Shown here: one piece after another, positions 1 to 64,000 of the stretch
Position numbering within the stretch: the stretch's first letter is position 1
How the letters are laid out: each line of letters starts with the position of its first letter
Assembly: GCA_903844155.1 (NCBI GenBank)
Contig: CAIMSU010000268.1
Span: 1 to 64,000, forward strand
Source: an uncultured Pseudomonadota bacterium
GTDB lineage: Bacteria; Myxococcota_A; UBA796; SXON01
Length of the DNA: 64,000 nt
Direction: 5' to 3'
The notes under the pieces: model-generated
The model's input: the letters and a program-made list of their open reading frames with translations, nothing else
Told to the model about the DNA's origin: nothing
Databases searched by the model: none
Translations under genes and position numbers: made by a program

Positions 1-35
1 GCATTTCTGGTACATCTCCGATGTACCAGAAATGC
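1..35. repeat. Perfect inverted repeat, 16-bp arms
   Basis: Arms GCATTTCTGGTACATC and GATGTACCAGAAATGC are exact reverse complements around a 3-nt TCC loop. It sits at the window edge, so its left context is unknown. No U-tract follows on the + strand. It could be a terminator for a gene to the left or a member of the REP-like palindromes seen elsewhere here; the 38936-38980 palindrome also carries GCATTTC/GAAATGC in its arms. Confidence 0.8.
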
Positions 36-209
36 TCTCCGCAATTGTGGTAGATCGTTTCGATCGAGCAGATCGCGCAGATCGACAAGACCGCGAGGCC
101 CGCGACAGACTTGAGCGGCGTCCCACAGCGGGCGCTGGAACCGGCTCCGGGCCTGCCGAGCCGCCCAAAGGATGCGGAAAACCCCGCCACCAACCGGTCG
201 TAGCGCTCC

Positions 210-1418
210 CTACCCCATCTCCTCGGGTCGCCCGTCCATCTCAGCCAGCATCCGCTCGCGCAACGGGGCGATCGCGGCCTCGATCCCCGCCATTGCCTCG
301 GGGATGCGGTCGTAGAGGCGCTTGTGAGGTCGGACGATGCGGCCGGACTGACCCGGCACGTCGCGACCGGCGGTGTGCAGCAGCGCGTGCGTGAGCCAGG
401 GGAAGACGGCGGTCACGTCACAATGGCAGTAGACACTGGCATATTCGACGCATTCGGCGCTGACCTTGCCCCAGGTGTGGCCTTCGCCGGCGGGGCAGGA
501 GGAGAGGGCGCCGTTGTCGACGGGGTCGACGCAAAACTGCAGATCGATGTCGAATCCGCGGGCTTCGAGCTCCAGGATCTGCGAGAGCGTCGGCTCGCCC
601 TGCAGCGTGTAGTTCTTCGGGACGCCGCCGCCGAGGATCCAGACGGCCGTCTGCCCCTCGTTCTGCGCGAGGTACTGCACGGCGGCCATGGTGTAGACGT
701 CGAGGTTGACGTCGAGGGCAAACTTGAATGCCTCGCCAAGGATGGCGCGGGCTTTCACGGCGTTCAAGAAGATGGATCCGTCCTGCGGTGCGCCGACGAA
801 GATGGGCACGCCGTGCTTGTAGGCCGTGGCGAGGAGCGAGTGCTGGTCGACGCCGATGCGGCTTTCAAGCTCGTAGAGGTGCTTGCCGAGGAGGTTGTGG
901 AACTCGGCGGTCGTCATGGATTTTGCGAAGTCGGGACCGGCCATCAGCCAGCCGAAGAGCTTGTCCGTGCGGAGGAGGACGTCCTCCGGAAAGCCGATGT
1001 CGTAGATGCGGATGATGCGGGCGGCGCGCAGGCGGGTGTCGCCGGCGTCGGGCGCGATTTCACGAAGGCGAAAGCCGAGAACGCGATGGGCGTCGTGGTA
1101 GAGGTTGGCGCCGGTGGTGGTGAGGACGTCTATGACGCCGGCGTCGATCAGCGGGACGATGCAGGAGCGGTGCAAGCCCGCCGGGGTCATCGCGCCGGAC
1201 ATGGTGCAGAAGACGGCGTGGCCCTCGGTCGCGGACTTGAGCATCAGGCGCGCGGCTTCGCGAACTTGACGGCCGACAAAGGCGGGGAACGCGCTGGCGA
1301 GGAGGTCCGCGGGGGATTCCCGACCGGTGATGCCCGTTGGGCGGACCTCGCGGGCGCTCTCAAACGCGGCCTGGGTCTCGGCGGCTTCACGGGTTTGTTC
1401 GGCGCTGTCGGTCGGCAT
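210..1418 (-). CDS. Deoxyhypusine synthase-family protein, probable homospermidine-type synthase
   Basis: 402 aa, close to the usual length of the family. The enzyme transfers the aminobutyl group of spermidine, using NAD, to an acceptor. The catalytic-lysine motif is present as TWGK at about residues 315-318, aligning with the SWGK of eukaryotic deoxyhypusine synthase, and a conserved GGGVPKNY lies near 263-270. Bacteria lack eIF5A, the hypusine acceptor, and characterised bacterial members make polyamines such as homospermidine, so a polyamine product is the better guess. It is downstream of the phosphatase at 1564-2274 on the same strand, with a 145-bp gap that holds two copies of a small repeat. 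Family is clear, substrate is inferred. Confidence 0.88.
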   Translation of the reverse strand: MPTDSAEQTREAAETQAAFESAREVRPTGITGRESPADLLASAFPAFVGRQVREAARLMLKSATEGHAVFCTMSGAMTPAGLHRSCIVPLIDAGVIDVLTTTGANLYHDAHRVLGFRLREIAPDAGDTRLRAARIIRIYDIGFPEDVLLRTDKLFGWLMAGPDFAKSMTTAEFHNLLGKHLYELESRIGVDQHSLLATAYKHGVPIFVGAPQDGSIFLNAVKARAILGEAFKFALDVNLDVYTMAAVQYLAQNEGQTAVWILGGGVPKNYTLQGEPTLSQILELEARGFDIDLQFCVDPVDNGALSSCPAGEGHTWGKVSAECVEYASVYCHCDVTAVFPWLTHALLHTAGRDVPGQSGRIVRPHKRLYDRIPEAMAGIEAAIAPLRERMLAEMDGRPEEMG

Positions 1419-1453
1419 GGGGATCTCCGCGAACCCGCCGCTAACCGGTCCGC

Positions 1454-1500
1454 CGATGCGCCCGAACTGCCTGATGCGGATCGGGCTCTTGACACGTCGA
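1454..1500. repeat. Small dispersed repeat, copy 1
   Basis: This 47-bp segment matches 35936-35982, inside thiC, with 5 differences. It contains a hairpin CCCGAACTGC / GCGGATCGGG around CTGAT, then a TTGACACGTC half-palindrome. It lies just upstream of the deoxyhypusine-synthase-like gene, next to a second partial copy. Confidence 0.8.
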
Positions 1501-1506
1501 TAGCCA

Positions 1507-1544
1507 GAACCGCCTGATGCGGATCGGGATATTGACGTGTCAAG
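1507..1544. repeat. Small dispersed repeat, copy 2 (partial)
   Basis: A 38-bp copy of the same element, in the same orientation as copy 1. It keeps GAACCGCCTGATGCGGATCG and ends in the near-palindrome TTGACGTGTCAA. Two adjacent copies in a promoter region could mean either a tandem operator or a mobile palindromic element; the copy inside thiC argues for the latter. Confidence 0.75.
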
Positions 1545-1563
1545 TGATCGCCGAATTCCTGAG

Positions 1564-2274
1564 CTACACGGTCAAGAAGCGGCGTTCGGGCAGTAGGAGT
1601 GCCGTGAGGGCGAACGGGGAGCAGGTGGCGGCGCCGGTGTCGATGGCGATGCAGTGGCCGAGGTCGACGGGGCGGGGTTGGGTCATGTGGCCCATGATGA
1701 CGGGGCGGTCGACGGGCAGGGCGGTCTCGGGCGGATTGCCCGTCCAAAGCAGCACATCGGGCTTGTTGTGGGCGAGGAACGGGACGATGTCCGCCAGTGC
1801 GATGCCGGGCGGAAGGCTGACGCCCGGCGAGACGCCGGCATGGACGATCCAGTAGGGCTCACCAAGCACCTTCAGGTCGATGGCCACCGGCAGGCTACGG
1901 AGAAACTCGGCGTGTGTCGCCGGGATCTTCCCGCGTTGTCCCTCGATGATCCCGGGCGTCCGCCCCTCGATCCCGTAGCTCGCGAGCGTCGCCGCCCCGC
2001 CCATCACCGGATGCAACGCGAACGAGTCAAAACGCCCGTCCAACAAGGCGAGCAGCCAGGACTCGTGGTTCCCGCGCACGCCCTTCGCCCGGCGCCGGAT
2101 CATCTCCTCGACCACACCCCGGCTGTCCGGCCCGCGGTCGCACAGATCGCCCGTGAAGAGCACCGGCCGGCTGCCAACGAGCCGGAGCAGCGCCCGCAGC
2201 CGCTCGACGTCGCCATGTACGTCCCCGATCACCGCGACCGGCTCCGAATAATCGAGCTTTTGTAGCGTCGGCAT
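1564..2274 (-). CDS. PPP-family metallophosphatase (ApaH/PrpA-like)
   Basis: 236 aa. The PPP signature is complete: GDVHG at about 17-21, GDLCDRG at about 42-48 and GNHE at about 69-72, followed by metal-ligand histidines in VHAGV and MGHM. These bind a two-metal centre that hydrolyses phosphomonoesters or dinucleoside polyphosphates. At this size it is closer to ApaH or PrpA-type bacterial Ser/Thr phosphatases than to larger eukaryotic-like enzymes. No signal peptide or membrane segment, so cytoplasmic. The start ATG at 2274 precedes the first strand of the fold. Substrate cannot be read from sequence. Confidence 0.88.
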   Translation of the reverse strand: MPTLQKLDYSEPVAVIGDVHGDVERLRALLRLVGSRPVLFTGDLCDRGPDSRGVVEEMIRRRAKGVRGNHESWLLALLDGRFDSFALHPVMGGAATLASYGIEGRTPGIIEGQRGKIPATHAEFLRSLPVAIDLKVLGEPYWIVHAGVSPGVSLPPGIALADIVPFLAHNKPDVLLWTGNPPETALPVDRPVIMGHMTQPRPVDLGHCIAIDTGAATCSPFALTALLLPERRFLTV

Positions 2275-2388
2275 CGTCCTCTCCTTCGCCCCGGTCTGGA
2301 CGCAATCTAATTCGCGGCTACCTTCCCCCGGCGCACCGGGTGTGCTTTTCGCGCCCTTCTTTTCGTCACCCTACCCCGAGGATCGCCC

Positions 2389-2979
2389 ATGCCCATCTCC
2401 CTCCCCGCCCTCCCCTACGCCTACGACGCCCTCGAGCCCGCCATCGGGAAGTCCACCGTCGAGCTCCACCACGACAAGCACCACGCCGGCTACGTCACCG
2501 GCTACAACACCGCTGAGGGCAAGCTCAAGGAAGCCGCCGCGTCCGGCGACTTCTCCAGCGTGAAGCACTGGACCCGCGAGCTGGCCTTCCACGGCGCCGG
2601 CGCTGCGCTCCACGCGTTGTACTGGAACAACCTCGGTCCCGACGGCGGCGGTGAGCCCACCGGTGCTCTGGCCGATCGCATCGTCACCGACTTCGGCAGC
2701 TTCGAAGCGTTCAAGAAGCTGTTTACGGCCGTCACCGTGGCGGTCGAGGCGTCCGGCTGGGGCGTGCTCGCCTGGGACCCCTACGCGGGCCGCCTGCAGG
2801 TGATGGTCGCCGAGAAGCACCAGGACCTCGCGATCTGGGGCGCCACGCCGCTGCTCGTCTGCGACGTGTGGGAGCACGCCTACTACCTTGGTTATCAGAA
2901 CCTCCGCGCCAAGTACGTGGAGGCTTGGTGGACGAAGGTGAACTGGGGCGACGTCGCCGCCCGCTACGAAGGCGTCTAA
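2389..2979 (+). CDS. sod: Superoxide dismutase, Fe/Mn family
   Basis: 196 aa, typical for Fe/Mn superoxide dismutases, which convert superoxide to hydrogen peroxide and oxygen. The N-terminal metal ligand lies in ELHHDKHH, the second in the FHGAGAALHALYW helix, and the C-terminal pair in DVWEHAYYLGY. The segment after the second ligand (GGGEP, DFGSFEAFK, SGWGVL) is canonical. Metal preference is not obvious. No signal peptide, so cytoplasmic. A GAGG lies about 8 nt before the ATG. The TAA overlaps the TAG of the convergent 1048-aa gene. Confidence 0.95.
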   Translation: MPISLPALPYAYDALEPAIGKSTVELHHDKHHAGYVTGYNTAEGKLKEAAASGDFSSVKHWTRELAFHGAGAALHALYWNNLGPDGGGEPTGALADRIVTDFGSFEAFKKLFTAVTVAVEASGWGVLAWDPYAGRLQVMVAEKHQDLAIWGATPLLVCDVWEHAYYLGYQNLRAKYVEAWWTKVNWGDVAARYEGV

Positions 2980-5900
2980 GCGCCAGCCAGGTCGCAGTGG
3001 ACGCGCTGGCGGAGGAGGAACTCGTCCTCGTCCACCAGCCGCCGGCCTATGTCGCCGAGCGCCAGCTCCTCGTGCGCCAGACAGAGCACCAGGCACTCGG
3101 CGAACGCCACCACCGACACGCAGAAGTGCGTGTTCGGCTGGTCAAAATCGGTGATGGTGCCGACGTGTGAGAGCATCTGCTGGGCTGTCTGGAGCGCGAG
3201 CTCCGGGGTCCCGAAGGCGCACGCGCGCGCGAGCCCCTGGAACAGCGGAAGCCGGGTCTGAACCGAGAGGCCCTGGCCAAGCCAGCGCCACGTCGCATCG
3301 AAGACCGCGTTGGCGTCCGCGAGGCGCCCGGTCGCGAGCATGGCGCCCGCCAGCCCGAGTCGCGCTGGCAGGTCGCCGCGCACCTGGCCCGCGCCGTCCA
3401 GCAAGGCGTCGAGCAAGCCGGCGCCAGCGTCGCTGCGGGATCGGCGCAGGCTGCGGAGGACGCCGGGGAGGTGACGGGTCACAAGCGGGTGTGCGGGGCC
3501 AAGCGGACCGAGCGTGGCGGAGACCTGCGCAACGGCTCGGTCGACGAGCACGGGGTCGCGCGTGAACGAGGCGGCGGCGAGGGCGGCGGCGGCGAGCGGC
3601 GCGCGGTCCTCCACCGGGAGCGGGGCGAGTGCCAGTAGGACACGGGCCAGGAGCGTTGTCGGGCGCGTGCCGCGGAGAGCGGGAAGGAGGTCCAGCACGA
3701 CGCCGTAGACGGCCGAAGCGCCTGACGACGGCGACGCTGCTGCCTCGTCCAGCGCGCGATCGATGGCGAGGGCGAGCTCATCCGGGTCGGTGAGGCCGGT
3801 CAGGGCCGCGAGGCTGGGCTGGGCGACGCGCGGGCGGGCGACGTACTGGGCGAGCGGATCGACGGCGTGCTGGGGTTCGAGGATCGTGCAGGCCTTCCGG
3901 AAGCGGTCCACTTTGTAGCGGTCGGCCGGGGTGAGTCCGGCGAGGCGGTCGGCGATCCGCGGCGGGAGTGGGATGGCGAGAGGCTCGCCGTCCAGGGCCT
4001 GTGCGATCCGCGCGGCGAGCCCATTCGCGCAGTAGTCGTGCACGGGGTCGAGCGCCGTCGCCCCGAGCGGCCCGCCAGCCGAGAGCGCTGCGGTGAGGCT
4101 CCTGAGCGCCGCGGTGCGGAGGTCGGCGGCCCTGTCGACAACGCCGAGCCGGGCAAAGCCCCAGGCAAACACGAGATCGACGTAGGGGTGCGTGAGCGCA
4201 ACAGGCGCTTCGAGGAGGTGCCGGGCCCGGCGCGTCGCGAAGAACTGGGTGCGCAGGCGGTCCAGCGGCCCTGCGAGCCGTGCTGCCGAACCAACGCCCG
4301 AAAACCGTAGGAACGTCGGGAGCTCTCGCGGCCCTGACTGGCCCTGCTCCAGCTCGGCGAAGACGCGGTCCCGGGCTCGTGCCAGCACCAACCGATCCCG
4401 GCCCGGCCCGACCCCTGCCAGCGCGACGGCCGTGAGCCACGTCGTCCGGAGGTCCAGGAGCCCCGCATGGCGCTCCAGCCACGCCCGCGCGCTGGCGACC
4501 GGGACATCACCCGCCAGCAACGCGGCAGCGACCGCGCGCACCTGCTCGCGGTGCGGCTCCTCGATGGAGAGGAGCACGGCCGTGGGCCCCTGTGCCGCCG
4601 TCATCGCCTCCGCGAACGCGGACGTCATCCCGGGCCCCCCAACCCAGGCGGCGCGTGCCCAGGCGGTCCCCGCCTCCCTCGACCGGCCAGCGCGCGCGTA
4701 CAGCGCTGCCAACCCGGCCCACTGGACGGCCCGCTCCGGCGCGTCGCCAGGGCCCTCGGTCGCCAGGAACGCCCGCTCCGCCTCGTCAACCGCGAGGGCT
4801 GCTGCGTCGGGCGTCAGGTCCACACGCACGGCGACCACCCGCTCAGGCTTTCGGGGGGTGGGCGCCGCCCGCTCCTCCACCGGCTCCTCGGTCGCCTCGG
4901 CTGCGGCACGCCGCTCGCGCGGACGTCGCTCCGGGAGCCCCCCGGTCGGGACGGGCTCGGCGACGACGAGCGACTCAAACTGGAAGCGGGTCCCGGCGAC
5001 CCACGCGGCGAGCACATCGCCGTCGCGATCCATGCGGTAGTCGATCCAGGCATCGAGGCCGACAAAGGCGGCCGTGTCGACGAAGCGCAGCGTGAGCAGG
5101 CCGTTCCCCCGTTCGACCCAGCCGAGGGTGCCCGGGGGTGGCGCGAGCACGGCCCGCAGGCGCTCCGCGCGCAGGGGTGGCTCGATGGCGGTGCCGACAG
5201 GCAGGAACAACCCTGCGATCCCCTCGTGAGCGGAGTAGGCCAGCCCCGGCAGCTCGGGGGCTGTGCCCCCGCGGGCCCGTGGACGGGCGCGGAAGATCAC
5301 CCGGTCACCGGCACCAGCACCGCGTTCCAGCACGGCCAGGTCCAGCGTCGCGGCGACCGCTTCCGGCAGCTCCTGGACGAGGCGGTCGACGGCGACGAGG
5401 TCGTCGGTGATCCACAGCCCCGGCGCCCGTTGGGGCGCCCGGCCAAGGCGTAGCGGCACGGCGACCCGACCCTGCGGCGCAGTCGCCACCTCGCTGATCG
5501 GCGCTCCGAGGACGAGATCAAGTCGGCTCTCCAGCGCGGTCCAGGGACCGTCGGGGAGGAGACGCCACGCCCCCTCGCACGGCGCCAGCAGGAGCTGCCC
5601 GGAGGCCGGCCGAACCTGCGCCAGCAGCGGGTGGCTCGCGCCGAGCTCGATCCACGCGCGCCCGCACGGGACAAAGCACCGCGGCCGACCAGCGGGCCCG
5701 GCTGCCCCTGGAACGGCGCCAAGCACGCTGTAGTAGGGCGGCCCGCTCACCTTCAGCAGCGTCAGCCCACCCACCACCGCCAGCTCCTGCCGATCGCACC
5801 CCAGCCGCACCATCTCGCCGGCCAGCGCGAGCGCCTGCTCTTCGCCCTCGACGACGAACAGCGCGGTCGGAACTGCCTCCGGCAACGGGGCGGCTCGCAC

Positions 5901-6122
5901 GGGGACGACCTCCGCGATCGTCGACGCCGCCTGCCAGTCGCCCGGGGGCGGTTCGCCCGAAAAGGGCTGTGGCCAGCCCGTGATCGCGGGATCGTCCGTG
6001 CCCGAAACATAGACCACAGGCCCATCCCGAAGGTACCGGACGGGTCCCTGGACCAGCCCCGATGGCAAGGCACCCAGGCTCGCCAGCAGGGCCTCAGGGG
6101 TCGGAAACCGCCAGACACTCAC
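2976..6122 (-). CDS. Large protein of unknown function in the FtsH-like cluster
   Basis: 1048 aa, GTG start overlapping the stop of the 79-aa gene (GTGA), so the two are translationally coupled. I do not recognise a catalytic motif. The N-terminal half (about 1-400) looks mixed beta with many short strands. A charged, Pro/Arg/Glu-rich linker follows (about 400-450). The C-terminal half is Ala/Leu-rich helical and resembles degenerate TPR or other alpha-solenoid repeats. No signal peptide or membrane helix. Large solenoid proteins beside AAA+ proteases and radical SAM activases recall the accessory subunits of NTPase-centred conflict systems; that is inference from context. Its 3' end overlaps the sod stop codon convergently. 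Confidence 0.75.
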   Translation of the reverse strand: MSVWRFPTPEALLASLGALPSGLVQGPVRYLRDGPVVYVSGTDDPAITGWPQPFSGEPPPGDWQAASTIAEVVPVRAAPLPEAVPTALFVVEGEEQALALAGEMVRLGCDRQELAVVGGLTLLKVSGPPYYSVLGAVPGAAGPAGRPRCFVPCGRAWIELGASHPLLAQVRPASGQLLLAPCEGAWRLLPDGPWTALESRLDLVLGAPISEVATAPQGRVAVPLRLGRAPQRAPGLWITDDLVAVDRLVQELPEAVAATLDLAVLERGAGAGDRVIFRARPRARGGTAPELPGLAYSAHEGIAGLFLPVGTAIEPPLRAERLRAVLAPPPGTLGWVERGNGLLTLRFVDTAAFVGLDAWIDYRMDRDGDVLAAWVAGTRFQFESLVVAEPVPTGGLPERRPRERRAAAEATEEPVEERAAPTPRKPERVVAVRVDLTPDAAALAVDEAERAFLATEGPGDAPERAVQWAGLAALYARAGRSREAGTAWARAAWVGGPGMTSAFAEAMTAAQGPTAVLLSIEEPHREQVRAVAAALLAGDVPVASARAWLERHAGLLDLRTTWLTAVALAGVGPGRDRLVLARARDRVFAELEQGQSGPRELPTFLRFSGVGSAARLAGPLDRLRTQFFATRRARHLLEAPVALTHPYVDLVFAWGFARLGVVDRAADLRTAALRSLTAALSAGGPLGATALDPVHDYCANGLAARIAQALDGEPLAIPLPPRIADRLAGLTPADRYKVDRFRKACTILEPQHAVDPLAQYVARPRVAQPSLAALTGLTDPDELALAIDRALDEAAASPSSGASAVYGVVLDLLPALRGTRPTTLLARVLLALAPLPVEDRAPLAAAALAAASFTRDPVLVDRAVAQVSATLGPLGPAHPLVTRHLPGVLRSLRRSRSDAGAGLLDALLDGAGQVRGDLPARLGLAGAMLATGRLADANAVFDATWRWLGQGLSVQTRLPLFQGLARACAFGTPELALQTAQQMLSHVGTITDFDQPNTHFCVSVVAFAECLVLCLAHEELALGDIGRRLVDEDEFLLRQRVHCDLAGA

Positions 6123-6358
6123 GACTTCTGCTCGATGCCCCCGCTCGCGGGCTCACCTGCGACCGGCTCAAGCAGTCCCTCGTTCGCCTGCACGCGCGTG
6201 GCCCCGCGCCCGGCTGCGCCCGCCACCTTCTGCACGAGCGTCCGGTGGTCGTCCTCGTGCTCCATCGGCAGCGCATCGGCGTCCGACTCGTAGCCGATGA
6301 CGACCTCCCGCTTCTTCGAGACGGGGTCGACCTTCAACTGCAGCGTGAGGCGGGCCAT
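6119..6358 (-). CDS. Small DUF2997-like protein of the FtsH-like cluster
   Basis: 79 aa. The N-terminus begins MARLTLQLKVDP and has a basic KKREV stretch, then an acidic/His EHEDDH segment. The overall look, two strands then a helix, resembles the short DUF2997-type proteins that accompany AAA ATPases in other bacteria; the resemblance is weak. It is the first gene of the two-gene unit with the 1048-aa protein (GTGA overlap). The upstream 73 bp is a divergent promoter region shared with the M50 protease. Confidence 0.6.
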   Translation of the reverse strand: MARLTLQLKVDPVSKKREVVIGYESDADALPMEHEDDHRTLVQKVAGAAGRGATRVQANEGLLEPVAGEPASGGIEQKS

Positions 6359-6431
6359 GCCGCCCCCCTATCCGCCCGTCCCGCCCCGGACCCCGGGAGC
6401 CTCGGCGACGGCCGGTGATTAGTCTCTCTGG

Positions 6432-7280
6432 ATGCCCGACAACATCAACTGGGAGACGCTCACCCGCAACCCGGACCCCCGCGAGGAGCGAAAGGAGCCG
6501 CCCAAGGAGCAGAACTGGCTGCAGAAGCTGTTCGCGCCGGTCCTGGCGGCGGGTGCCGCGGTGATCAAGTTCGCGTGGCCGGTCCTGAAGTTCCTTCCGT
6601 TGGTTTTGAAGACGGGCGGGAGCATGATCCTGTCCATCGGCGCCTACGCGCTGCTCTACGGCTGGAAGTTCGCCGCCGGCTTCGTGTTGCTCATGCTCGT
6701 CCACGAGCTCGGTCACGCGGCCGCCGCCCGGGCGTTCGGCATCCCCGTCTCCGCACCCGTCTTCATCCCGTTCATGGGCGCCGCGGTGATCCTGCAATCG
6801 CTCCCGCCCAACGCCTGGGTCGCGGCAGTGGTCGGCCTGGCTGGTCCGTTCATCGGGGGCGTCGGCGGCGGGTTGTTCTGCTACATGGTGGGGAACGCGA
6901 CGGGGAGCCCGCTCGCCTACGCCCTCGCCAGCGCCGCGTTCCTGCTCAACCTGTTCAACCTCGTGCCCGTCCAACCGTTCGACGGTGGCCGGGTCGTCCC
7001 CGCCATCTCCCCGTGGCTCTCGCTCCTCGGCATCGTGCTGATGGTGCCCTGGTTGGCGATGAACCTCTCAGGCATCCGGATCTACCTCCTCATCCTGGTG
7101 CTCATGAGCATCCCGCGGGTCTGGCGCCAATTCAAGAACCGGAACGACCCGCAGAACCGGCAGTATTTTGAACTCGAAGCGTGGCAGCAGGCCGTGATCG
7201 GGCTCGGGTACTTCGGGACGATCTTCTTCCTCGCGGTCGCGATGTCGGTCACGCAGAGGATTCTGCCGAGCTTGCCCTGA
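6432..7280 (+). CDS. Site-2 protease family membrane metalloprotease (M50)
   Basis: 282 aa. The zinc motif HELGH, within LLMLVHELGHAAA at about residues 94-98, lies in a hydrophobic helix, and the third ligand motif is NLVPVQPFDGGR at about 178-189. Both are diagnostic of M50 intramembrane proteases. Several other membrane helices are evident. The first 35 residues are charged and cytosolic; there is no PDZ domain. Such enzymes cut transmembrane anchors of regulators such as anti-sigma factors. It is the only + strand gene inside the FtsH-like cluster, divergent from the 79-aa gene; whether it belongs functionally is unknown. Confidence 0.9.
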   Translation: MPDNINWETLTRNPDPREERKEPPKEQNWLQKLFAPVLAAGAAVIKFAWPVLKFLPLVLKTGGSMILSIGAYALLYGWKFAAGFVLLMLVHELGHAAAARAFGIPVSAPVFIPFMGAAVILQSLPPNAWVAAVVGLAGPFIGGVGGGLFCYMVGNATGSPLAYALASAAFLLNLFNLVPVQPFDGGRVVPAISPWLSLLGIVLMVPWLAMNLSGIRIYLLILVLMSIPRVWRQFKNRNDPQNRQYFELEAWQQAVIGLGYFGTIFFLAVAMSVTQRILPSLP

Positions 7281-7325
7281 TTGGGATCTTTCGGTGATTT
7301 TGTACGCTTGATCGCGATGAACTCT

Positions 7326-7467
7326 GCTTGCTGGCTTGGCCGCGCGGGGCGCGGCCGGCTGGCCTAACTTTATTCGGGAGTACCCGAATAAAGTGGGTTT
7401 TGTTCGGTCGCCCCGGCGAGTACGCCGTGTCGCCCTCCAAAACCCCGGCCAGACGCGGGGACCTGAG
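7326..7467 (+). repeat. 140-bp dispersed repeat, copy A, with 28-nt palindrome
   Basis: Starts GCTTGCTGGCTTGGCCGCG and ends near GCGGGGACCTGAG. Its core is a perfect hairpin at 7367-7394, arms ACTTTATTCGGG and CCCGAATAAAGT around AGTA. A second GC-rich block, CCCCGGCCAGACGCGGGG, lies near its end. The same sequence is found inverted at 31977-32118, which makes it a repeat family and not a chance hairpin. Confidence 0.85.
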
Positions 7468-7487
7468 GCGGGTGTGGGTGCAGGTCT

Positions 7488-7625
7488 GCTTGCTGGCTTG
7501 GCCGCGCAGGGCGCGGCCCGCTGGCCTGACTTTATTCGGGAGTACCCGAAAAAAAGGGTTGGCTTCGTCCGGCCCGCCGAGTACGGCGTGTCGGCCTCGA
7601 AAACCCCGGCCAGACGCGGAGAAAC
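7488..7625 (+). repeat. 140-bp dispersed repeat, copy B (degenerate)
   Basis: Direct tandem of copy A, about 20 bp downstream. The left palindrome arm ACTTTATTCGGG is intact but the right arm has become CCCGAAAAAAAGG, so the hairpin is shortened. The rest, including the GAGTACGGCGTGTCGGCCTC and AAAACCCCGGCCAGACGCGG blocks, is well conserved. Confidence 0.8.
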
Positions 7626-7676
7626 GGCCCGGGCCAGACGCGGGGCCCTGAAGGGGGCCTTGTCAAAGGTCGGCGC

Positions 7677-9767
<2,091 letters not shown>

Positions 9768-9770
9768 GCG

Positions 9771-10334
9771 CTACACCCGGACCTTGATCGTCAGGTTGCC
9801 CTCCTCCACGCTCCCCTCGATCGACTCCACGTCCCCAAGCTCCCGGGCGCGCTCGACCAGCGCCTCACCCGTCGCCGCGCTCACGGCCGCGTCCAATTCC
9901 GGGCGTAGCTCCCGAAGCTCCGCCTCCAACCGCGCCGTCGCCGCCCGCCTCGCCCCCTCGGCCAGCGGCGCCGCAGCCACGTCGATCTGCGCTTTCAACG
10001 CCGCGGCCGCCAGCCGCTTCGCCTCCTCCACGCTCTCCGCCGTCCCCGTCCCCGTTCCCGACACGCTCAGCGTGACGTCCTCCGCAATGCTCACCGTGAC
10101 CGTCCCCGTCGCCACATCCACCTCGACCGTGACGTTGTCGCCCCCCACCCGCACCATCACCCCCCCGCCCTCGGTGCGGGCGTACCCACGCTTCTCCAGC
10201 TCCTTCGCAAGCAGTTCGCCCATCCGCTCGGCGGAGAGGATCGGCAGCAGCTCGATCGTCCCCTGCACGCCGTCCTCGACGTGAACCACCCGCTGCACCC
10301 CCTCCGAGACCTGGATCCGGTAGGCTCGGCTCAT
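9771..10334 (-). CDS. Protein of unknown function coupled to the FtsH-like protease
   Basis: 187 aa starting MSRAYRIQVSEG. The ATG at 10334 overlaps the stop of the upstream lipoprotein gene (ATGA), and the gene ends 3 bp before the FtsH-like start, so it is very tightly linked to the protease. The N-terminal half (1-100) alternates strands and helices with a GTGTGT linker. The C-terminal half is an Ala/Glu-rich helical hairpin or coiled coil followed by a short beta segment. It recalls DUF1257/DUF2997-type partners of AAA proteins, but I see no diagnostic residues. It may be a substrate adaptor; this is inference from position. Confidence 0.65.
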   Translation of the reverse strand: MSRAYRIQVSEGVQRVVHVEDGVQGTIELLPILSAERMGELLAKELEKRGYARTEGGGVMVRVGGDNVTVEVDVATGTVTVSIAEDVTLSVSGTGTGTAESVEEAKRLAAAALKAQIDVAAAPLAEGARRAATARLEAELRELRPELDAAVSAATGEALVERARELGDVESIEGSVEEGNLTIKVRV

Positions 10335-11368
10335 GGGGTGAAGTAGGTGTAGCCGTATGGAGCGTCGAATTGGAGGCTGGTGCCGTCGCCCGTGGTCTCC
10401 CCCCTGCCGCCAACGTCGTAGGCAAACGGCATCCACCCGTAGTGCGGCGCGTAGTACATCAGGACCGTGTCCATCGCGGTGGAGGTCCCGTCGGGCGCGA
10501 CGTAGGTGTAGGTGGGGGCGAAACCCCAGGACCCGACAAGCCCATCGAACTCGCCGCCCCGGAGCGGATCCGGCAGGATGTTCCGACAAAGCGCACCACG
10601 AACGCTGCCGGCAGAGGTCGCCAGGGAAAAGCTCCACTCACAATCTGGGCAACCCGGGGCCACCGTCCCCGAGACCGCCCACTCCGAAAGGTCTGCGCAC
10701 ACGACATTCCCAGCGTCGTCCAGGACGGCCTGGCCGAACTGGCCGGCCGTGAAGCTACCCGCCGTGGTCGTTACGTCTCCGGCCCAGTGGACGGAGCCCG
10801 TCGCCGTGTCGCCCGTGGCCGTGTCGCCGCCGCTGTCGCTCGACGCCGGACAGACGGCTTTGCAGACGGTCGGCACGCTCCCATCGTAGGTAGTGCAATC
10901 CCGCCCCGCAGCGATCTCCTCGTCGATGCACTGGTTCGCGGCGTGCTCGTCGTAGTTCGGGCAGTCCACGCTGTTGAGGAACTGCGTCGTCTTGGAGTTG
11001 CATGTGCCGACGTCCGGAAAGCCGGCCGCCTCCAGGTAGGAGCAGGTGTCCAGGAGATCGCAGAGGGCGGTTGCCTCCGCCGTCACGAACTTGGCGTACG
11101 TGCTGAGGTCCGGGACGGTATGCGAGGTGTCGCCTCCCGAATCGTGGTTCGTGTCGGTGTCGGTGTCCGTGTCGGTGTCGGTGTCCGTGTCGGTGTCCGT
11201 GTCGGTGTCCGTGTCGGCCGCCGTGTCCGCATGGACGTGCGTGTCGGTGTCCGCGCTGGAGTCGAGCGTTTGAGGCTGGCCAAAGTCACAGCCCGCGAGG
11301 GCCACGAGGCCGAGCGCAGCAGCGAAGATGACGGGCGACGGGAGGGGGAGGGACGATGAGACAGGCAT
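10331..11368 (-). CDS. Asp-Thr repeat lipoprotein, paralogue of 13233-13907
   Basis: 345 aa. Signal peptide ends in a lipobox, LVALAGC, with the lipidated Cys near residue 27. It is followed by a low-complexity (Asp-Thr)n tract of about 25 residues, a Cys-rich middle domain with at least six cysteines, a second Gly/Thr/Asp linker, and a C-terminal domain shared with the lipoprotein at 13233-13907 (DLSEW, GCPDCEWSF, GSWG, YGYTYF). Probably surface exposed. A TATACT box about 25 nt before the ATG hints at its own promoter. Its stop overlaps the next start (ATGA), which places an envelope lipoprotein inside a cytosolic protease cluster. Function unknown. Confidence 0.85.
   Translation of the reverse strand: MPVSSSLPLPSPVIFAAALGLVALAGCDFGQPQTLDSSADTDTHVHADTAADTDTDTDTDTDTDTDTDTDTDTNHDSGGDTSHTVPDLSTYAKFVTAEATALCDLLDTCSYLEAAGFPDVGTCNSKTTQFLNSVDCPNYDEHAANQCIDEEIAAGRDCTTYDGSVPTVCKAVCPASSDSGGDTATGDTATGSVHWAGDVTTTAGSFTAGQFGQAVLDDAGNVVCADLSEWAVSGTVAPGCPDCEWSFSLATSAGSVRGALCRNILPDPLRGGEFDGLVGSWGFAPTYTYVAPDGTSTAMDTVLMYYAPHYGWMPFAYDVGGRGETTGDGTSLQFDAPYGYTYFTP
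11151..11216. repeat. Hexanucleotide-type microsatellite encoding (Asp-Thr)n
   Basis: Uninterrupted GTGTCG/GTGTCC units on the + strand, which read as Asp-Thr dipeptides on the minus strand. Tract length could change by slippage in units of 6 nt without breaking the frame. Confidence 0.85.
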
Positions 11369-11403
11369 GTGGAACCGCGAGAGGCGGAAGTATACTTCGG
11401 GAC

Positions 11404-12426
11404 TCAGACACCTGCGACGGTGCGCACGCGGCCCTCGGCGATGGGGCGGGCGGCTTCCAGACCGGCCCAGCGGTGGCGCAACGCCTGCGCTTCCGCGTAC
11501 CCGTCGTCGAAGAATTCGAGCGTCCCGAGGCGGGCGAGGTGGTCCGCGAGACGGACCGTGACCTCGGCGAGGACGGTCCCGGCGCGGGCGGCGGCAGCGC
11601 GGTCCCGGGCGCTGGCGTTGGGGTCGGACAGGGGGGGCGGCGACGGGCATGCCATGGCGGCCACGGCGGCGTGGACGAGGGGAACCGCGAGATCCCACCG
11701 GCCGACGGCCTCGCAAGCGGCGATCCATGCCGCGTAGGTGCGACGGCGATGGGCTGAGCTGGCGACGGCATCGGCGACCAGCAACGGCGCAGCGTCGCTG
11801 TCGACGATGCCGGCGGCGATCCAGAGCCACAGGGCCTCAACGTAGAGGGCGTGCGTGCGAAGGAAGGGCGCGAAGTCGGGACCAGACGCCTCATCGGGAG
11901 GCTCAGGCCGCAAGGACGCGCCGATTCCCGGCGCGACGGCCGCCGCAAATGCGATCTGGACGAGCGGGTCATCGCGGAAGACGCGTTCGCCGAGCACGCT
12001 CGCCAGACCGCTGCCGACGAGGAGGCGCGCGAGGCCGAACGCGATGACGCGGTCGCCCGACGCCACGGCCGGCCCCACCGGGCAGGCCGCGTGATCCCGC
12101 GCCGCCAGGGGCTCGCGCAACGCCCACCGCAGCAGGTCGACCGACCGCGCGGTGACGAGCAGATCGGGGGCCGGATGCCGATCCCAGAGCCGCCCCGGCT
12201 GGCCGCCAAAGCGCTCAACCCGCGCACCTCCGCCCCGGGCAAACGCTCGCACGAGGCCCGTCGCGACCGTTGCCCGCAGTCCGGCGACGCCCGAGGGGGT
12301 CAGGGCCTCGGCGAGCGGGCGGGCCCCGCGCAACAAGGGCGCGACGCGCGGATCGACGTCGCCAAGCACCGCCCGCGTCAGCAGGATCAGCTCGTACTCG
12401 GTCGCCCGGACGGCCCGCTCGTTCAT
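11404..12426 (-). CDS. Unknown helical protein of the FtsH-like cluster
   Basis: 340 aa starting MNERAVRATEYELI. The ATG overlaps the radical SAM gene's stop (ATGA), indicating coupled translation and probable joint function. The chain is rich in Ala, Leu and Arg and looks largely alpha-helical, without signal peptide, membrane segment or a catalytic motif I recognise. It is likely an accessory or target-recognition component of the same system. Confident as a gene because of the coupling, composition and frame length. Confidence 0.75.
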   Translation of the reverse strand: MNERAVRATEYELILLTRAVLGDVDPRVAPLLRGARPLAEALTPSGVAGLRATVATGLVRAFARGGGARVERFGGQPGRLWDRHPAPDLLVTARSVDLLRWALREPLAARDHAACPVGPAVASGDRVIAFGLARLLVGSGLASVLGERVFRDDPLVQIAFAAAVAPGIGASLRPEPPDEASGPDFAPFLRTHALYVEALWLWIAAGIVDSDAAPLLVADAVASSAHRRRTYAAWIAACEAVGRWDLAVPLVHAAVAAMACPSPPPLSDPNASARDRAAAARAGTVLAEVTVRLADHLARLGTLEFFDDGYAEAQALRHRWAGLEAARPIAEGRVRTVAGV

Positions 12427-12989
12427 CGGCCCATCCCCCGGCTCACCGGCCACCCGTTCACCGTGACGGTGCCGCCCGAAAGCCGAAGTTCCATCGTGTT
12501 TTTGCCAAGAAAGTCCGAGGGGCCGTAGCGGTCCGAAAGGAAATGCAGGCCCTGGTTCTGCGATCCAATCCACCGCCGCGGCTCATTGGCGCCGCTCTCC
12601 GGCCTCCCGGCGACAAAAGGGCCATCCACGAGGACATCGAGCACGCCGAGCAGCTCCGGCGCTCGCCGTTCGATCGCCTCCCGCGTGAACCCGCTGAAGA
12701 GCACCACCGTCTGCCCCCGCGCCCGGATCGCCAACGCCAGCGCCGTCACCCCCTCCGCCTGCTCCACCGGCTCCCCTCCCAGCAGCGTGATCCCGGCGAC
12801 GTCGGCCGGTACTTCGGCGACGACCTCGTCGACCGTCCATTCCCTTCGGCCGGTCGCCCCGAACAGCTCCGGGTTGCAACAGCCGGGGCAGCGGATCGTG
12901 CACCCCTGCGTCCAGATCGCCGTTCGCACGCCGGGACCTTCCGCCTCCGTTCGGGCGATGATGTGCGCGATCCGGAGCATTTCGGCCAT
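12423..12989 (-). CDS. Radical SAM activase of the NrdG type (single 4Fe-4S)
   Basis: 188 aa from ATG 12989; an in-frame start 60 nt further upstream would add an Arg-rich stretch that looks non-coding. The radical SAM motif is CTIRCPGC (CX3CX2C, about residues 31-38), and the SAM-binding GGEP motif is at about 71-74. The size and layout match glycyl-radical-enzyme or ribonucleotide-reductase activating enzymes, but no glycyl radical enzyme is nearby. The neighbours are instead the unknown 340-aa protein (ATGA overlap) and the FtsH-like cluster, so it probably modifies a component of that system. It is the first gene of the minus-strand unit. Confidence 0.88.
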   Translation of the reverse strand: MAEMLRIAHIIARTEAEGPGVRTAIWTQGCTIRCPGCCNPELFGATGRREWTVDEVVAEVPADVAGITLLGGEPVEQAEGVTALALAIRARGQTVVLFSGFTREAIERRAPELLGVLDVLVDGPFVAGRPESGANEPRRWIGSQNQGLHFLSDRYGPSDFLGKNTMELRLSGGTVTVNGWPVSRGMGR

Positions 12990-13062
12990 TTTGCGATCAA
13001 GCCGAGTAACGCACCGGTATGCATATCGAGCCGAAGGGCCGGACGGCACACCCCAGGCAACA

Positions 13063-13131
13063 TACGAAAAGCGACGACGTCACTTTTCGCACATCGGAAT
13101 GTGCGAAAAGGTGACATCGTCGCTTTTCGTA
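13063..13131. repeat. RAYT-type REP palindrome pair, solitary copy
   Basis: Two head-to-head units, TACGAAAAGCGACGACGTCA... (13063-13093) and its near-perfect reverse complement (13100-13131), separated by TCGGAA. Each unit holds the core AAAAGCGACGACGTCACTTTT-like palindrome found beside the transposase at 23.8-24.6 kb. It fills the gap between the radical SAM gene and the lipoprotein at 13233. Confidence 0.88.
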
Positions 13132-13232
13132 CGTCGCAACGCCCGGACCAAAAACGGAACGAACCGCCGAGCCTGCGCCCGACGGTCCGTTTTGGTGGTC
13201 CGACCGGCCGAAGCCGCCCGGGACCTGCCCGA

Positions 13233-13907
13233 CTACGGGTAGTAGTACATGTAGCCGGCGTACTTCTGGAACGTGATGCTGGACGCATCGCCCGAGGTGT
13301 TCGCGTAGCTGCCGTAGCTGTACGCCAGGGGGAACCAGCCTTCGTTGCCGGTGTAGGTCGAGTAGTAGAACAGGACCGTGGTGAACGTGAGCGGCGTGCC
13401 GTTGTAGTCGTACTGGTAGGTGTCTGCCTCGCCCCAGGAGCCCGTGAAGCCGTCCCACTCACCGCCGACGAGGGCGCTGGGGAGGAGGTTGCCGCACTCG
13501 GAGCCGGTGGCGGTGCCGTTGGCGAGGCCGAGCTCGAACGACCAGTTGCAGCCCGGGCAGCCGCCCGCGGGGGCGTTGCCGTCGTCCGACCACTCGGAGA
13601 GGTCCGTGCAGATCGCGGAGCCGGCGGAGTTGACGACGTTGTAGCCGAAGTGGCCGTCGACGAACGCGCCGCTGTGGGTCTGCGCATCGCCCGCGTAGTA
13701 CACGTAGCCGATGGCGGTGTCCGACGTCATGGTGTCGGTGTCCGTGTCGGTGTCCGTGTCGGTGTCGGTGTCCGTGTCGGTGTCCGTGTCACCGCTGTTC
13801 GTGGACGAGTCGCAGGACGTGCCGGTGTCGCAGGTCTTGGGGCCGCAGCCGGCGAGCGCGAGGACCGCGACGGGCGCGGCGATGAGGCTGTACTTGAGAA
13901 GGGTCAT
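13233..13907 (-). CDS. Asp-Thr repeat lipoprotein
   Basis: 224 aa. An AGGAG lies 6 nt before the ATG at 13907. Signal peptide with lipobox LALAGC (Cys near residue 21), then a Ser/Thr/Asp linker with an uninterrupted (Asp-Thr)n tract, then a globular domain with DLSEW, GGCPGCNWSFEL and GSWGEAD motifs and an aromatic C-terminus. The last domain matches the C-terminus of the lipoprotein at 10331-11368, so the two are paralogues; this one lacks the Cys-rich middle domain. Likely anchored in the outer membrane with the Asp-Thr tract as a spacer. Function unknown. Confidence 0.88.
   Translation of the reverse strand: MTLLKYSLIAAPVAVLALAGCGPKTCDTGTSCDSSTNSGDTDTDTDTDTDTDTDTDTDTMTSDTAIGYVYYAGDAQTHSGAFVDGHFGYNVVNSAGSAICTDLSEWSDDGNAPAGGCPGCNWSFELGLANGTATGSECGNLLPSALVGGEWDGFTGSWGEADTYQYDYNGTPLTFTTVLFYYSTYTGNEGWFPLAYSYGSYANTSGDASSITFQKYAGYMYYYP
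13732..13790. repeat. Second (Asp-Thr)n microsatellite
   Basis: GGTGTC/CGTGTC hexamer-like units encoding about 18-20 residues of alternating Asp and Thr on the minus strand, at the same position (just after the lipidated Cys region) as in the paralogous lipoprotein. Confidence 0.85.
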
Positions 13908-14121
13908 TGAGTCTCCTGAGGGTGAATCGAAGGGCGGTTGCTCCCTACCAGGGCCGGGGAGCCGTTCAGCGGGGGCACCATACACGGTCATGAAACGTCA
14001 CGCAAGCGCGAGTTTTGTCCCCACATCCCTTTGACGAAAAAACCCGCGCCGCCGCCGCTCCCCCGGAACGAAGCCCGTCAACGACGCTGGCGTTGCGCCG
14101 TTCAGCGGGACATAAGCCCGC

Positions 14122-14970
14122 GTGCGCCTCGCCATCACCAGCGACATCCACATCGACCTGAACGGCGACGTCGTGCTGGAGGCGCTTTGCGCGCGGGTTC
14201 GGGCGGTCAAACCGGACGTCCTCATCGTTGCGGGCGACATCGCCACCGGAGCCCAGACCTACCTGGCTACGCTGCTGGCGCTCAAGGCCTGCGCGCCCGA
14301 GCTGCTCGTGGTCGCCGGGAACCACGACGTCTGGACGAGCCCGAAGGCGAAGGCAGCGGGTGTCGACAGTTGGACGTGGCTCGACAAGCTGCTGCCGGCC
14401 CTGTGCGTCGAGGCCGGGGCGCACCTCCTGGACGCGGGTCCCGTCGAGCTCGGCGGGATCGGCTTTGCCGGCTCACTCGGGTGGTTTGACCTGACGATGC
14501 GCGAGCACACGCTGGACGTTCCGTTCGAGAGCTACCGCACCGGCCGGTTCGGCGGCGTGATGTGGAACGACATGCGCTTCGCCCATTTTGACGACGGCGA
14601 CGGCCGGGGCTTGATCAGCGAGGCGATCGCGGAGCGGCTGCGGGCGCGGCTCTCCGGGCACCTGCGTGAGCTGAAGGCGACGCGGGTCGTCGCCGTGACG
14701 CACATGCTGGCCTGGGATCGGCAGGTCGCACGCCGGGATCGGCCGGGCTGGAGCTTCGTGAACGCGTTCATGGGCTCGCTCAAGATGGGCGAGCTGCTGG
14801 AGGCCGACAAGCGCATCGAGCTGGCCGTCGCGGGGCACACGCACATCGCCAGCGACCACCGCATCGGGCGGATCCGGGCGCTCGTGACGCCGCTCGGGTA
14901 CGCGCGGGAGTGGCGGGCGCCGGACGTGACGGGCGCGGTGGAGCGGGCGTTGGCGGTGGTGGATCTGTGA
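14122..14970 (+). CDS. Calcineurin-like metallophosphoesterase
   Basis: 282 aa. Metal-binding motifs of the superfamily are intact: SDIHID (about 7-12), GDIAT (about 38-42), GNHDVW (about 69-74), then THML and the C-terminal GHTH (about 239-242). The product is cytosolic. It is the first gene of an overlapping chain, GTGA with the CoaB-like gene and onward to two ABC transporter genes. The substrate is not evident; family members hydrolyse phosphodiesters or phosphomonoesters. Confidence 0.88.
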   Translation: MRLAITSDIHIDLNGDVVLEALCARVRAVKPDVLIVAGDIATGAQTYLATLLALKACAPELLVVAGNHDVWTSPKAKAAGVDSWTWLDKLLPALCVEAGAHLLDAGPVELGGIGFAGSLGWFDLTMREHTLDVPFESYRTGRFGGVMWNDMRFAHFDDGDGRGLISEAIAERLRARLSGHLRELKATRVVAVTHMLAWDRQVARRDRPGWSFVNAFMGSLKMGELLEADKRIELAVAGHTHIASDHRIGRIRALVTPLGYAREWRAPDVTGAVERALAVVDL

Positions 14971-15578
14971 GGCCGGTCCTCGTCACCTGCGGCGCCACGC
15001 GCAATCCCGTCGACGCGATCCGGTACCTGTCCGCCGGGGCGACGGGGGCGACCGGGATCGGGCTCGCGCGGGCACTTGGCGCGAGGGTACACGTCCTCGG
15101 CAGTCAGGAAGCAGCGTTGCGAGCACCGGATCTCGCGGTCGAGGTCTACGGCAGCACCCGCGACCTGATGGCGCGCATGGAGCGCTGGTGTCGCGCGAAC
15201 GCCGACGGCGTCGTGATCCACTCGGCGGCGGTCGGGGACTACGAGATCGTCGGCGCGACGACCGGCAAGATCGCCTCGGGCCAGGCCGAGATCGTGCTGA
15301 GGCTCACGCCGACGCCCAAGATCGTCGACCGGGTGAAGGACTGGGCGCCGGACGCCTTTCTCGTCAGCTTCAAGGCGGCGAAGCCGGGGGTGACGGGCGA
15401 CGAGTTGGAGACGATCGCACAGGCGCAACTCAATCGGACCTGCTCCAACCTCGTCTTCGCCAACGCGCTCGACCACATCGGCGAGGACGTGCTGCTTGTC
15501 TCCGCAACGGAGACGCGACGGTTCGGGAGGCGCGAGGACGCCGTTGCTGCGCTGATCACGCTGGTGGCGACCGCTTGA
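14967..15578 (+). CDS. CoaB-like phosphopantothenoylcysteine synthetase domain protein
   Basis: 203 aa from a GTG that overlaps the preceding stop (GTGA). The opening LVTCGATRNPVDAIRYLS matches the CoaB nucleotide-binding loop, HSAAVGDY matches its AAVADY motif, and GKIASG with LTPTPKIVD matches the K-x-K and PTPDI region that binds the phosphopantothenoyl moiety. CoaB joins 4'-phosphopantothenate to cysteine using CTP or ATP. In most bacteria it is fused to CoaC; here only the CoaB half is present. The classic SSG of the loop reads TGATG, so activity may differ. Confidence 0.82.
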   Translation: MRPVLVTCGATRNPVDAIRYLSAGATGATGIGLARALGARVHVLGSQEAALRAPDLAVEVYGSTRDLMARMERWCRANADGVVIHSAAVGDYEIVGATTGKIASGQAEIVLRLTPTPKIVDRVKDWAPDAFLVSFKAAKPGVTGDELETIAQAQLNRTCSNLVFANALDHIGEDVLLVSATETRRFGRREDAVAALITLVATA

Positions 15579-17365
15579 CCCTCCCCTTCCCCCACCTCCG
15601 CCGGTTCAGCGCCCGCTACGTCGCCCCGCTCTGGCGCTGGTACCTCGCGGGAACAGCAGCCGTGTTCCTGACGAATTGGATGGCCGTTCGCATCCCTGCG
15701 GAGCTGGCGACCGGCCTCGATGCCCTCCGCGCCGGTGCCGCCACTGCAGGCGTGGTCACCACCGCCGCCAGCCACATCTTCGCGCTTGGCGCCGCGATCA
15801 TCGTCGTCCGCACGGTCAGCCGGCTCTGGTTCTTCACGCCGGCTCGGCTCGCCGAATTTGAACTACGCGAGGACCTCTTCGCGCGCCTTCTGAAGCTCCA
15901 ACCGGACTTCTACGCGAAGTACCGCACCGGCGACCTCCTCTCCCGCGCGACGACCGACATCACCTTTGCCCGAGCCTTCGCCGGCTTCGCGACGCTGCAG
16001 GGCGCCAACATCATCGCCGCGCTCGTGACAGCGATCGGGCAGATGGCGGCGTTCTCGCCAAAACTGACGGTGATCGCCTCCATTCCCGTCATCCTCGGCT
16101 TCCTCGTGGTCCGAAAGGGGTCCGCGGCGCTCATGGGGATTCAGCGGGCAACGCAGCAGCAGCAGGGCCTCTACGCGGACCAGTTGCTCGGGGCGCTGCA
16201 GGGGATCTCCACGATCCAGGCCTTCAACGTGGAGGTTCCCTTCGGCGCCCGCCTCGGGGAGCGCGCGAGCGTCCTTCGGGACAACAACATCCGGCTGGCC
16301 CGCCTCAGGGCCCTGGTGTTTCCGCTCTTCACGGTCTCCGGCGGCATCGCCGTCTTCCTGTTGCTCGGCTTTGGCGGCCAGCTTGTCGTCAACGGGCAGA
16401 TGACCGCGGGCCAGCTCGCAGCGTTCATCTCGCTCGTCACCTACCTCATCATCCCGCTGCGCCTCCTCGGGTTCCTGCTCCCCGTGTTTCAACGCGCGGA
16501 GGCCTCGCTCGAGCGCATCCACGCGATGTTCGACGCGCCGGTCACCCGCCCGGAGCTCGCGCTCACAGCGTCAGGCAGCGGATCGCCGGCCTCCGCAACC
16601 ACCGCGTTGCCCCCGGCACTTTCCCTTCACAACCTGACGTTCAAGTACGGCGACGTAGCCGTCCTCAACGGGCTCACGCTCGACATCCCCGCCGGCACCT
16701 CGCTCGGCGTCTTCGGGCGTTCAGGCTCCGGAAAGACCACGCTGCTGCGGGTCCTCGCGCGCCTGGAAAACCCGCCGCCGGGGACGGTTTCGGTCGACGG
16801 CGTCGACGTGACCGCCGGGGACCTCGACCGGTGGCGAGAGCGCATGGTGCTCGTCCCGCAGACGGCGTGGCTTTTCTCCGAGACGATCGCCGAGAATGTG
16901 GCGATGGGCCTGTCGCCGGGCGTTCTGGAGGCCCCGGTTCGTGACGCCGCGCTGGAGCCCGACCTCGCTGCCCTGCCAGCCGGCCTGGAGACGGTGGTTG
17001 GTGAGCGTGGAATCGTGCTTTCCGGCGGACAACGCCAGCGCGTCGCCCTCGCCCGCGGCCTCGCCCACGCCAGAGCGCGCGGTGCCGGCACTCTCCTGCT
17101 CTTTGACGACGTGCTCTCCGCGGTCGACCATCACACCGAGCAGATCCTCATCCACACCCTGCTCGGGCGGTCGTCCGAGGCGAGCGAGACGCGGGCGACA
17201 CCGACGTGCGTGATCGTCACACACCGGATGTCGGCGTTGCAGTTCTGCGATCAGGTGCTGGTGCTGGATGAGGGGCGCGCGGTCCAGCTTGGCCGGCACA
17301 CAGACTTGTTGGCCATGAAAGGGATCTACCAGGACGCCTGGAACGCGCAGCAGGGGGACGGATGA
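15575..17365 (+). CDS. ABC exporter half-transporter, subunit 1 (MdlA-like, degenerate ATP site)
   Basis: 596 aa from a TTG that overlaps the coaB-like stop (TTGA); longer reading leftward runs antiparallel to good coding sequence. An N-terminal six-helix exporter domain (about 1-330) is followed by an ATPase domain: Walker A GRSGSGKTT (about 381-389), signature LSGGQRQRVALARG, and Walker B LLLFDDVLSAVD. The residue after the Walker B Asp is Asp and not the catalytic Glu, as in MdlA/LmrC-type subunits, so this subunit contributes the degenerate ATP site. It pairs with the next gene, whose start overlaps (ATGA). Confidence 0.9.
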   Translation: MTLPFPHLRRFSARYVAPLWRWYLAGTAAVFLTNWMAVRIPAELATGLDALRAGAATAGVVTTAASHIFALGAAIIVVRTVSRLWFFTPARLAEFELREDLFARLLKLQPDFYAKYRTGDLLSRATTDITFARAFAGFATLQGANIIAALVTAIGQMAAFSPKLTVIASIPVILGFLVVRKGSAALMGIQRATQQQQGLYADQLLGALQGISTIQAFNVEVPFGARLGERASVLRDNNIRLARLRALVFPLFTVSGGIAVFLLLGFGGQLVVNGQMTAGQLAAFISLVTYLIIPLRLLGFLLPVFQRAEASLERIHAMFDAPVTRPELALTASGSGSPASATTALPPALSLHNLTFKYGDVAVLNGLTLDIPAGTSLGVFGRSGSGKTTLLRVLARLENPPPGTVSVDGVDVTAGDLDRWRERMVLVPQTAWLFSETIAENVAMGLSPGVLEAPVRDAALEPDLAALPAGLETVVGERGIVLSGGQRQRVALARGLAHARARGAGTLLLFDDVLSAVDHHTEQILIHTLLGRSSEASETRATPTCVIVTHRMSALQFCDQVLVLDEGRAVQLGRHTDLLAMKGIYQDAWNAQQGDG

Positions 17366-19188
17366 CGCGCGGTAGCCCGGCCGCCAAAACGGCAGCGAAG
17401 ACCGGATCGCCGTGGGGCTCGTACTGGACGGGCCTGTGGCCGGACTTGCGACCGGACAAGCTCCGTTTCTTGCTCGCCATCGTGTGCGTGCCCATCATCA
17501 GCGCGATGGGCGCGGCGCAGCCGGCGTTGATGAAGCGGGTGCTGGACGACCACGTGGTCGCCGGGAAGGCGGAGGGATTGTGGGCTGCCGCCGGCCTCTA
17601 TCTCGCTGCGGTGCTTGGCTCGTTCGTGATTGAGGGCGTGTACACCATCGCGCTCTCCGTCGCCGCCGAACGGACGATCTATCGGCTTCGGCAGCGGATC
17701 GTCACGCACACGCTCGGCCTCTCGCAGCGCTTCTTCGAGCGCCAGCCGACGGGACAGGTGCTCACGCGCGCGACCAGCGACGTCGACGCGCTCTCCGAAG
17801 CCCTCTCGCAAGGCAGCATCTCCATCCTCCTCGACATCAGCAACATGCTCGCCGTGCTGATCGCGATGTTCTACCTCGACGGGCACCTCACACTCGCGCT
17901 GCTGGCGCTCGCCCCCCCGCTCGTGGCGATGATCGAGTTCTTTCGCCGACGAATGCGGGTGCTCTTCGCCGAAGTCCGCGACGCCCTCGCTGCGCTCAAC
18001 TCGTTCACGGCGGAGCGCCTCGCGGGCATCGAAGTGCTGCAGCTCTACCGACAGGAGGAGCGCACCCAGGCCCGATTCCGCTCGTTGGACGCTGCGCATC
18101 GCGATGCGAACGTGAAGAACAACTTCTATGACGCGGCGTTGTACGCGCTGATCGACGGCATCTCGTCGATGTGCGTGGCGTTGATGCTGTACTGGGGCGG
18201 GCGACAGCTCGGCGTTCCAGGCTCGGATGCGGTCACCGTCGGGCTCGTGGTGGCGTTCGTCGACTACATCGACCGCCTGTTTCGGCCACTCCGCGAGTTT
18301 TCGGGAAAAGTGACGTTCCTCCAGCGTGCAGGGGCTTCACTGGAGAAGATCTACTGGCTGCTTGGTGTGACGGAGCGGATCACGCCGGGGTCGGTCGTCT
18401 TGCCCGACCCGACGCCCGGCCGCCTGGTGCTCTCGGGCGTGCGCTTCGCCTACCGATCAGAACCGGGCGATGAGAGCGGAAAATACGACATCCTCAAGGG
18501 CATCGACCTCACCGTGGAGCCGGGCGAGGTGGTCGCGGTGGTCGGGCGGACGGGATCGGGGAAAAGCACGCTCGTACGCCTGCTCGCGCGCGTCCACGAC
18601 GGTTACCGCGGAAGCATCACGGTCGACGGCGTGGAGCTACGCGACATCGCGCCGACGAGCGTGCGCAAGGCCATCGGCAGCGTCCGGCAGGAGGTGCAAT
18701 TGTTCACGGACACCCTCCGTTTCAACCTGACGCTGGGCGAGGTCGTATCGGAACCCCGGCTCGCGGACGCGCTTCGACTGACCAACGCGGACATCATCGC
18801 CAACCGGACCCCGGAGGGCCTGGAGCAGCCGATACGCGAGCGCGGTTCGAACGTTTCGGCGGGCGAAGGGCAGATCCTGGCCCTGGCGCGGGCGATGGTG
18901 CGGGACCCCGCGATCGTCATCCTCGACGAGGCGACCGCGAGCGTCGATCCGCTCTCCGAGCGCCTGCTGCAGGAGGGCATCGAGCGGGTTTTTGCACGAA
19001 AGACCTGCCTTGTCATCGCCCACCGCCTCTCGACCATCACGCACGCCGACCGGATCCTCGTGCTCGACGCGGGCGAGGTGGTGGAGCTCGGGACACACGC
19101 GCAATTGCTGGCGAAGGGTGGGGCCTATGCCGCGCTTTACGCGGAGGGGTTCCAGGACGCGGCGGTGGCTGGAAGGGCGCCGCTGTGA
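17362..19188 (+). CDS. ABC exporter half-transporter, subunit 2 (MdlB-like)
   Basis: 608 aa. Exporter-type membrane domain (about 25-340), then an ATPase domain with Walker A GRTGSGKST (about 395-403) and Walker B VILDEATASVD with the catalytic Glu. The signature is VSAGEGQ instead of LSGGQ, the usual variation in one half of heterodimeric exporters. Together with subunit 1 it should form a heterodimer exporting lipids, peptides or drugs; the substrate is unknown. The complete chain (phosphoesterase, CoaB-like, two half-transporters) has overlapping ends throughout and should be one transcript. Confidence 0.92.
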   Translation: MTRGSPAAKTAAKTGSPWGSYWTGLWPDLRPDKLRFLLAIVCVPIISAMGAAQPALMKRVLDDHVVAGKAEGLWAAAGLYLAAVLGSFVIEGVYTIALSVAAERTIYRLRQRIVTHTLGLSQRFFERQPTGQVLTRATSDVDALSEALSQGSISILLDISNMLAVLIAMFYLDGHLTLALLALAPPLVAMIEFFRRRMRVLFAEVRDALAALNSFTAERLAGIEVLQLYRQEERTQARFRSLDAAHRDANVKNNFYDAALYALIDGISSMCVALMLYWGGRQLGVPGSDAVTVGLVVAFVDYIDRLFRPLREFSGKVTFLQRAGASLEKIYWLLGVTERITPGSVVLPDPTPGRLVLSGVRFAYRSEPGDESGKYDILKGIDLTVEPGEVVAVVGRTGSGKSTLVRLLARVHDGYRGSITVDGVELRDIAPTSVRKAIGSVRQEVQLFTDTLRFNLTLGEVVSEPRLADALRLTNADIIANRTPEGLEQPIRERGSNVSAGEGQILALARAMVRDPAIVILDEATASVDPLSERLLQEGIERVFARKTCLVIAHRLSTITHADRILVLDAGEVVELGTHAQLLAKGGAYAALYAEGFQDAAVAGRAPL

Positions 19189-19285
19189 GGCCACACGTCG
19201 GCTCCCTGGCGTGGTTGGATGCCGGCGGGGGAACGCTGACGTTGGGCGCCCTGTCAAGACCCGCCCTCAGCGGTTCTTGTCCATT

Positions 19286-19303
19286 ACGATATCGCGATAT
19301 CGT
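19286..19303. promoter_or_regulatory. Perfect 18-bp operator upstream of the sahR-like/metH operon
   Basis: ACGATATCGCGATATCGT is a perfect palindrome 15 nt before the ATG of the ArsR-type regulator. It is AT-rich against the GC-rich background, and its position fits autoregulation by the adjacent regulator. A TTGTCC at 19277-19282 could be a -35 element, in which case the operator covers the promoter spacer. Confidence 0.75.
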
Positions 19304-19317
19304 GATATGCTGATTTC

Positions 19318-20178
19318 ATGAACCGGATGGAACGCCTCAAGGTCCTCGCGGAGCCGCTGCGGTTGCGGGTCGTGGCGCTCCTGAACGCGCAGGAGCTGTG
19401 CGCCGCGGAGCTTCAGGGCATCCTCGGCATGGCCCAGAGCACCTTCGCAGGGCACATGGCGCAGCTCAAACGGGTGGGTCTGGTCGGCGTTCGGCGCGTT
19501 GGCGGGCAGGTCGTGTACAGCGCGGCAACGCTCGATGATGCCGCGCTGGCCGCGCTGATCACCTCGGAGCCGCTTGACGAGGCAGACCGGTTCGCGCTCG
19601 ATCGCGTCGTCGCATCGCGCACTGGAGACGCCGCGGAGACGTTGGACGCGGACTTCCTGCCGGGCCGCAACTGGGAGGGGCTGGCGCACCTGCTCCTCCG
19701 TCTGCTCCCGCCCCTGCGCATCGCCGATCTCGGTGTTGGAAGCGGAGAGTTGACCCGACTCCTGGCGTCCTCACACCCCGAGGCACGCATCATCGCGATC
19801 GACCTGGAGCCCGAGGTGCTGCGCGACCTCGGCAGCAATGTAGAGCCCCGCTGCGGCGATCTCGCCGAGCCGCCGCTCACGCCCGGCGAGGTCGATCTCG
19901 CGCTCTACTCGCAGTCCCTCCACTGCGTCGCCGACCCCCTCCTCGCCCTGAAAAACCTCCACGCAAAGCTCGCTCCCGGCGCCCGCGTGGCCGTGCTTGA
20001 CCTCGCGCCCCACACCCACGCGTGGGTCCAGGGCAAGCTCGGCCACAAGCACCTCGGCTTCTCAGACCTCGGCGGACTGCTCGAACAAGCCGGCTTTCAC
20101 CACGTCTCCTGCGACGTCGTCCACCGCGACCGTCGCTCCCCCGCCTTCACCACCCTCCTCGCCGTTGGTACCCGATGA
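19318..20178 (+). CDS. sahR: SahR-like regulator: ArsR-type HTH fused to SAM/SAH-binding methyltransferase fold
   Basis: 286 aa. Residues about 1-95 form an ArsR winged helix-turn-helix (LAEPLRLRVVALL at the start; recognition helix in MAQSTFAGHMAQLKRVGL). Residues about 135-286 form a class I methyltransferase-like domain with a SAM-binding loop IADLGVGSGELTRLL. SahR proteins have this architecture and sense S-adenosylhomocysteine to control methionine-cycle genes. The gene overlaps metH by ATGA and has an 18-bp palindrome just upstream, both supporting this assignment. There is no CxC metal-binding motif, so metal sensing is unlikely. Confidence 0.85.
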   Translation: MNRMERLKVLAEPLRLRVVALLNAQELCAAELQGILGMAQSTFAGHMAQLKRVGLVGVRRVGGQVVYSAATLDDAALAALITSEPLDEADRFALDRVVASRTGDAAETLDADFLPGRNWEGLAHLLLRLLPPLRIADLGVGSGELTRLLASSHPEARIIAIDLEPEVLRDLGSNVEPRCGDLAEPPLTPGEVDLALYSQSLHCVADPLLALKNLHAKLAPGARVAVLDLAPHTHAWVQGKLGHKHLGFSDLGGLLEQAGFHHVSCDVVHRDRRSPAFTTLLAVGTR

Positions 20179-23100
20179 ACCCGCTCCCGAACGCCCCCCT
20201 CCTCGACAGTCCCGCCGGGTCCTCCCCGCTCCTCGACGCCCTCGTCGACCGCGTCCTCATCTTCGACGGCGGCATGGGGACCCAGATCCACAGCTTCAAC
20301 CTCCCGCTCTCGGACTACAACGGACTCGAGAACTGCTCGGAGATCCTGTGCCTCACCCGGCCGGACGTCATCGAGGCCATCCACAGCCGCTACTTTGCCG
20401 TCGGCGCGGACGTTGTTGAGACCAACTCATTCGGCGGCGCGCCGTGGGTGCTCGGTGAGTTCGGGCTCGCTGCACAGTGCCACGAGATCAACCGGAAGGC
20501 GGCGGAGATCGCCAGGGAGGCGGCTCGTAAATACACCACCGAGGGGCGGCCCCGCTTCGTCGCCGGTTCGATAGGGCCCGGCACTCGCTTGCCAAGCCTG
20601 CTGCACATCCAGTGGGACGAGATGCACGCCGGCTACATGGAGCAGGTGCGCGGGCTCGTCGACGGCGGCGTGGACGTGCTGCTCGTCGAGACCTGTCAGG
20701 ACCTGCTGCAGACCAAGTGCGCGGTGGCGGCCATCTTTGACGTGTTCACCGACCCTGCCTATGCAAGCCGTCGCGTGCCCGTGATGGCGCAGGTGACGAT
20801 GGAGACGACCGGGACCATGCTCCTCGGCTCCGACATCGCGACGGCGCTGACGGTGCTGGAGGCCTACCCCATCGACGTGATCGGCCTGAACTGCGCCACC
20901 GGGCCGCAGGAGATGGCGGCACACATCGCGTACCTTGGACGGCACGCCCAGCGCCGGATCAGTGTGTTGCCAAACGCTGGGCTGCCCCAGCTTGTAGACG
21001 GTCAGACACACTACCCCCTCGGCCCGAAGGAGCTGGCCGAGTGGCACGAGCGCTTCGTGGAACACGACGGTGTCAGCTTTGTCGGGGGCTGTTGTGGAAC
21101 GACGCCGGACCACATCCGGGCCGTCGCCGAGCGGATCCTTCGTCGCAGGCCGAAGGCGCGGACACCCGAATTCGTGCCCTCCCTCGCCAGTCTTTACGGC
21201 ACAGTGCCGCTGCGGCAGCAAGCAGACATCTTCGCGGTCGGCGAGCGCACCAACGCCAACGGGAGCCGGGCGTTCAAGAGGATGCTCGACGCCGAGGACT
21301 GGGACGGCATGGTTGGCATGGGCAAAACCCAGATGAAATCGGGATCGCACGCGATCGACGTGTGCACCGCGTTCGTGGGTCGGCCGGAGATCCGGGACAT
21401 GGACACACTGGTCTCGAAGATGGCCACGGCGGTGCACGGGCCGCTCGTCATCGACTCTACGGAGGTGCCGGTCCTGGAGGCGGCGCTCAAGCGCATCGGC
21501 GGAAAGCCGCTTGTCAACTCGATCAATCTCGAGGACGGCGAGGGGCGCCTCGACCGCGTCTGCGCGCTCTGTCGCGAGTTCGGCGCGGGTGTCATCGCGC
21601 TCACGATCGACGAGGAGGGAATGGCCAAGTCGCCCGAGCGGAAGCTGGCCGTTGCGGAGCGTCTGTACGATCTCGCAGTCAACCGCCACGGCATCGCGCC
21701 CGACGACATCCTCTTCGACCCGCTGACCTTCACCATCGCCACGGGCAACGAGGACGACCGCAAGCTTGGGTTGTGGACACTCGAGGGCATCCGACTCATC
21801 GCGGACCGCTTCCCCCGCTGTGGCATCGTGCTTGGCTTGTCCAACATCAGCTTCGGCCTCAACCCGCCCGCACGTCACGCGCTCAACTCCGTGTACCTGC
21901 ACCACGCGCGGGAAGCCGGCTTGACCGCCGCGATCGTCCATGCCGACAAGATCATCCCCCTCTACAAGCTGCCCGAAGAACAGCGGATCGTGTGTGAGGA
22001 CCTCATCTTCGACCGTCGCCGACCCGCGTCTGTCGCCGCCGACGGCACCCCGGTCCCCGCCTACGATCCGCTCCAGAGCCTGCTCGCCTTGTTTGCGGAC
22101 GCCAAGTCTGCCGTCGCGGTCAAGAAGATCGCCGCGAGTGTCGAGGAGCGGCTCAAAGACCGCATCGTCGATGGGGACCGCATCGGGCTTGAGGTCGATC
22201 TGCAGGAAGCGCTGTTGACACACGCGCCGCTCGCGATCATCAACGAGATCCTGCTCGGCGGGATGAAGGTCGTCGGCGACTTGTTCGGCTCCGGACAGAT
22301 GCAATTGCCGTTCGTGCTGCAGTCGGCGGAGACGATGAAGGCGGCCGTAGCTTGGTTGGAGCCCCACATGGACAAAGCCAGCGGCCCTGCAAAAGGCACG
22401 ATGGTCCTGGCGACCGTGCGCGGCGACGTGCACGACATCGGCAAGAACCTCGTCGACATCATCCTCACCAACAACGGCTACCGTGTGGTGAACATCGGCA
22501 TCAAGCAGCCGATCGACCAGATCCTCAAGGCGGCGAAGGAGCACAATGCCGACGCCATCGGCATGAGCGGGCTGCTGGTCAAGAGCACGGTCATCATGAA
22601 GGAGAACATGGAGGAGATGCGCTCTCAGGGTTGGACGACGCCGATTGTGTTGGGTGGCGCCGCGCTTACCCGAGCGTACGTCGAGCAGGACTGCTCACGA
22701 ACCTACGGACGCAAGGTTGCCTATGCAAAGGACGCCTTCGCTGGTCTGCGCTTCATGGAGGGCCTGCCGACCTACAACGACGCGCTGGACGCGATCGTCG
22801 ACGACGCCTCACCTGAGACGAAGAAGATCACTGCGCGCAACGAGCGGCCCGTTCCTTATGACAGTCGGGACGCGGAGCCAATCCGCCCAGCGAAGGTGCC
22901 CGAGCCGCCCTTCTGGGGCGCGCGCAAGGTGGAGGTGCCGCTGCGGGCGTTGTTGCCGTGGATCAATGAGGACGTGCTCTACAAATTCCAGTGGGGCTTC
23001 CTGCGGAAGAACCTGTCGGACCAGGAGCACGCGGAGCAGCTCCGCACGGTCGTCAAGCCGATCCTCGTTGAGCTGGCCGACCGCTGCGCGCGCGAGGAGA

Positions 23101-23684
23101 TCCTTCATCCGAGCGCTGTTTACGGCTACTTCAAGTGTCATCGCGACGGAGACGGGCTGACACTCGAAGACGGCACCAGGCTCGGCTTTCCGCGACAGTC
23201 TGCAAAGCTCGCCGACGGCAGCTTGAAGGCCGGACTCTGCCTCGCAGACTACTTCCGGACTGCGGAACAGGGCGGCGACGTGGTCGCGCTGCAGTGTGTC
23301 ACCGTCGGACAGCACGCAAGCGACGTCGCCCGCACGTGGTTCGATCAGAACAAGTACACGGACTACCTGTACTTGCACGGGCTTGGTGTGGAGGTGACCG
23401 AGGCGCTCGCCGAGTTCGTCCACAAGCAGATCCGCGCCGAGCTTGGCATCGCCGGTGAGGACGCGCGGGACATCCCCCAGCTCTTCCACAAGAAGTACCA
23501 GGGGTGTCGCTACGCCTACGGCTACCCGGCCTGCCCGGAGATGTCCGACCAACGCCATCTTCTCCGCCTCCTCGGCGCCGACCGCATCGGTGTCAGCATG
23601 GCCGACGAAGACCAGCTCCACCCCGAGCAGTCGACCGCCGCCATCGTCGTCCACCACCCCCAGGCCCGCTACTTCCGCGTCTAA
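20175..23684 (+). CDS. metH: Cobalamin-dependent methionine synthase
   Basis: 1169 aa, full length (E. coli MetH is 1227). ATG overlaps the regulator's stop (ATGA). Domains in order: homocysteine-binding with zinc cysteines C240 and C306/C307 (GGCCGTTP); pterin-binding with FAVGERTNANGS; the cobalamin cap; the B12 domain with DVHDIG (lower-ligand His about 753); and the C-terminal AdoMet activation domain ending in HPEQSTAAIVVHHPQARYF. It transfers the methyl group of methyltetrahydrofolate to homocysteine. Control by the SahR-like protein, relieved when SAH accumulates, is a natural reading of the operon. Confidence 0.97.
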   Translation: MNPLPNAPLLDSPAGSSPLLDALVDRVLIFDGGMGTQIHSFNLPLSDYNGLENCSEILCLTRPDVIEAIHSRYFAVGADVVETNSFGGAPWVLGEFGLAAQCHEINRKAAEIAREAARKYTTEGRPRFVAGSIGPGTRLPSLLHIQWDEMHAGYMEQVRGLVDGGVDVLLVETCQDLLQTKCAVAAIFDVFTDPAYASRRVPVMAQVTMETTGTMLLGSDIATALTVLEAYPIDVIGLNCATGPQEMAAHIAYLGRHAQRRISVLPNAGLPQLVDGQTHYPLGPKELAEWHERFVEHDGVSFVGGCCGTTPDHIRAVAERILRRRPKARTPEFVPSLASLYGTVPLRQQADIFAVGERTNANGSRAFKRMLDAEDWDGMVGMGKTQMKSGSHAIDVCTAFVGRPEIRDMDTLVSKMATAVHGPLVIDSTEVPVLEAALKRIGGKPLVNSINLEDGEGRLDRVCALCREFGAGVIALTIDEEGMAKSPERKLAVAERLYDLAVNRHGIAPDDILFDPLTFTIATGNEDDRKLGLWTLEGIRLIADRFPRCGIVLGLSNISFGLNPPARHALNSVYLHHAREAGLTAAIVHADKIIPLYKLPEEQRIVCEDLIFDRRRPASVAADGTPVPAYDPLQSLLALFADAKSAVAVKKIAASVEERLKDRIVDGDRIGLEVDLQEALLTHAPLAIINEILLGGMKVVGDLFGSGQMQLPFVLQSAETMKAAVAWLEPHMDKASGPAKGTMVLATVRGDVHDIGKNLVDIILTNNGYRVVNIGIKQPIDQILKAAKEHNADAIGMSGLLVKSTVIMKENMEEMRSQGWTTPIVLGGAALTRAYVEQDCSRTYGRKVAYAKDAFAGLRFMEGLPTYNDALDAIVDDASPETKKITARNERPVPYDSRDAEPIRPAKVPEPPFWGARKVEVPLRALLPWINEDVLYKFQWGFLRKNLSDQEHAEQLRTVVKPILVELADRCAREEILHPSAVYGYFKCHRDGDGLTLEDGTRLGFPRQSAKLADGSLKAGLCLADYFRTAEQGGDVVALQCVTVGQHASDVARTWFDQNKYTDYLYLHGLGVEVTEALAEFVHKQIRAELGIAGEDARDIPQLFHKKYQGCRYAYGYPACPEMSDQRHLLRLLGADRIGVSMADEDQLHPEQSTAAIVVHHPQARYFRV

Positions 23685-23693
23685 CGGCCGATG

Positions 23694-23753
23694 TATCAAA
23701 ACCGACGACGTCACTTTTCACACCTATCAAAAGCGACGACGTCAGTTTTGATA
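23694..23753. repeat. REP-like palindromes on the 5' side of the RAYT
   Basis: Two direct units, the second (23725-23753) running TATCAAAAGCGACG-A-CGTCAGTTTTGATA. It folds on itself with two mismatched pairs. The first unit (from 23694) keeps the left arm and core but its right arm reads TTTTCACA. They occupy the whole gap between metH and the transposase. Confidence 0.9.
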
Positions 23754-23797
23754 TGCGCGGCGCGTGGGAGGGCGATAGGCGGGTAAACGGAGTTCGA

Positions 23798-24595
23798 ATG
23801 CACTACTTCCATGCCGTTGCAACCGCGAATCAGGATCGACCCGTGTTCCAGCAGCCGGAGGTCGTCAGCGACCTTTTCCGGGGCTTTCAGGCGGTGACCG
23901 AAAAGGGCGTCGCCGTGGCCGCCTACGCCGTCCAGTCGGCTCACCTCCACGTGCTCATCGCGGTGGACGACCCTGCGGTAATTGGTGAGATGATGAAGCG
24001 AATCCTCGGCCCCATGGCGCAGGGGCTCAACCGCCGCATGCAGCAGTCGGGCGGTGTGTTCCAACGCGGGTTCTGGCGCGCGCCGGTCGCGAGCGACGCC
24101 TACCTCTGGCAACTGCCCCTGTACATCCATGCGAACGTCAATCCGCGCGCCCAGGACGCGGCCGGCCTCTCGGTCGGCCTCCGTTCCAGTCACGCCGCCT
24201 ACGTATCTGGCGACCGGGAGGCATGGCTGAACCCCGGCCTCGCCCTCGAACAGTACGGGGGAAACTACGTGGATGCGATGAACGAGCTTCTGGAAGCGCG
24301 CGCAAAGCGGCGCAGCACGCGCCCCGCTGACGCGCTCGACACGGAGTCGCCGGAAGAGCAGGTCCTCCTGGCGGTCGCGCGGGCGACCCACACGCACCCG
24401 TCTACGATCAGCGCGATCGAGCGGGGCGGAAAGCGCGACCGGATGCTGCTGGCGTGGGCGCTCGCGAGGGAGCTCGGCACCGCGAAGGCCAGTCGGTGGC
24501 TTCACGTGAGCTGGGCGACGGCTGATCGCTGGGCCAAGGAAGCCGGCGCCAACGTCGACCTTCAACCCGCGCGGCGAGCACTGGGCGAGAGTTGA
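23798..24595 (+). CDS. REP-associated tyrosine transposase (RAYT, Y1/IS200-like)
   Basis: 265 aa from ATG 23798, chosen because GGAG lies 5 nt upstream; an in-frame ATG at 23753, at the edge of the palindrome, would add 15 residues. The HUH motif is present as SAHLHVLI (about residues 47-54), and the likely catalytic Tyr sits in PLYIHANVNPRAQ (near 110). The C-terminal part (about 185-260) contains a helix-turn-helix-like region (HPSTISAIERG, then ASRWLHVSWATADRWAK), as in other RAYTs. These enzymes nick single-stranded REP palindromes, and here such palindromes flank the gene on both sides. No sign of disruption. Confidence 0.92.
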   Translation: MHYFHAVATANQDRPVFQQPEVVSDLFRGFQAVTEKGVAVAAYAVQSAHLHVLIAVDDPAVIGEMMKRILGPMAQGLNRRMQQSGGVFQRGFWRAPVASDAYLWQLPLYIHANVNPRAQDAAGLSVGLRSSHAAYVSGDREAWLNPGLALEQYGGNYVDAMNELLEARAKRRSTRPADALDTESPEEQVLLAVARATHTHPSTISAIERGGKRDRMLLAWALARELGTAKASRWLHVSWATADRWAKEAGANVDLQPARRALGES

Positions 24596-24650
24596 AAAGC
24601 GACGTCGTCGCTTTTGCTACATATCAAAAGCGACGTCGTCGGTTTTGATA
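24592..24650. repeat. REP-like palindromes on the 3' side of the RAYT
   Basis: Two units in inverted orientation relative to the left pair. The outer one, 24622-24650, reads TATCAAAAGCGACGTCGTCG then GTTTTGATA; the inner one (24592-24621) shares the GAAAAGCGACGTCGTCGCTTTT core. The last codons and stop of the M14 carboxypeptidase gene lie inside the outer unit. Confidence 0.9.
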
Positions 24651-26264
24651 GGTGGCGGGGCGACGGCGGGGGAGGAGAAGGCCGAAGATGCCGAAGAAGG
24701 TGGCGTTGGAGCCAGCGCATCCGCCGGCTGAGGGCAGCGGGTCGTTCCTGGCCGTCGCGTCGCCGGTCAGGACGGCCGTGGCCGGGGGCGTCTCGTCCCA
24801 GCTCGGCGCGTCGCTCATGCCAACCGCCCCGAGCCAGGCGCCGTTCGTCCACAGGAGCGCGGCATCATCCCCTTCGGACCAGACGAATTGCAGCTCGGTC
24901 GGCGAGCCGGAGACCGGCGTCAGGGCGTGCATCGCTCGGACCGGACCGCCGACGCCCCACGCCTCGGCACCACGCCCAAAGCCCGCCCCGTCCAACGTCA
25001 GCGTGCCGTCGACGAGCGTGACGCCATCGAGGTGAACGTGGTCGTCGACCTCGCCGATCAGCAGCGAACGGGGGGCGACGCCGTCGACGGTTGCGACGTC
25101 CCAGAGACCGGGTGCCAGGGCCGTAGCATCGAGCCCAACCGTAGGATCGAGCGTGAGATTCTCCTCGCCCGGCTGCGAGAGGCCAACCCAGCCGTCGGGC
25201 ACGCGGACCACTCCGTCGCCGCGGCTGATGACGCGCGGGCTCACCGAAGTTCCGTCCCAGACCAGCGCGTCCCCGAACGCGGCATCGACAAAACCGGCGC
25301 TCGACCACGTCTCTGGCGCTGCGTCCGTCCAGCGGGCGACGAGACCGCTGGGGCTGGCCGCGGGTTCCTCCGTCCCCAGCGTGACCGGCACCGCCTCCCC
25401 GGTCTGGTCGGAGACGGCGACCGCCGTGACGTCCGGGGCCCGAGCCAGCCACTGGAGGATCGCGTCCGCGTGCCAGTCGAGGACGGTCTGGACGTCGACG
25501 GGCGCTTTGTCGTCGTCGAGCTCGACCGTCAGCTCGGGGATGCCCCAGCGCCCGTAGGCCCAATCGGTGAGGTCCCCGTGCGTGACGTACCAATCCGCCC
25601 CGTCGGTCGCCCAGAAGTCGGGCGCGGTCGTCAGGGCGAGGTAGTCGGCGCTGACCGTCTCGAAGAGCGGCTCGTCGGGTGATCGGGGGCTGGTTGTGTC
25701 GTTCCAGGGCCACGAAATGTTGCTCGCGCCGCTGTGCAGGGTCAGGCCCCCGAGCCAACACCGGGCGCGGGTGAGGGATCGCATCGCGCGCGTCTCAGGC
25801 TCGGAGAACGCCGAGACACCGGGATTCGTGGCCTCGCCCCAATCGTATCCGTAGTTCCGGTTGAGGTCGACGCCTATTGCGTTCTCGCGCGTGCGGGCGT
25901 CAAGTCCGTCCGGATTGACGTCCGGCACGATCCAGATCTCGGCGTCGGACGGGATCAAGCTCGGGTCGCCGACCAGCCGCTGCGCGACGTCCAGCGCGAC
26001 GAGGGCGCTGATCGGCTCGTTCCCGTGGTGCGTTGCGACGATGCGAAGAGCGTACGACGGATGCGGCGAAGCGGCGATCCGCAGCGCGGTGATGGGCTTG
26101 CCCGCCAGGCTGAGCCCAAGGTCGACCCGGCTCGCGTACGGGCCCTCCAGCGTGTCCATGTCGGCCTCGACCTCCTCGGCCGTCACCCATCCCTCGTCGG
26201 AGTCGAACAACGCCGGATTCTCGTCCTCGTTCGGCCAGAATGCGGGGTCGTCGGGACGGTCCAT
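24624..26264 (-). CDS. M14-family zinc carboxypeptidase with MYXO-CTERM-like tail
   Basis: 546 aa. Zinc ligands of the family are visible: HxxE at H80/E83 (HHGNEP), and H177 in LTLHSGA; the catalytic Glu is probably E248 in LTVELDD. NPDGLDARTRENAIGVDLNRN is the usual substrate-site segment (asterisk-free; Arg and Asn-Arg ligands). A beta-rich region of about 250 residues follows. The C-terminus (GGCAGSNATFFGIFGLLLPRRR) resembles a MYXO-CTERM sorting tail, after which YQNRRRRF is encoded by the REP palindrome. Oddly no signal peptide is found: the first residues are acidic and an in-frame TAG lies 9 nt upstream of the ATG. It follows namZ by 16 bp. Confidence 0.88.
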   Translation of the reverse strand: MDRPDDPAFWPNEDENPALFDSDEGWVTAEEVEADMDTLEGPYASRVDLGLSLAGKPITALRIAASPHPSYALRIVATHHGNEPISALVALDVAQRLVGDPSLIPSDAEIWIVPDVNPDGLDARTRENAIGVDLNRNYGYDWGEATNPGVSAFSEPETRAMRSLTRARCWLGGLTLHSGASNISWPWNDTTSPRSPDEPLFETVSADYLALTTAPDFWATDGADWYVTHGDLTDWAYGRWGIPELTVELDDDKAPVDVQTVLDWHADAILQWLARAPDVTAVAVSDQTGEAVPVTLGTEEPAASPSGLVARWTDAAPETWSSAGFVDAAFGDALVWDGTSVSPRVISRGDGVVRVPDGWVGLSQPGEENLTLDPTVGLDATALAPGLWDVATVDGVAPRSLLIGEVDDHVHLDGVTLVDGTLTLDGAGFGRGAEAWGVGGPVRAMHALTPVSGSPTELQFVWSEGDDAALLWTNGAWLGAVGMSDAPSWDETPPATAVLTGDATARNDPLPSAGGCAGSNATFFGIFGLLLPRRRPATYQNRRRRF

Positions 26265-26280
26265 CGGTCGTCCCTAACCC

Positions 26281-27486
26281 CTACCCACGCGGGTAGATGA
26301 GCGCGCCCGCTCGACGCTGCTCCCATGCCAGCCGTTGCGGCATCCAGGAGCTCATCAGCGTGCGCGGCGCGATGCGCGACATCAGCCCGACCCGGGCCTC
26401 GGTGGAGCCGCAGAGCAGGTCGATGGCGATGGGGTTGTCGACGAATTCATAGGTTTCCGTTCGCCATTTGAAGTGCTGTGGCGCCACCCGCATGGCGGCT
26501 TCCAGGACCACCAGGCCAAGCAGGAACGCCTCCAGGGCGTCCGGGTTGGTGACCACGATTTCGACGCCGTTGCACACCTGCCCCGCGAACTTCTGGAACC
26601 GCGGCTCGAAGGTCGCGGCGCGGAATGTGACACCTTCAAGGCCCGCATCGAGCGCGCCATCGCGACAGAGGCGCGTCATCCGGCCCGCGTCGATGAACGG
26701 CGCGCCGACGAGGTGGAACGGCCGGGTCGTCCCCCTGCCCTCGGAGAGATTCGTGCCTTCGATCAGGCACATCCCAGGGTAGATGAGCGCCGTCTCCAGC
26801 ATCGGCATGTTCGGCGACGGGAAGACCCAGGGCAGGCCCGTCGCGTCGAAACGGGCGCGGGCGTCCCAGCCCTCGCAGGGGATGACCTCGAGGTTCGCGG
26901 CGATCCCGCATTCATCCCGGAAGAACCTCGCAAGCTCTCCCATCGTCATCCCGTGTCGCACCGCGAGCGGATAGGCGCTGACGAAGCTCTCAAACCCAGG
27001 TTGGACGATGTTTCCCTCGATGGTCACCCCGTCGATGGGGTTCGGGCGATCGAGGACAACGATGCGGGTGCCGGTCGTGGCGGCGACCTCCATCATGTAC
27101 CCGAGCGTGGCCTGGTAGGTGTAATACCGGCTTCCAATGTCCTGGATGTCGAACAGCAGCACGTCAAGGTCCGCCAACTGCTCAGGCCGGGGGCGCAACG
27201 AAGCGGCCGTCTTGCCGTAGAGCGAGACGATCTCGGGCGCAGGCCCGCCAGTGCCGACGAGGTGGTGCTCGTCGTCGACGTGGATCATGTCCTGGGCCGT
27301 CGCGTGCAGGCCGTGCTCGGGCGTGAAGATGCGCCGCAGCCGCACGCCCTTTGCCGGGAGCAGGTCCACAAGATGGTCGCAGTCGGCGTCGACGGCGGTG
27401 TGGTTCACCGCGACGCCAACGCGCTCCCCGGCGAGGACCTTCAGGCGGGGAGCGTCTGCGAGGAGGACAGCGAGGCCAGTGCGCAT
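26281..27486 (-). CDS. namZ: DUF1343/NamZ-family exo-beta-N-acetylmuramidase
   Basis: 401 aa. Conserved blocks of the family include FTPEHGLHA (about 54-62), VSLYGK, LLFDIQDIGSRYYTY (about 110-124), DRPNPI, PSPNMPMLETALIYPGMCLIEGTN and LSEGRGTTRPF. NamZ removes MurNAc from non-reducing ends of peptidoglycan fragments. No signal peptide is seen, which suggests it acts on muropeptide fragments brought into the cell. It lies between rutE-like and carboxypeptidase genes, both on the same strand with gaps of 32 and 16 bp, so a three-gene operon is likely. Confidence 0.92.
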   Translation of the reverse strand: MRTGLAVLLADAPRLKVLAGERVGVAVNHTAVDADCDHLVDLLPAKGVRLRRIFTPEHGLHATAQDMIHVDDEHHLVGTGGPAPEIVSLYGKTAASLRPRPEQLADLDVLLFDIQDIGSRYYTYQATLGYMMEVAATTGTRIVVLDRPNPIDGVTIEGNIVQPGFESFVSAYPLAVRHGMTMGELARFFRDECGIAANLEVIPCEGWDARARFDATGLPWVFPSPNMPMLETALIYPGMCLIEGTNLSEGRGTTRPFHLVGAPFIDAGRMTRLCRDGALDAGLEGVTFRAATFEPRFQKFAGQVCNGVEIVVTNPDALEAFLLGLVVLEAAMRVAPQHFKWRTETYEFVDNPIAIDLLCGSTEARVGLMSRIAPRTLMSSWMPQRLAWEQRRAGALIYPRG

Positions 27487-27518
27487 TGTCGGGTTCTAAC
27501 CAGAACCCAACGTGCGCC

Positions 27519-28106
27519 CTACAACACCGTGCAGGTCTCTTCGAAGGTCAGCCGCGGCGAGCGCGGGTAGACCTTGGACGCGTCGCCATGCCCCACGTTG
27601 CAGATGAAGTTGGCCTCGATCCGGCCATCCGGGAAGAACTCCTTGTTCACGCCCGCGGCATCGAAGCCAGACATCGGGCCGACGTCGAAGCCCAGCGCGC
27701 GGGCCGCCATCATGAAGTAGGCGCCTTGCAGCGAGCCATTCCGAAGCGCCGTCTCCCGCGCAAAGCCGGGGTTGCCCGAGAACCAGCCCGAGGCGTCCAT
27801 GAACGGGAACAGCCGGGGGAGATGTTCAAAAAAGCGCAGGTCAAAGCCGATGATCGCGGTGACGGGAGCGGCTTCGGTCTTGGCACGGTTGCCCTCCATG
27901 AGGTGGGGAACCAGGCGAGCCTTCGCCTCGGCCGTGCGTACAAAGACGAACCGCGCAGGCAGGCAGTTGAGCGACGTGGGGCCCATCTTGGCGAGCTCGT
28001 AGATCGCGTGGACGTCGGCGTCCGTGACCGGCTGGTCGTTCCAGCCGTTCTGGGTGCGGGCTTCGGTGAAGAGCTGTGCGAGGGCGTCGGAAGAGAGCGC
28101 GGGCAT
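27519..28106 (-). CDS. rutE: Nitroreductase-family protein, RutE-like (malonic semialdehyde reductase type)
   Basis: 195 aa, matching RutE (196). FMN-binding blocks are conserved: LFTEARTQNGW, GPTSLNCLPARFVFVR, the EGNRAKTEAAPV segment, RNGSLQGAYFMMAARALGFDVGPMSGFD and the closing PRSPRLTFEE. RutE reduces malonic semialdehyde to 3-hydroxypropionate in pyrimidine breakdown. No other rut genes are present, so a general NAD(P)H-dependent semialdehyde or nitro-compound reductase is equally possible. The ATG at 28106 was preferred to upstream in-frame codons because the family begins at MPALSSDALAQLF. Confidence 0.87.
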   Translation of the reverse strand: MPALSSDALAQLFTEARTQNGWNDQPVTDADVHAIYELAKMGPTSLNCLPARFVFVRTAEAKARLVPHLMEGNRAKTEAAPVTAIIGFDLRFFEHLPRLFPFMDASGWFSGNPGFARETALRNGSLQGAYFMMAARALGFDVGPMSGFDAAGVNKEFFPDGRIEANFICNVGHGDASKVYPRSPRLTFEETCTVL

Positions 28107-28248
28107 CGAGACTCCGGGTTGAGGGGTGGACCATTTATTCGCACGAACGCTGTTCGTCATCACTTCTTTTTAGGAAGCTGGCGTCACCGAGTGTTTTTCT
28201 TCCGCGGGCGGGCCCGCCGCGCTCGGTGCCGCTCGCTAAGGGGCCGTC

Positions 28249-29133
28249 GTGCTGACCCCCGAAGAGCTTCGCCAGATCCGACGCCTGCATGTGCAGGCCG
28301 GGCGGCGCGTGGACTCCCTGCTCCAGGGCGAGTACCGGTCGGCCTTCAAGGGCTCGGGCATGGAGTTTGATGAGGTCCGACCGTACGTTCCGGGGGACGA
28401 AGTACGGCGGATCGACTGGAATGTCACGGCGAGGACCGGGGAGCCGTTCGTGAAGACGTTCAAGGAGGAGCGGGAGTTGACGTTGCTCCTGCTGATGGAC
28501 GTCTCCGGGTCGGTGCGCTTCGGTGGCGGCGGCCGCGATGGAAGGACGGACAAACGGCTGCAATTGGCCCGGGCGGCGGGCGGGCTCGCGTTCTCCGCGC
28601 TGCGGAGCGGCGATCGCGTTGGCCTGCTGACGTTCACGGACAAGGTCGAAAAGTACCTTCCCCCCCGCAAGTCTCGCGGCCACGGCTGGCAGGTGATCCA
28701 GGCCGCGTTCGCCTCCTCGACCCTCGGGAAGACGAACCTCGCGACCGCGCTCGCGTTAACGCGGCAGGTGCTCAAACGCCGAAGCGTGGTCGTCATCCTG
28801 TCCGACTTCCAGGCCCCGAACTTCGAGCCCGACCTCGCCGCGCTCGCGCGCAAGCACACCACCCACGCCCTGCTCGTCCACGACCCGCTGGAGAACAAGT
28901 TGCCCGACCTCGGGCTCTTTGCGCTCTCGGACGCCGAGGGCGGAGGCGTGCGCACCATCGGCGGCGGTGCGCTGGACCTCGCCGGCCCGGTCGACCGCCG
29001 GCTCAAGGACCTGCGACGACTCGGGGTCCGCGCCAGCCCCCTGTCCACGGCCGAGGATGCTTTTCTTCGTCTCCAACGCCACTTTGCGGCCCGAGGCGCC
29101 GGCAGCGCGACGGGCGACGGGGGTCGCGGTTGA
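28249..29133 (+). CDS. DUF58 protein with vWA-like domain
   Basis: 294 aa from GTG, preceded by AAGGGG. The DUF58 signature GSGMEFDEVRPYVPGDEVRRIDWN appears at about 37-60, and a MIDAS-like DVSGS at about 84-88 with a later Thr and Asp (LSDF) suggests an intact metal site. These proteins are normally preceded by a MoxR AAA+ ATPase. Here none is adjacent; the next gene upstream is the divergent rutE-like gene. Its stop overlaps the start of the following lipoprotein (TTGA). It opens a four-gene Bat-type unit. Confidence 0.9.
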   Translation: MLTPEELRQIRRLHVQAGRRVDSLLQGEYRSAFKGSGMEFDEVRPYVPGDEVRRIDWNVTARTGEPFVKTFKEERELTLLLLMDVSGSVRFGGGGRDGRTDKRLQLARAAGGLAFSALRSGDRVGLLTFTDKVEKYLPPRKSRGHGWQVIQAAFASSTLGKTNLATALALTRQVLKRRSVVVILSDFQAPNFEPDLAALARKHTTHALLVHDPLENKLPDLGLFALSDAEGGGVRTIGGGALDLAGPVDRRLKDLRRLGVRASPLSTAEDAFLRLQRHFAARGAGSATGDGGRG

Positions 29134-29978
29134 TCCGCTGGCTCGCCTTCGGGCTCCTCCTGAGCAGCCTCCCGGCGTGCCGGACCACGCCCCCGCCCGT
29201 GGCCCCCGCCGCGCCCGTGTGGGTGGAGGCGCGCAAGGTGGACGACGGCAAGGCCGTCCACGTCCACGCGCCTGCGGGTACCGTGATGCCGCCGGTAGAC
29301 GGGCTGACGATCACGCAGAGCAGCATCGGCGACGATGGCACCGCCGTCTGGGACGTGACCGGGAAGAAGGGAAGCTACATCCTCAACGTCCCGGGACCCG
29401 ACCAGAAGCCCGTGCCGGTCTACGTGGACATCGGGGTCGACGGGCCGACGGGCGGGGCGATGGCGGACCTCGCATCGCCCGCCCCGAAGTCGCCTCCGGT
29501 GTGGCCCTACGTCCTCGCCAGCGTCCTCGGGCTTGCCACCGTCGTCGCCGCGGCGATCGCCGCCTGGAAGAAGTGGCGGCCGATCCCACCCGCACCGCCG
29601 CCGGAGCCTGCCGACGTCACCGCGCTCCGGGAGTGGAACCGCCTGCGAGCGCGCGACGACCTCGCGCCCGCGGAGCTTGCCCTTGAACTATCGGCTGTAT
29701 ACCGTCGCTATCTCGACGCAACTCGCGTCTGGCCCGCCACCTCGCGCACCACCCGCGAGATCCTCGACCACCTGAGCGCGGAGCTCACCGTCTCCGAGTT
29801 GGACTGCGCCCGCCGCCTGCTATCGGCGATGGACCTGGTGAAGTTCGCGGACCGCGAGGCCCAGGCGTCGATGTTCGAGCAGCTTGACGCCGACTTCCGT
29901 CGCCTGGTCACGCCCGCCCGTGCGTACGACCCGGGCGCGGAGCTTGGCCGAAAGGCCGATCGGCGGCCGGGTGTTTGA
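29130..29978 (+). CDS. Membrane lipoprotein of the Bat cluster (DUF4381-like)
   Basis: 282 aa from a TTG overlapping the DUF58 stop. Signal peptide with lipobox-like LSSLPAC (Cys near residue 17), a beta domain of about 100 residues, one transmembrane helix (WPYVLASVLGLATVVAAAIAAW, about 127-148), then a cytosolic helical domain with the VYRRYLD and SRTTREIL segments typical of DUF4381. The domain order fits the protein usually found between DUF58 and BatA genes. The GTG of batA overlaps its 3' end by a few bases. Confidence 0.82.
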   Translation: MIRWLAFGLLLSSLPACRTTPPPVAPAAPVWVEARKVDDGKAVHVHAPAGTVMPPVDGLTITQSSIGDDGTAVWDVTGKKGSYILNVPGPDQKPVPVYVDIGVDGPTGGAMADLASPAPKSPPVWPYVLASVLGLATVVAAAIAAWKKWRPIPPAPPPEPADVTALREWNRLRARDDLAPAELALELSAVYRRYLDATRVWPATSRTTREILDHLSAELTVSELDCARRLLSAMDLVKFADREAQASMFEQLDADFRRLVTPARAYDPGAELGRKADRRPGV

Positions 29979-30912
29979 ATTCGCTGCTCGCCTGTGGCTC
30001 CTGGCGCTCCCGCTCGCGCTGATGCCCGTGGTCGCGTGGTTTCGCCCCCATGCCCTGCGCTTTCCAGGCGTCGTGCAGGCCGCCCGCACCGCGCCCACTG
30101 CCATCGCGCAGCTTCGCACCCTCGCCAGCGTGCTCCCGGCGTTGCTCGACGGCGTCGCCATCGGCCTCACCGTCGTCGCCCTCGCCCGCCCCCAGCACAT
30201 CGAACACGAGACCATAAGGGATTCCGATGGGCTCGACATCCTGCTCGCGATCGACACCTCCGGGTCCATGAAATCCCCCGACATGGGGCGCGGTCTCTCT
30301 CCGGTCACCCGGTTGGACGCCGCGAAAGAGGTCATGGGCCGATTTGTCGAGGCGCGACCGGACGATCGCGTGGGCCTGCTCGTCTTCGGTCAGGAAGCGT
30401 TCGTGCAGGTCCCGCCAACGTTGGATTCCTCGACGCTTGTCGACTTCATCAGCGAGCTGGACATCGGGATGGCGGGGCCGAACGCGACCGCTGTCGGCGA
30501 CGCGATCGCGGTCGGCGTGAAGCGGCTGAAGGACCTGAAGGCACCGTCCAAGCTGCTGATCCTGGTGACGGACGGCAAGTCCAACTCCGGGACGGTGCAG
30601 CCCATCGACGCGGCCAGGGCGGCGAAGGCGCTCGGCGTGAAGATCTACACCATCGGCGTCGGCACCTCGCGGATCGACGATCAGGAGCTGCAAGCGGTCG
30701 CCGAAACGACAGGTGGCAGCTACTATTCAGCGCCGACCGAAAGCCAGCTCGCCAAGGTCTACAGCGACATCGACAAGAACGAAAAGACGACCGCGAAGGT
30801 CCACGAGTACGTCCATCGCGACGAGCTGTACGCGGATTGGCTCTGGCCAGCGCTGGGCACGTTCTGCCTCGCGTTTGGCCTCTCGAGCAGCCTGCTTCGG
30901 CGGTTGCCATGA
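29971..30912 (+). CDS. batA: BatA-like von Willebrand factor A membrane protein
   Basis: 313 aa from GTG 29971, which overlaps the preceding gene by 8 bp; extending further left gives a sequence antiparallel to the preceding gene. Two N-terminal transmembrane helices, then a vWA domain with a complete MIDAS: DTSGSMK (about 93-99), a central Thr and VTDGKSN (about 195-201), and a final C-terminal helix. BatA-type proteins face the periplasm and work with MoxR ATPases as chaperone-like complexes. Stop overlaps batB start (ATGA). Confidence 0.92.
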   Translation: MFEFAARLWLLALPLALMPVVAWFRPHALRFPGVVQAARTAPTAIAQLRTLASVLPALLDGVAIGLTVVALARPQHIEHETIRDSDGLDILLAIDTSGSMKSPDMGRGLSPVTRLDAAKEVMGRFVEARPDDRVGLLVFGQEAFVQVPPTLDSSTLVDFISELDIGMAGPNATAVGDAIAVGVKRLKDLKAPSKLLILVTDGKSNSGTVQPIDAARAAKALGVKIYTIGVGTSRIDDQELQAVAETTGGSYYSAPTESQLAKVYSDIDKNEKTTAKVHEYVHRDELYADWLWPALGTFCLAFGLSSSLLRRLP

Positions 30913-31907
30913 CCTGGGCGCACGCCGAATGGCTCTGGACGCTGCTGGTGGCGCCGGTCCTCGCGGTCCTTGCGCTTTGGGCGTGGCGTCGCCGGGCCTC
31001 GGCGCTCTCGGCGGTCGCAAGCCCGACGATGCTCGACGCCTTGATGTCACCGGCGGTCGGCTTCTCGAGGGCGATGCAGGCGATCCTGGCACCCGTGGTC
31101 GCCCTGGGCATCGCGATCGCGCTTGCCGGCCCGCGGCTCGGGTTCGACTGGGAGCAGACGAAGATGGAGGGCGTGAGCATCGTCGCCGTCCTCGACGTGA
31201 GCCGCTCGATGGACGCGCAGGACGTGAGCCCCTCGCGCCTCGTCGTCGCACAGCGGGAATTGCAGGACTTCTCGGCACTCTTGCGGGGCGACGGCATCGG
31301 ACTCGTGGTGTTCGCTCAGGGCGCCTGGACGCGCATCCCGCTGACGACCGACTACGCGACGTGGCGCTGGGCGCTAGCCGATACGGCGACCGACACCATC
31401 CGCGCGCAGGGCACGTCGCTCTCGGGTGCGCTGGACGCGGCGCTCAAGCTGCTTGAGAAGGCTGACGGAAACGGGAAGGCGATCCTGCTTGTTTCCGACG
31501 GCGAGGACCACGACGACGACGCTACGCTAAGCGCCGCCCTCGGCCGCGTGACCGCTGCGCACGCCCACGTCTACGCGCTCGGCGTCGGCACCACCGCCGG
31601 GGCGCCGATCCCGGTCGAAGGCGGTGGATTCAAGAAGGACGACGCCGGAAGTGTGGTCGTCTCCAAGCTCGACGAGGCCCGCCTCACCCGCATCGCGCAG
31701 GCGACCGGCGGCGCCTACGTGAAGTCGGTGCCGGGCGACGGCGACGTGCGCGGGATCTACGAGACCGAGATCCGTGGCAAGCTGACGGCGTCGGAGCGGG
31801 GCGTGCGTCGCGACAAGCTCTGGCACGAACAGTACGCGTGGCCGCTGGGTTTCGCGCTGGTGGGAATGGTGATCAGCGCGGCGCTGGGGATCCGACGGCG
31901 GGGGTGA
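30909..31907 (+). CDS. batB: BatB-like von Willebrand factor A membrane protein
   Basis: 332 aa. Two N-terminal transmembrane helices, vWA domain with MIDAS DVSRSMD (about 97-103), central Thr and VSDGEDHDDD (about 194-203), and a C-terminal transmembrane helix with a basic tail. Adjacent and homologous to batA. No TPR-containing batC/batE or batD follow; the gene ends at a convergent intergenic region holding the 140-bp repeat. Confidence 0.92.
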   Translation: MTWAHAEWLWTLLVAPVLAVLALWAWRRRASALSAVASPTMLDALMSPAVGFSRAMQAILAPVVALGIAIALAGPRLGFDWEQTKMEGVSIVAVLDVSRSMDAQDVSPSRLVVAQRELQDFSALLRGDGIGLVVFAQGAWTRIPLTTDYATWRWALADTATDTIRAQGTSLSGALDAALKLLEKADGNGKAILLVSDGEDHDDDATLSAALGRVTAAHAHVYALGVGTTAGAPIPVEGGGFKKDDAGSVVVSKLDEARLTRIAQATGGAYVKSVPGDGDVRGIYETEIRGKLTASERGVRRDKLWHEQYAWPLGFALVGMVISAALGIRRRG

Positions 31908-31922
31908 CCCTTCCCGTCCTCC

Positions 31923-32131
31923 GCGCCGCGAAGCCAGCAAGCGAACCGGAACGTGCCCACCCCAGGTCACGCCATTCTCAGGTCCCCGCACCCGGCCGGG
32001 GTTTTGGAGGGCGGCACGGCGTACTCGCCGTAACGACCGAACAAAACCCACTTTATTCGGGTACTCCCGAATAAAGTTAGGCCGGCCCGCGGCGCCCCGC
32101 GCCGCGAAGCCAGCAAGCGAACCGGAACGGG
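31923..32131. repeat. Paired 32-bp direct repeats at the edges of the 140-bp repeat, copy C
   Basis: The segment GCCGCGAAGCCAGCAAGCGA plus ACCGGAACG occurs at about 31925-31954 and again at about 32102-32131. The second is the end of the 140-bp repeat, so the first is a partial second unit: here the element is present as a truncated tandem. Confidence 0.75.
31977..32118 (-). repeat. 140-bp dispersed repeat, copy C, inverted
   Basis: Reverse-complement copy of 7326-7467. The hairpin at 32050-32077 has the same perfect 12-bp arms, and the flanking GGAGGGCGGCACGGCGTACT, CGACCGAACAAAACCCA and GAAGCCAGCAAGC blocks are preserved. Like copies A and B it lies between convergent genes (batB and yebC). 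Confidence 0.88.
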
Positions 32132-32144
32132 CCGAATTCCCATA

Positions 32145-32160
32145 AAACCCGATCGGGTTT
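32145..32160 (-). terminator. Probable terminator hairpin of yebC
   Basis: AAACCCGATCGGGTTT is a perfect palindrome touching the yebC stop codon and followed on the minus strand by TTAT. The stem is short (6 bp with a GATC loop) and the U-run is only four bases, so strength is uncertain. Confidence 0.5.
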
Positions 32161-32858
32161 CATCCTAGCGCGACATACACCCGGTGAACGTCGTCATTCT
32201 CGTCGATCGCGTTGACCCAGGCCTCGATCTCCTTGCGCTGGTCGTCGTCCACGGTCACGGGGTTCTTCGCAACCCACGCCATCTCAGCTGAGCTGATGAG
32301 CCAGCCCGCGGCTTCGAGCGCCTTGCGGACGGTGTCCAGATCGGTCGTCTCGCAGATGAACTCAGCACCCGCCTCGGGGTTCTCCGCGTCGATCTTCACG
32401 TCCTGCGCACCGGCCTCGATCGCGGCCTCCTCACCGTCCGCACGCTCCGGGTGGCTCGCCTCGATGACGCCGACGCGGTCGAACATCCACTGGACGCTGC
32501 CGATCTGGCCCTTCCGGAAGAGCACGCGAATATCAGCCGCAGTCCGGTTCTTGTTGTCGGTCAGGCACTCGACGATGATCGGCACCTGGTGCGGCGTGAA
32601 GCCCTCGAAGAACAGGGTTTCGTACTGCACGTTTCCGTCGAGCAGTCCGGCTCCGCGCTTGATCGCACGATCGATGGTCTCCCGCGTCATCGACTGCTTT
32701 CGAGCGGCCTCAAGCGCTGCCCGCAGGCGCGGGTTGTTGACGGGATTCGGGTCACCCCCGCGCGCGGCGACGGTGATCTCCTTCGACAACCGGGTGAACA
32801 AGGCACCTTTCGCGGCACCGGCAGCAACGCGGCCGGCGTGTTTCCATTGGGCTCCCAT
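32160..32858 (-). CDS. yebC: YebC/TACO1-family protein
   Basis: 232 aa. AGGAG lies 6 nt before the ATG at 32858. The sequence contains the family's LFTRLSKEITVAAR, NPRLRAALEAARKQSMTRETIDRAIKRG, FEGFTPHQVPIIVECLTDNKNRT and the C-terminal DDVHRVYVAL. Members act as translation factors for difficult (e.g. proline) codons or as DNA-binding regulators. Slightly short of the standard opening (MGAQWKHAG instead of MAGHSKWAN). The upstream 45 bp are shared with the divergent FG-GAP lipoprotein gene. Confidence 0.92.
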   Translation of the reverse strand: MGAQWKHAGRVAAGAAKGALFTRLSKEITVAARGGDPNPVNNPRLRAALEAARKQSMTRETIDRAIKRGAGLLDGNVQYETLFFEGFTPHQVPIIVECLTDNKNRTAADIRVLFRKGQIGSVQWMFDRVGVIEASHPERADGEEAAIEAGAQDVKIDAENPEAGAEFICETTDLDTVRKALEAAGWLISSAEMAWVAKNPVTVDDDQRKEIEAWVNAIDENDDVHRVYVALG

Positions 32859-32903
32859 CACGACTCCTGACCGGGCGGGTAACCCGGCTATGCTGCTTCG
32901 CAC

Positions 32904-34319
32904 GTGGTCTCGTCCCGCTTCCTCCGCCCCCTGCTCATCGCGTCCGTGGCCTCCGGGTTGCCGGCTTGCTCGCTGCGCGCCCGCACGCTGGACCTCGACG
33001 GCGATGGGTACACGGCTTCCGACTGCGACGACACCCGTGCCAGCGTCCACCCAGGCGCGGACGAGGTCTGCGACGGCGCAGACAACGACTGCAACGGGCT
33101 GGTCGACGAGGGCGGAGCATGCGCGAGCATGACGACGGACAGCGCCCGGGTCCAGATCACCGCCGAGGGTTCGCTCGGGCCGACGCTCACCGTCGGACAG
33201 CTCGATGGCGACGGGTTCGGCGACGTGTTGGTCGAGGCCACGCTCGGGAGCAGCCCGGGGGTGTGCCTGGTGCCCGGGGCGCGACTGGTCGACAGCGTGG
33301 CCGGCGGGCTCGGGAGCACCGCGGCGATGGCGGACGCGGGCACGTGCTGGGCGGCAGACCAGCGGATCCTCGGGCTGGCGGTGACGTCGGCCGCGCCGTT
33401 CGGGGTCACCTCGAGCGACGTGGCGTGGGTGCTGTCGGTCGGCGATGGGCTCTGCGCCGTGAACCCGTTCGGCACCGGCGACACGGTCGCGGGCGAGGCG
33501 TTCGGCTGCACCAGTCTGAGCGCGTGGACCTCGCTGCCGGACGCGCCCACCGGCGGGGTGCAGTCGTTCGGGACGGCCGACGCCTCAACGGCCGCGTTGA
33601 TGGCGAGGACCGCGACCGGCCTTGGCATCGCCCGACCAACGGGGCCCGCGAACGACCCCGGCACGTTCTGGGCGCTCGCGACGACAACGCCCCTCGTGGG
33701 GGCGATCGGAGGCGATGACGTAGACGGGGACGGCATCGCCGACATCGTCGCCGCGGACAGCACCGACGTGTGGGTCGTGTCCTCCGACCTCGGCATCACA
33801 GCGCCGCTGCTCCTCGCCGCCAGCCAGCACCTGCCGATGGCCGCCGGTGAAACTGGTGTATTCCTTCCCGGCGACATCGACGGCGACGGGGTCAAGGACT
33901 GGGCCGTCAACGACCCGAACCGGCTCGCCATCTTCGCCAACGGCCAGCAGATCGCGACCCTCGGTCCTGTCCAGACGGCGACCTCGGCGGGCGATTTCAA
34001 CGGGGACGGCCGCGACGATCTGGCCGTTCGCTACACTTTTGCATCCGTCGCCGGCATCCTCCTCGGCCCGATGAACGGCGCCGTCGACGACATCCGGATC
34101 TCGTCGGGCCTGTCGACCTTTGCCGAGGGCCTCGGCGCCATCGACGTCGACCGCGACGGCCTCACCGATCTCTGGCTAATCGACCCGGGTAGCGGCTCGG
34201 GCCGCGACACGGGCGGCGACAGCGGCGGTGGCTCCAGCAACGGCATCCTGTACCTGCTCGACGGCTTCCCGATCACCGCGGTGGGCGGCCGGTCGGACAC
34301 TGGCGTGCTCTCCAACTGA
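32904..34319 (+). CDS. Lipoprotein with MopE-type metal-binding motif and FG-GAP-like repeats
   Basis: 471 aa from GTG. Lipobox ASGLPAC (Cys near residue 22). Then the MopE-type motif, DLDGDGYTASDCDDT ... PGADEVCDGADNDCNG (about 30-65), abundant in myxobacterial surface proteins. The rest has calcium-binding DxDGDG/DFNGDG loops spaced as in FG-GAP/VCBS beta-propellers (QLDGDG, DVDGDG, DIDGDG, DFNGDG, DVDRDG), five visible repeats. Probably a surface-exposed calcium-binding propeller. The C-terminus carries Asp/Gly/Ser linkers. Confidence 0.87.
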   Translation: MVSSRFLRPLLIASVASGLPACSLRARTLDLDGDGYTASDCDDTRASVHPGADEVCDGADNDCNGLVDEGGACASMTTDSARVQITAEGSLGPTLTVGQLDGDGFGDVLVEATLGSSPGVCLVPGARLVDSVAGGLGSTAAMADAGTCWAADQRILGLAVTSAAPFGVTSSDVAWVLSVGDGLCAVNPFGTGDTVAGEAFGCTSLSAWTSLPDAPTGGVQSFGTADASTAALMARTATGLGIARPTGPANDPGTFWALATTTPLVGAIGGDDVDGDGIADIVAADSTDVWVVSSDLGITAPLLLAASQHLPMAAGETGVFLPGDIDGDGVKDWAVNDPNRLAIFANGQQIATLGPVQTATSAGDFNGDGRDDLAVRYTFASVAGILLGPMNGAVDDIRISSGLSTFAEGLGAIDVDRDGLTDLWLIDPGSGSGRDTGGDSGGGSSNGILYLLDGFPITAVGGRSDTGVLSN

Positions 34320-34344
34320 TCGCGGCCATCGGTTAGTCACCCAC

Positions 34345-36056
<1,712 letters not shown>

Positions 36057-36118
36057 GGCCGGAGCTACCGTTGGCCCGAGGGGCCACCCGCCCGCGTCCT
36101 TGATACCCGCCGCTCTGC

Positions 36119-38503
36119 ATGAGCGCCCGGCCACCCCGATTCCCCCGCCTTCGGCTCGCGCTCACGGCCACGGCGATGCTCGCGATCGTCGTGCTCGTCC
36201 TCCTCGCCATCCCCGCCGGCATGACCGCCAGCCAATGGGCAGACGAGGGCATCGCCCTGGCCGATGCCCACGCCAGCTACAGCGTCAGCCACCCGGGCTG
36301 GAGCTTTCCCGCCCTCCTCCAAACCGCACCCGTCACCCTCGCCCACCCCGGCCCCGAGCTCATCGGCGAGGCTGTCGCCCGAGGCTACGCCGAGGATTGC
36401 AAGGACACCGGCCCGGGTGAGTATTGCCGGCATACGAACAAGGTCGTTCCGCGGTCGGGGGACACGCTGGAGCCCATCGCGATCGGCTACGTCATCGGCC
36501 CCGACGCCGAATTCCGGATCCACCTCCCGCTCGCGCAGGCCCCGAAGGTGCTGACCGACGCGATCATCGCCGCGGAGGACCGGGATTTTCGGACGCACTC
36601 GGGCGTGAACTGGTCCGCCATCGTGCGCGCGCTCGCGGTGAACGCGCAGGCTGGCGGGTACGCACAGGGCGCCAGCACGCTCACGATGCAGGTTGTTCGC
36701 AACCTTTCGCAGCAGAAGGAGAAGACGGCCGTCCGCAAGATCCGCGAGATGGTCCTCGCGGTAGCCATCGACCGGCACCTCGGGAAGGACGGCGTCCTGC
36801 AGATGTACCTGGACGCGCCGTACCTTGGCCAGTGGGGCAAGATCTCCATCTGCGGCTTTGAAGCGGCGGCCGAACACTACTATCGGAAACATGCCTCCGA
36901 GCTCACCTTGGGTGAGGCCGCCACCCTCGCAGGCATCCTGCCGGCGCCCGGCAAATTCGCCCCGGACATCCACCCGAAAGAGGCGAAGGAGCGGCGCGAC
37001 CACGTGCTCAAGAGCATGGCCGAAGTCTACGGCTACGACGTGAAGGCGGCGTTGGATGAGCCGATCGTGACAGTCGAGCCCGCCGATCTGCCGAGCCGCT
37101 TTCCCTCCTACTACTCGGCCGCCCGGGCGTGGCTGGAGCAGAACGTGGACCCGGTCACGCTGTACGGCAGCGGGTTGGTCGTCACCGTTGGCCTCGACGT
37201 CCATGCACAGACCGAGGCCGAGAGCATGTTCCCGGCGAAGATGAAGTATTTTGAGACGATCGTCGGCCGTGGCAGCCCGAAGGGGCACCTGGAGTCCGCC
37301 GGCATCCTGCTCGACGTGCAGACTGGCCTGATCCGCGCGGTGTACGGGGGCAGCGACGCGGGGTCGACGACGTTCAACCGCGCAACGCAGGCGATGCGTC
37401 AGCCCGGATCGAGCTTCAAGCCGCTCGTCTACGCCATGGCGTTTGAGGAGAAGAACCCGGACGGAACCCCGCGCTTCACCGCGGCGACCTCCGAACCGAA
37501 CAGCGAGCGGGTGTTCAAGACGCCAAAGGGCGACTGGAGCCCGCACAACGTCGGCGGTGAGTACACACCGTTTGCGTGCCTGGCGCAGGGCCTCGCGTGG
37601 AGCCAGAACATCGCCACGGCCTCGCTGCTGGAAGAGATGGGCGGCACGGCCGAGGCGCCGAAGAAGCTGATCGCGTTCGCGGCGAAGATGGGGTTTGATA
37701 CTAGCAAGTTCCCGGCAGAGATGGGGCTGGCGCTCGGGCAGGCCGAGGTCACGCCCCTGGAGCAGGCGCAGTTCCAGGCGATCCTCTCCAACGGCGGGCT
37801 GAAGATCACGGGGACGCCCGTTGCGCACGCCGAAGATGCAGGGGGAAAGGTGCGGATCGCCCCCCCCCCCGTCGCAGGCGAGCGCGTCATGACGCCCGAG
37901 GCCGCCGCGCTCACCCGCGAGCTGGAGAAGCTCGTCATCGTGATGGGTACCGGCGGCGCGACGCGGGGAGCGGGCGGTGAAGGCGGGTATCCAGGTCCGG
38001 CGATGGGAAAGACCGGGACGACAGACTCCGAGAAGGACCTCTGGTTTGTCGGCGCCACGCCGACGTACGCCATGGCCGTCTGGCTCGGCTACGACGACCC
38101 CGTCCGCATCGGCGCCGCCGCCTCCGACCTCGCCGCCCCGCTGTGGGGCTGGTGGATGCGCCGCGTCACCCGCGACGACGGCACGTTGCCCGACTGGCCC
38201 GACACCCCCGCCATCTCGCATCGCACCATCTGCACGCAGACCGGCAAGGGCATGAACACCTCCTGCCAGGGCATCTCCGCGCCCTTCCTCGTCGGCACCG
38301 AACCGAAGGGCGGCTGTCCCGTCGATCATCCTCCGCCAACGCCGGAAGAGATGGACCTTGACCCAGACGGAAACCCGATCCCGAAGCCCGGTCACGAGTC
38401 GATCTGGAAAAAGCTCGAGCGCGAGAAGGCCGAGGCCGACGCGGCTGCGGCTGCCGGGACGCCCGACGCGGTCCCCACCGACGCCGCTCCCGGGAAGGAG
38501 TAA
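36119..38503 (+). CDS. mrcA: Class A penicillin-binding protein (transglycosylase/transpeptidase)
   Basis: 794 aa. N-terminal transmembrane helix (about 11-33), glycosyltransferase domain with the catalytic Glu in AAEDRDFRTHSGV (about residue 155) and QGASTLTMQVVRN, then a transpeptidase domain with SSFK (serine nucleophile in QPGSSFKPLVYA), SQN and KTGTTD. It polymerises and cross-links peptidoglycan in the periplasm. The C-terminus is a charged, Ala/Pro-rich tail. A run of eleven C at 37860-37870 lies in the coding sequence between the SQN and KTG motifs. Confidence 0.94.
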   Translation: MSARPPRFPRLRLALTATAMLAIVVLVLLAIPAGMTASQWADEGIALADAHASYSVSHPGWSFPALLQTAPVTLAHPGPELIGEAVARGYAEDCKDTGPGEYCRHTNKVVPRSGDTLEPIAIGYVIGPDAEFRIHLPLAQAPKVLTDAIIAAEDRDFRTHSGVNWSAIVRALAVNAQAGGYAQGASTLTMQVVRNLSQQKEKTAVRKIREMVLAVAIDRHLGKDGVLQMYLDAPYLGQWGKISICGFEAAAEHYYRKHASELTLGEAATLAGILPAPGKFAPDIHPKEAKERRDHVLKSMAEVYGYDVKAALDEPIVTVEPADLPSRFPSYYSAARAWLEQNVDPVTLYGSGLVVTVGLDVHAQTEAESMFPAKMKYFETIVGRGSPKGHLESAGILLDVQTGLIRAVYGGSDAGSTTFNRATQAMRQPGSSFKPLVYAMAFEEKNPDGTPRFTAATSEPNSERVFKTPKGDWSPHNVGGEYTPFACLAQGLAWSQNIATASLLEEMGGTAEAPKKLIAFAAKMGFDTSKFPAEMGLALGQAEVTPLEQAQFQAILSNGGLKITGTPVAHAEDAGGKVRIAPPPVAGERVMTPEAAALTRELEKLVIVMGTGGATRGAGGEGGYPGPAMGKTGTTDSEKDLWFVGATPTYAMAVWLGYDDPVRIGAAASDLAAPLWGWWMRRVTRDDGTLPDWPDTPAISHRTICTQTGKGMNTSCQGISAPFLVGTEPKGGCPVDHPPPTPEEMDLDPDGNPIPKPGHESIWKKLEREKAEADAAAAAGTPDAVPTDAAPGKE
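37860..37870. repeat. C11 homopolymer in the PBP gene
   Basis: Eleven consecutive C residues reading as Ala-Pro-Pro-Pro. Addition or loss of one base would truncate the protein before the KTG motif. Confidence 0.85.
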
Positions 38504-38683
38504 CGTTCAAAGCGCGCAACTTCCGGTTCTTGTCGGGAGGTGCTCTCACGGACGGGCCTCCTCTGGGCAGCTCGCCACCTCCGGAGCGCGTCCACCCGGC
38601 AGCGGTGGAACGCCGCGTTGCCCGGAAGCGCCGTCGCGGGCGCGAGCCACAGGGAGAAGAATTTACGGCCTGGGAAGAACATC

Positions 38684-38822
38684 AAGACGCCAAGGCCGCC
38701 AAGGAGAACCAAGGAGAACCAAGGAAATGCAGGGGGGCAGCGCGGTGGCAGGGCGGGACGGGGGGCGGCGAGCGACGGGGCCCATCCTCGCCTCAGCCTC
38801 CTCCTTGGCGACTTGGCGTCTT
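38684..38822. repeat. Inverted GACGCCAAGG-type repeat
   Basis: 38684-38706 reads AAGACGCCAAGG then CCGCCAAGGAG; 38801-38822 is its near-complement, CTCCTTGGCGACTTGGCGTC then TT. The unit recurs in short tandem around both arms (CAAGGAGAAC at 38700-38722; TTGGCGTC at 38813-38829). About 95 bp separate the arms. Such CCAAGACGCCAAGG tandems are seen as dispersed intergenic repeats in many environmental genomes. Confidence 0.75.
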
Positions 38823-38935
38823 GGCGTCTTGGCGGTTGAACCTCTTTTTCTTCCTGCCAACCCTCCCCGGGCGTCCATCGCGTCCTTTGCGCTACACCGC
38901 TTCCTCTGCCTTGACGAACGAAGCTCGTTACGATT

Positions 38936-38980
38936 CTCCTCCCGCATTTCGTATCCAGCGGATACGAAATGCGGGAGGAG
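38936..38980. repeat. Perfect palindrome with 21-bp arms
   Basis: Left arm 38936-38956 starts CTCCTCCCGCATTTCGTATC; right arm 38960-38980 is its exact reverse complement, with loop AGC. It ends 5 bp past the lgt-like stop codon. It may act as a terminator for that gene, though no T-run follows on the minus strand. Confidence 0.85.
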
Positions 38981-38985
38981 GATTG

Positions 38986-39744
38986 TCACACGGGACCGGG
39001 GGCGGGTGCCATCGGCGGGCGGCGCACGCTCAGCGCGACAGCGACCACCGTCCCGAGGCATACCCACTGCACGAGGGTGAACCCGAGCGTCGGCCCGGTG
39101 TCGCCGCGCACAAACTCCAGCACGAAGCGGATCGCGGCGTACCCGGCCAGATAGTATCGAAAAAGCCAGCCCTCCGGCCGAACGGTGCGGCGGATCGACC
39201 AGAGCACCGCAGCCAGCGTAAGGTCCGCGCCCGTCTCCACGAGCTGCTGCGGGAAGCGCCCGCCGATCGCCAGCCACCCGCACGGCCCGGCCGTGTCGAC
39301 GTGCACACCCGGGCAACACCCGTTGAGGAAGCAGCCGATCCGGCCGATCCCCTGCGCCAACGGCACGCTCACCGCGAACCCGTCCCCGGTCGAATGACGG
39401 ACCCCGACGATCCGCTTCGTGACCTCCACGCCAAGGTAGGCGCCGCCGATCCCGCCCACGACCGTCTTCCCGGTAAAGTCCATCGCCAACGCGGCGTTCC
39501 AGAGCGCCCGCATGTCCGCGGCGAACAGCAGCATCCCCACCTTGGACCCGATCATCGCGCCAAGGAGGGCGCCCGCGCCGACGTACACATGCCCCGGGGT
39601 TCGCGCGTAGCCGAGACGCCGGACCTCAGCGCGGCGGACCACAAACGCCACGACGAAGCCGAGGAACACGAGCACCGCGTAGGCGCGGATGGGAACGCCG
39701 CTGACGGTGAGGAGGACCGGGTACACGCCGCTGAACCGTATCAT
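38986..39744 (-). CDS. lgt: Prolipoprotein diacylglyceryl transferase-family protein
   Basis: 252 aa, multi-pass membrane protein with at least six hydrophobic helices. Family marks: PIRAYAVLVFLGF at the start, TVVGGIGGAYLGVE, the catalytic-loop region GIGRIGCFLNGCCPG (about 137-151) and EFVRGD near the C-terminus. Lgt attaches diacylglycerol to the lipobox Cys of prelipoproteins. The loop here has GCCPG where canonical Lgt has the Asn-Gly-Glu motif, a variant seen in a paralogous subgroup, so the substrate may differ. The many lipoproteins in this window imply at least one working Lgt in the cell. Confidence 0.82.
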   Translation of the reverse strand: MIRFSGVYPVLLTVSGVPIRAYAVLVFLGFVVAFVVRRAEVRRLGYARTPGHVYVGAGALLGAMIGSKVGMLLFAADMRALWNAALAMDFTGKTVVGGIGGAYLGVEVTKRIVGVRHSTGDGFAVSVPLAQGIGRIGCFLNGCCPGVHVDTAGPCGWLAIGGRFPQQLVETGADLTLAAVLWSIRRTVRPEGWLFRYYLAGYAAIRFVLEFVRGDTGPTLGFTLVQWVCLGTVVAVALSVRRPPMAPAPGPV

Positions 39745-39793
39745 CGGCCAGACCGCGCCCCGGGTGTGCTACGTTCGGCCATCCGGAGCCGCG

Positions 39794-39934
39794 ATGTCCG
39801 ACCAGAACACAGGCAGCAGCGTGCTCAAGAAGGTCCTCATCGGCGTCGCATTGGTCGGCTGCCTCGGCGCCGTGACCGTGACGGCGCTCGCGTTCTTCAT
39901 GCTGTGGGAGTGCGACCATGCGAGCATTGAGTGA
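39794..39934 (+). CDS. 46-aa single-pass membrane protein
   Basis: Starts MSDQNTGSSVLKK, with GGAG 5 nt before the ATG; a single hydrophobic segment (VLIGVALVGCLGAVTVTALAFFML) spans about 14-37. It ends in ECDHASIE and overlaps the next gene's start by 17 nt in another frame. No family recognised. The good ribosome binding site and overlap support a real gene. Confidence 0.6.
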   Translation: MSDQNTGSSVLKKVLIGVALVGCLGAVTVTALAFFMLWECDHASIE

Positions 39935-40586
39935 GGCCGTCCCGGGTCGCCCGGCGCGGCGGTCGCGGCGGCTGAGCGCGCCGTCGATGGTCGTTGGGAC
40001 CGTCGGAACGGTCGGGGTGGCCTGGTTCGCGCTGTGGGCGTGCGCGCCGATGTCGACGATGCCGGTGCCGGGCGCGATCGACTCGAACACGAGCGAGTTC
40101 GGCGTGGGCGGAAACGCTACGTTTGGAGCCGCATCTACGACGAGCACCACCATCGCCCCCGGCATCGGCGAGAGCGGCCAGTTCTGGTACGACCACCGCT
40201 TCGGGAAATTCGACTTTGGCGGCGGTGTGTTCGCCGGAAATTCGAGCCTTGTAGGCGGTGGCCTGTTCTTCGGCGGGATGTTTCCCGTCGGCAAGATCAA
40301 CCTCGGCTTCGAGATCGCCGGCGGGTTCCTTTGGGCAGAGGCGGGGATCCCGCTGACGGTCCCGCTCGGCGACCACGCGTGGCTCTACACCGAGCCAAGC
40401 ATCGGCATTCGCGCGCAGCTCGCGCGTCTGCCCGTCGGCGTCGGATTCCGCCTTGGCAAGCACTTCATGCTCGCGCCGGAGGTGGCGGTCGAGTACGGCG
40501 CTACAACCTCGCCGATCCGCCCAACCGGCACGTTCCCCCAAAGCCTGGCATTTACAGGCGCTTTCTCCGCCGGCTACGGCTTCTAA
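39918..40586 (+). CDS. Outer-membrane-like beta-barrel protein
   Basis: 222 aa. A long basic N-region, then a hydrophobic segment ending in ALWAC, which could be a lipobox (Cys near residue 42). The remainder has alternating Gly/aromatic strands (FDFGGGVFAGN, GGGLFFGGMF, INLGFEIAGGF) and a C-terminal aromatic residue (GYGF), typical of small barrel proteins of the outer membrane. Function unknown. Overlaps the 46-aa gene upstream; the next gene begins 8 bp later. Confidence 0.75.
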   Translation: MRALSEAVPGRPARRSRRLSAPSMVVGTVGTVGVAWFALWACAPMSTMPVPGAIDSNTSEFGVGGNATFGAASTTSTTIAPGIGESGQFWYDHRFGKFDFGGGVFAGNSSLVGGGLFFGGMFPVGKINLGFEIAGGFLWAEAGIPLTVPLGDHAWLYTEPSIGIRAQLARLPVGVGFRLGKHFMLAPEVAVEYGATTSPIRPTGTFPQSLAFTGAFSAGYGF

Positions 40587-40594
40587 GGCCCCTT

Positions 40595-42037
40595 TTGGCG
40601 CAGACCCGACCCTACCTCTACTACGACGCCGCCGTGTCCATCTGCAACGTCTGCCTCCGCCGCGTCGAGGGCAAGATCGTCTTCGAAGATGGGAAGGTCT
40701 ACCTCGACAAGTGGTGTCGCCTCCACAAGCACCAGCGCACGCTGCTCTCGGACGACATCGACTTCTACCGCAGGGGTCGAGAGGTCTACCTCAAGCCGCC
40801 GGAGATGCCGCGCCACTTCAACACGCCGCAACACTACGGCTGTCCCTACGATTGCGGGCTTTGTCCGGAGCACATGCAGCACTCCTGCCTCTCGCTGCTG
40901 GAGGTGACCGACCTCTGCAACCTGCGCTGCCCGGTCTGCTACGCCGAGAGCGGACCCCACCGCGGAACCGCTGGGAACAGCGCGCACCGCCCGATGGACA
41001 CGATCCGACGCATGCTCGACGCCATCGTCTCCAACGAGGGTGAGCCGGACGTGGTGCAGCTTTCCGGGGGTGAGCCGACGTTGCACCCGGACTTCTGGGC
41101 GATCCTGGACGAGTGCAAGGCGCGGCCGATCCGGCACTTGATGCTCAACACCAACGGCATCCGGATCGCGCGCGAGCCCGGCTTCGCAGAGCGACTCGCC
41201 AGCTACCAGCCTGCTTTTGAGGTCTACCTGCAGTTCGACAGCCTGCGCGCCGGGCCGCACGAACAGATGCGGGGCCAGGACCTGCGCGCGATTCGGGAGG
41301 CCGCGCTCGCGAACCTCGAAGCCGCGAACGTCAGCACCACGCTCGTCGTCACGCTGATGAAGGGCCTGAACGACGACGAGATCGGCGACATCATCCGCTA
41401 CGCCCTGACCTTTCGCTGCATCCGCGGGGTCACGTTCCAGCCGGTCCAGCACGCCGGTCGCACCGAGGGTTACGACCCTGCCGTCCACCGCCTCACGATC
41501 AGCGAGGTCCGTCGGAAGATCATCGAGCAATCCGGCTTGTTCACCGATCGCGACGTCCTCCCGGTGCCCTGCAACGCCGACTGCCTCGCCATGGCCTACG
41601 CCTTGAAGCCCGGCCCCGGCCTCCCGGCCATCCCTCTTACCGGCCTCGTCGACCCCGCCGTCTTCATCGAAGGCAGCCGCAACACCATCGTCTACGAGCG
41701 GGATCCGACCCTCAAAGCGCACTTCATCAAGCTGTTCGCGACCAACCACTCACCCGAGGGCGCCGCGAACTGCCTCGCCGACCTGCTCTGCTGTCTGCCG
41801 ACCGTTGCGTCCGGGACGCCCGAACTCCCCGCCTTCAAGTACGAGAACCTCTTTCGCGTCATCATCATGCAGTTCGTCGACGCCGAGAGCTTCGATCTGC
41901 GCGCCGTGCGCAAGAGCTGCGTGCACATCGCCACGCCCGAGGGCAAGATCGTCCCGTTTGACACCTACAACCTGTTCTATCGTGACGGCAAGCGCGAGCG
42001 GTTGCGGGAGCTGCAGGCAGAGATTGATCCCGACTAG
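40595..42037 (+). CDS. Radical SAM protein of the Tes (tetraether lipid synthase) type
   Basis: 480 aa from TTG 40595. It opens with CNVC (C17, C20) and a later Cys (KWCRLHKH), which fits a rubredoxin-like site; then CPYDCGLCPEH (C83, C87, C90) and the radical SAM motif CNLRCPVC (C108, C112, C115), followed by GGEPTLHPDF. More cysteines (PCNADC, CLADLLCC) follow in the C-terminal half. This order, in particular the CGLCPEH...C-NLRCPVC pairing, matches archaeal Tes (MJ0619 type), which joins lipid tails by C-C bond formation. Lipid tail coupling is therefore a reasonable guess. Stop overlaps the convergent barrel protein. Confidence 0.85.
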   Translation: MAQTRPYLYYDAAVSICNVCLRRVEGKIVFEDGKVYLDKWCRLHKHQRTLLSDDIDFYRRGREVYLKPPEMPRHFNTPQHYGCPYDCGLCPEHMQHSCLSLLEVTDLCNLRCPVCYAESGPHRGTAGNSAHRPMDTIRRMLDAIVSNEGEPDVVQLSGGEPTLHPDFWAILDECKARPIRHLMLNTNGIRIAREPGFAERLASYQPAFEVYLQFDSLRAGPHEQMRGQDLRAIREAALANLEAANVSTTLVVTLMKGLNDDEIGDIIRYALTFRCIRGVTFQPVQHAGRTEGYDPAVHRLTISEVRRKIIEQSGLFTDRDVLPVPCNADCLAMAYALKPGPGLPAIPLTGLVDPAVFIEGSRNTIVYERDPTLKAHFIKLFATNHSPEGAANCLADLLCCLPTVASGTPELPAFKYENLFRVIIMQFVDAESFDLRAVRKSCVHIATPEGKIVPFDTYNLFYRDGKRERLRELQAEIDPD

Positions 42038-45000
42038 AACGAGCTCCCGAACGACAAATACGCGCCCCCAGGGTCGAGAAAGTTGATGCCGTCGCCGCGC
42101 GGCGCGAACCCGTACCCCGCCCGGATCAAGTACCCGCCGCCATACCCGGCAATCGCGTAGAGCTGCACCTCCGCGCCCGTGCCAAGCAGCACCTGCTCCG
42201 TCTGTGCGGGCTTGGTGAAGTCGTCGAACGCATTCCCGCTGTCGACGAAAACAGCCCCTGAGATGTACCGTAGAAAGAGTGGAATCGTCCCGACGCCGCG
42301 GTCGATGTTCCAGATCGGGAACCGCGCCTCCAGCGAGCCCAGCCAGTACCATTCGCCGCTGTCCGCACCCGGGTAGTACCCCCGCAGCATGCGGAATTCG
42401 CTTGGAACGACGGTGATCCCGCCCTCCGAGTAGGCGCCGCCAAGGCGGTAGCTTCCATACTTGAACTTGTCGCCGAGCGTCGCCCCTCCGGAGAGCTTCC
42501 ACGCGAAGACCTGGTTGGGGATCAGCGGGTTCGTCACGTACTCGCGCCACTCCGCGGTCGCCTGCGCGCGCGTGAACGGGACGCGCACGCCCGTGTCGTC
42601 GAACTTCGAGCTACCAAGGAAGAACGGCGTCAGTTCGGCACCGACGGCGAGCGAACGAGCGGCCTCCGGGCTGATGGACCGTGAATAGCTCTGCCCCTTG
42701 CTGTAGCTCCAGCCGACGCCGAGCGAGCTGAAAAACCCGCGCGTCGGGAGCGCTGGGAGGTAAGCGTCCGTCGGGATGGGATCCAGGTTCGTCCGAAGGG
42801 TTCCGGACCAGTAGGCGCTGAGGCTGGAGTGCGCGTCGATCGGGTACCCCATCGAGGCGGCGGTCTGGATGCGATGGTCCCAGTAACGGTCGGTCATCGC
42901 CTGCAGGCCGGGGAGGTAGCCGCCGCCGTCGGTCGGTGTCGGGGTCTCCTGGTAGATGGTCGAGGAATTATCGACGTAATCCTGCATCCCGAGGCCGCAC
43001 ACGGGGCGCCACCGATTGAGCACCACCGACGCGCCGCCGCCCACAAAATGGGCGTCCGTCCGGTAGCTGAGCGAGCCCGAGTAGGTGAGGAACCCGAGCA
43101 GGTCGGAGCCGTAGGTGGAGACGGCGCCGAGCAGGCCGGGTGCACCGCCCGACTGGGTGATGTAGCCGTATGGCAGCCAGAACCGAGGGGGAAGCAGGGT
43201 ATGCCACGGTCGGTACGGCCGTGCGGGCAGGTCCGCGTGCGCGAGGGGGTCGACGGGCGCCGGATCGGGCTTGATCGGCGCGGCGGGCGTGTCGAGGACG
43301 AAGGGAGCGCGGGCACCGCTCTCGGGCCCTGACTTCACCGCCATCGCCCCCGGAAGGTCGTCGATGTGCCGCCACGTCGCCGGGTCGAGCGGCATCGTCG
43401 CGATCTGCGAGCCCATGGTCGTGAAGACGTTGAACGCGAGTAGTTTGCCGTTGGGGTGGACGGAAGGGCCGTACGCGCCGGTCAGGACGTTCGTCACCCG
43501 CCAGATGCCTCGCCCGACCATGTCGACGGCGTAGATGTCTGGTACACCCTCGCGATCCGAGGCGAAGTAGAGGTACCGACCGTCGGGTGACCAGGCCGGG
43601 TCGCGGTCGATGGCGACGTCGTCCGTCAGGCGCTCCAGCGGCTTGCCGTCGTCGGAGTAGAGCCAGAGGTCGCGCTGCCCGTCAGCCCACACGCTCACGG
43701 CGATCTGCGTGCCATCGGGCGAGTAGGCGGGCGTGCCGAACTGGGTGTGGCGGTGGTCGTCGGCGACGAGCGGGCGAAACTCCCCGTCCACGGTCAAGTA
43801 TTGCAACGCGTTGTCCTGCGCGCCGTTGGTCACGACGAGCAAGCGGGAGCCGTCCGGCGAGAAGGTCGGGTCAAACGCGCGTTTGCCGTTGGTGACCGCC
43901 TTCAGCGAGTCGCTCGCGATGTCGTACTGGTAGATGTCCGCGTACGCGTCGTAGAGGTCGACGGTGTGGGCCATCGAGTAGACGAAGCCCTTGGAGTCGG
44001 GCCGCCAGCGCAGCACGCGCGCGGACTTGTGCGGCAGCACGCGGCGGGCGTTCTTCCCGTCGGCGTCCGCGAGCCAGAAGGCGCTGCCGCGGTGCGGATC
44101 GTCGCAGGAGTAGGCAAGCGTCTTGCCGTCGGGCGACCACGCCGGGACGCCGCAGCCGTCGTCCTTTGGCGAGAGGACGGCGAATGGCGTGAGGCCCTCA
44201 GCGGTGATTTCGTCGACCTGCGCCTGGTACCGGCTTTTGAGCGTGGCTTTCCACTGGTGGTAGAGCGTGACGAACGACTCGCCGAACGTCTGCTTCGCGG
44301 GCAAGATGAACGGGATCGACCGACCATATCGATGGATCCAGTCCGTCCACGCGTCGGGCTTGCCGAGGCCGCCGTCGTCCGGGTCCCCGTCCGTGGATGG
44401 GGGCAAGGCGGCATGTTCCGCCGCGAACTGGACGAAGTCCTCGCCGAAGAGGTAGCGGAGATTCCCGGCCGGGGGGCTCGCCTGAAACCCCTCCAGGTTG
44501 CCGAGCGGCGGAAAACGGTCTTCGATCGTGGCGGTTCGCTTGACCATGTCGACGAGCGGGTTCCGGCCGCGTCCGGCCGTCGTGTGCTTCGTCTCCTCGT
44601 ACGTCGCCAGCCCCTCCGTCATCCAGCCCGGCGAGACGAGGTTCGGCGAGATGATGCGGCCCAACAACAGGCGTGCGACCTGGGGAAGTCCGCCGACGGT
44701 GTCCAGGTGGAGGATGTGCGTCAGCTCGTGCGTGATGATCGCCTCGTTCCAGTCGCGGTAGAGCGAGAGCGTGCTGTCGGCCTCGGGCGCCGTCACGTAG
44801 ATCACGATGTGGTTGACGGGGACGATGGTGGCGTAGCCGTTCGCGTCGTCCGTCCAGTCGACCAAAAGCAGCTCGATCTTGTCTTTTGGCTCGTGGTGGA
44901 TCTCGGCGGAGAGCTTGCCGTAGGCGACTTCGGCGTCGATCGCCATCTCCTCGGCGAGCTGGGTCTCGTCCGTGCCCGAAGCGACCTTGCCCGCGCAAAT

Positions 45001-45168
45001 GGCGGCCGGGGTCGACCTTGCGCAATGAACCTCGCCGGGCACGTGGAACGTGATCCGGAAATGGTCGGTTTCGAGCGTCTTCCAACGCAACGTGGGGTCA
45101 AAAGGGGCAGCGGACGCGGGCGAGGCGAGGAGGCCCAGAGCGGCGAGGATCGGGAGCGCGAACGGCAC
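42034..45168 (-). CDS. Gluzincin-like peptidase domain + WD40-like propeller + C-terminal outer-membrane barrel
   Basis: About 1044 aa. A signal peptide ending ALGLLASPASA is followed by a peptidase-like domain with HELTH (IITHELTHILHLD), and an additional Glu in the next helix (WMTEGLATYEE), the pattern of gluzincin proteases. The centre has PD40/TolB-like repeats (SPDGKTLAYS, SPDGSRLLVV, SPDGTQIAVS, SPDGRYLYFAS), a propeller. The last about 350 residues are barrel-like and end in LSFGSSF, a typical outer-membrane C-terminal strand with Phe. The start is uncertain: GTG 45168 gives a clean signal peptide without basic residues; GTG 45228 gives a basic n-region but overlaps the divergent mce gene. 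Confidence 0.85.
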   Translation of the reverse strand: MPFALPILAALGLLASPASAAPFDPTLRWKTLETDHFRITFHVPGEVHCARSTPAAICAGKVASGTDETQLAEEMAIDAEVAYGKLSAEIHHEPKDKIELLLVDWTDDANGYATIVPVNHIVIYVTAPEADSTLSLYRDWNEAIITHELTHILHLDTVGGLPQVARLLLGRIISPNLVSPGWMTEGLATYEETKHTTAGRGRNPLVDMVKRTATIEDRFPPLGNLEGFQASPPAGNLRYLFGEDFVQFAAEHAALPPSTDGDPDDGGLGKPDAWTDWIHRYGRSIPFILPAKQTFGESFVTLYHQWKATLKSRYQAQVDEITAEGLTPFAVLSPKDDGCGVPAWSPDGKTLAYSCDDPHRGSAFWLADADGKNARRVLPHKSARVLRWRPDSKGFVYSMAHTVDLYDAYADIYQYDIASDSLKAVTNGKRAFDPTFSPDGSRLLVVTNGAQDNALQYLTVDGEFRPLVADDHRHTQFGTPAYSPDGTQIAVSVWADGQRDLWLYSDDGKPLERLTDDVAIDRDPAWSPDGRYLYFASDREGVPDIYAVDMVGRGIWRVTNVLTGAYGPSVHPNGKLLAFNVFTTMGSQIATMPLDPATWRHIDDLPGAMAVKSGPESGARAPFVLDTPAAPIKPDPAPVDPLAHADLPARPYRPWHTLLPPRFWLPYGYITQSGGAPGLLGAVSTYGSDLLGFLTYSGSLSYRTDAHFVGGGASVVLNRWRPVCGLGMQDYVDNSSTIYQETPTPTDGGGYLPGLQAMTDRYWDHRIQTAASMGYPIDAHSSLSAYWSGTLRTNLDPIPTDAYLPALPTRGFFSSLGVGWSYSKGQSYSRSISPEAARSLAVGAELTPFFLGSSKFDDTGVRVPFTRAQATAEWREYVTNPLIPNQVFAWKLSGGATLGDKFKYGSYRLGGAYSEGGITVVPSEFRMLRGYYPGADSGEWYWLGSLEARFPIWNIDRGVGTIPLFLRYISGAVFVDSGNAFDDFTKPAQTEQVLLGTGAEVQLYAIAGYGGGYLIRAGYGFAPRGDGINFLDPGGAYLSFGSSF

Positions 45169-45214
45169 GGCTTCCGCTAACCGCCGGGAGCGAGTCCCCG
45201 CGCTATGAGGCGGC

Positions 45215-46684
45215 GTGCGTCGCCTCACGAACGAATTCCTCGTCGGCCTGCTCGCCCTCGTGGCGATCGGGCTCGCAGTCGTCGGCGTCATCTACACGGA
45301 CGACAAGCCGGAGGGCGTGGCTGGCGTCTACCACGTGATCGCCGTCTTTCCGTCGGCCGAAGGCGTCTATGCGACGACCCCCATCCGCGTCGCCGGCGTG
45401 CCCATCGGCGCCGTAAGCAAGGTCGACCTCGACGGCTCAAACGCCCGGGTCGAGCTGGAGATCCAGGGCAACGTCCAGTTGCCGACCGACTCGGTCGTGG
45501 CGCTGGGCAGCGAGGGCATGCTCGGCGACAAGTTCCTGCGCGTCACGCCAGGCCACGCCGTCGTGCTGATGAAGGAGGGCGACCCGATCGGGCTCGACCA
45601 GGCCGGCGTCGACCTGGACGCGCTGGAGAAAAAGGCAGGGTTGATCGCGGATGATGTCAAGGCAATCACCGGCAACCTGAAGACCATGACGGGGGACAGC
45701 ACCACCCAGGCGCAGCTCAAGCAGACGCTCGCCAACGTCGAGGCGCTGTCCGAGTCGCTCCGCACCGTCGCCACCGGCAACCGCGACGAGCTCGACGCCA
45801 TCGCAAAAAACCTCCGCGACGTGAGCGAGGCGCTCAAGGCCGTCGTCGGCACGAAGGGCAACGGCGTCGACGCCGAGATGGCGAGCATCCAGAAAGCGAC
45901 GGACAGCCTCGACCGCACCGCCACGCACGTCGAGAGCATCGTCTCGAAGATCGACGGCGGCGAGGGCACCGTTGGCGGGCTGATCAACGACGGGACGACG
46001 CTGAAGACCGTCAACGACACGGTCGCCGAGGTCCAAAGCACCGTCTCGGACGCGCACGCCCTGCTCGGCCAGGTCTCCCGCCTGCAGACGGACGTGTACT
46101 ACCGCGGCGACTACTTCGTCGGCAGCACCCCCAACAATACGACGGACTTCCCGGACGGCAACCCGGTCAGCGGCGGCACGCGCAACGTCCTCGGGGCGCG
46201 CATCATGCCGCGCGAGGATTACTGGTATGTCTTCGAATTCGTCAGCCATCCCCTCGGTTCCATCTCGTACGAGGACCACTCGATCCCCTCGCTCGGCACC
46301 GCCTACCGAGAGTACGTTCAGAAGCCCGACTACCGGTACTCCTTCCAGATCGCCAAGCGCTTCCACGACCTCGTCTTTCGCTTCGGCATGAAGGAGAGCT
46401 CGGGCGGAATCGGCGTTGACGGAATGTTCTTCAAGGACAAGCTGATGGTCTCGAGCGATCTCTACGACTTCACCTACGGGTCCTGGCCCGCGCTGAACGG
46501 AACGCCGGACCTGCAGCTCACCGCCCGCGCCTACCCGACGAAGTGGCTCTACGTCGAAGGTGGGCTGGACAACGTGATCCTCGGGGCAGAGTACGGCTAC
46601 GCGACGGGCTTTGTGGGCGGCGGGTTCCGGTTCACCGACAATGACCTGAAGTTCATCCTCGCCGCGGTGCCGATCAAGCCGTAG
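45215..46684 (+). CDS. MCE (MlaD-type) protein with helical and barrel-like C-terminal regions
   Basis: 489 aa from GTG. N-terminal anchor helix (FLVGLLALVAIGLAVVGVIY, about 8-27), then the MCE domain (about 40-130) with GVPIGAVSKV, TDSVVALGSEGMLGDKFLRVTPG. A long helical region (about 140-290) with heptad-like Ala/Leu follows, then an aromatic, strand-rich C-terminal domain (about 300-489) with YVEGGLDN and similar motifs. MCE proteins carry lipids between membranes, usually with an MlaE permease and MlaF ATPase, neither of which is here. Divergent from the peptidase/propeller/barrel gene. Confidence 0.85.
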   Translation: MRRLTNEFLVGLLALVAIGLAVVGVIYTDDKPEGVAGVYHVIAVFPSAEGVYATTPIRVAGVPIGAVSKVDLDGSNARVELEIQGNVQLPTDSVVALGSEGMLGDKFLRVTPGHAVVLMKEGDPIGLDQAGVDLDALEKKAGLIADDVKAITGNLKTMTGDSTTQAQLKQTLANVEALSESLRTVATGNRDELDAIAKNLRDVSEALKAVVGTKGNGVDAEMASIQKATDSLDRTATHVESIVSKIDGGEGTVGGLINDGTTLKTVNDTVAEVQSTVSDAHALLGQVSRLQTDVYYRGDYFVGSTPNNTTDFPDGNPVSGGTRNVLGARIMPREDYWYVFEFVSHPLGSISYEDHSIPSLGTAYREYVQKPDYRYSFQIAKRFHDLVFRFGMKESSGGIGVDGMFFKDKLMVSSDLYDFTYGSWPALNGTPDLQLTARAYPTKWLYVEGGLDNVILGAEYGYATGFVGGGFRFTDNDLKFILAAVPIKP

Positions 46685-46773
46685 TCCGGCGTGCGGGGAC
46701 CCGCGCGGCGGTTACGTTCGACGGCTGACGTGCGGCCGTACCGGCTGCACCAAACGCCATCGCGGAGATCCCC

Positions 46774-49700
46774 ATGAGCAAGAAGAAAGACACCGAAGAC
46801 GCCGGGTTTGGAGACCTGGAGAACGAGTTCTTCGGGTCGTGGGGAGAGGAGGAGGACGATGGCGGCGTGAAAGCCGCCGCGAAGGCGGAGGCGGACCGCG
46901 TGGAGGCGCTGGCGAAGGCCGAGGCGGCGAAGGCTGAAGCGGCGGCCAAGGCTGAAGCGGCGGCGAAGGCTGAAGCGGCAGCGAAGGCTGAGGCGGCGGC
47001 GATGGCTGAAGCGGCGGCGAAGGCCGAGGCGGCGGCGATGGCTGAAGCCGCAGCGAAGGCTGAGGCGGCGGCGATGGCTGAAGCGGCGGCGATGGCTGAA
47101 GCCGCGGAGGATGCGACGAGATCGGAGGCCGCGAGGGCTGCCGAGGCGAGCGCGGCGGCGGCGAGCGCGGATGCCGCCAGGCCCGACGGGCCGGTGCGCG
47201 AAGTGTCTGACATCTTCCGGCGCAAGACCGCGAAGGAACGGAAGGCGGAAGAAGCAGAGTTGAAAGCGCGAAAGGCGGAGGAGGAGATGCTGGCTGCCGC
47301 CGAAGCATCCGAGCGGGCACGCGCGACCGCCGAGGCCGACGCGATCGCCGAGATGCGCCGAGCGGACGAGGCGTTGCAGGCAGCGAACGCGGCCGCACAG
47401 ACAGACGCGGAAGCCCTCCGCAAGCACCTGGCCGAGGAGGCTGAGGCCGCCGAGGGTGAGCGCAGAGCCACGGCGGTCGCCGCGGCAGCCGTCGCACCGG
47501 TGACCGTGGCCGTCGCCCGACCGAGGTCAAACCCCACGCTCGTCTTCGACCCCACAGAGCTGCAGGCCGAGCTTGGCGATGGCCCCTCCGAGGACGCCGA
47601 AACGCAGATGGAGCCGGTGCTTCGCTCGCTGATGGAGAACCAACCCGAGCCTGAGCTCGTGGCCGTTGTGGTGCCCCGAACGCCGATCGTGAGCGGGGAG
47701 GGATCCTGGGTGGAGTCCCTTGCGCTGCTGCGCGAAGAGGCGGAGCGCTCGTCTGGCGCCCGCCGCATCACCCTGTTCACGGCAGCGGCGCACTTCGCGC
47801 GGACGCGACTGAGCACCGCTTCCGACGCCCTCGCCATGCTGGATCAGGCCGGTGTGAGCACCCGAACCCGCGGCGAAGGGCGCGGAGACGCCGCCTATTG
47901 GCTTGAGCGCGCCCGGTCGCTGGAGGCGCTTGGCGACCGTGCTGCTGCGGCAGCTGCCTACGAAGCGCTTGGTGCCACGACTCAGCACGCGGCAGAGGCC
48001 GAGGTTGAAGCTGCAAAGCTCTATGTCGCGACCGGCGCGGAGGACGCCGTGGTGGCCGCACTCGGCCGAGCGCTGGCGGAGAGCGAGGACGCCTCGGCCC
48101 TCTCGCTGCTCGTCGAAGTGCAGCGCCGTCGGGCCGACCCCGCGCTGCCGGAAACGCTCGTCCGCCTCGCCGCGATCCACGTCGGCGCGCTCGCCGCCGG
48201 GCTGCTCGTTGAGCGCGCTGGTCTCCTCGCCCACACCCCAGGCGCGGTGGACGCCTGGAAGGCCGCCCGCCTCGCCGATCCGGCAAACTTCGCCGCGCTC
48301 GCTGGCCTCGACGCCGCCCTTCGCGAAGCTGGCGACTGGGTCGGCCTCGCTGAGCTCTACGAGAACGAAGCGGCGCGCGTCGCCGTCGACCCCGGGCTGT
48401 CCCCGCCGATCCAGGCTGCGGAGTCCGCGTGGTGGTGGGCTCGTGCTGCGCGCATCTACCGCGGGCAGGTCTTCCGAAACGACGCCGCGACCCGGTGCTT
48501 CGCCGCTGCGGTCGTCGCCTCGCCCGCCGACCCGGGACTGCGGCACGAGATGCAGGCCCACCTCGCCGAAGCTGGTGATCGCGACGCCCTGCTTGCGGCG
48601 TTGCAGGCGGAGACCGACGCGGTCGCCGGGCCCGCACGCGCGTTCGCCCTCTTCCGACTCGCCCGCGAGGTCGAGGCCACCGACTGGGAGCGTGCTGCCG
48701 GCCTCTACGCGGCAGCCGCCGAAGAGCCCGCCGCCGCCCCCGCCGCCGAGGCCGCGCTACGACTCTACCACAAGGCAGGGCGTTGGCAGCAGATCGTTGA
48801 CTTCCTGGTCCAGCGCGCCTCCCGGCTCCAGGACCCCTCCCTCCTCGTCGCCGTCTGGTACCGCGCGGGCGAGACCGCGGAGGGCCCGCTCGCCGATCTC
48901 AGTGGCGCTCGGGGCTACTACGAGCGTGTGCTGGACCTGGCACCCGGCTACCTGCCGGTGCTTGAGGCGCTGGAGCGCGTCTACCACCGGCTTGGGGCCT
49001 GGGCCGAGCTGGCCGCCGTCTACGAGCAACGGTCACTGCTGGCCGAGGATCAGGCCGGCGCGGCGCTGCAGCGCCACCGGGCGGGCGCGACGTACGAGAT
49101 CCGCCTGCAGAACACGACGCGCGCGAAGGAGTCCTACCGCCTCGCCCTCGCCGCCGTCCCCGATTTTTCCCCGAGCGTGGACGCCTACGCGCGGTTGCTC
49201 GAGGGGGACCAGGAGTGGACCGAGCTCGGGCGCGTGCTCCAGGCTGCCGCGGCGTCGACGAAGGACTCCATGGAAGCCGTGAGCCTGTACTACCGGGCCG
49301 GCCGCGTGCTGGCGGACCACACGGGCGACACCGAGGGCGCACGAACCTGCCTTCGCCGCGCGTTGGAGGCGTCGCCGGGGTTCCTGCCTGCGGTGCTCCT
49401 CCTCAAGGATCTGGCTGCAAACGCCGGGGATCTCGCCGAGGTGCTCTCCCTGGAGCGGGCATCGGCGGACATGGGCGACGATGTGGAGCGGCGCCATTGG
49501 CGTCTGCTCGCGGCGGCGCAACTCGCGGGCGACGGGGAGGAAGCCGACGGGCTCGCATCCCTGGTGGTCCGCGAAGGACCGTCGGCGTCCAGCGGCGCGC
49601 GCGAAGCGGCGTTGGCGATCATGGAGCGGAGCGCGCTTCGTGGCGGCGATGCGTCAACGCTCGCGCGGCTGTATGGCGATGCGGCCGCCTGGGTGCGCCT

Positions 49701-52377
49701 CGCTGAAGTGGCTGTCGAGGCCGGGGACAACGCCGTCCTGGCCCGCGCGGTCGAGGGATCCACCGCCGCCGGCACGCCAGCCCCGTTCCGTACGCTCGCC
49801 CGCAGCGCCGAAGCCATCGGCCGGCCCGATCTCGCCGGCGAAGCCCTCAAAGCCGCCGGGCTGCTGGCCTCCGTGGACGCCGTGCGTGTCGGCGCCGCCA
49901 CCGGCGTGTTCGAGTCCCTTCGCGAGCACGCGGACCCCGCGCTTGCGCAAGCGGCGATGCGCCTGCGCGCCGGGCCCCAGGAGGCTGCGATGGCGCAGCG
50001 GGTGCTCGCAGACGCAGCCACGAACGCGGGTGTTCGGGCGCACCACGCCCGGGTCGCCGCGACGTTGTACCGTGTCGCGGGGCAGCCCGACGCGTCGCGC
50101 GCGGCCTGGGAATTTGCGTGGGAGGCCTCGCCGGGCTCGCGCTCCGCCCTGGAAGGCCTGCGCGCCTCGCTCATCGCCCTGAAGAATCCCGATGGCCTGC
50201 GGGCGGTGTACGCGCGCCTCGCCGCCGACCAGCAGGCCGGACTGGGCGAAGCGCTGGAGGAAGCCGGTGATATCGACGGCGCCATCGCGTGCTTCCGCAC
50301 GGAGGTCGAGGGGGCGAGCGAACCCCTCCCGTGGAGCCTCCGCCTGGAGCGGGCGCTCGTCGCCAGGGGGGACTGGAAGGCGGTGCTAGACGTGATCAAC
50401 GCCCGCGCCAGCTCGATCTCCGAGCCGCTACGCGCGGGCGACGCAGCCCGCTGCCGCTGGATCCTCGCCGAGAAGATGGCCGGGAGCGACGAGGCCTGGG
50501 ACTACTACCAGAAGCTGCACGCGGCCGACCCCGCAGACCGCGAAGTCGTCGAGGCCCTCGCGCGCATCGCCGGCGCCCGCGGCGAGACCGCACAGGCAAT
50601 CACGTACCTGGAGGATCTCGCTCGGACAGCAACGACCCCGGCCCAGGCCGCGCGCTATCAGCGTCGCACGGCGGAGGCCCTGGAGGCCGCCGGCAACGGG
50701 GAGGGCGCGCGGGCCGCGTACTCCCGGGCATTGGACCTGGAACCGCAGGACGGCGAGGCGCTGGCCGGCCTTCGACGGCTCGGCGAGGCTGCCGGCGACT
50801 GGGAGGCGGTCGTTCGCGTGCTGGAGCGCACAGCAGCGCTGGCAAGCGGGCGCGAGCGCGTGGAGCGCTACGCAGAGGTCGCACGGATCTACGAAGAGAA
50901 GGCGCAAAACCGCGCGCTCGCGGCAGACGCCTGGCGCAAGGTCCTGGACATGGCCCCGGAAGATCAGGAAGCCCTGCGGCACCTCCTGTCCCTCTCCGAA
51001 ACCGGCAGGGATTGGATCGGCTTTGTGCAGGTCGCACAGGCACTCCTCTCGTTCCTCGAGGGCGAGGACCGCACGGCCCTGCAGCGCCGGATCGGCGTCG
51101 TCTACCACGAGAACCTGCGCCGGGACGATGAGGCCATTCGCTTCCTCGACGCAGCCACGGGCGGCAGCTCGGCGGACCCCGAGGCAGCCGCGCTGCTCGA
51201 GAAGATCTACGTCGGTCGCGCCGACTGGGATCGCGCGGTGGACGCCCAACAGCGGATCGCCCGATCCGGCGCGCCCGTTGGCGAGCGGAGCGACGCCCTC
51301 GCCCGCGCTGCCCGGATCCGGCTGGACATGAATCGCGATCGCGCCGGGGCCGCAGCGATCTACGACCAGCTCCTGGAGCTGCAGCCCGACCATCACGAAG
51401 CCCTGCGGTTCCGCGCCGAACATCTGTACGAGAGCGGGCACTACGCCGAAGCCGCCGCGATCTACGACCGGTTGGAGCCCGTGGAATCCGCACGGGACGT
51501 CGAGGATTTCGACGAGCAGGTGGACGTTGCCATGTTCTACTACCGGTCTGCAGAGGCCCTGCGCCGATCCGGGCGCCGCACGGACGCGGTGGAGCGCTAC
51601 GAGCGGGCGCTGCAGCTCAACCCGACCCACCTCCCCTCCCTGGAGGCCGTCGGCCCGATGTACATCGAGGCGAGCCAGTGGCAGCGGGCCGACAAGGTCT
51701 TCAAGCAGGTCCTGCAGCTCACCGGGGGTCACGGGAACAACGAGCAGCTCGCGTCCGTCTACGCGAACCTGGGCATCGTCGAGCTCAACCTGAACCAACC
51801 CGAGAAGGCGAGGAAGCGGTTCTCAAAGGCGCTGGAGCTCCGGCCCAACGAGGTGCTCGCCCTTCGCGGCCTGGCCAAGGTCTTGTTCCACGCCAACGAC
51901 TGGAACAACCTGCTGAACATCTACAACAACATCATCTACCACACCCAGGAGCCCTCGGATGTCGTGGACGCCTACGTGGCCAAAGGCTTCGTGCTCGATG
52001 CGCGCCTGCACCTGCCCGAAAAGGCGGCGCAGCACTTCGAGAAGGGGCTCGCGTTCGACGGCAACCAGCCGCTGACGCTCCTCCGGCTCGCCGAACTTGC
52101 GCTTCGTCGGCACGACTGGCCCGAGGCCGCCAGCATCGCCGACCGCGGGCTTGTCCTCGCGGCGGTGGGCACGGCGGAGCGCGGGTCGTTGCTGCTGGTC
52201 AAGGCCATCGCCTACCAGGCCTGTGGTGACGCGGCGGCGGCGGCGGAGAGCTGGGCCGAGGCGTGCGGGCAGCACGAGTCGTTGGCGGAGATGCTCGCGG
52301 GCAGCACGATCGCGCACCCCGACGAGGCTCACAACCGGCTGCGCGAGCGGCTCCAGGCGAACCTCAAGTTCACGTGA
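46774..52377 (+). CDS. Giant TPR-repeat protein with Ala/Glu/Lys-rich N-terminal helix
   Basis: 1867 aa. Begins MSKKKDTEDAGFGDLENEFF, an acidic segment, then about 90 residues of Ala-Glu-Ala-Ala-Lys type repeats that should form one long helix or coiled coil. From about residue 330 on, the chain is a series of TPR-like pairs (for example LAEAGDRDALLAALQAE, RALEASPGFLPAVLLLKDL, RALQLNPTHLPSLEAVGPMY, KALELRPNEVLALRGLAKVLF), many tens in total. It has no signal peptide or transmembrane helix. It probably serves as a protein-interaction scaffold. It overlaps the methyltransferase gene (GTGA). Confidence 0.9.
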   Translation: MSKKKDTEDAGFGDLENEFFGSWGEEEDDGGVKAAAKAEADRVEALAKAEAAKAEAAAKAEAAAKAEAAAKAEAAAMAEAAAKAEAAAMAEAAAKAEAAAMAEAAAMAEAAEDATRSEAARAAEASAAAASADAARPDGPVREVSDIFRRKTAKERKAEEAELKARKAEEEMLAAAEASERARATAEADAIAEMRRADEALQAANAAAQTDAEALRKHLAEEAEAAEGERRATAVAAAAVAPVTVAVARPRSNPTLVFDPTELQAELGDGPSEDAETQMEPVLRSLMENQPEPELVAVVVPRTPIVSGEGSWVESLALLREEAERSSGARRITLFTAAAHFARTRLSTASDALAMLDQAGVSTRTRGEGRGDAAYWLERARSLEALGDRAAAAAAYEALGATTQHAAEAEVEAAKLYVATGAEDAVVAALGRALAESEDASALSLLVEVQRRRADPALPETLVRLAAIHVGALAAGLLVERAGLLAHTPGAVDAWKAARLADPANFAALAGLDAALREAGDWVGLAELYENEAARVAVDPGLSPPIQAAESAWWWARAARIYRGQVFRNDAATRCFAAAVVASPADPGLRHEMQAHLAEAGDRDALLAALQAETDAVAGPARAFALFRLAREVEATDWERAAGLYAAAAEEPAAAPAAEAALRLYHKAGRWQQIVDFLVQRASRLQDPSLLVAVWYRAGETAEGPLADLSGARGYYERVLDLAPGYLPVLEALERVYHRLGAWAELAAVYEQRSLLAEDQAGAALQRHRAGATYEIRLQNTTRAKESYRLALAAVPDFSPSVDAYARLLEGDQEWTELGRVLQAAAASTKDSMEAVSLYYRAGRVLADHTGDTEGARTCLRRALEASPGFLPAVLLLKDLAANAGDLAEVLSLERASADMGDDVERRHWRLLAAAQLAGDGEEADGLASLVVREGPSASSGAREAALAIMERSALRGGDASTLARLYGDAAAWVRLAEVAVEAGDNAVLARAVEGSTAAGTPAPFRTLARSAEAIGRPDLAGEALKAAGLLASVDAVRVGAATGVFESLREHADPALAQAAMRLRAGPQEAAMAQRVLADAATNAGVRAHHARVAATLYRVAGQPDASRAAWEFAWEASPGSRSALEGLRASLIALKNPDGLRAVYARLAADQQAGLGEALEEAGDIDGAIACFRTEVEGASEPLPWSLRLERALVARGDWKAVLDVINARASSISEPLRAGDAARCRWILAEKMAGSDEAWDYYQKLHAADPADREVVEALARIAGARGETAQAITYLEDLARTATTPAQAARYQRRTAEALEAAGNGEGARAAYSRALDLEPQDGEALAGLRRLGEAAGDWEAVVRVLERTAALASGRERVERYAEVARIYEEKAQNRALAADAWRKVLDMAPEDQEALRHLLSLSETGRDWIGFVQVAQALLSFLEGEDRTALQRRIGVVYHENLRRDDEAIRFLDAATGGSSADPEAAALLEKIYVGRADWDRAVDAQQRIARSGAPVGERSDALARAARIRLDMNRDRAGAAAIYDQLLELQPDHHEALRFRAEHLYESGHYAEAAAIYDRLEPVESARDVEDFDEQVDVAMFYYRSAEALRRSGRRTDAVERYERALQLNPTHLPSLEAVGPMYIEASQWQRADKVFKQVLQLTGGHGNNEQLASVYANLGIVELNLNQPEKARKRFSKALELRPNEVLALRGLAKVLFHANDWNNLLNIYNNIIYHTQEPSDVVDAYVAKGFVLDARLHLPEKAAQHFEKGLAFDGNQPLTLLRLAELALRRHDWPEAASIADRGLVLAAVGTAERGSLLLVKAIAYQACGDAAAAAESWAEACGQHESLAEMLAGSTIAHPDEAHNRLRERLQANLKFT
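46928..47105. repeat. In-frame tandem repeat (GCTGAAGCGGCG units)
   Basis: About a dozen 12-15 bp units such as GCTGAAGCGGCGGCGAAG, with GCGATG or GCGAAG alternation, encoding AEAAAKAEAAAM-like peptides. Length variation by recombination or slippage would stay in frame if units are multiples of 3. Confidence 0.8.
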
Positions 52378-52931
52378 CGCCGGAGACCGCCAGATCGGTC
52401 GGCGGCTGGCTGTTCCGGAACCGCGGGTGGCTCCCCGTGCCGCTGCTGTTGGCGATGGCCGTCCTGCCCCTGAGGTTGGCCGGGCCAGGCCTGGCCGTCG
52501 TCGCGACGGGTGAGGCGCTGCGATTCTGGGCTGTCGGCCACATCGGGCTTGCGAGCCGAACTCGCGGCGACGGCGCCGCCAGGGTTGTCGCCTCGGGCCC
52601 GTACCGGCTCGTCCGAAACCCGCTTTACGTCGGCAATATCGTGATCTTCCTCGGGCTGGGCATCATGAAGTGGCCGTGGGGCGTGGTCGCCGCGCCGCTG
52701 CTCGCGCTCGACTACCACTTCATCGTCGCGTGGGAGGAGGGGAACCTGGCCGCCAGGCTCGGCGAACCCTACCGCGAGTACCTGGCCCGGGTCCCCAGGT
52801 GGGTGCCTGCGTTTCCTGCCTCCCAGGCCGACGCACCCGCCTGGGCCGGCGCTGAGGCCCTGCGGAGCGAGCGCAGCACCTTCCTCGCCCTGGCGGTCGT
52901 GCTCGCCGGCATGTTCCTCGTCCGAGGTTGA
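52374..52931 (+). CDS. Isoprenylcysteine carboxyl methyltransferase-like membrane protein
   Basis: 185 aa from GTG overlapping the stop of the giant TPR gene. Four to five membrane helices. The family motif is present: VASGPYRLVRNPLYVGN (about 69-85), then a C-terminal WEEGNLAARLGEPYREY segment (about 120-136) for SAM and membrane substrate binding. Relatives methylate isoprenoid cysteines, phospholipids or steroids. The substrate is unknown, since bacteria lack prenylated CaaX proteins. Confidence 0.87.
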   Translation: MTPETARSVGGWLFRNRGWLPVPLLLAMAVLPLRLAGPGLAVVATGEALRFWAVGHIGLASRTRGDGAARVVASGPYRLVRNPLYVGNIVIFLGLGIMKWPWGVVAAPLLALDYHFIVAWEEGNLAARLGEPYREYLARVPRWVPAFPASQADAPAWAGAEALRSERSTFLALAVVLAGMFLVRG

Positions 52932-53023
52932 ATGCGGTGTTTCGCACCTGCTCCAGGGGAGCGCGCTGGTCGCACACGCGGCGTCGCTGAAGCGTGCTAC
53001 GCTGTTGCACTGAGGCCCCTTTC

Positions 53024-54346
53024 TTGGAACGCTCCTCTCGCCTCCGAAAGTACCACCGGAAGGACTACACGCAGAGCGTGGACTTCCCGGTCGAGATCGT
53101 GGGGCGAGACGGCCGCGTACGCCGGTATTCCTACGACGAGTCGGTGCGTCTGTACCAGCGGCGGATCCGCTCGGCCATCGCGCGTCTGGACGACTCCGAG
53201 CTCGTGGACGCCGAGGTGAGGCACTGTCAGCTTCGCATTGATCAGCTTCGCCGCAGCTACCTGGAGCAGCAGGAGCACCCCGTGGGCGACGGGCGGGTGG
53301 TCGGGACGCTGCTCGGCGCGGAGGTCTACGCGTTCCTCGCTCGGCAAGGGTTCGACGCGTCGGACCTCGGGACGATGCGGTTGATCGCGACCGGGCTCGG
53401 CGACGTCGTGTGGCTGACCGGGCTCGGCGGGCGCAGCTTCATCGTGTACGCCTGGCGCCTGGACTCGGAGGCCGCGCGCACGGCGCACAGTCAGCAGCGT
53501 CGGCTCCTGGCCGCTCCGGTGGAGGAGCCCGCCCCCCCGAGCGAGCGCCCTCCCACCGTCGGAGAGGGGGTCGAGCGGCTCTTCGTGGTGCATGAGACCA
53601 GCGAGCTGGGCGTGCTCCTCGCGGGCGAGGGCCCCTGGGACGGCATCAGCGTCGACACCGGCCCGGCGGAGGGCGAGCTGGAGGTCGTTGAAGGGCCGGT
53701 GGAGGTGATCGCGATGCGCGCGTTGAAGGACGGCAACATCGCCGACGCGCTGCGCGTGTTTGAGGAGGGGATGGAGCTGGCGCCCCTGCGCCCGGGCCTC
53801 GCGCTCGCTACCTCCGCGGTCGCGCTGCTGGACCAGCAGGTCGAGCGAGCCCGGTTTGCCGCGCTGTTCGGGCTGCTGCACGCGGGCGAGGGTGAAAAAA
53901 CCCGGCCGCTGCTCTCTGCGCTCCTGGCGATCAGCCTCTACCGCATGAACGACGTCGCGAGCGCACGCAGCGTCATCGCAGAGTCCGGGCCGGCGCCTCT
54001 CCCTCGCGCCGTCTCCATCCTGCTGAACCTCACCCGCTACCGGCCGTTCGAGCTCTTCTCCTCGGACACACCCGAGGGCGCCGGGGGCCGCGCGCTCACC
54101 TGGGTTCGCGCGTGGGGCTTGAAGTGGTGCGCGTGCGCGCTCACGATGTCCAGCGTCCTCGGGGGCTTGGCCGTGCTGGCGGCACCGAGCATCCCCATCC
54201 TGGCCGCGGCGCTCATGCTCAGCGCGCTCCTGATCCCAGCCGCAGCGCTGGGGCGGCTCGCGACGGTGGCGGGCCGAATCCTCCGGGCCGAAGAGGAGCC
54301 CGGACTCTTGCTGGGGATGGAACTGCTGGGCTCGAAGGGGCGATAG
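53024..54346 (+). CDS. Hypothetical membrane protein with N-terminal charged domain
   Basis: 440 aa from TTG 53024; a GTG 30 nt upstream is also in frame but the conserved-looking sequence starts at LERSSRLRKYHRKDYTQ. The N-terminal part (1-170) has many charged residues (FPVEIVGRDGRVRRYSYDES), the middle (about 190-330) looks helical and TPR-like (ADALRVFEEGMELAPLRPG), and two hydrophobic segments follow at about 365-415. No recognised catalytic motif. Possibly a membrane-anchored repeat protein. Downstream gene is convergent, 6 bp away. Confidence 0.75.
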   Translation: MERSSRLRKYHRKDYTQSVDFPVEIVGRDGRVRRYSYDESVRLYQRRIRSAIARLDDSELVDAEVRHCQLRIDQLRRSYLEQQEHPVGDGRVVGTLLGAEVYAFLARQGFDASDLGTMRLIATGLGDVVWLTGLGGRSFIVYAWRLDSEAARTAHSQQRRLLAAPVEEPAPPSERPPTVGEGVERLFVVHETSELGVLLAGEGPWDGISVDTGPAEGELEVVEGPVEVIAMRALKDGNIADALRVFEEGMELAPLRPGLALATSAVALLDQQVERARFAALFGLLHAGEGEKTRPLLSALLAISLYRMNDVASARSVIAESGPAPLPRAVSILLNLTRYRPFELFSSDTPEGAGGRALTWVRAWGLKWCACALTMSSVLGGLAVLAAPSIPILAAALMLSALLIPAAALGRLATVAGRILRAEEEPGLLLGMELLGSKGR

Positions 54347-54352
54347 CTCCTT

Positions 54353-55756
54353 CTACTGGGGCTCACCGTCCCCGCCGGACATCCCGGGGATCCCCTCAAA
54401 CCCCTCCATCCCCGGCGGGCCGGAGGGTGGCGCCTCGGGACGCGGCGGCGGGACCGTCGCGCGCGCGACGCCCAAGATCACATCGAGATCCGCCTGCAAC
54501 ACCGAGAAGGCCGGACCTCCGCCTGCGTCCTTCGCAACCCGGGAAGCCAGCGCCGCCCCGGCCGCCACATCGCCGATGCTGATGGCCTCGCTGTGGGGCT
54601 TGCCATCGTCCGTCTCGGTGAGGGTGATGCTGCCCCACCCCGACGCGGCGCCAGCCGGCACGGTGCTTCGGTCCGCGTGCGTGTGGTCGATCTGGTCGAG
54701 GACGCCGTCGCCGAGCTTGTATGGCTTCCCGTCGGCGTCCTTCCACGCACCATCGACCTTGGTGAAGGTCGCCTTGTAGTCCCCAAACACCAGCGCGATG
54801 CTATCCACCTGGTACTTCTTGACCGTCATGAGCGCGACGCCCTGCCATCCATCGAGCTTCACGAGGTCGTTCACGCTCCCGGTGGTCTTCGCCAGGGGGC
54901 CATCGCCCTTCACAGCCACGCGCGCGTCGGCGCCCTCGCCGTCCGTGTCGCCAACCTGGAGCACGTGCGTGCCGTCCGCGTCCTCGACCGTCAGGGTGGC
55001 GACGGGCTTCATGTCGGCCGGGCCGTCGTCCATGAAGCTGTCGGCGCGCAGCATGTCGGCCTTCTGCAGCCAGTCCTCCACGGTCTTGTCGTCGACGCGC
55101 GGGCCCTCGTCGCCCAGCCACCAGCCGTGGTCGTCCTTGCGGAGGACCACACGCACGTCGCCCCGATCGATCTGGATCCGGCGCGCCGTGCCGCTGGAGA
55201 AGGTCCAGAGGGTCTTGCTGCGGAAGTCGTCGACGCCGCGGTGCCCCAGGTCCGCGAGATGGCTCTGGGCAACGCCAACCGGCCCGCCATCCGCGGTCTG
55301 GACGTAGCTCCCAAATCCCACCGTGGTGTCCTTTCCGACGTACACCGTCCAAACGCGGCTGTCGGCCGTCCCGAACACCAGCGTGGACCGGCTGGCGGGG
55401 TCCAGCCCGTACCCGGCCGGGTCGCCCGTGAGCGGATGCTCCTCGACCAGGACGGGGTCGAACCGGTCGACGATCTCGCTCACCTTCCGCTCGTCGATGG
55501 GAACGGACTTCGGCGCGACCATCGTCCACTTGCCGCCGGTCTTCTCGAACGAGACCTCGGGCCCCTGCCCGTTGGTGACCTTCAACGACACGATGTCGTC
55601 GGGCTTGTAGTCGACGAGCTCGTGCGTGGCCGGCGCGTCCGGATCCTCGTCTTTCTTCTTCTTCCCGCCGGTCTGGTTGTTGTCGATCGCGATCACGGCG
55701 ATGATGGCGAGCAGCACGACAGCGAGGATGGTGAGGAGGCGGTTCTGACGTTCCAT
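54353..55756 (-). CDS. DUF4340 protein with N-terminal membrane anchor
   Basis: 467 aa. One N-terminal transmembrane helix (LLTILAVVLLAIIAVIAI) then a Lys/Asp-rich linker and the periplasmic DUF4340 region with repeating beta units (YKPDDIVSLKVTN, VYVGKDTTVGFGSYVQT, FRSKTLWTF). DUF4340 proteins normally follow GldG-type ABC auxiliary proteins; no such genes are adjacent here. The C-terminus is Pro/Gly-rich (PPPRPEAPPSGPPG). Role unknown, probably in the envelope. Confidence 0.85.
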   Translation of the reverse strand: MERQNRLLTILAVVLLAIIAVIAIDNNQTGGKKKKDEDPDAPATHELVDYKPDDIVSLKVTNGQGPEVSFEKTGGKWTMVAPKSVPIDERKVSEIVDRFDPVLVEEHPLTGDPAGYGLDPASRSTLVFGTADSRVWTVYVGKDTTVGFGSYVQTADGGPVGVAQSHLADLGHRGVDDFRSKTLWTFSSGTARRIQIDRGDVRVVLRKDDHGWWLGDEGPRVDDKTVEDWLQKADMLRADSFMDDGPADMKPVATLTVEDADGTHVLQVGDTDGEGADARVAVKGDGPLAKTTGSVNDLVKLDGWQGVALMTVKKYQVDSIALVFGDYKATFTKVDGAWKDADGKPYKLGDGVLDQIDHTHADRSTVPAGAASGWGSITLTETDDGKPHSEAISIGDVAAGAALASRVAKDAGGGPAFSVLQADLDVILGVARATVPPPRPEAPPSGPPGMEGFEGIPGMSGGDGEPQ

Positions 55757-55824
55757 GGGGAGCCTTGAGTGTTGACGGGAGGCGCGCGGTGCGTATCCTC
55801 CGCCCATCTTCCTGGGCATCCCCG

Positions 55825-56385
55825 ATGAGCGCTTCGCGACAAGATGAGATGGAATCCGGCGCAGAGGGCACCGCCCCGCTGAGCCCCGCTGAGCTACGCG
55901 TGGTCGAGCTCGAAGGGCTGCTGACGGACGCGAACACGCGGGCTTCCGACACCGAGGCCCGATTGCGCCAGGTGAGCTCGGCGTACCGGCAGAAGGTCGA
56001 GGAGATCGACTCGATCAAGGACCGGCTCTCGCGCCAGGCGGCCGTGCAGGAGGAGATCAGGCGCGGCGAGGTCGTCGAGAGCCTGTTTGAACCCGTCGAA
56101 AACCTGCATCGCGCACTTGAGACCGTCAAAGGCAGCCAGGCCGAAGGGGGCTTGCGGATGGTGCACGGCGAGTTCATGACCGCGCTGAGCAAGCTCGGCC
56201 TGCAGGAGGTGCCGGGCGTCGGCTCGAAGTTCGACCCGAACCTGCACGAGGCCATCGCCACGATGCCGGTGACGGACGCGCGCGCCGACAACACGGTGGT
56301 GACGGTGTTTTCTGCGGGATTTCGCATCGGCAACCGCCTCATCCGCCCCGCCCGTGTCATCATCGGGGCATTCCAGGAGTCCTGA
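55825..56385 (+). CDS. grpE: GrpE-like nucleotide exchange factor
   Basis: 186 aa. An N-terminal coiled coil (about 35-85) and the GrpE core with NLHRALE, MVHGEFMTALSKLGLQEVPGVGSKFDPNLHEAI and the C-terminal NRLIRPARVIIG. GrpE releases ADP from DnaK. No dnaK or dnaJ is next to it; its neighbour is a GTPase gene 3 bp downstream, so this may be a second, specialised grpE. ATG 55825 was chosen since earlier in-frame sequence (RRAVRILRPSSW) is not GrpE-like. Confidence 0.9.
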   Translation: MSASRQDEMESGAEGTAPLSPAELRVVELEGLLTDANTRASDTEARLRQVSSAYRQKVEEIDSIKDRLSRQAAVQEEIRRGEVVESLFEPVENLHRALETVKGSQAEGGLRMVHGEFMTALSKLGLQEVPGVGSKFDPNLHEAIATMPVTDARADNTVVTVFSAGFRIGNRLIRPARVIIGAFQES

Positions 56386-56388
56386 CCG

Positions 56389-57546
56389 ATGGCCGACCCG
56401 ATCCCCCCGTCCGACCCCGCGATCGCCCCAGACGCCATCCTCGAAGGCACCGCGCCGAACCCGGAGATGGGCCTGGCGCTACGGAAGGAGGGCACGCTCG
56501 CGTGGGAGCAGACCACGGCAGAGCTCGCCAAGGCGATGAGCGGGCGGCTCACCGTCGCGTTCCTCGGGTCTGCGAGCTCGGGCAAGGACAGCGCGATCAA
56601 GGCCATCTTCGGCGTGGACTTCGGGGAGATCTCCCCGATCCCCGGCTCCACGTCCACGCTCAAGGTGATCCCCCTCGATGAAGCCGAACAGGTGCTGATC
56701 GTGAACGCGCCTGGGTTTGGGGACGTGCGCGCGGACGTCGACCAGGTGGCCCGCAAGATCCTCGACGACCTCGACGTCATCGTCTACGTCGTGAACTCCG
56801 AGGGCGGTGCCACGATCGACGAAAAGCGCGATCTCGCGGCAATACGCGCCCGCGCCCGGCCCGTGCTCGTGTGCTTGAACAAGATCGACCTCATCCGGGC
56901 CCGGGACCGGGAAGCCTTCATCGTGGCCACGCTCGAGCAGCTCGGCGTCGACCGCGCGGACGCGGTCATCACCGCGTTCGACCCCCTGCCGCAGCTCTCC
57001 CGGGAGCCGATGGGCGTCGAGGAGGTGACCGCGTGGATCTACGCGCAGCTCGCGGAGAGCGGCAAGCAGCTCTTGTTCGCAAAGCAGCTCCGCAACAAGG
57101 CGCAGGCGTGTGAACCGATCATCCAGGCCGCGGCGAAGCGCGCCTCGGTGGCTGGCGCCATCCCGATACCGGGGGCTGATCTGGCGTTGGTGACCGCGAT
57201 CCAGGTGAAGATGATCCGCGACATCGCCATTGTTCATGGCGCGGACATCGACAAGGAGGTCGCCCTCTTCATCATCGGCGAGCTGCTCTCCGGCGGGATG
57301 CGGGGCTTTGTCCGCTGGGGCGCCGAGGCGCTCAAGGCGGCGGGGTGGATCCCGGGAACCCAGCTCGTCGAAGCTGCTATTCTGGGCATCGGCGCGCTGG
57401 TCGCCGGCGCGACCACGTTCGGCGTTGGCAGGGCGGCGGTGCAGTATTTCCAGTCGGGCCGCACACTCGACTCGGCGGCGCTGCGCATGGTCTTCGACGC
57501 CGCAGCCTGGGACTACAAGCGGAAGAAGGACGCGATCGGCGTTTGA
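56389..57546 (+). CDS. Era/dynamin-type GTPase with hydrophobic DUF697-like C-terminus
   Basis: 385 aa. G1 GSASSGKDS (about 62-70) is a variant of GxxxxGKS, G3 NAPGFGD (about 105-111), G4 NKID (about 164-167). The C-terminal third has several hydrophobic segments with Gly-rich turns (GAIPIPGADLALVTAIQ, LVEAAILGIGALVAGATTFGVGRA), a DUF697-like membrane-associating part. These GTPases bind membranes or stress-response partners. Starts 3 bp after the grpE-like gene, suggesting co-translation. Confidence 0.88.
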   Translation: MADPIPPSDPAIAPDAILEGTAPNPEMGLALRKEGTLAWEQTTAELAKAMSGRLTVAFLGSASSGKDSAIKAIFGVDFGEISPIPGSTSTLKVIPLDEAEQVLIVNAPGFGDVRADVDQVARKILDDLDVIVYVVNSEGGATIDEKRDLAAIRARARPVLVCLNKIDLIRARDREAFIVATLEQLGVDRADAVITAFDPLPQLSREPMGVEEVTAWIYAQLAESGKQLLFAKQLRNKAQACEPIIQAAAKRASVAGAIPIPGADLALVTAIQVKMIRDIAIVHGADIDKEVALFIIGELLSGGMRGFVRWGAEALKAAGWIPGTQLVEAAILGIGALVAGATTFGVGRAAVQYFQSGRTLDSAALRMVFDAAAWDYKRKKDAIGV

Positions 57547-57682
57547 CCGACCCGTGGCCGACGGCGCGGTGACGAAACGTGTCGTCCCACCGGAGACGGT
57601 GCCTAGACTCTCAGGGTAAACAGCGCATTCCCGGTGGTCCCATGCGTCTCGTCCCGGCCTCGTCGCTTCCCCTGGTGATCCC

Positions 57683-60010
57683 ATGATCGCGGCCCTCAGC
57701 CTGTCGGCATTGCTGTCCGGCTGTCTCGATTTCACCGACTCCAGCAAGACCGACGGCCTCACCGACACCGCGCCGGACACCGACTCGGGGTCGGACACCG
57801 ACCGGGACACGGGGCCTGAGGTCGTGCCGCCGGATGCCCTTGCCGGCCACGTCGTCATCCTCGTGTTGGACGGCGGGCGGATCGACGAGACGTTCGGCGA
57901 CGAAATCAACCCCGACTCCTACTCGACAGCATCGAGCGCCAAGACGTCCACCCTGTTCACCAACATCAAGAAATACCTTGTTCCAAATGGGACTCTCATC
58001 GTGCCCGGGTACAACACGGGCATCACCATCACCGGTCCCGGCCACTGCAACCTGCTGACGGGCATCCATCAGGAATTCGGCCACTTCGCGACGCCGGACG
58101 GCCCCGGATTCTACCGGCCCGAACTACCGACGATGTACGAGGAGTTTCGCAAGCAGTTCACCGCGGCAAAAAGTGGCGACCTGGTGCTGACCGGCAACAC
58201 GGACCACATCGCCAGTCTGAACTACAGCCTCTACCCGGGCGACGGGAGCACCTCCGCCGCTACCTACACCCTGGTGGCGGACCCGGGCGATCCCCAGGAC
58301 ACCGAACCCGCAGCGAACGACGGTCAGGTGCTGACGGCGCTGGAGTCGACGTTGAGGGGGAGCGCACCCCGCCTCGCGCTCGCGAACCTCCACGCGATGG
58401 ACCGCGCGGGCCACTACAACAGCGACCCGAACGCCTACGGCGAGCGCGTCGCGCAGATGGACCAGCCGATCGTCGACCTCTGGGACCTCATCCAGTCCGG
58501 CGAATACCCAGGAATGAAGGACGACACGGTGCTCGTCGTGGTGGCCGACCACGGTCGGCACCGGTGGGGCGACGAGGCAGCGAGCCGGCTGGACGGCACG
58601 AAGGCCGTGAACTCGGACGGCACCGTGGGCCCGGACTACCGGAACCATGGCGATCAATGCCGCGGATGCCGGGAGATTCCCATTCTGATGGTCGGGAAGG
58701 GCATCAAGCAGGGCGTCACCGTGACGTCGCCGTACACCCAGGAGGACCTGACGGCGACGATCGCGCGAATCCTGGGGGTAACCGTGCCCTATTCGACGGG
58801 GATGGTGATCCAGGAGGCCCTGGACGGCACCCCGACCGTGACCAACCGCACGGGCGACGTGAACCCGGCAACCGCGAACGGCGCGGTCGCCACCGAGGAG
58901 TTCACGACGGACGACGCCGCGCAGAGCGTCGTGGTGGTGGACGGTGCGCAGGTCTCCACCGTCGGCGCGATCCACGCCGAGGCCCCGGCCATGTACAGCG
59001 ACGGCTCGCGCGACGTGGTTTGCTGGCGGGAGCTCAACCTGCTGCTCGACCAGCCAGACGCCATCGACTGGCCTTGGGCCGGGATGTGCAAGACCAGGTT
59101 GGACGCCGGAAGCTGGGATGACCTGACGCTGCCGAACACGGTGGTCTCGCCGCTCTGGCGGCCGTCGATGGCCAGCGACGACAGCGGGCATCTGATGTTC
59201 ACCTTCGCGGACAACTCGGACGCGACGACGTACTTCAACGCCAGCAACCCGGCGTCCATCCGGCTCTGGCGCTGGTCGACAGACGCGGGATGGGAAGGGA
59301 CCGAGTACACGGGCCCGGACAATACCTCCATCTTCCCTGGAAATCCGACCATCACCGAGATCGGGGCCAACAGCTACATCGCCTACGCCAACTCGGACCT
59401 CGGCGCCAAGAATTCCACGAACCCGGGGCGTTACACGCGCCACATCTCGCTGCAGTCCGTGAGCTGGGGGAACAAGCAGACGTGGCAGGAAGTCTGGCGC
59501 ACGTACACCGAGGCCTGCCCCGGCGACACCGCCGATACCGACGGCGACGGGTACGCGGGCGTGAGGGGCGACGGCGAGGTGGGTTGCCCGGTTGGCACTC
59601 CGACCGTCGACACCGAAGGCAACCAGTACGGCCGCTTCGAACACCCCGCCGTGACGGCTGTCGACAAGACCATCTACGTCGCCTACGTCGGCTACGGCGA
59701 CGTCGGGAACACGCTCCTGCTCTCCACGGGCCTGCTGAAGGGCGCCTCCTGGGACAGCCCCCAGCGCCTCGACACCGCCGGACGCGTCCTCGGTCACATT
59801 CCGCCGATCTGGGTCGACGGGACGCTCTACTGGGCGGAGCTCAACGACACGGACACGGTGAGCATCTGCCGGTTCGTGCCCGACGGAACGCCGGACTGTA
59901 CGGACACGCTCGCACCGCGCATTCGCGGGTTGGCTGGCTCCTCGCCCGGAATCGTCGCCAGCCTGGATCAGGGGACGGCCGAGTGGACCGTCACCGACAT
60001 CACCTGGTAG
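57683..60010 (+). CDS. Alkaline-phosphatase-superfamily lipoprotein
   Basis: 775 aa. Short signal peptide with lipobox LLSGC (Cys near residue 13), then an Asp/Thr/Ser-rich spacer. The N-terminal domain (about 50-380) is of the alkaline phosphatase/sulfatase/phosphodiesterase fold: LVLDGGRIDETF, TGPGHCNLLTG near the nucleophile position (a Thr or Ser in that motif is likely), DRAGHYN and VVADHGRHRWG metal-ligand motifs, and a final REIPILMVG. The last 350 residues form a beta-rich domain with Asp-box-like YVAYVGYG repeats. It probably hydrolyses phosphoesters at the surface. Substrate unknown. Confidence 0.83.
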   Translation: MIAALSLSALLSGCLDFTDSSKTDGLTDTAPDTDSGSDTDRDTGPEVVPPDALAGHVVILVLDGGRIDETFGDEINPDSYSTASSAKTSTLFTNIKKYLVPNGTLIVPGYNTGITITGPGHCNLLTGIHQEFGHFATPDGPGFYRPELPTMYEEFRKQFTAAKSGDLVLTGNTDHIASLNYSLYPGDGSTSAATYTLVADPGDPQDTEPAANDGQVLTALESTLRGSAPRLALANLHAMDRAGHYNSDPNAYGERVAQMDQPIVDLWDLIQSGEYPGMKDDTVLVVVADHGRHRWGDEAASRLDGTKAVNSDGTVGPDYRNHGDQCRGCREIPILMVGKGIKQGVTVTSPYTQEDLTATIARILGVTVPYSTGMVIQEALDGTPTVTNRTGDVNPATANGAVATEEFTTDDAAQSVVVVDGAQVSTVGAIHAEAPAMYSDGSRDVVCWRELNLLLDQPDAIDWPWAGMCKTRLDAGSWDDLTLPNTVVSPLWRPSMASDDSGHLMFTFADNSDATTYFNASNPASIRLWRWSTDAGWEGTEYTGPDNTSIFPGNPTITEIGANSYIAYANSDLGAKNSTNPGRYTRHISLQSVSWGNKQTWQEVWRTYTEACPGDTADTDGDGYAGVRGDGEVGCPVGTPTVDTEGNQYGRFEHPAVTAVDKTIYVAYVGYGDVGNTLLLSTGLLKGASWDSPQRLDTAGRVLGHIPPIWVDGTLYWAELNDTDTVSICRFVPDGTPDCTDTLAPRIRGLAGSSPGIVASLDQGTAEWTVTDITW

Positions 60011-60013
60011 CGG

Positions 60014-61246
60014 CTAGCGGGTGACGAAGTCCGCGAGCCGGGGACGGGCGACGGAGTCCCGCGGGGCAGGCTCGACGTGGTGCCGGATGCAGTCCCGCAA
60101 GCTGGCGCCGTGGATCAGGCGGTCCTCGGCGTAGGCGGCGATGGCCGCTGAGCTCATCGGCGCGACGAGGCCCACGCGCCCGACGGGCTCGATGCCGCCG
60201 TCAACCAGCGCCTCCGTCCACGTGCGAAGCCGCGTCAAGTGACCGGTCGTCCAGACCGCATGATGGCGCGGCAGCCAACGGACGACAGCGCCGGCAGGGT
60301 CCAGGCCCTTCAGCCCGAGGCCCGCAGCCGCGTCCACCAGTTCCTGGGCCAGCCGGGGCGCCTCGGAGGTCCACGGGGGTGAGCCAGGCTCGACCGCGAG
60401 GTGCAGCGCAACCTCTCCTGGGCGCGCGGCGTGCTGAACAGCGCGAAAAAATGGTGGCCCTCCTGTGGAATTCCCGGCGACGTGGATCTCGTCCACGCCC
60501 TCCGGCAGGGTCCCTCGCACCCACACCTCGAGCCCGTGGCGCGCGTGCAAGCCCGCGGCGTCCAACGCCAACCGGGCATCCCCGTGCAGGCGGACCACCT
60601 CGTCCGGGGCAAGGTCCACCACGATCCGGCCCTCGATCGTCCCTGCCTCCGTCTCAACCCGTCCTTCCCCCAACCCGGTCACGACACTGTCGATGTCGTC
60701 TGGGTGCGCGTCATGGAGGCCCGCTGGCGCTCGACTCCCCGCGGCGGGCGGCTCGCCGTGGACCACCCTGGCAATGCCGCAGAGGAGTGTCTCCGGGTCG
60801 CCGAACCGCGCCCGAGCGTACGGCGCGTACACCGCCTCGTAGATCGGCGCGCCGAACCGATGCTGCACCCAGTCACGGTAGCTCCGCTCCTCGCGCCCAC
60901 CCCCGACGAACGCCGCGATTGCGGATGCCACGCGCGCCCGTCCGAGCGCGACCCCGGCCTTCGGCAGAGCACGCGCCGGCAACAACCGCACGCGATCAGC
61001 CCCAGAGAGCGGCAGGGCCAGAAGGCTCCCGCGAACCAGCAGCGCCCGCCGAGGCGCCGCGGCCACCTCAAACCCGGTCGGCGGCGCTTCCGCGCACCAA
61101 CCGGCTCCCAGAGGGCGTTCGGGATGTGTGAACGCCGACCCCACGCGGATCACCGCCTTGCCGTGGCGGCGAAGCGTCGCGGCCGTCACCGCGGCTCCGG
61201 GCCCCGACCCGACCACGACGAAATCGGTGCTGCGGTCGGCGGACAT
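60014..61246 (-). CDS. FAD-dependent oxidoreductase (protoporphyrinogen-oxidase-like)
   Basis: 410 aa. Rossmann dinucleotide motif VVVGSGPGAAVTAATL near residue 10-25 with an acidic/other residue at the end of strand 2; later blocks such as RDWVQHRFG and GRVGLVAP fit the amine oxidase/protoporphyrinogen oxidase superfamily. Cytosolic. It starts 9 bp after the GH13 gene's stop and is in the same transcription direction, so the two are probably co-transcribed. Substrate unknown. Confidence 0.8.
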   Translation of the reverse strand: MSADRSTDFVVVGSGPGAAVTAATLRRHGKAVIRVGSAFTHPERPLGAGWCAEAPPTGFEVAAAPRRALLVRGSLLALPLSGADRVRLLPARALPKAGVALGRARVASAIAAFVGGGREERSYRDWVQHRFGAPIYEAVYAPYARARFGDPETLLCGIARVVHGEPPAAGSRAPAGLHDAHPDDIDSVVTGLGEGRVETEAGTIEGRIVVDLAPDEVVRLHGDARLALDAAGLHARHGLEVWVRGTLPEGVDEIHVAGNSTGGPPFFRAVQHAARPGEVALHLAVEPGSPPWTSEAPRLAQELVDAAAGLGLKGLDPAGAVVRWLPRHHAVWTTGHLTRLRTWTEALVDGGIEPVGRVGLVAPMSSAAIAAYAEDRLIHGASLRDCIRHHVEPAPRDSVARPRLADFVTR

Positions 61247-61255
61247 GGTTCCGAT

Positions 61256-62827
61256 CTATCCCGGGAGGGCGGACGCGCCCTCGATTCTGAACGCCCAGGG
61301 CTGCAGGTCCCACGGACCCGCGAGCTCGCGCCCGCTCAGGTTGACCTCGACTCGGACCGAATTCGGACCAACGCCCCGGGTGAAGGCAAGTACCGGGGCA
61401 GGTCCGACGTCCTCGAACACGACCCCTTCGCCCGCCGCCCGCCGGACAGCAGCCAGCGAGCGAATCAGCGCCAGCATGGATCCCGGGTCCCGATTCTCCG
61501 CTTCGACATTGACGGTCGCATAGGCCGGGTCCGCCGAAAACCACGCGGTAGACGCAGAGAACCCGCCCTCGTTGGAGTCATCCCAGGCCATCGGCCCACG
61601 CATCGCCAGGTCCTCGCCGGTATCCGCAGCGTCGTTCGCCTGGTCGAGTTCGTCGCCGTAGTCGACCACCGGGATGCCGGGGAGCAGGAACTGAACGACG
61701 CGCAATGCCCGACGTTCGCGCGGGTCGGGCAGGACTGTGGCCAGGCGGTCCGTATCATGGGAAGCGAGGAACACCGCCATGCTTCGAGCGGCGGGGCCCT
61801 GAGCCTCGACGACGCCAACCAGCGCCTCGGGGTCCGCCTCCACCGCCTCGAAGAACGCCTCGTAGCGCGGAAAATCGAGGACCGCGTCGCTCTCCGGCGC
61901 GCCCGCAGTCCCGAGCCAACTCACGCTCCGGTCCACGTCGTGTTCACTCGCCTCAGCGAGCACATACGCGTCCGGATCAGCCGCCTTCACCGCCCCATAC
62001 AGGTCCGCCACCACTGCGTGGGAGGCCGCCGTGCCCTCGGTGTCCCCGTGCTCCTCCACGAGCATGACCACCGCGTCGAGTCGGAACCCGTCGGCGCCAG
62101 CGGCCAACCAACCCCGAAACACGTCGAACATCGCGGCCCGAACCCCGGGATCCTTCCAGTTGAGGTCCGGCAGGTCCGCCCCAAAGCAGCCGTAGTACGC
62201 CGACTGCGGCGAGCCGGCCGGGAACCAACGTTCGCCATCCGGCGCCCGCGCCTGAAGGACGAAGCGCTCCGGGTGGACTCCGAGCGCCTCAAACCACGGG
62301 TGCGTTCGATGCACCTGGTTGAGGGGGACGTCGAGGATGACGCGCATGCCGCGCGCATGTGCCTCAGCGACAAGATCCGCGAGATCCGCGGCCGTCCCGT
62401 ACTCGTCCCGGATGCGGTTGAAGTCCGTCACATCGTAGCCCGCCGGTCCAAACGCCGGAAAGACCGGCAACAACCACAGCGTTCCCACCCCAAGACCCGC
62501 GAGGTAGTCCAGGTGCCGTTGGACACCCCGCAGATCCCCGATCCCGTCTCCATCGGAGTCCTGGAACGATCGAACGTAGATCTCGTAGATGAGGCCCTCG
62601 CGCGCTGGCGCACTGGGCGGCTCCGCCAGGGCGACCGGCAGCGGCTCCACGTCGCCGGGCGAGGCAACCTCGCCGAGCAAAGCGGACTGCCCGACCTCGG
62701 GGGGGCGAACGCAGCCGCCGAGCGGCATCGCCAGCAAGGTGAACAGCAGGAGGAGGGCGGTAGCGATCGGGGCGAACTCGAGCGCAAGGACCGCGGATTC
62801 ACCGAGCGAGTTGACGGACAAGGGCAC
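61256..62827 (-). CDS. GH13 alpha-amylase-family lipoprotein
   Basis: 523 aa. Hydrophobic N-terminus ending in lipobox AMPLGGC (Cys near residue 39). A (beta/alpha)8 GH13 domain with region I DVPLNQVHRTH (about 165-175), nucleophile in GFRLDAV, acid/base in YVLAEASE and stabiliser in ASHDTDR. The region after the fourth strand and C-terminal beta-sandwich (RVEVNLSGREL) are as expected. It degrades alpha-glucans at the cell surface. The GTG start gives a rather long n-region; a shorter start is possible. The divergent ABC ATPase gene begins 270 bp away. Confidence 0.9.
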   Translation of the reverse strand: MPLSVNSLGESAVLALEFAPIATALLLLFTLLAMPLGGCVRPPEVGQSALLGEVASPGDVEPLPVALAEPPSAPAREGLIYEIYVRSFQDSDGDGIGDLRGVQRHLDYLAGLGVGTLWLLPVFPAFGPAGYDVTDFNRIRDEYGTAADLADLVAEAHARGMRVILDVPLNQVHRTHPWFEALGVHPERFVLQARAPDGERWFPAGSPQSAYYGCFGADLPDLNWKDPGVRAAMFDVFRGWLAAGADGFRLDAVVMLVEEHGDTEGTAASHAVVADLYGAVKAADPDAYVLAEASEHDVDRSVSWLGTAGAPESDAVLDFPRYEAFFEAVEADPEALVGVVEAQGPAARSMAVFLASHDTDRLATVLPDPRERRALRVVQFLLPGIPVVDYGDELDQANDAADTGEDLAMRGPMAWDDSNEGGFSASTAWFSADPAYATVNVEAENRDPGSMLALIRSLAAVRRAAGEGVVFEDVGPAPVLAFTRGVGPNSVRVEVNLSGRELAGPWDLQPWAFRIEGASALPG

Positions 62828-62898
62828 CTCGCCCGCACCGTGGGCAGGTCCCGTGCCAACGGTTCAACCTCGATCATTCGCGGGGTGACGGTTGTCAC

Positions 62899-62916
62899 CT
62901 GACGGACGTCCGTCAG
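62899..62916. promoter_or_regulatory. Perfect 18-bp palindrome, probable operator
   Basis: CTGACGGACGTCCGTCAG is a perfect palindrome of the type bound by TetR-family or other dimeric repressors. It is 72 bp before the GH13 start and 181 bp before the ABC ATPase start, in the shared 270-bp divergent region. A small hairpin GGTGAC-GGTT-GTCACC overlaps its left edge at 62884-62898. No regulator gene is adjacent in the window. Confidence 0.6.
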
Positions 62917-63096
62917 ACTTCCGTCACCCCCCTCACCGCGCGGCTCCTGTCAAGGCGGGTCCCGCCGTCTGTGCACCAGGGCGACCGCGGACCCCCACCT
63001 GAGCATCCCGTTCCATGCCTCCCACCGAAATAGTTCACCTTCCGGGTCGACATCACTCGCCAAAAGCCGTACCATGCCGGCCGTCCCAGGTCCGCT

Positions 63097-64000
63097 GTGA
63101 GCGAAGCCTCTCCAATCGTTGAATTCCGCGCTGTCCACAAGACCTTCGGCGCCTACCGCGCGGTCGTCGACATCAACTTCCAGATCCAGAAAGGCGAGTT
63201 CTTCTCGATCCTCGGCCCCTCCGGCTGCGGCAAGACAACCACGTTGCGCCTCCTCGCCGGGTTCGAGGAGCCCGACGAAAACGGCGGCGAGGTGCGCATC
63301 AACGGCGAGGTCGTCAACAAGCGGCGGCCCTACGAGCGCGCGATCGCGATGGTTTTCCAGAACTACGCGTTGTTCCCGCATTTGTCGGTGGAGCGGAACA
63401 TCGCGTTCGGGCTGGAGATGCGCCAGACGCCGAAGGCCGAGATGCCGGGACGGGTGAAGCGCGCCATGGAGATGGTGCGCCTCGATCCCGGACAGTTCGC
63501 GCGACGGATGCCCGGACAGCTCTCGGGTGGACAGCGGCAACGAGTCGCGCTCGCGCGCGCGCTCGTGCTCGAGCCGAGCATCCTGCTCCTGGACGAGCCG
63601 CTCGGCGCCATCGACCTCAAGCTCAGAAAGGAGATGCAGTTGGAGCTGAAGCAGCTCAACAAGCAGCTTGGAACCACGTTTGTCTACGTCACGCACGACC
63701 AGGAGGAGGCGCTGACGATGTCCGACCGCATCGCGGTCATGGACAACGCGCGGGTCGCACAGCTCGGGACGCCAGCCCAGATCTACGAGTGCCCGCGGAC
63801 ACGTTTCGTCGCGAAGTTCATTGGGGAATCGAACTTTTTCGACGGGGTGGTCGAGGGGCGGAATGGAGACGGCTGGCGCGTGAACGGCGACCGCGGCGGG
63901 TTCACCGTTCCGGACGGCCCGGGGATGATGCCCGGCGCGAAGGCAGCCGTCGCCGTGCGCCCCGAGTGGCTCGACGTCGTCGCGCGTGGAGACGAACCTG
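63097..64000 (+). CDS. ABC transporter ATP-binding protein (PotA/MalK type), 3' end outside the window
   Basis: 301 codons visible from GTG 63097, open at the window end. Walker A GPSGCGKTT (about 45-53), Q-loop VFQNYALFPHLSV, signature LSGGQRQRVALARAL, Walker B ILLLDEPLGAIDLKLR and H-loop YVTHDQEEALTM. After the ATPase comes FIGESNFFDGVV, a sequence common to PotA-type importers, and the start of an OB-type regulatory domain. Importer of polyamines, sugars or other solutes. It is divergent from the GH13 lipoprotein, so sugar uptake is a plausible alternative. Confidence 0.93.
   Translation, partial: MSEASPIVEFRAVHKTFGAYRAVVDINFQIQKGEFFSILGPSGCGKTTTLRLLAGFEEPDENGGEVRINGEVVNKRRPYERAIAMVFQNYALFPHLSVERNIAFGLEMRQTPKAEMPGRVKRAMEMVRLDPGQFARRMPGQLSGGQRQRVALARALVLEPSILLLDEPLGAIDLKLRKEMQLELKQLNKQLGTTFVYVTHDQEEALTMSDRIAVMDNARVAQLGTPAQIYECPRTRFVAKFIGESNFFDGVVEGRNGDGWRVNGDRGGFTVPDGPGMMPGAKAAVAVRPEWLDVVARGDEP

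Follow-up and report, generated by a model that had tools for sequence, protein, structure and literature searches.

A bacterial relative of tetraether lipid synthase linked to a dedicated Lgt-like membrane protein and, in many phyla, to small membrane proteins bearing a helix-end cysteine

The gene at 40595–42037 of the window (the whole stretch of 64,000 nucleotides analysed here) codes for a radical SAM protein related to tetraether lipid synthase (Tes), and its clade is linked to a gene for an Lgt-like membrane protein and, in many phyla, to one to three small membrane proteins. We are highly confident that this module exists, and the window holds all three of its parts: a Lgt-like protein, a Tes-like protein and a small transmembrane protein with a helix-end cysteine. 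Context and family knowledge indicate that the module probably acts on glycerolipids.

The Tes-like protein (480 aa, plus strand) is read from a TTG codon at 40595, where no ATG is present, to a stop at 42037; this start is plausible because the orthologue in genome G003 (locus L002, 86% identical) can be aligned from its third residue. The protein combines an HMPTM zinc-ribbon with a radical SAM domain (Pfam PF23545, E 3e-13, and PF04055, E 5e-23), and its sequence matches the tetraether lipid synthase of Methanocaldococcus jannaschii (GDGT-MAS/Tes, MJ0619; 7TOL), its only close solved relative, with an E-value of 1.6e-63. In view of these matches, the motifs of the Tes-like protein cannot be put down to chance. 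An AlphaFold2 model (pLDDT 87.9, pTM 0.88) finds 7TOM and 7TOL as its top fold matches (E 3e-38 to 6e-38, TM 0.76–0.79), with the RiPP maturases SkfB and SuiB among the next-best structural neighbours. The homology to Tes claimed by an earlier, sequence-only reading of this DNA is thus borne out by both sequence and fold, and the three motifs that it quoted, CNVC, CPYDCGLCPEH and CNLRCPVC, all lie in a real open reading frame. The first opens a predicted rubredoxin-type metal site, C17-X2-C20-X20-C41-X2-H44 (CNVC-X20-CRLH; 40643–40726, plus strand), which is 98–100% conserved in the clade and whose spacing is identical to the C9X2C12X20C33X2H36 given for MJ0619 in the structural study (PMC9433317). 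The second marks a predicted N-terminal [4Fe-4S] site, C83/C87/C90/H93 (40841–40873, plus strand), which aligns with C73/C77/C80/H83 of MJ0619 and is 100% conserved in the clade. The third is the CX3CX2C radical SAM motif, C108/C112/C115 (40916–40939, plus strand), recognized in the sequence, by Pfam and by alignment. The rubredoxin-type CX2CX20CX2H motif, the Cys3His N-terminal cluster and CX3CX2C are among the features by which membership in Tes is judged, and all three are found here.

The C-terminal domain departs from this pattern. According to the available part of the structural study, a C-terminal [4Fe-4S] cluster of Tes takes up substrate carbon during catalysis, and the labile Met439 is the sole ligand named in that text (PMC9433317). 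C338, C455 and C470 of MJ0619 are invariant in Tes, in TrsS and in the acidobacterial and C242-type relatives described below, and are conserved at 95% or more in the group of tandem genes; from their 100% conservation we infer that they are ligands of the Tes C-terminal cluster. The window clade keeps the SAM cluster and both metal sites of the N-terminal part, and its three C-terminal positions hold, respectively, a mixture of residues in which Ala is commonest, Ser (84%) and Asp (61%). The window protein itself has S441 for C455 and D456 for C470, and at the remaining position C330, which is not fixed in the clade. Four other cysteines, C326, C399, C400 and C442, are 94–100% conserved in the clade. 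C326 (41570–41572, plus strand), part of this altered cysteine set, reaches 100% in the clade and 41% in Tes; the clade-specific pair C399-C400 (41789–41794, plus strand) reaches 94% and 98%, is not conserved elsewhere and sits in a low-confidence loop of the model (pLDDT <50 at residues 380–410); and C442 (41918–41920, plus strand), which adjoins S441, is fixed in the clade. The C-terminal cluster of the window clade would therefore either have new ligands or be absent. Since the putative Tes ligands are replaced, Tes chemistry is not to be assumed, and the reaction may be unlike that of Tes. The archaeal Tes layout read earlier from the cysteines consequently stands for the N-terminal two thirds of the protein and fails for the C-terminal cluster domain.

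Family models and phylogeny agree in placing the protein outside Tes. It scores 264.4 bits against the NCBIfam model for Tes (NF045702, cut-off 450) and 302.9 bits against that for TrsS (NF045646, cut-off 490), the latter being its highest NCBIfam score, and both values lie below the cut-offs. Two trees (94 and 66 proteins), obtained by quick searches with SH-aLRT as the only support measure, recover the window clade with 100% support, place Tes separately with 99% (including genuine bacterial Tes and MJ0619, the latter's sequence having been rebuilt from a printed alignment that misses its first residues), and set TrsS apart as a third group with 100%. A constraint tree uniting Tes with the window clade is 28 log units worse (AU p 0.076), so that this union is disfavoured and not formally rejected. 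True Tes does occur in bacteria, with 27 of 149 Acidobacteriota genomes above the Tes cut-off (472–619 bits), and in a Bryobacterales genome (G293) a true Tes (573 bits) occurs alongside a window-clade protein (221 bits). The window protein shares with Tes (MJ0619, NF045702, 7TOL/7TOM) the overall fold, the rubredoxin-type site, the Cys3His cluster and the radical SAM motif, but differs from it in its separate clade, its score below the cut-off, its altered C-terminal cysteines, a linked Lgt-like gene that is absent from Tes, and a shorter chain, with about 20 residues fewer from the PVP motif to the cysteine that follows it. Likewise, TrsS has the same N-terminal architecture, but forms its own clade, keeps the equivalents of C338/C455/C470 and has no Lgt-like partner. 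Identity as Tes is rejected on score, tree placement and C-terminal cysteines, and identity as TrsS on score and tree placement; judged by its sequence, the product is a bacterial Tes homologue and not a Tes. The phylogeny with Tes and its bacterial homologues proposed along with the sequence-only reading hence went against assignment to Tes, giving the outcome that the reading itself had named as its refutation, a position outside the Tes clade. This gene gives no grounds for inferring diabolic-type lipids, which that reading had raised as a possibility for the source organism.

The clade is widespread. A scan of named genomes found full-length relatives with 53–64% identity in Bacteroidota, Bacillota, Pseudomonadota, Acidobacteriota, Myxococcota, Planctomycetota, Elusimicrobiota and a melainabacterium, so that it spans at least eight bacterial phyla, and many carriers are cultured mesophiles (Flavobacterium, Mucilaginibacter, Paenibacillus). 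When neighbouring genes were clustered, a membrane protein of family PF01790 emerged as one recurrent gene beside clade members, and a survey of 80 named loci showed no further neighbour that persists across phyla. Of 85 clade loci with 1 kb or more of sequence on either side, 81 have an Lgt-like gene within 3 kb, some of the loci being near-duplicates or MAG fragments; partners were counted by HMM hits only, because GC-biased gene calling produced spurious frames in high-GC loci. The gap to the Lgt-like gene on the same strand is under 60 nt in 67 clade members. Within the same 3 kb, no Lgt-like gene was found beside Tes (0/20), TrsS (0/11) or tandem-type genes (0/21); four of the six C242-type proteins have one, as do two singletons. 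Across 79 named loci, the Lgt-like gene is usually directly upstream on the same strand and often overlaps the Tes-like start by 7–10 nt, a start/stop overlap (−7, −10 nt) that recurs across phyla. Viewed from the other side, a dedicated Lgt-like gene was found in 14 of 148 Bacteroidota genomes and adjoins a Tes-like gene in 12 of them, the other two having none within about 9 kb; the lower-scoring Lgt genes examined (L263–L277) never adjoined one (0/15).

The window's own Lgt-like gene (38986–39744, minus strand) encodes an integral membrane protein of 252 aa that matches PF01790 with 103 bits (cut-off 24.9); E. coli Lgt (5AZB) is the only match to its modelled fold with E <0.001 (E 5e-7). 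The gene is divergent from the Tes-like gene and not co-transcribed with it. The window's genome has five PF01790 genes, two of which adjoin its two closest Tes-like genes. As compared with the prolipoprotein diacylglyceryl transferase Lgt (PF01790, 5AZB), the partner retains the family, the fold, the GR-x-G motif and the C-terminal Arg, but carries an invariant ExxK and a GK[TS]xxGG-type motif, falls below the cut-off of the lgt equivalog TIGR00544 (57.6 vs. 118.9 bits) and is a dedicated copy besides the genome's other Lgt genes. It also lacks the residue that we take to be His103 by E. coli Lgt numbering. This loss was considered as a unique mark of the Lgt-like proteins and rejected, as the best Lgt of the same genome has Tyr there also. 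That top-scoring Lgt (L086, G000:C166), with Tyr at the histidine of the E. coli HGG motif, carries a GCFLAGCC motif.

The candidate for the third component is a small membrane protein of 46 aa (39794–39934, plus strand; MSDQNTGSSVLKKVLIGVALVGCLGAVTVTALAFFMLWECDHASIE), recognized by its sequence, a G003 homologue and the enrichment of such ORFs. It has an N-terminal Lys pair, one transmembrane helix, a Cys at the helix end and a six-residue tail (FFMLWEC-DHASIE), and the G003 homologue (43% identity) occupies the same place and has the same end (FFMFYTC). Most loci of Bacteroidota and Bacillota have, directly downstream, between one and three ORFs for small hydrophobic proteins (65–120 aa) whose last helix ends in Cys followed by a short tail (median 7 residues). 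Such a Cys occurs in 44 of 45 downstream hydrophobic ORFs, a set picked without any requirement for Cys, and falls within the last 25 residues in 43 of these and slightly further in for one; in the single exception (L166), the second ORF copy carries the Cys. These ORFs reach 0.40 per strand-kb in the operon interval vs. 0.016 elsewhere in the same loci and remain 20-fold enriched under looser rules, i.e., overall about 20–25-fold over background. Complete loci with such an ORF number 36/38 in Bacteroidota, 10/10 in Bacillota and 6/18 in Myxococcota, and a strict scan yielded 0/11 in Pseudomonadota and 0/5 in Acidobacteriota, counts to be read with the difficulty of calling small ORFs in high-GC genomes; an HMM search added single further candidates in L092 and L101. 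No such ORFs were found beside Tes (0/27), TrsS (0/12) or tandem types (0/47), and they are present beside other Lgt-linked types.

The charge ahead of the helix is net positive in 67 of 84 small proteins and the tail is near-neutral; the cysteine is preceded by L/F at −3, G/S/A at −2 and often I/V/A/T at −1, and followed by G/S/A at +1. Except for the −1 residue, this pattern resembles a lipoprotein signal, with the Cys predicted at the outer face. The 46-aa protein fails the canonical lipoprotein criterion, having W-E-C and a six-residue tail with neither G/A/S at −1 nor a mature domain. The small proteins also have in common with the MYXO-CTERM/myxosortase system an invariant Cys next to a C-terminal membrane helix; in MYXO-CTERM, however, a Cys-containing motif precedes that helix (PMC11980579), whereas the Cys of the small proteins comes after it, at the very C-terminus. 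Between the small protein and the Tes-like gene, the window encodes a 222-aa exported protein (39918–40586, plus strand) with a LWAC lipobox-like N-terminus, a beta-barrel-like appearance and a terminal Phe, which has no Pfam match and stops 9 nt ahead of the Tes-like start; related ORFs adjoin the module in six Myxococcota loci, making it a possible accessory part.

Three things together suggest a glycerolipid substrate: the linkage to an Lgt relative, a Tes fold with pockets for lipids, and the small proteins. The Lgt-like gene supports a lipid-related role independently. GDGT-MAS/Tes binds two phospholipids, bacterial phosphatidic acid among them (PMC9433317). In the explanation that we prefer, the small protein would insert with its N-terminus in and its C-terminus out, presenting its Cys like that of a prolipoprotein lipobox; the Lgt-like protein would transfer a diacylglyceryl group from phosphatidylglycerol to this Cys; and the Tes-like enzyme, at the membrane, would remove a hydrogen atom from an unreactive carbon in the acyl chain of a glycerolipid and form a new bond there, by chain-to-chain coupling or another C–H modification. 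The explanation as a whole, loading of the small-protein Cys by the Lgt-like protein together with modification or coupling of the acyl chains of membrane glycerolipids by the Tes-like enzyme, we place slightly below an even chance. Of its parts, the loading step is a tentative conjecture, though a serious one, and tail-to-tail coupling is a conjecture that we hold to be doubtful. The −1 residue, often unlike the G/A/S of a lipobox, counts against the proposal, as do the strict scan's lack of small proteins in Pseudomonadota and Acidobacteriota, the two Bacteroidota Lgt-like genes with no Tes-like gene nearby, the divergent orientation in the window and the replaced C-terminal cysteines; the missing His103 is not diagnostic.

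One alternative would make the Tes-like protein a bacterial membrane-spanning lipid synthase that joins two phospholipid tails end to end (diabolic-type or brGDGT-like), the Lgt-like protein swapping head groups or supplying diacylglycerol. Tes homology and fold speak for it, as do a PlsA/Ger-like gene for ether-lipid formation in the same genome and the proposal of such lipids for bacterial Tes homologues (PMC8941075). Yet the clade lies outside Tes, with the Tes-type C-terminal cysteines replaced; the true bacterial Tes of Acidobacteriota is separate and has no Lgt-like partner; and we know of no such lipids from the Flavobacterium, Mucilaginibacter and Paenibacillus carriers. The validated bacterial route, moreover, uses Mss (PMC13274423). 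Overall, we judge this alternative unlikely. The small proteins could instead be the substrate of a RiPP-like radical SAM maturase that would form, e.g., a thioether or carbon–sulfur crosslink at their Cys, with the Lgt-like protein lipidating or handling the product. The small ORFs, up to three in tandem next to the enzyme gene and with a near-invariant Cys, would fit, as would SkfB and SuiB as structural neighbours; but no SPASM domain was matched, sequence and fold are far nearer Tes, the charge rule puts the Cys at the outer face whereas radical SAM enzymes are cytosolic, and the strict scan found no small protein in Pseudomonadota and Acidobacteriota loci, so that we think this improbable too. 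We would give very little weight to a TrsS-like enzyme acting on a small soluble or redox substrate with no link to lipids: TrsS gives the top, sub-cut-off NCBIfam score and other superfamily branches pair with methyltransferases, but TrsS forms its own fully supported clade and has no Lgt-like neighbour.

Several other Tes-like types were encountered. Seven Myxococcota loci (L066, L068, L069, L071, L072, L074, and L075) hold two to three tandem Tes-like radical SAM genes, several of them with ketosynthase, acyl carrier protein, short-chain reductase and FabA/FabZ-like genes, and are possibly a different gene cluster of polyketide or fatty-acid type. A second type, named after the second such locus of the window's genome, G000:C242 (L077, with L078 and L079), has its own Lgt-like gene and a ferritin-like-looking 240-aa ORF; about half of its members have lost N-cluster residues, the C-cluster cysteines being kept, and the operons of L078 and L079 contain a fatty-acid hydroxylase family gene (PF04116), which is consistent with a lipid-related role. 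A further family, common in Acidobacteriota (L221–L223, L083), scores about 310–348 bits against Tes, has lost the N-terminal cluster cysteines and falls inside the Tes side of the tree. On a Mycolicibacterium plasmid (L245) and two haloarchaeal plasmids (L246 and L247), a methyltransferase gene comes directly after a Tes-like radical SAM gene; to our knowledge, GDGTs are not known from these lineages. A PlsA/Ger-like protein of the window's genome (L192:1088–4612, G000:C252) contains DUF2229 and two BcrAD_BadFG stretches, so that the source organism may be able to make ether lipids. Within the window, an 18-bp tandem repeat of 10.3 copies (46923–47107) encodes KAEAAA-type units close to the beginning of a 1867-aa protein.

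Zeng et al. (2022) catalogued 456 bacterial Tes homologues and proposed that they synthesize brGDGTs (PMC8941075), an activity still unconfirmed in 2025 (PMC11868695). Mss (membrane-spanning) and Ger (ether) are the validated bacterial lipid enzymes; Mss likewise couples lipid tails, and its model is reported to resemble Tes, and the available part of the study mentions no Lgt-like partner for either (PMC13274423). Our search, conducted mostly outside subscription journals, found no published description of the radical SAM/Lgt-like pairing or of the small proteins. Screens for Tes have used BLAST limits of 30% identity or looser (PMC11868695; PMC8941075); genes of the window clade could pass such limits, and caution is called for against counting them as Tes. 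With the module described here, the bacterial Tes-like family gains its first functional partners, and carriers such as Flavobacterium, Mucilaginibacter, Paenibacillus and Collimonas are cultured and tractable, which makes the function directly testable. In its most far-reaching form, which we regard as somewhat unlikely, the proposal would describe a cross-phylum system in which mini membrane proteins are lipidated at a C-terminal Cys by a dedicated Lgt relative, and a radical SAM relative of Tes whose reaction-centre cluster is re-ligated then joins or rewires lipid chains, either those attached or neighbouring ones, giving a covalent protein–lipid anchor unlike that of known lipoproteins. 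If the Cys of the small proteins is indeed loaded with lipid, the module would represent a previously unknown route of protein lipidation.
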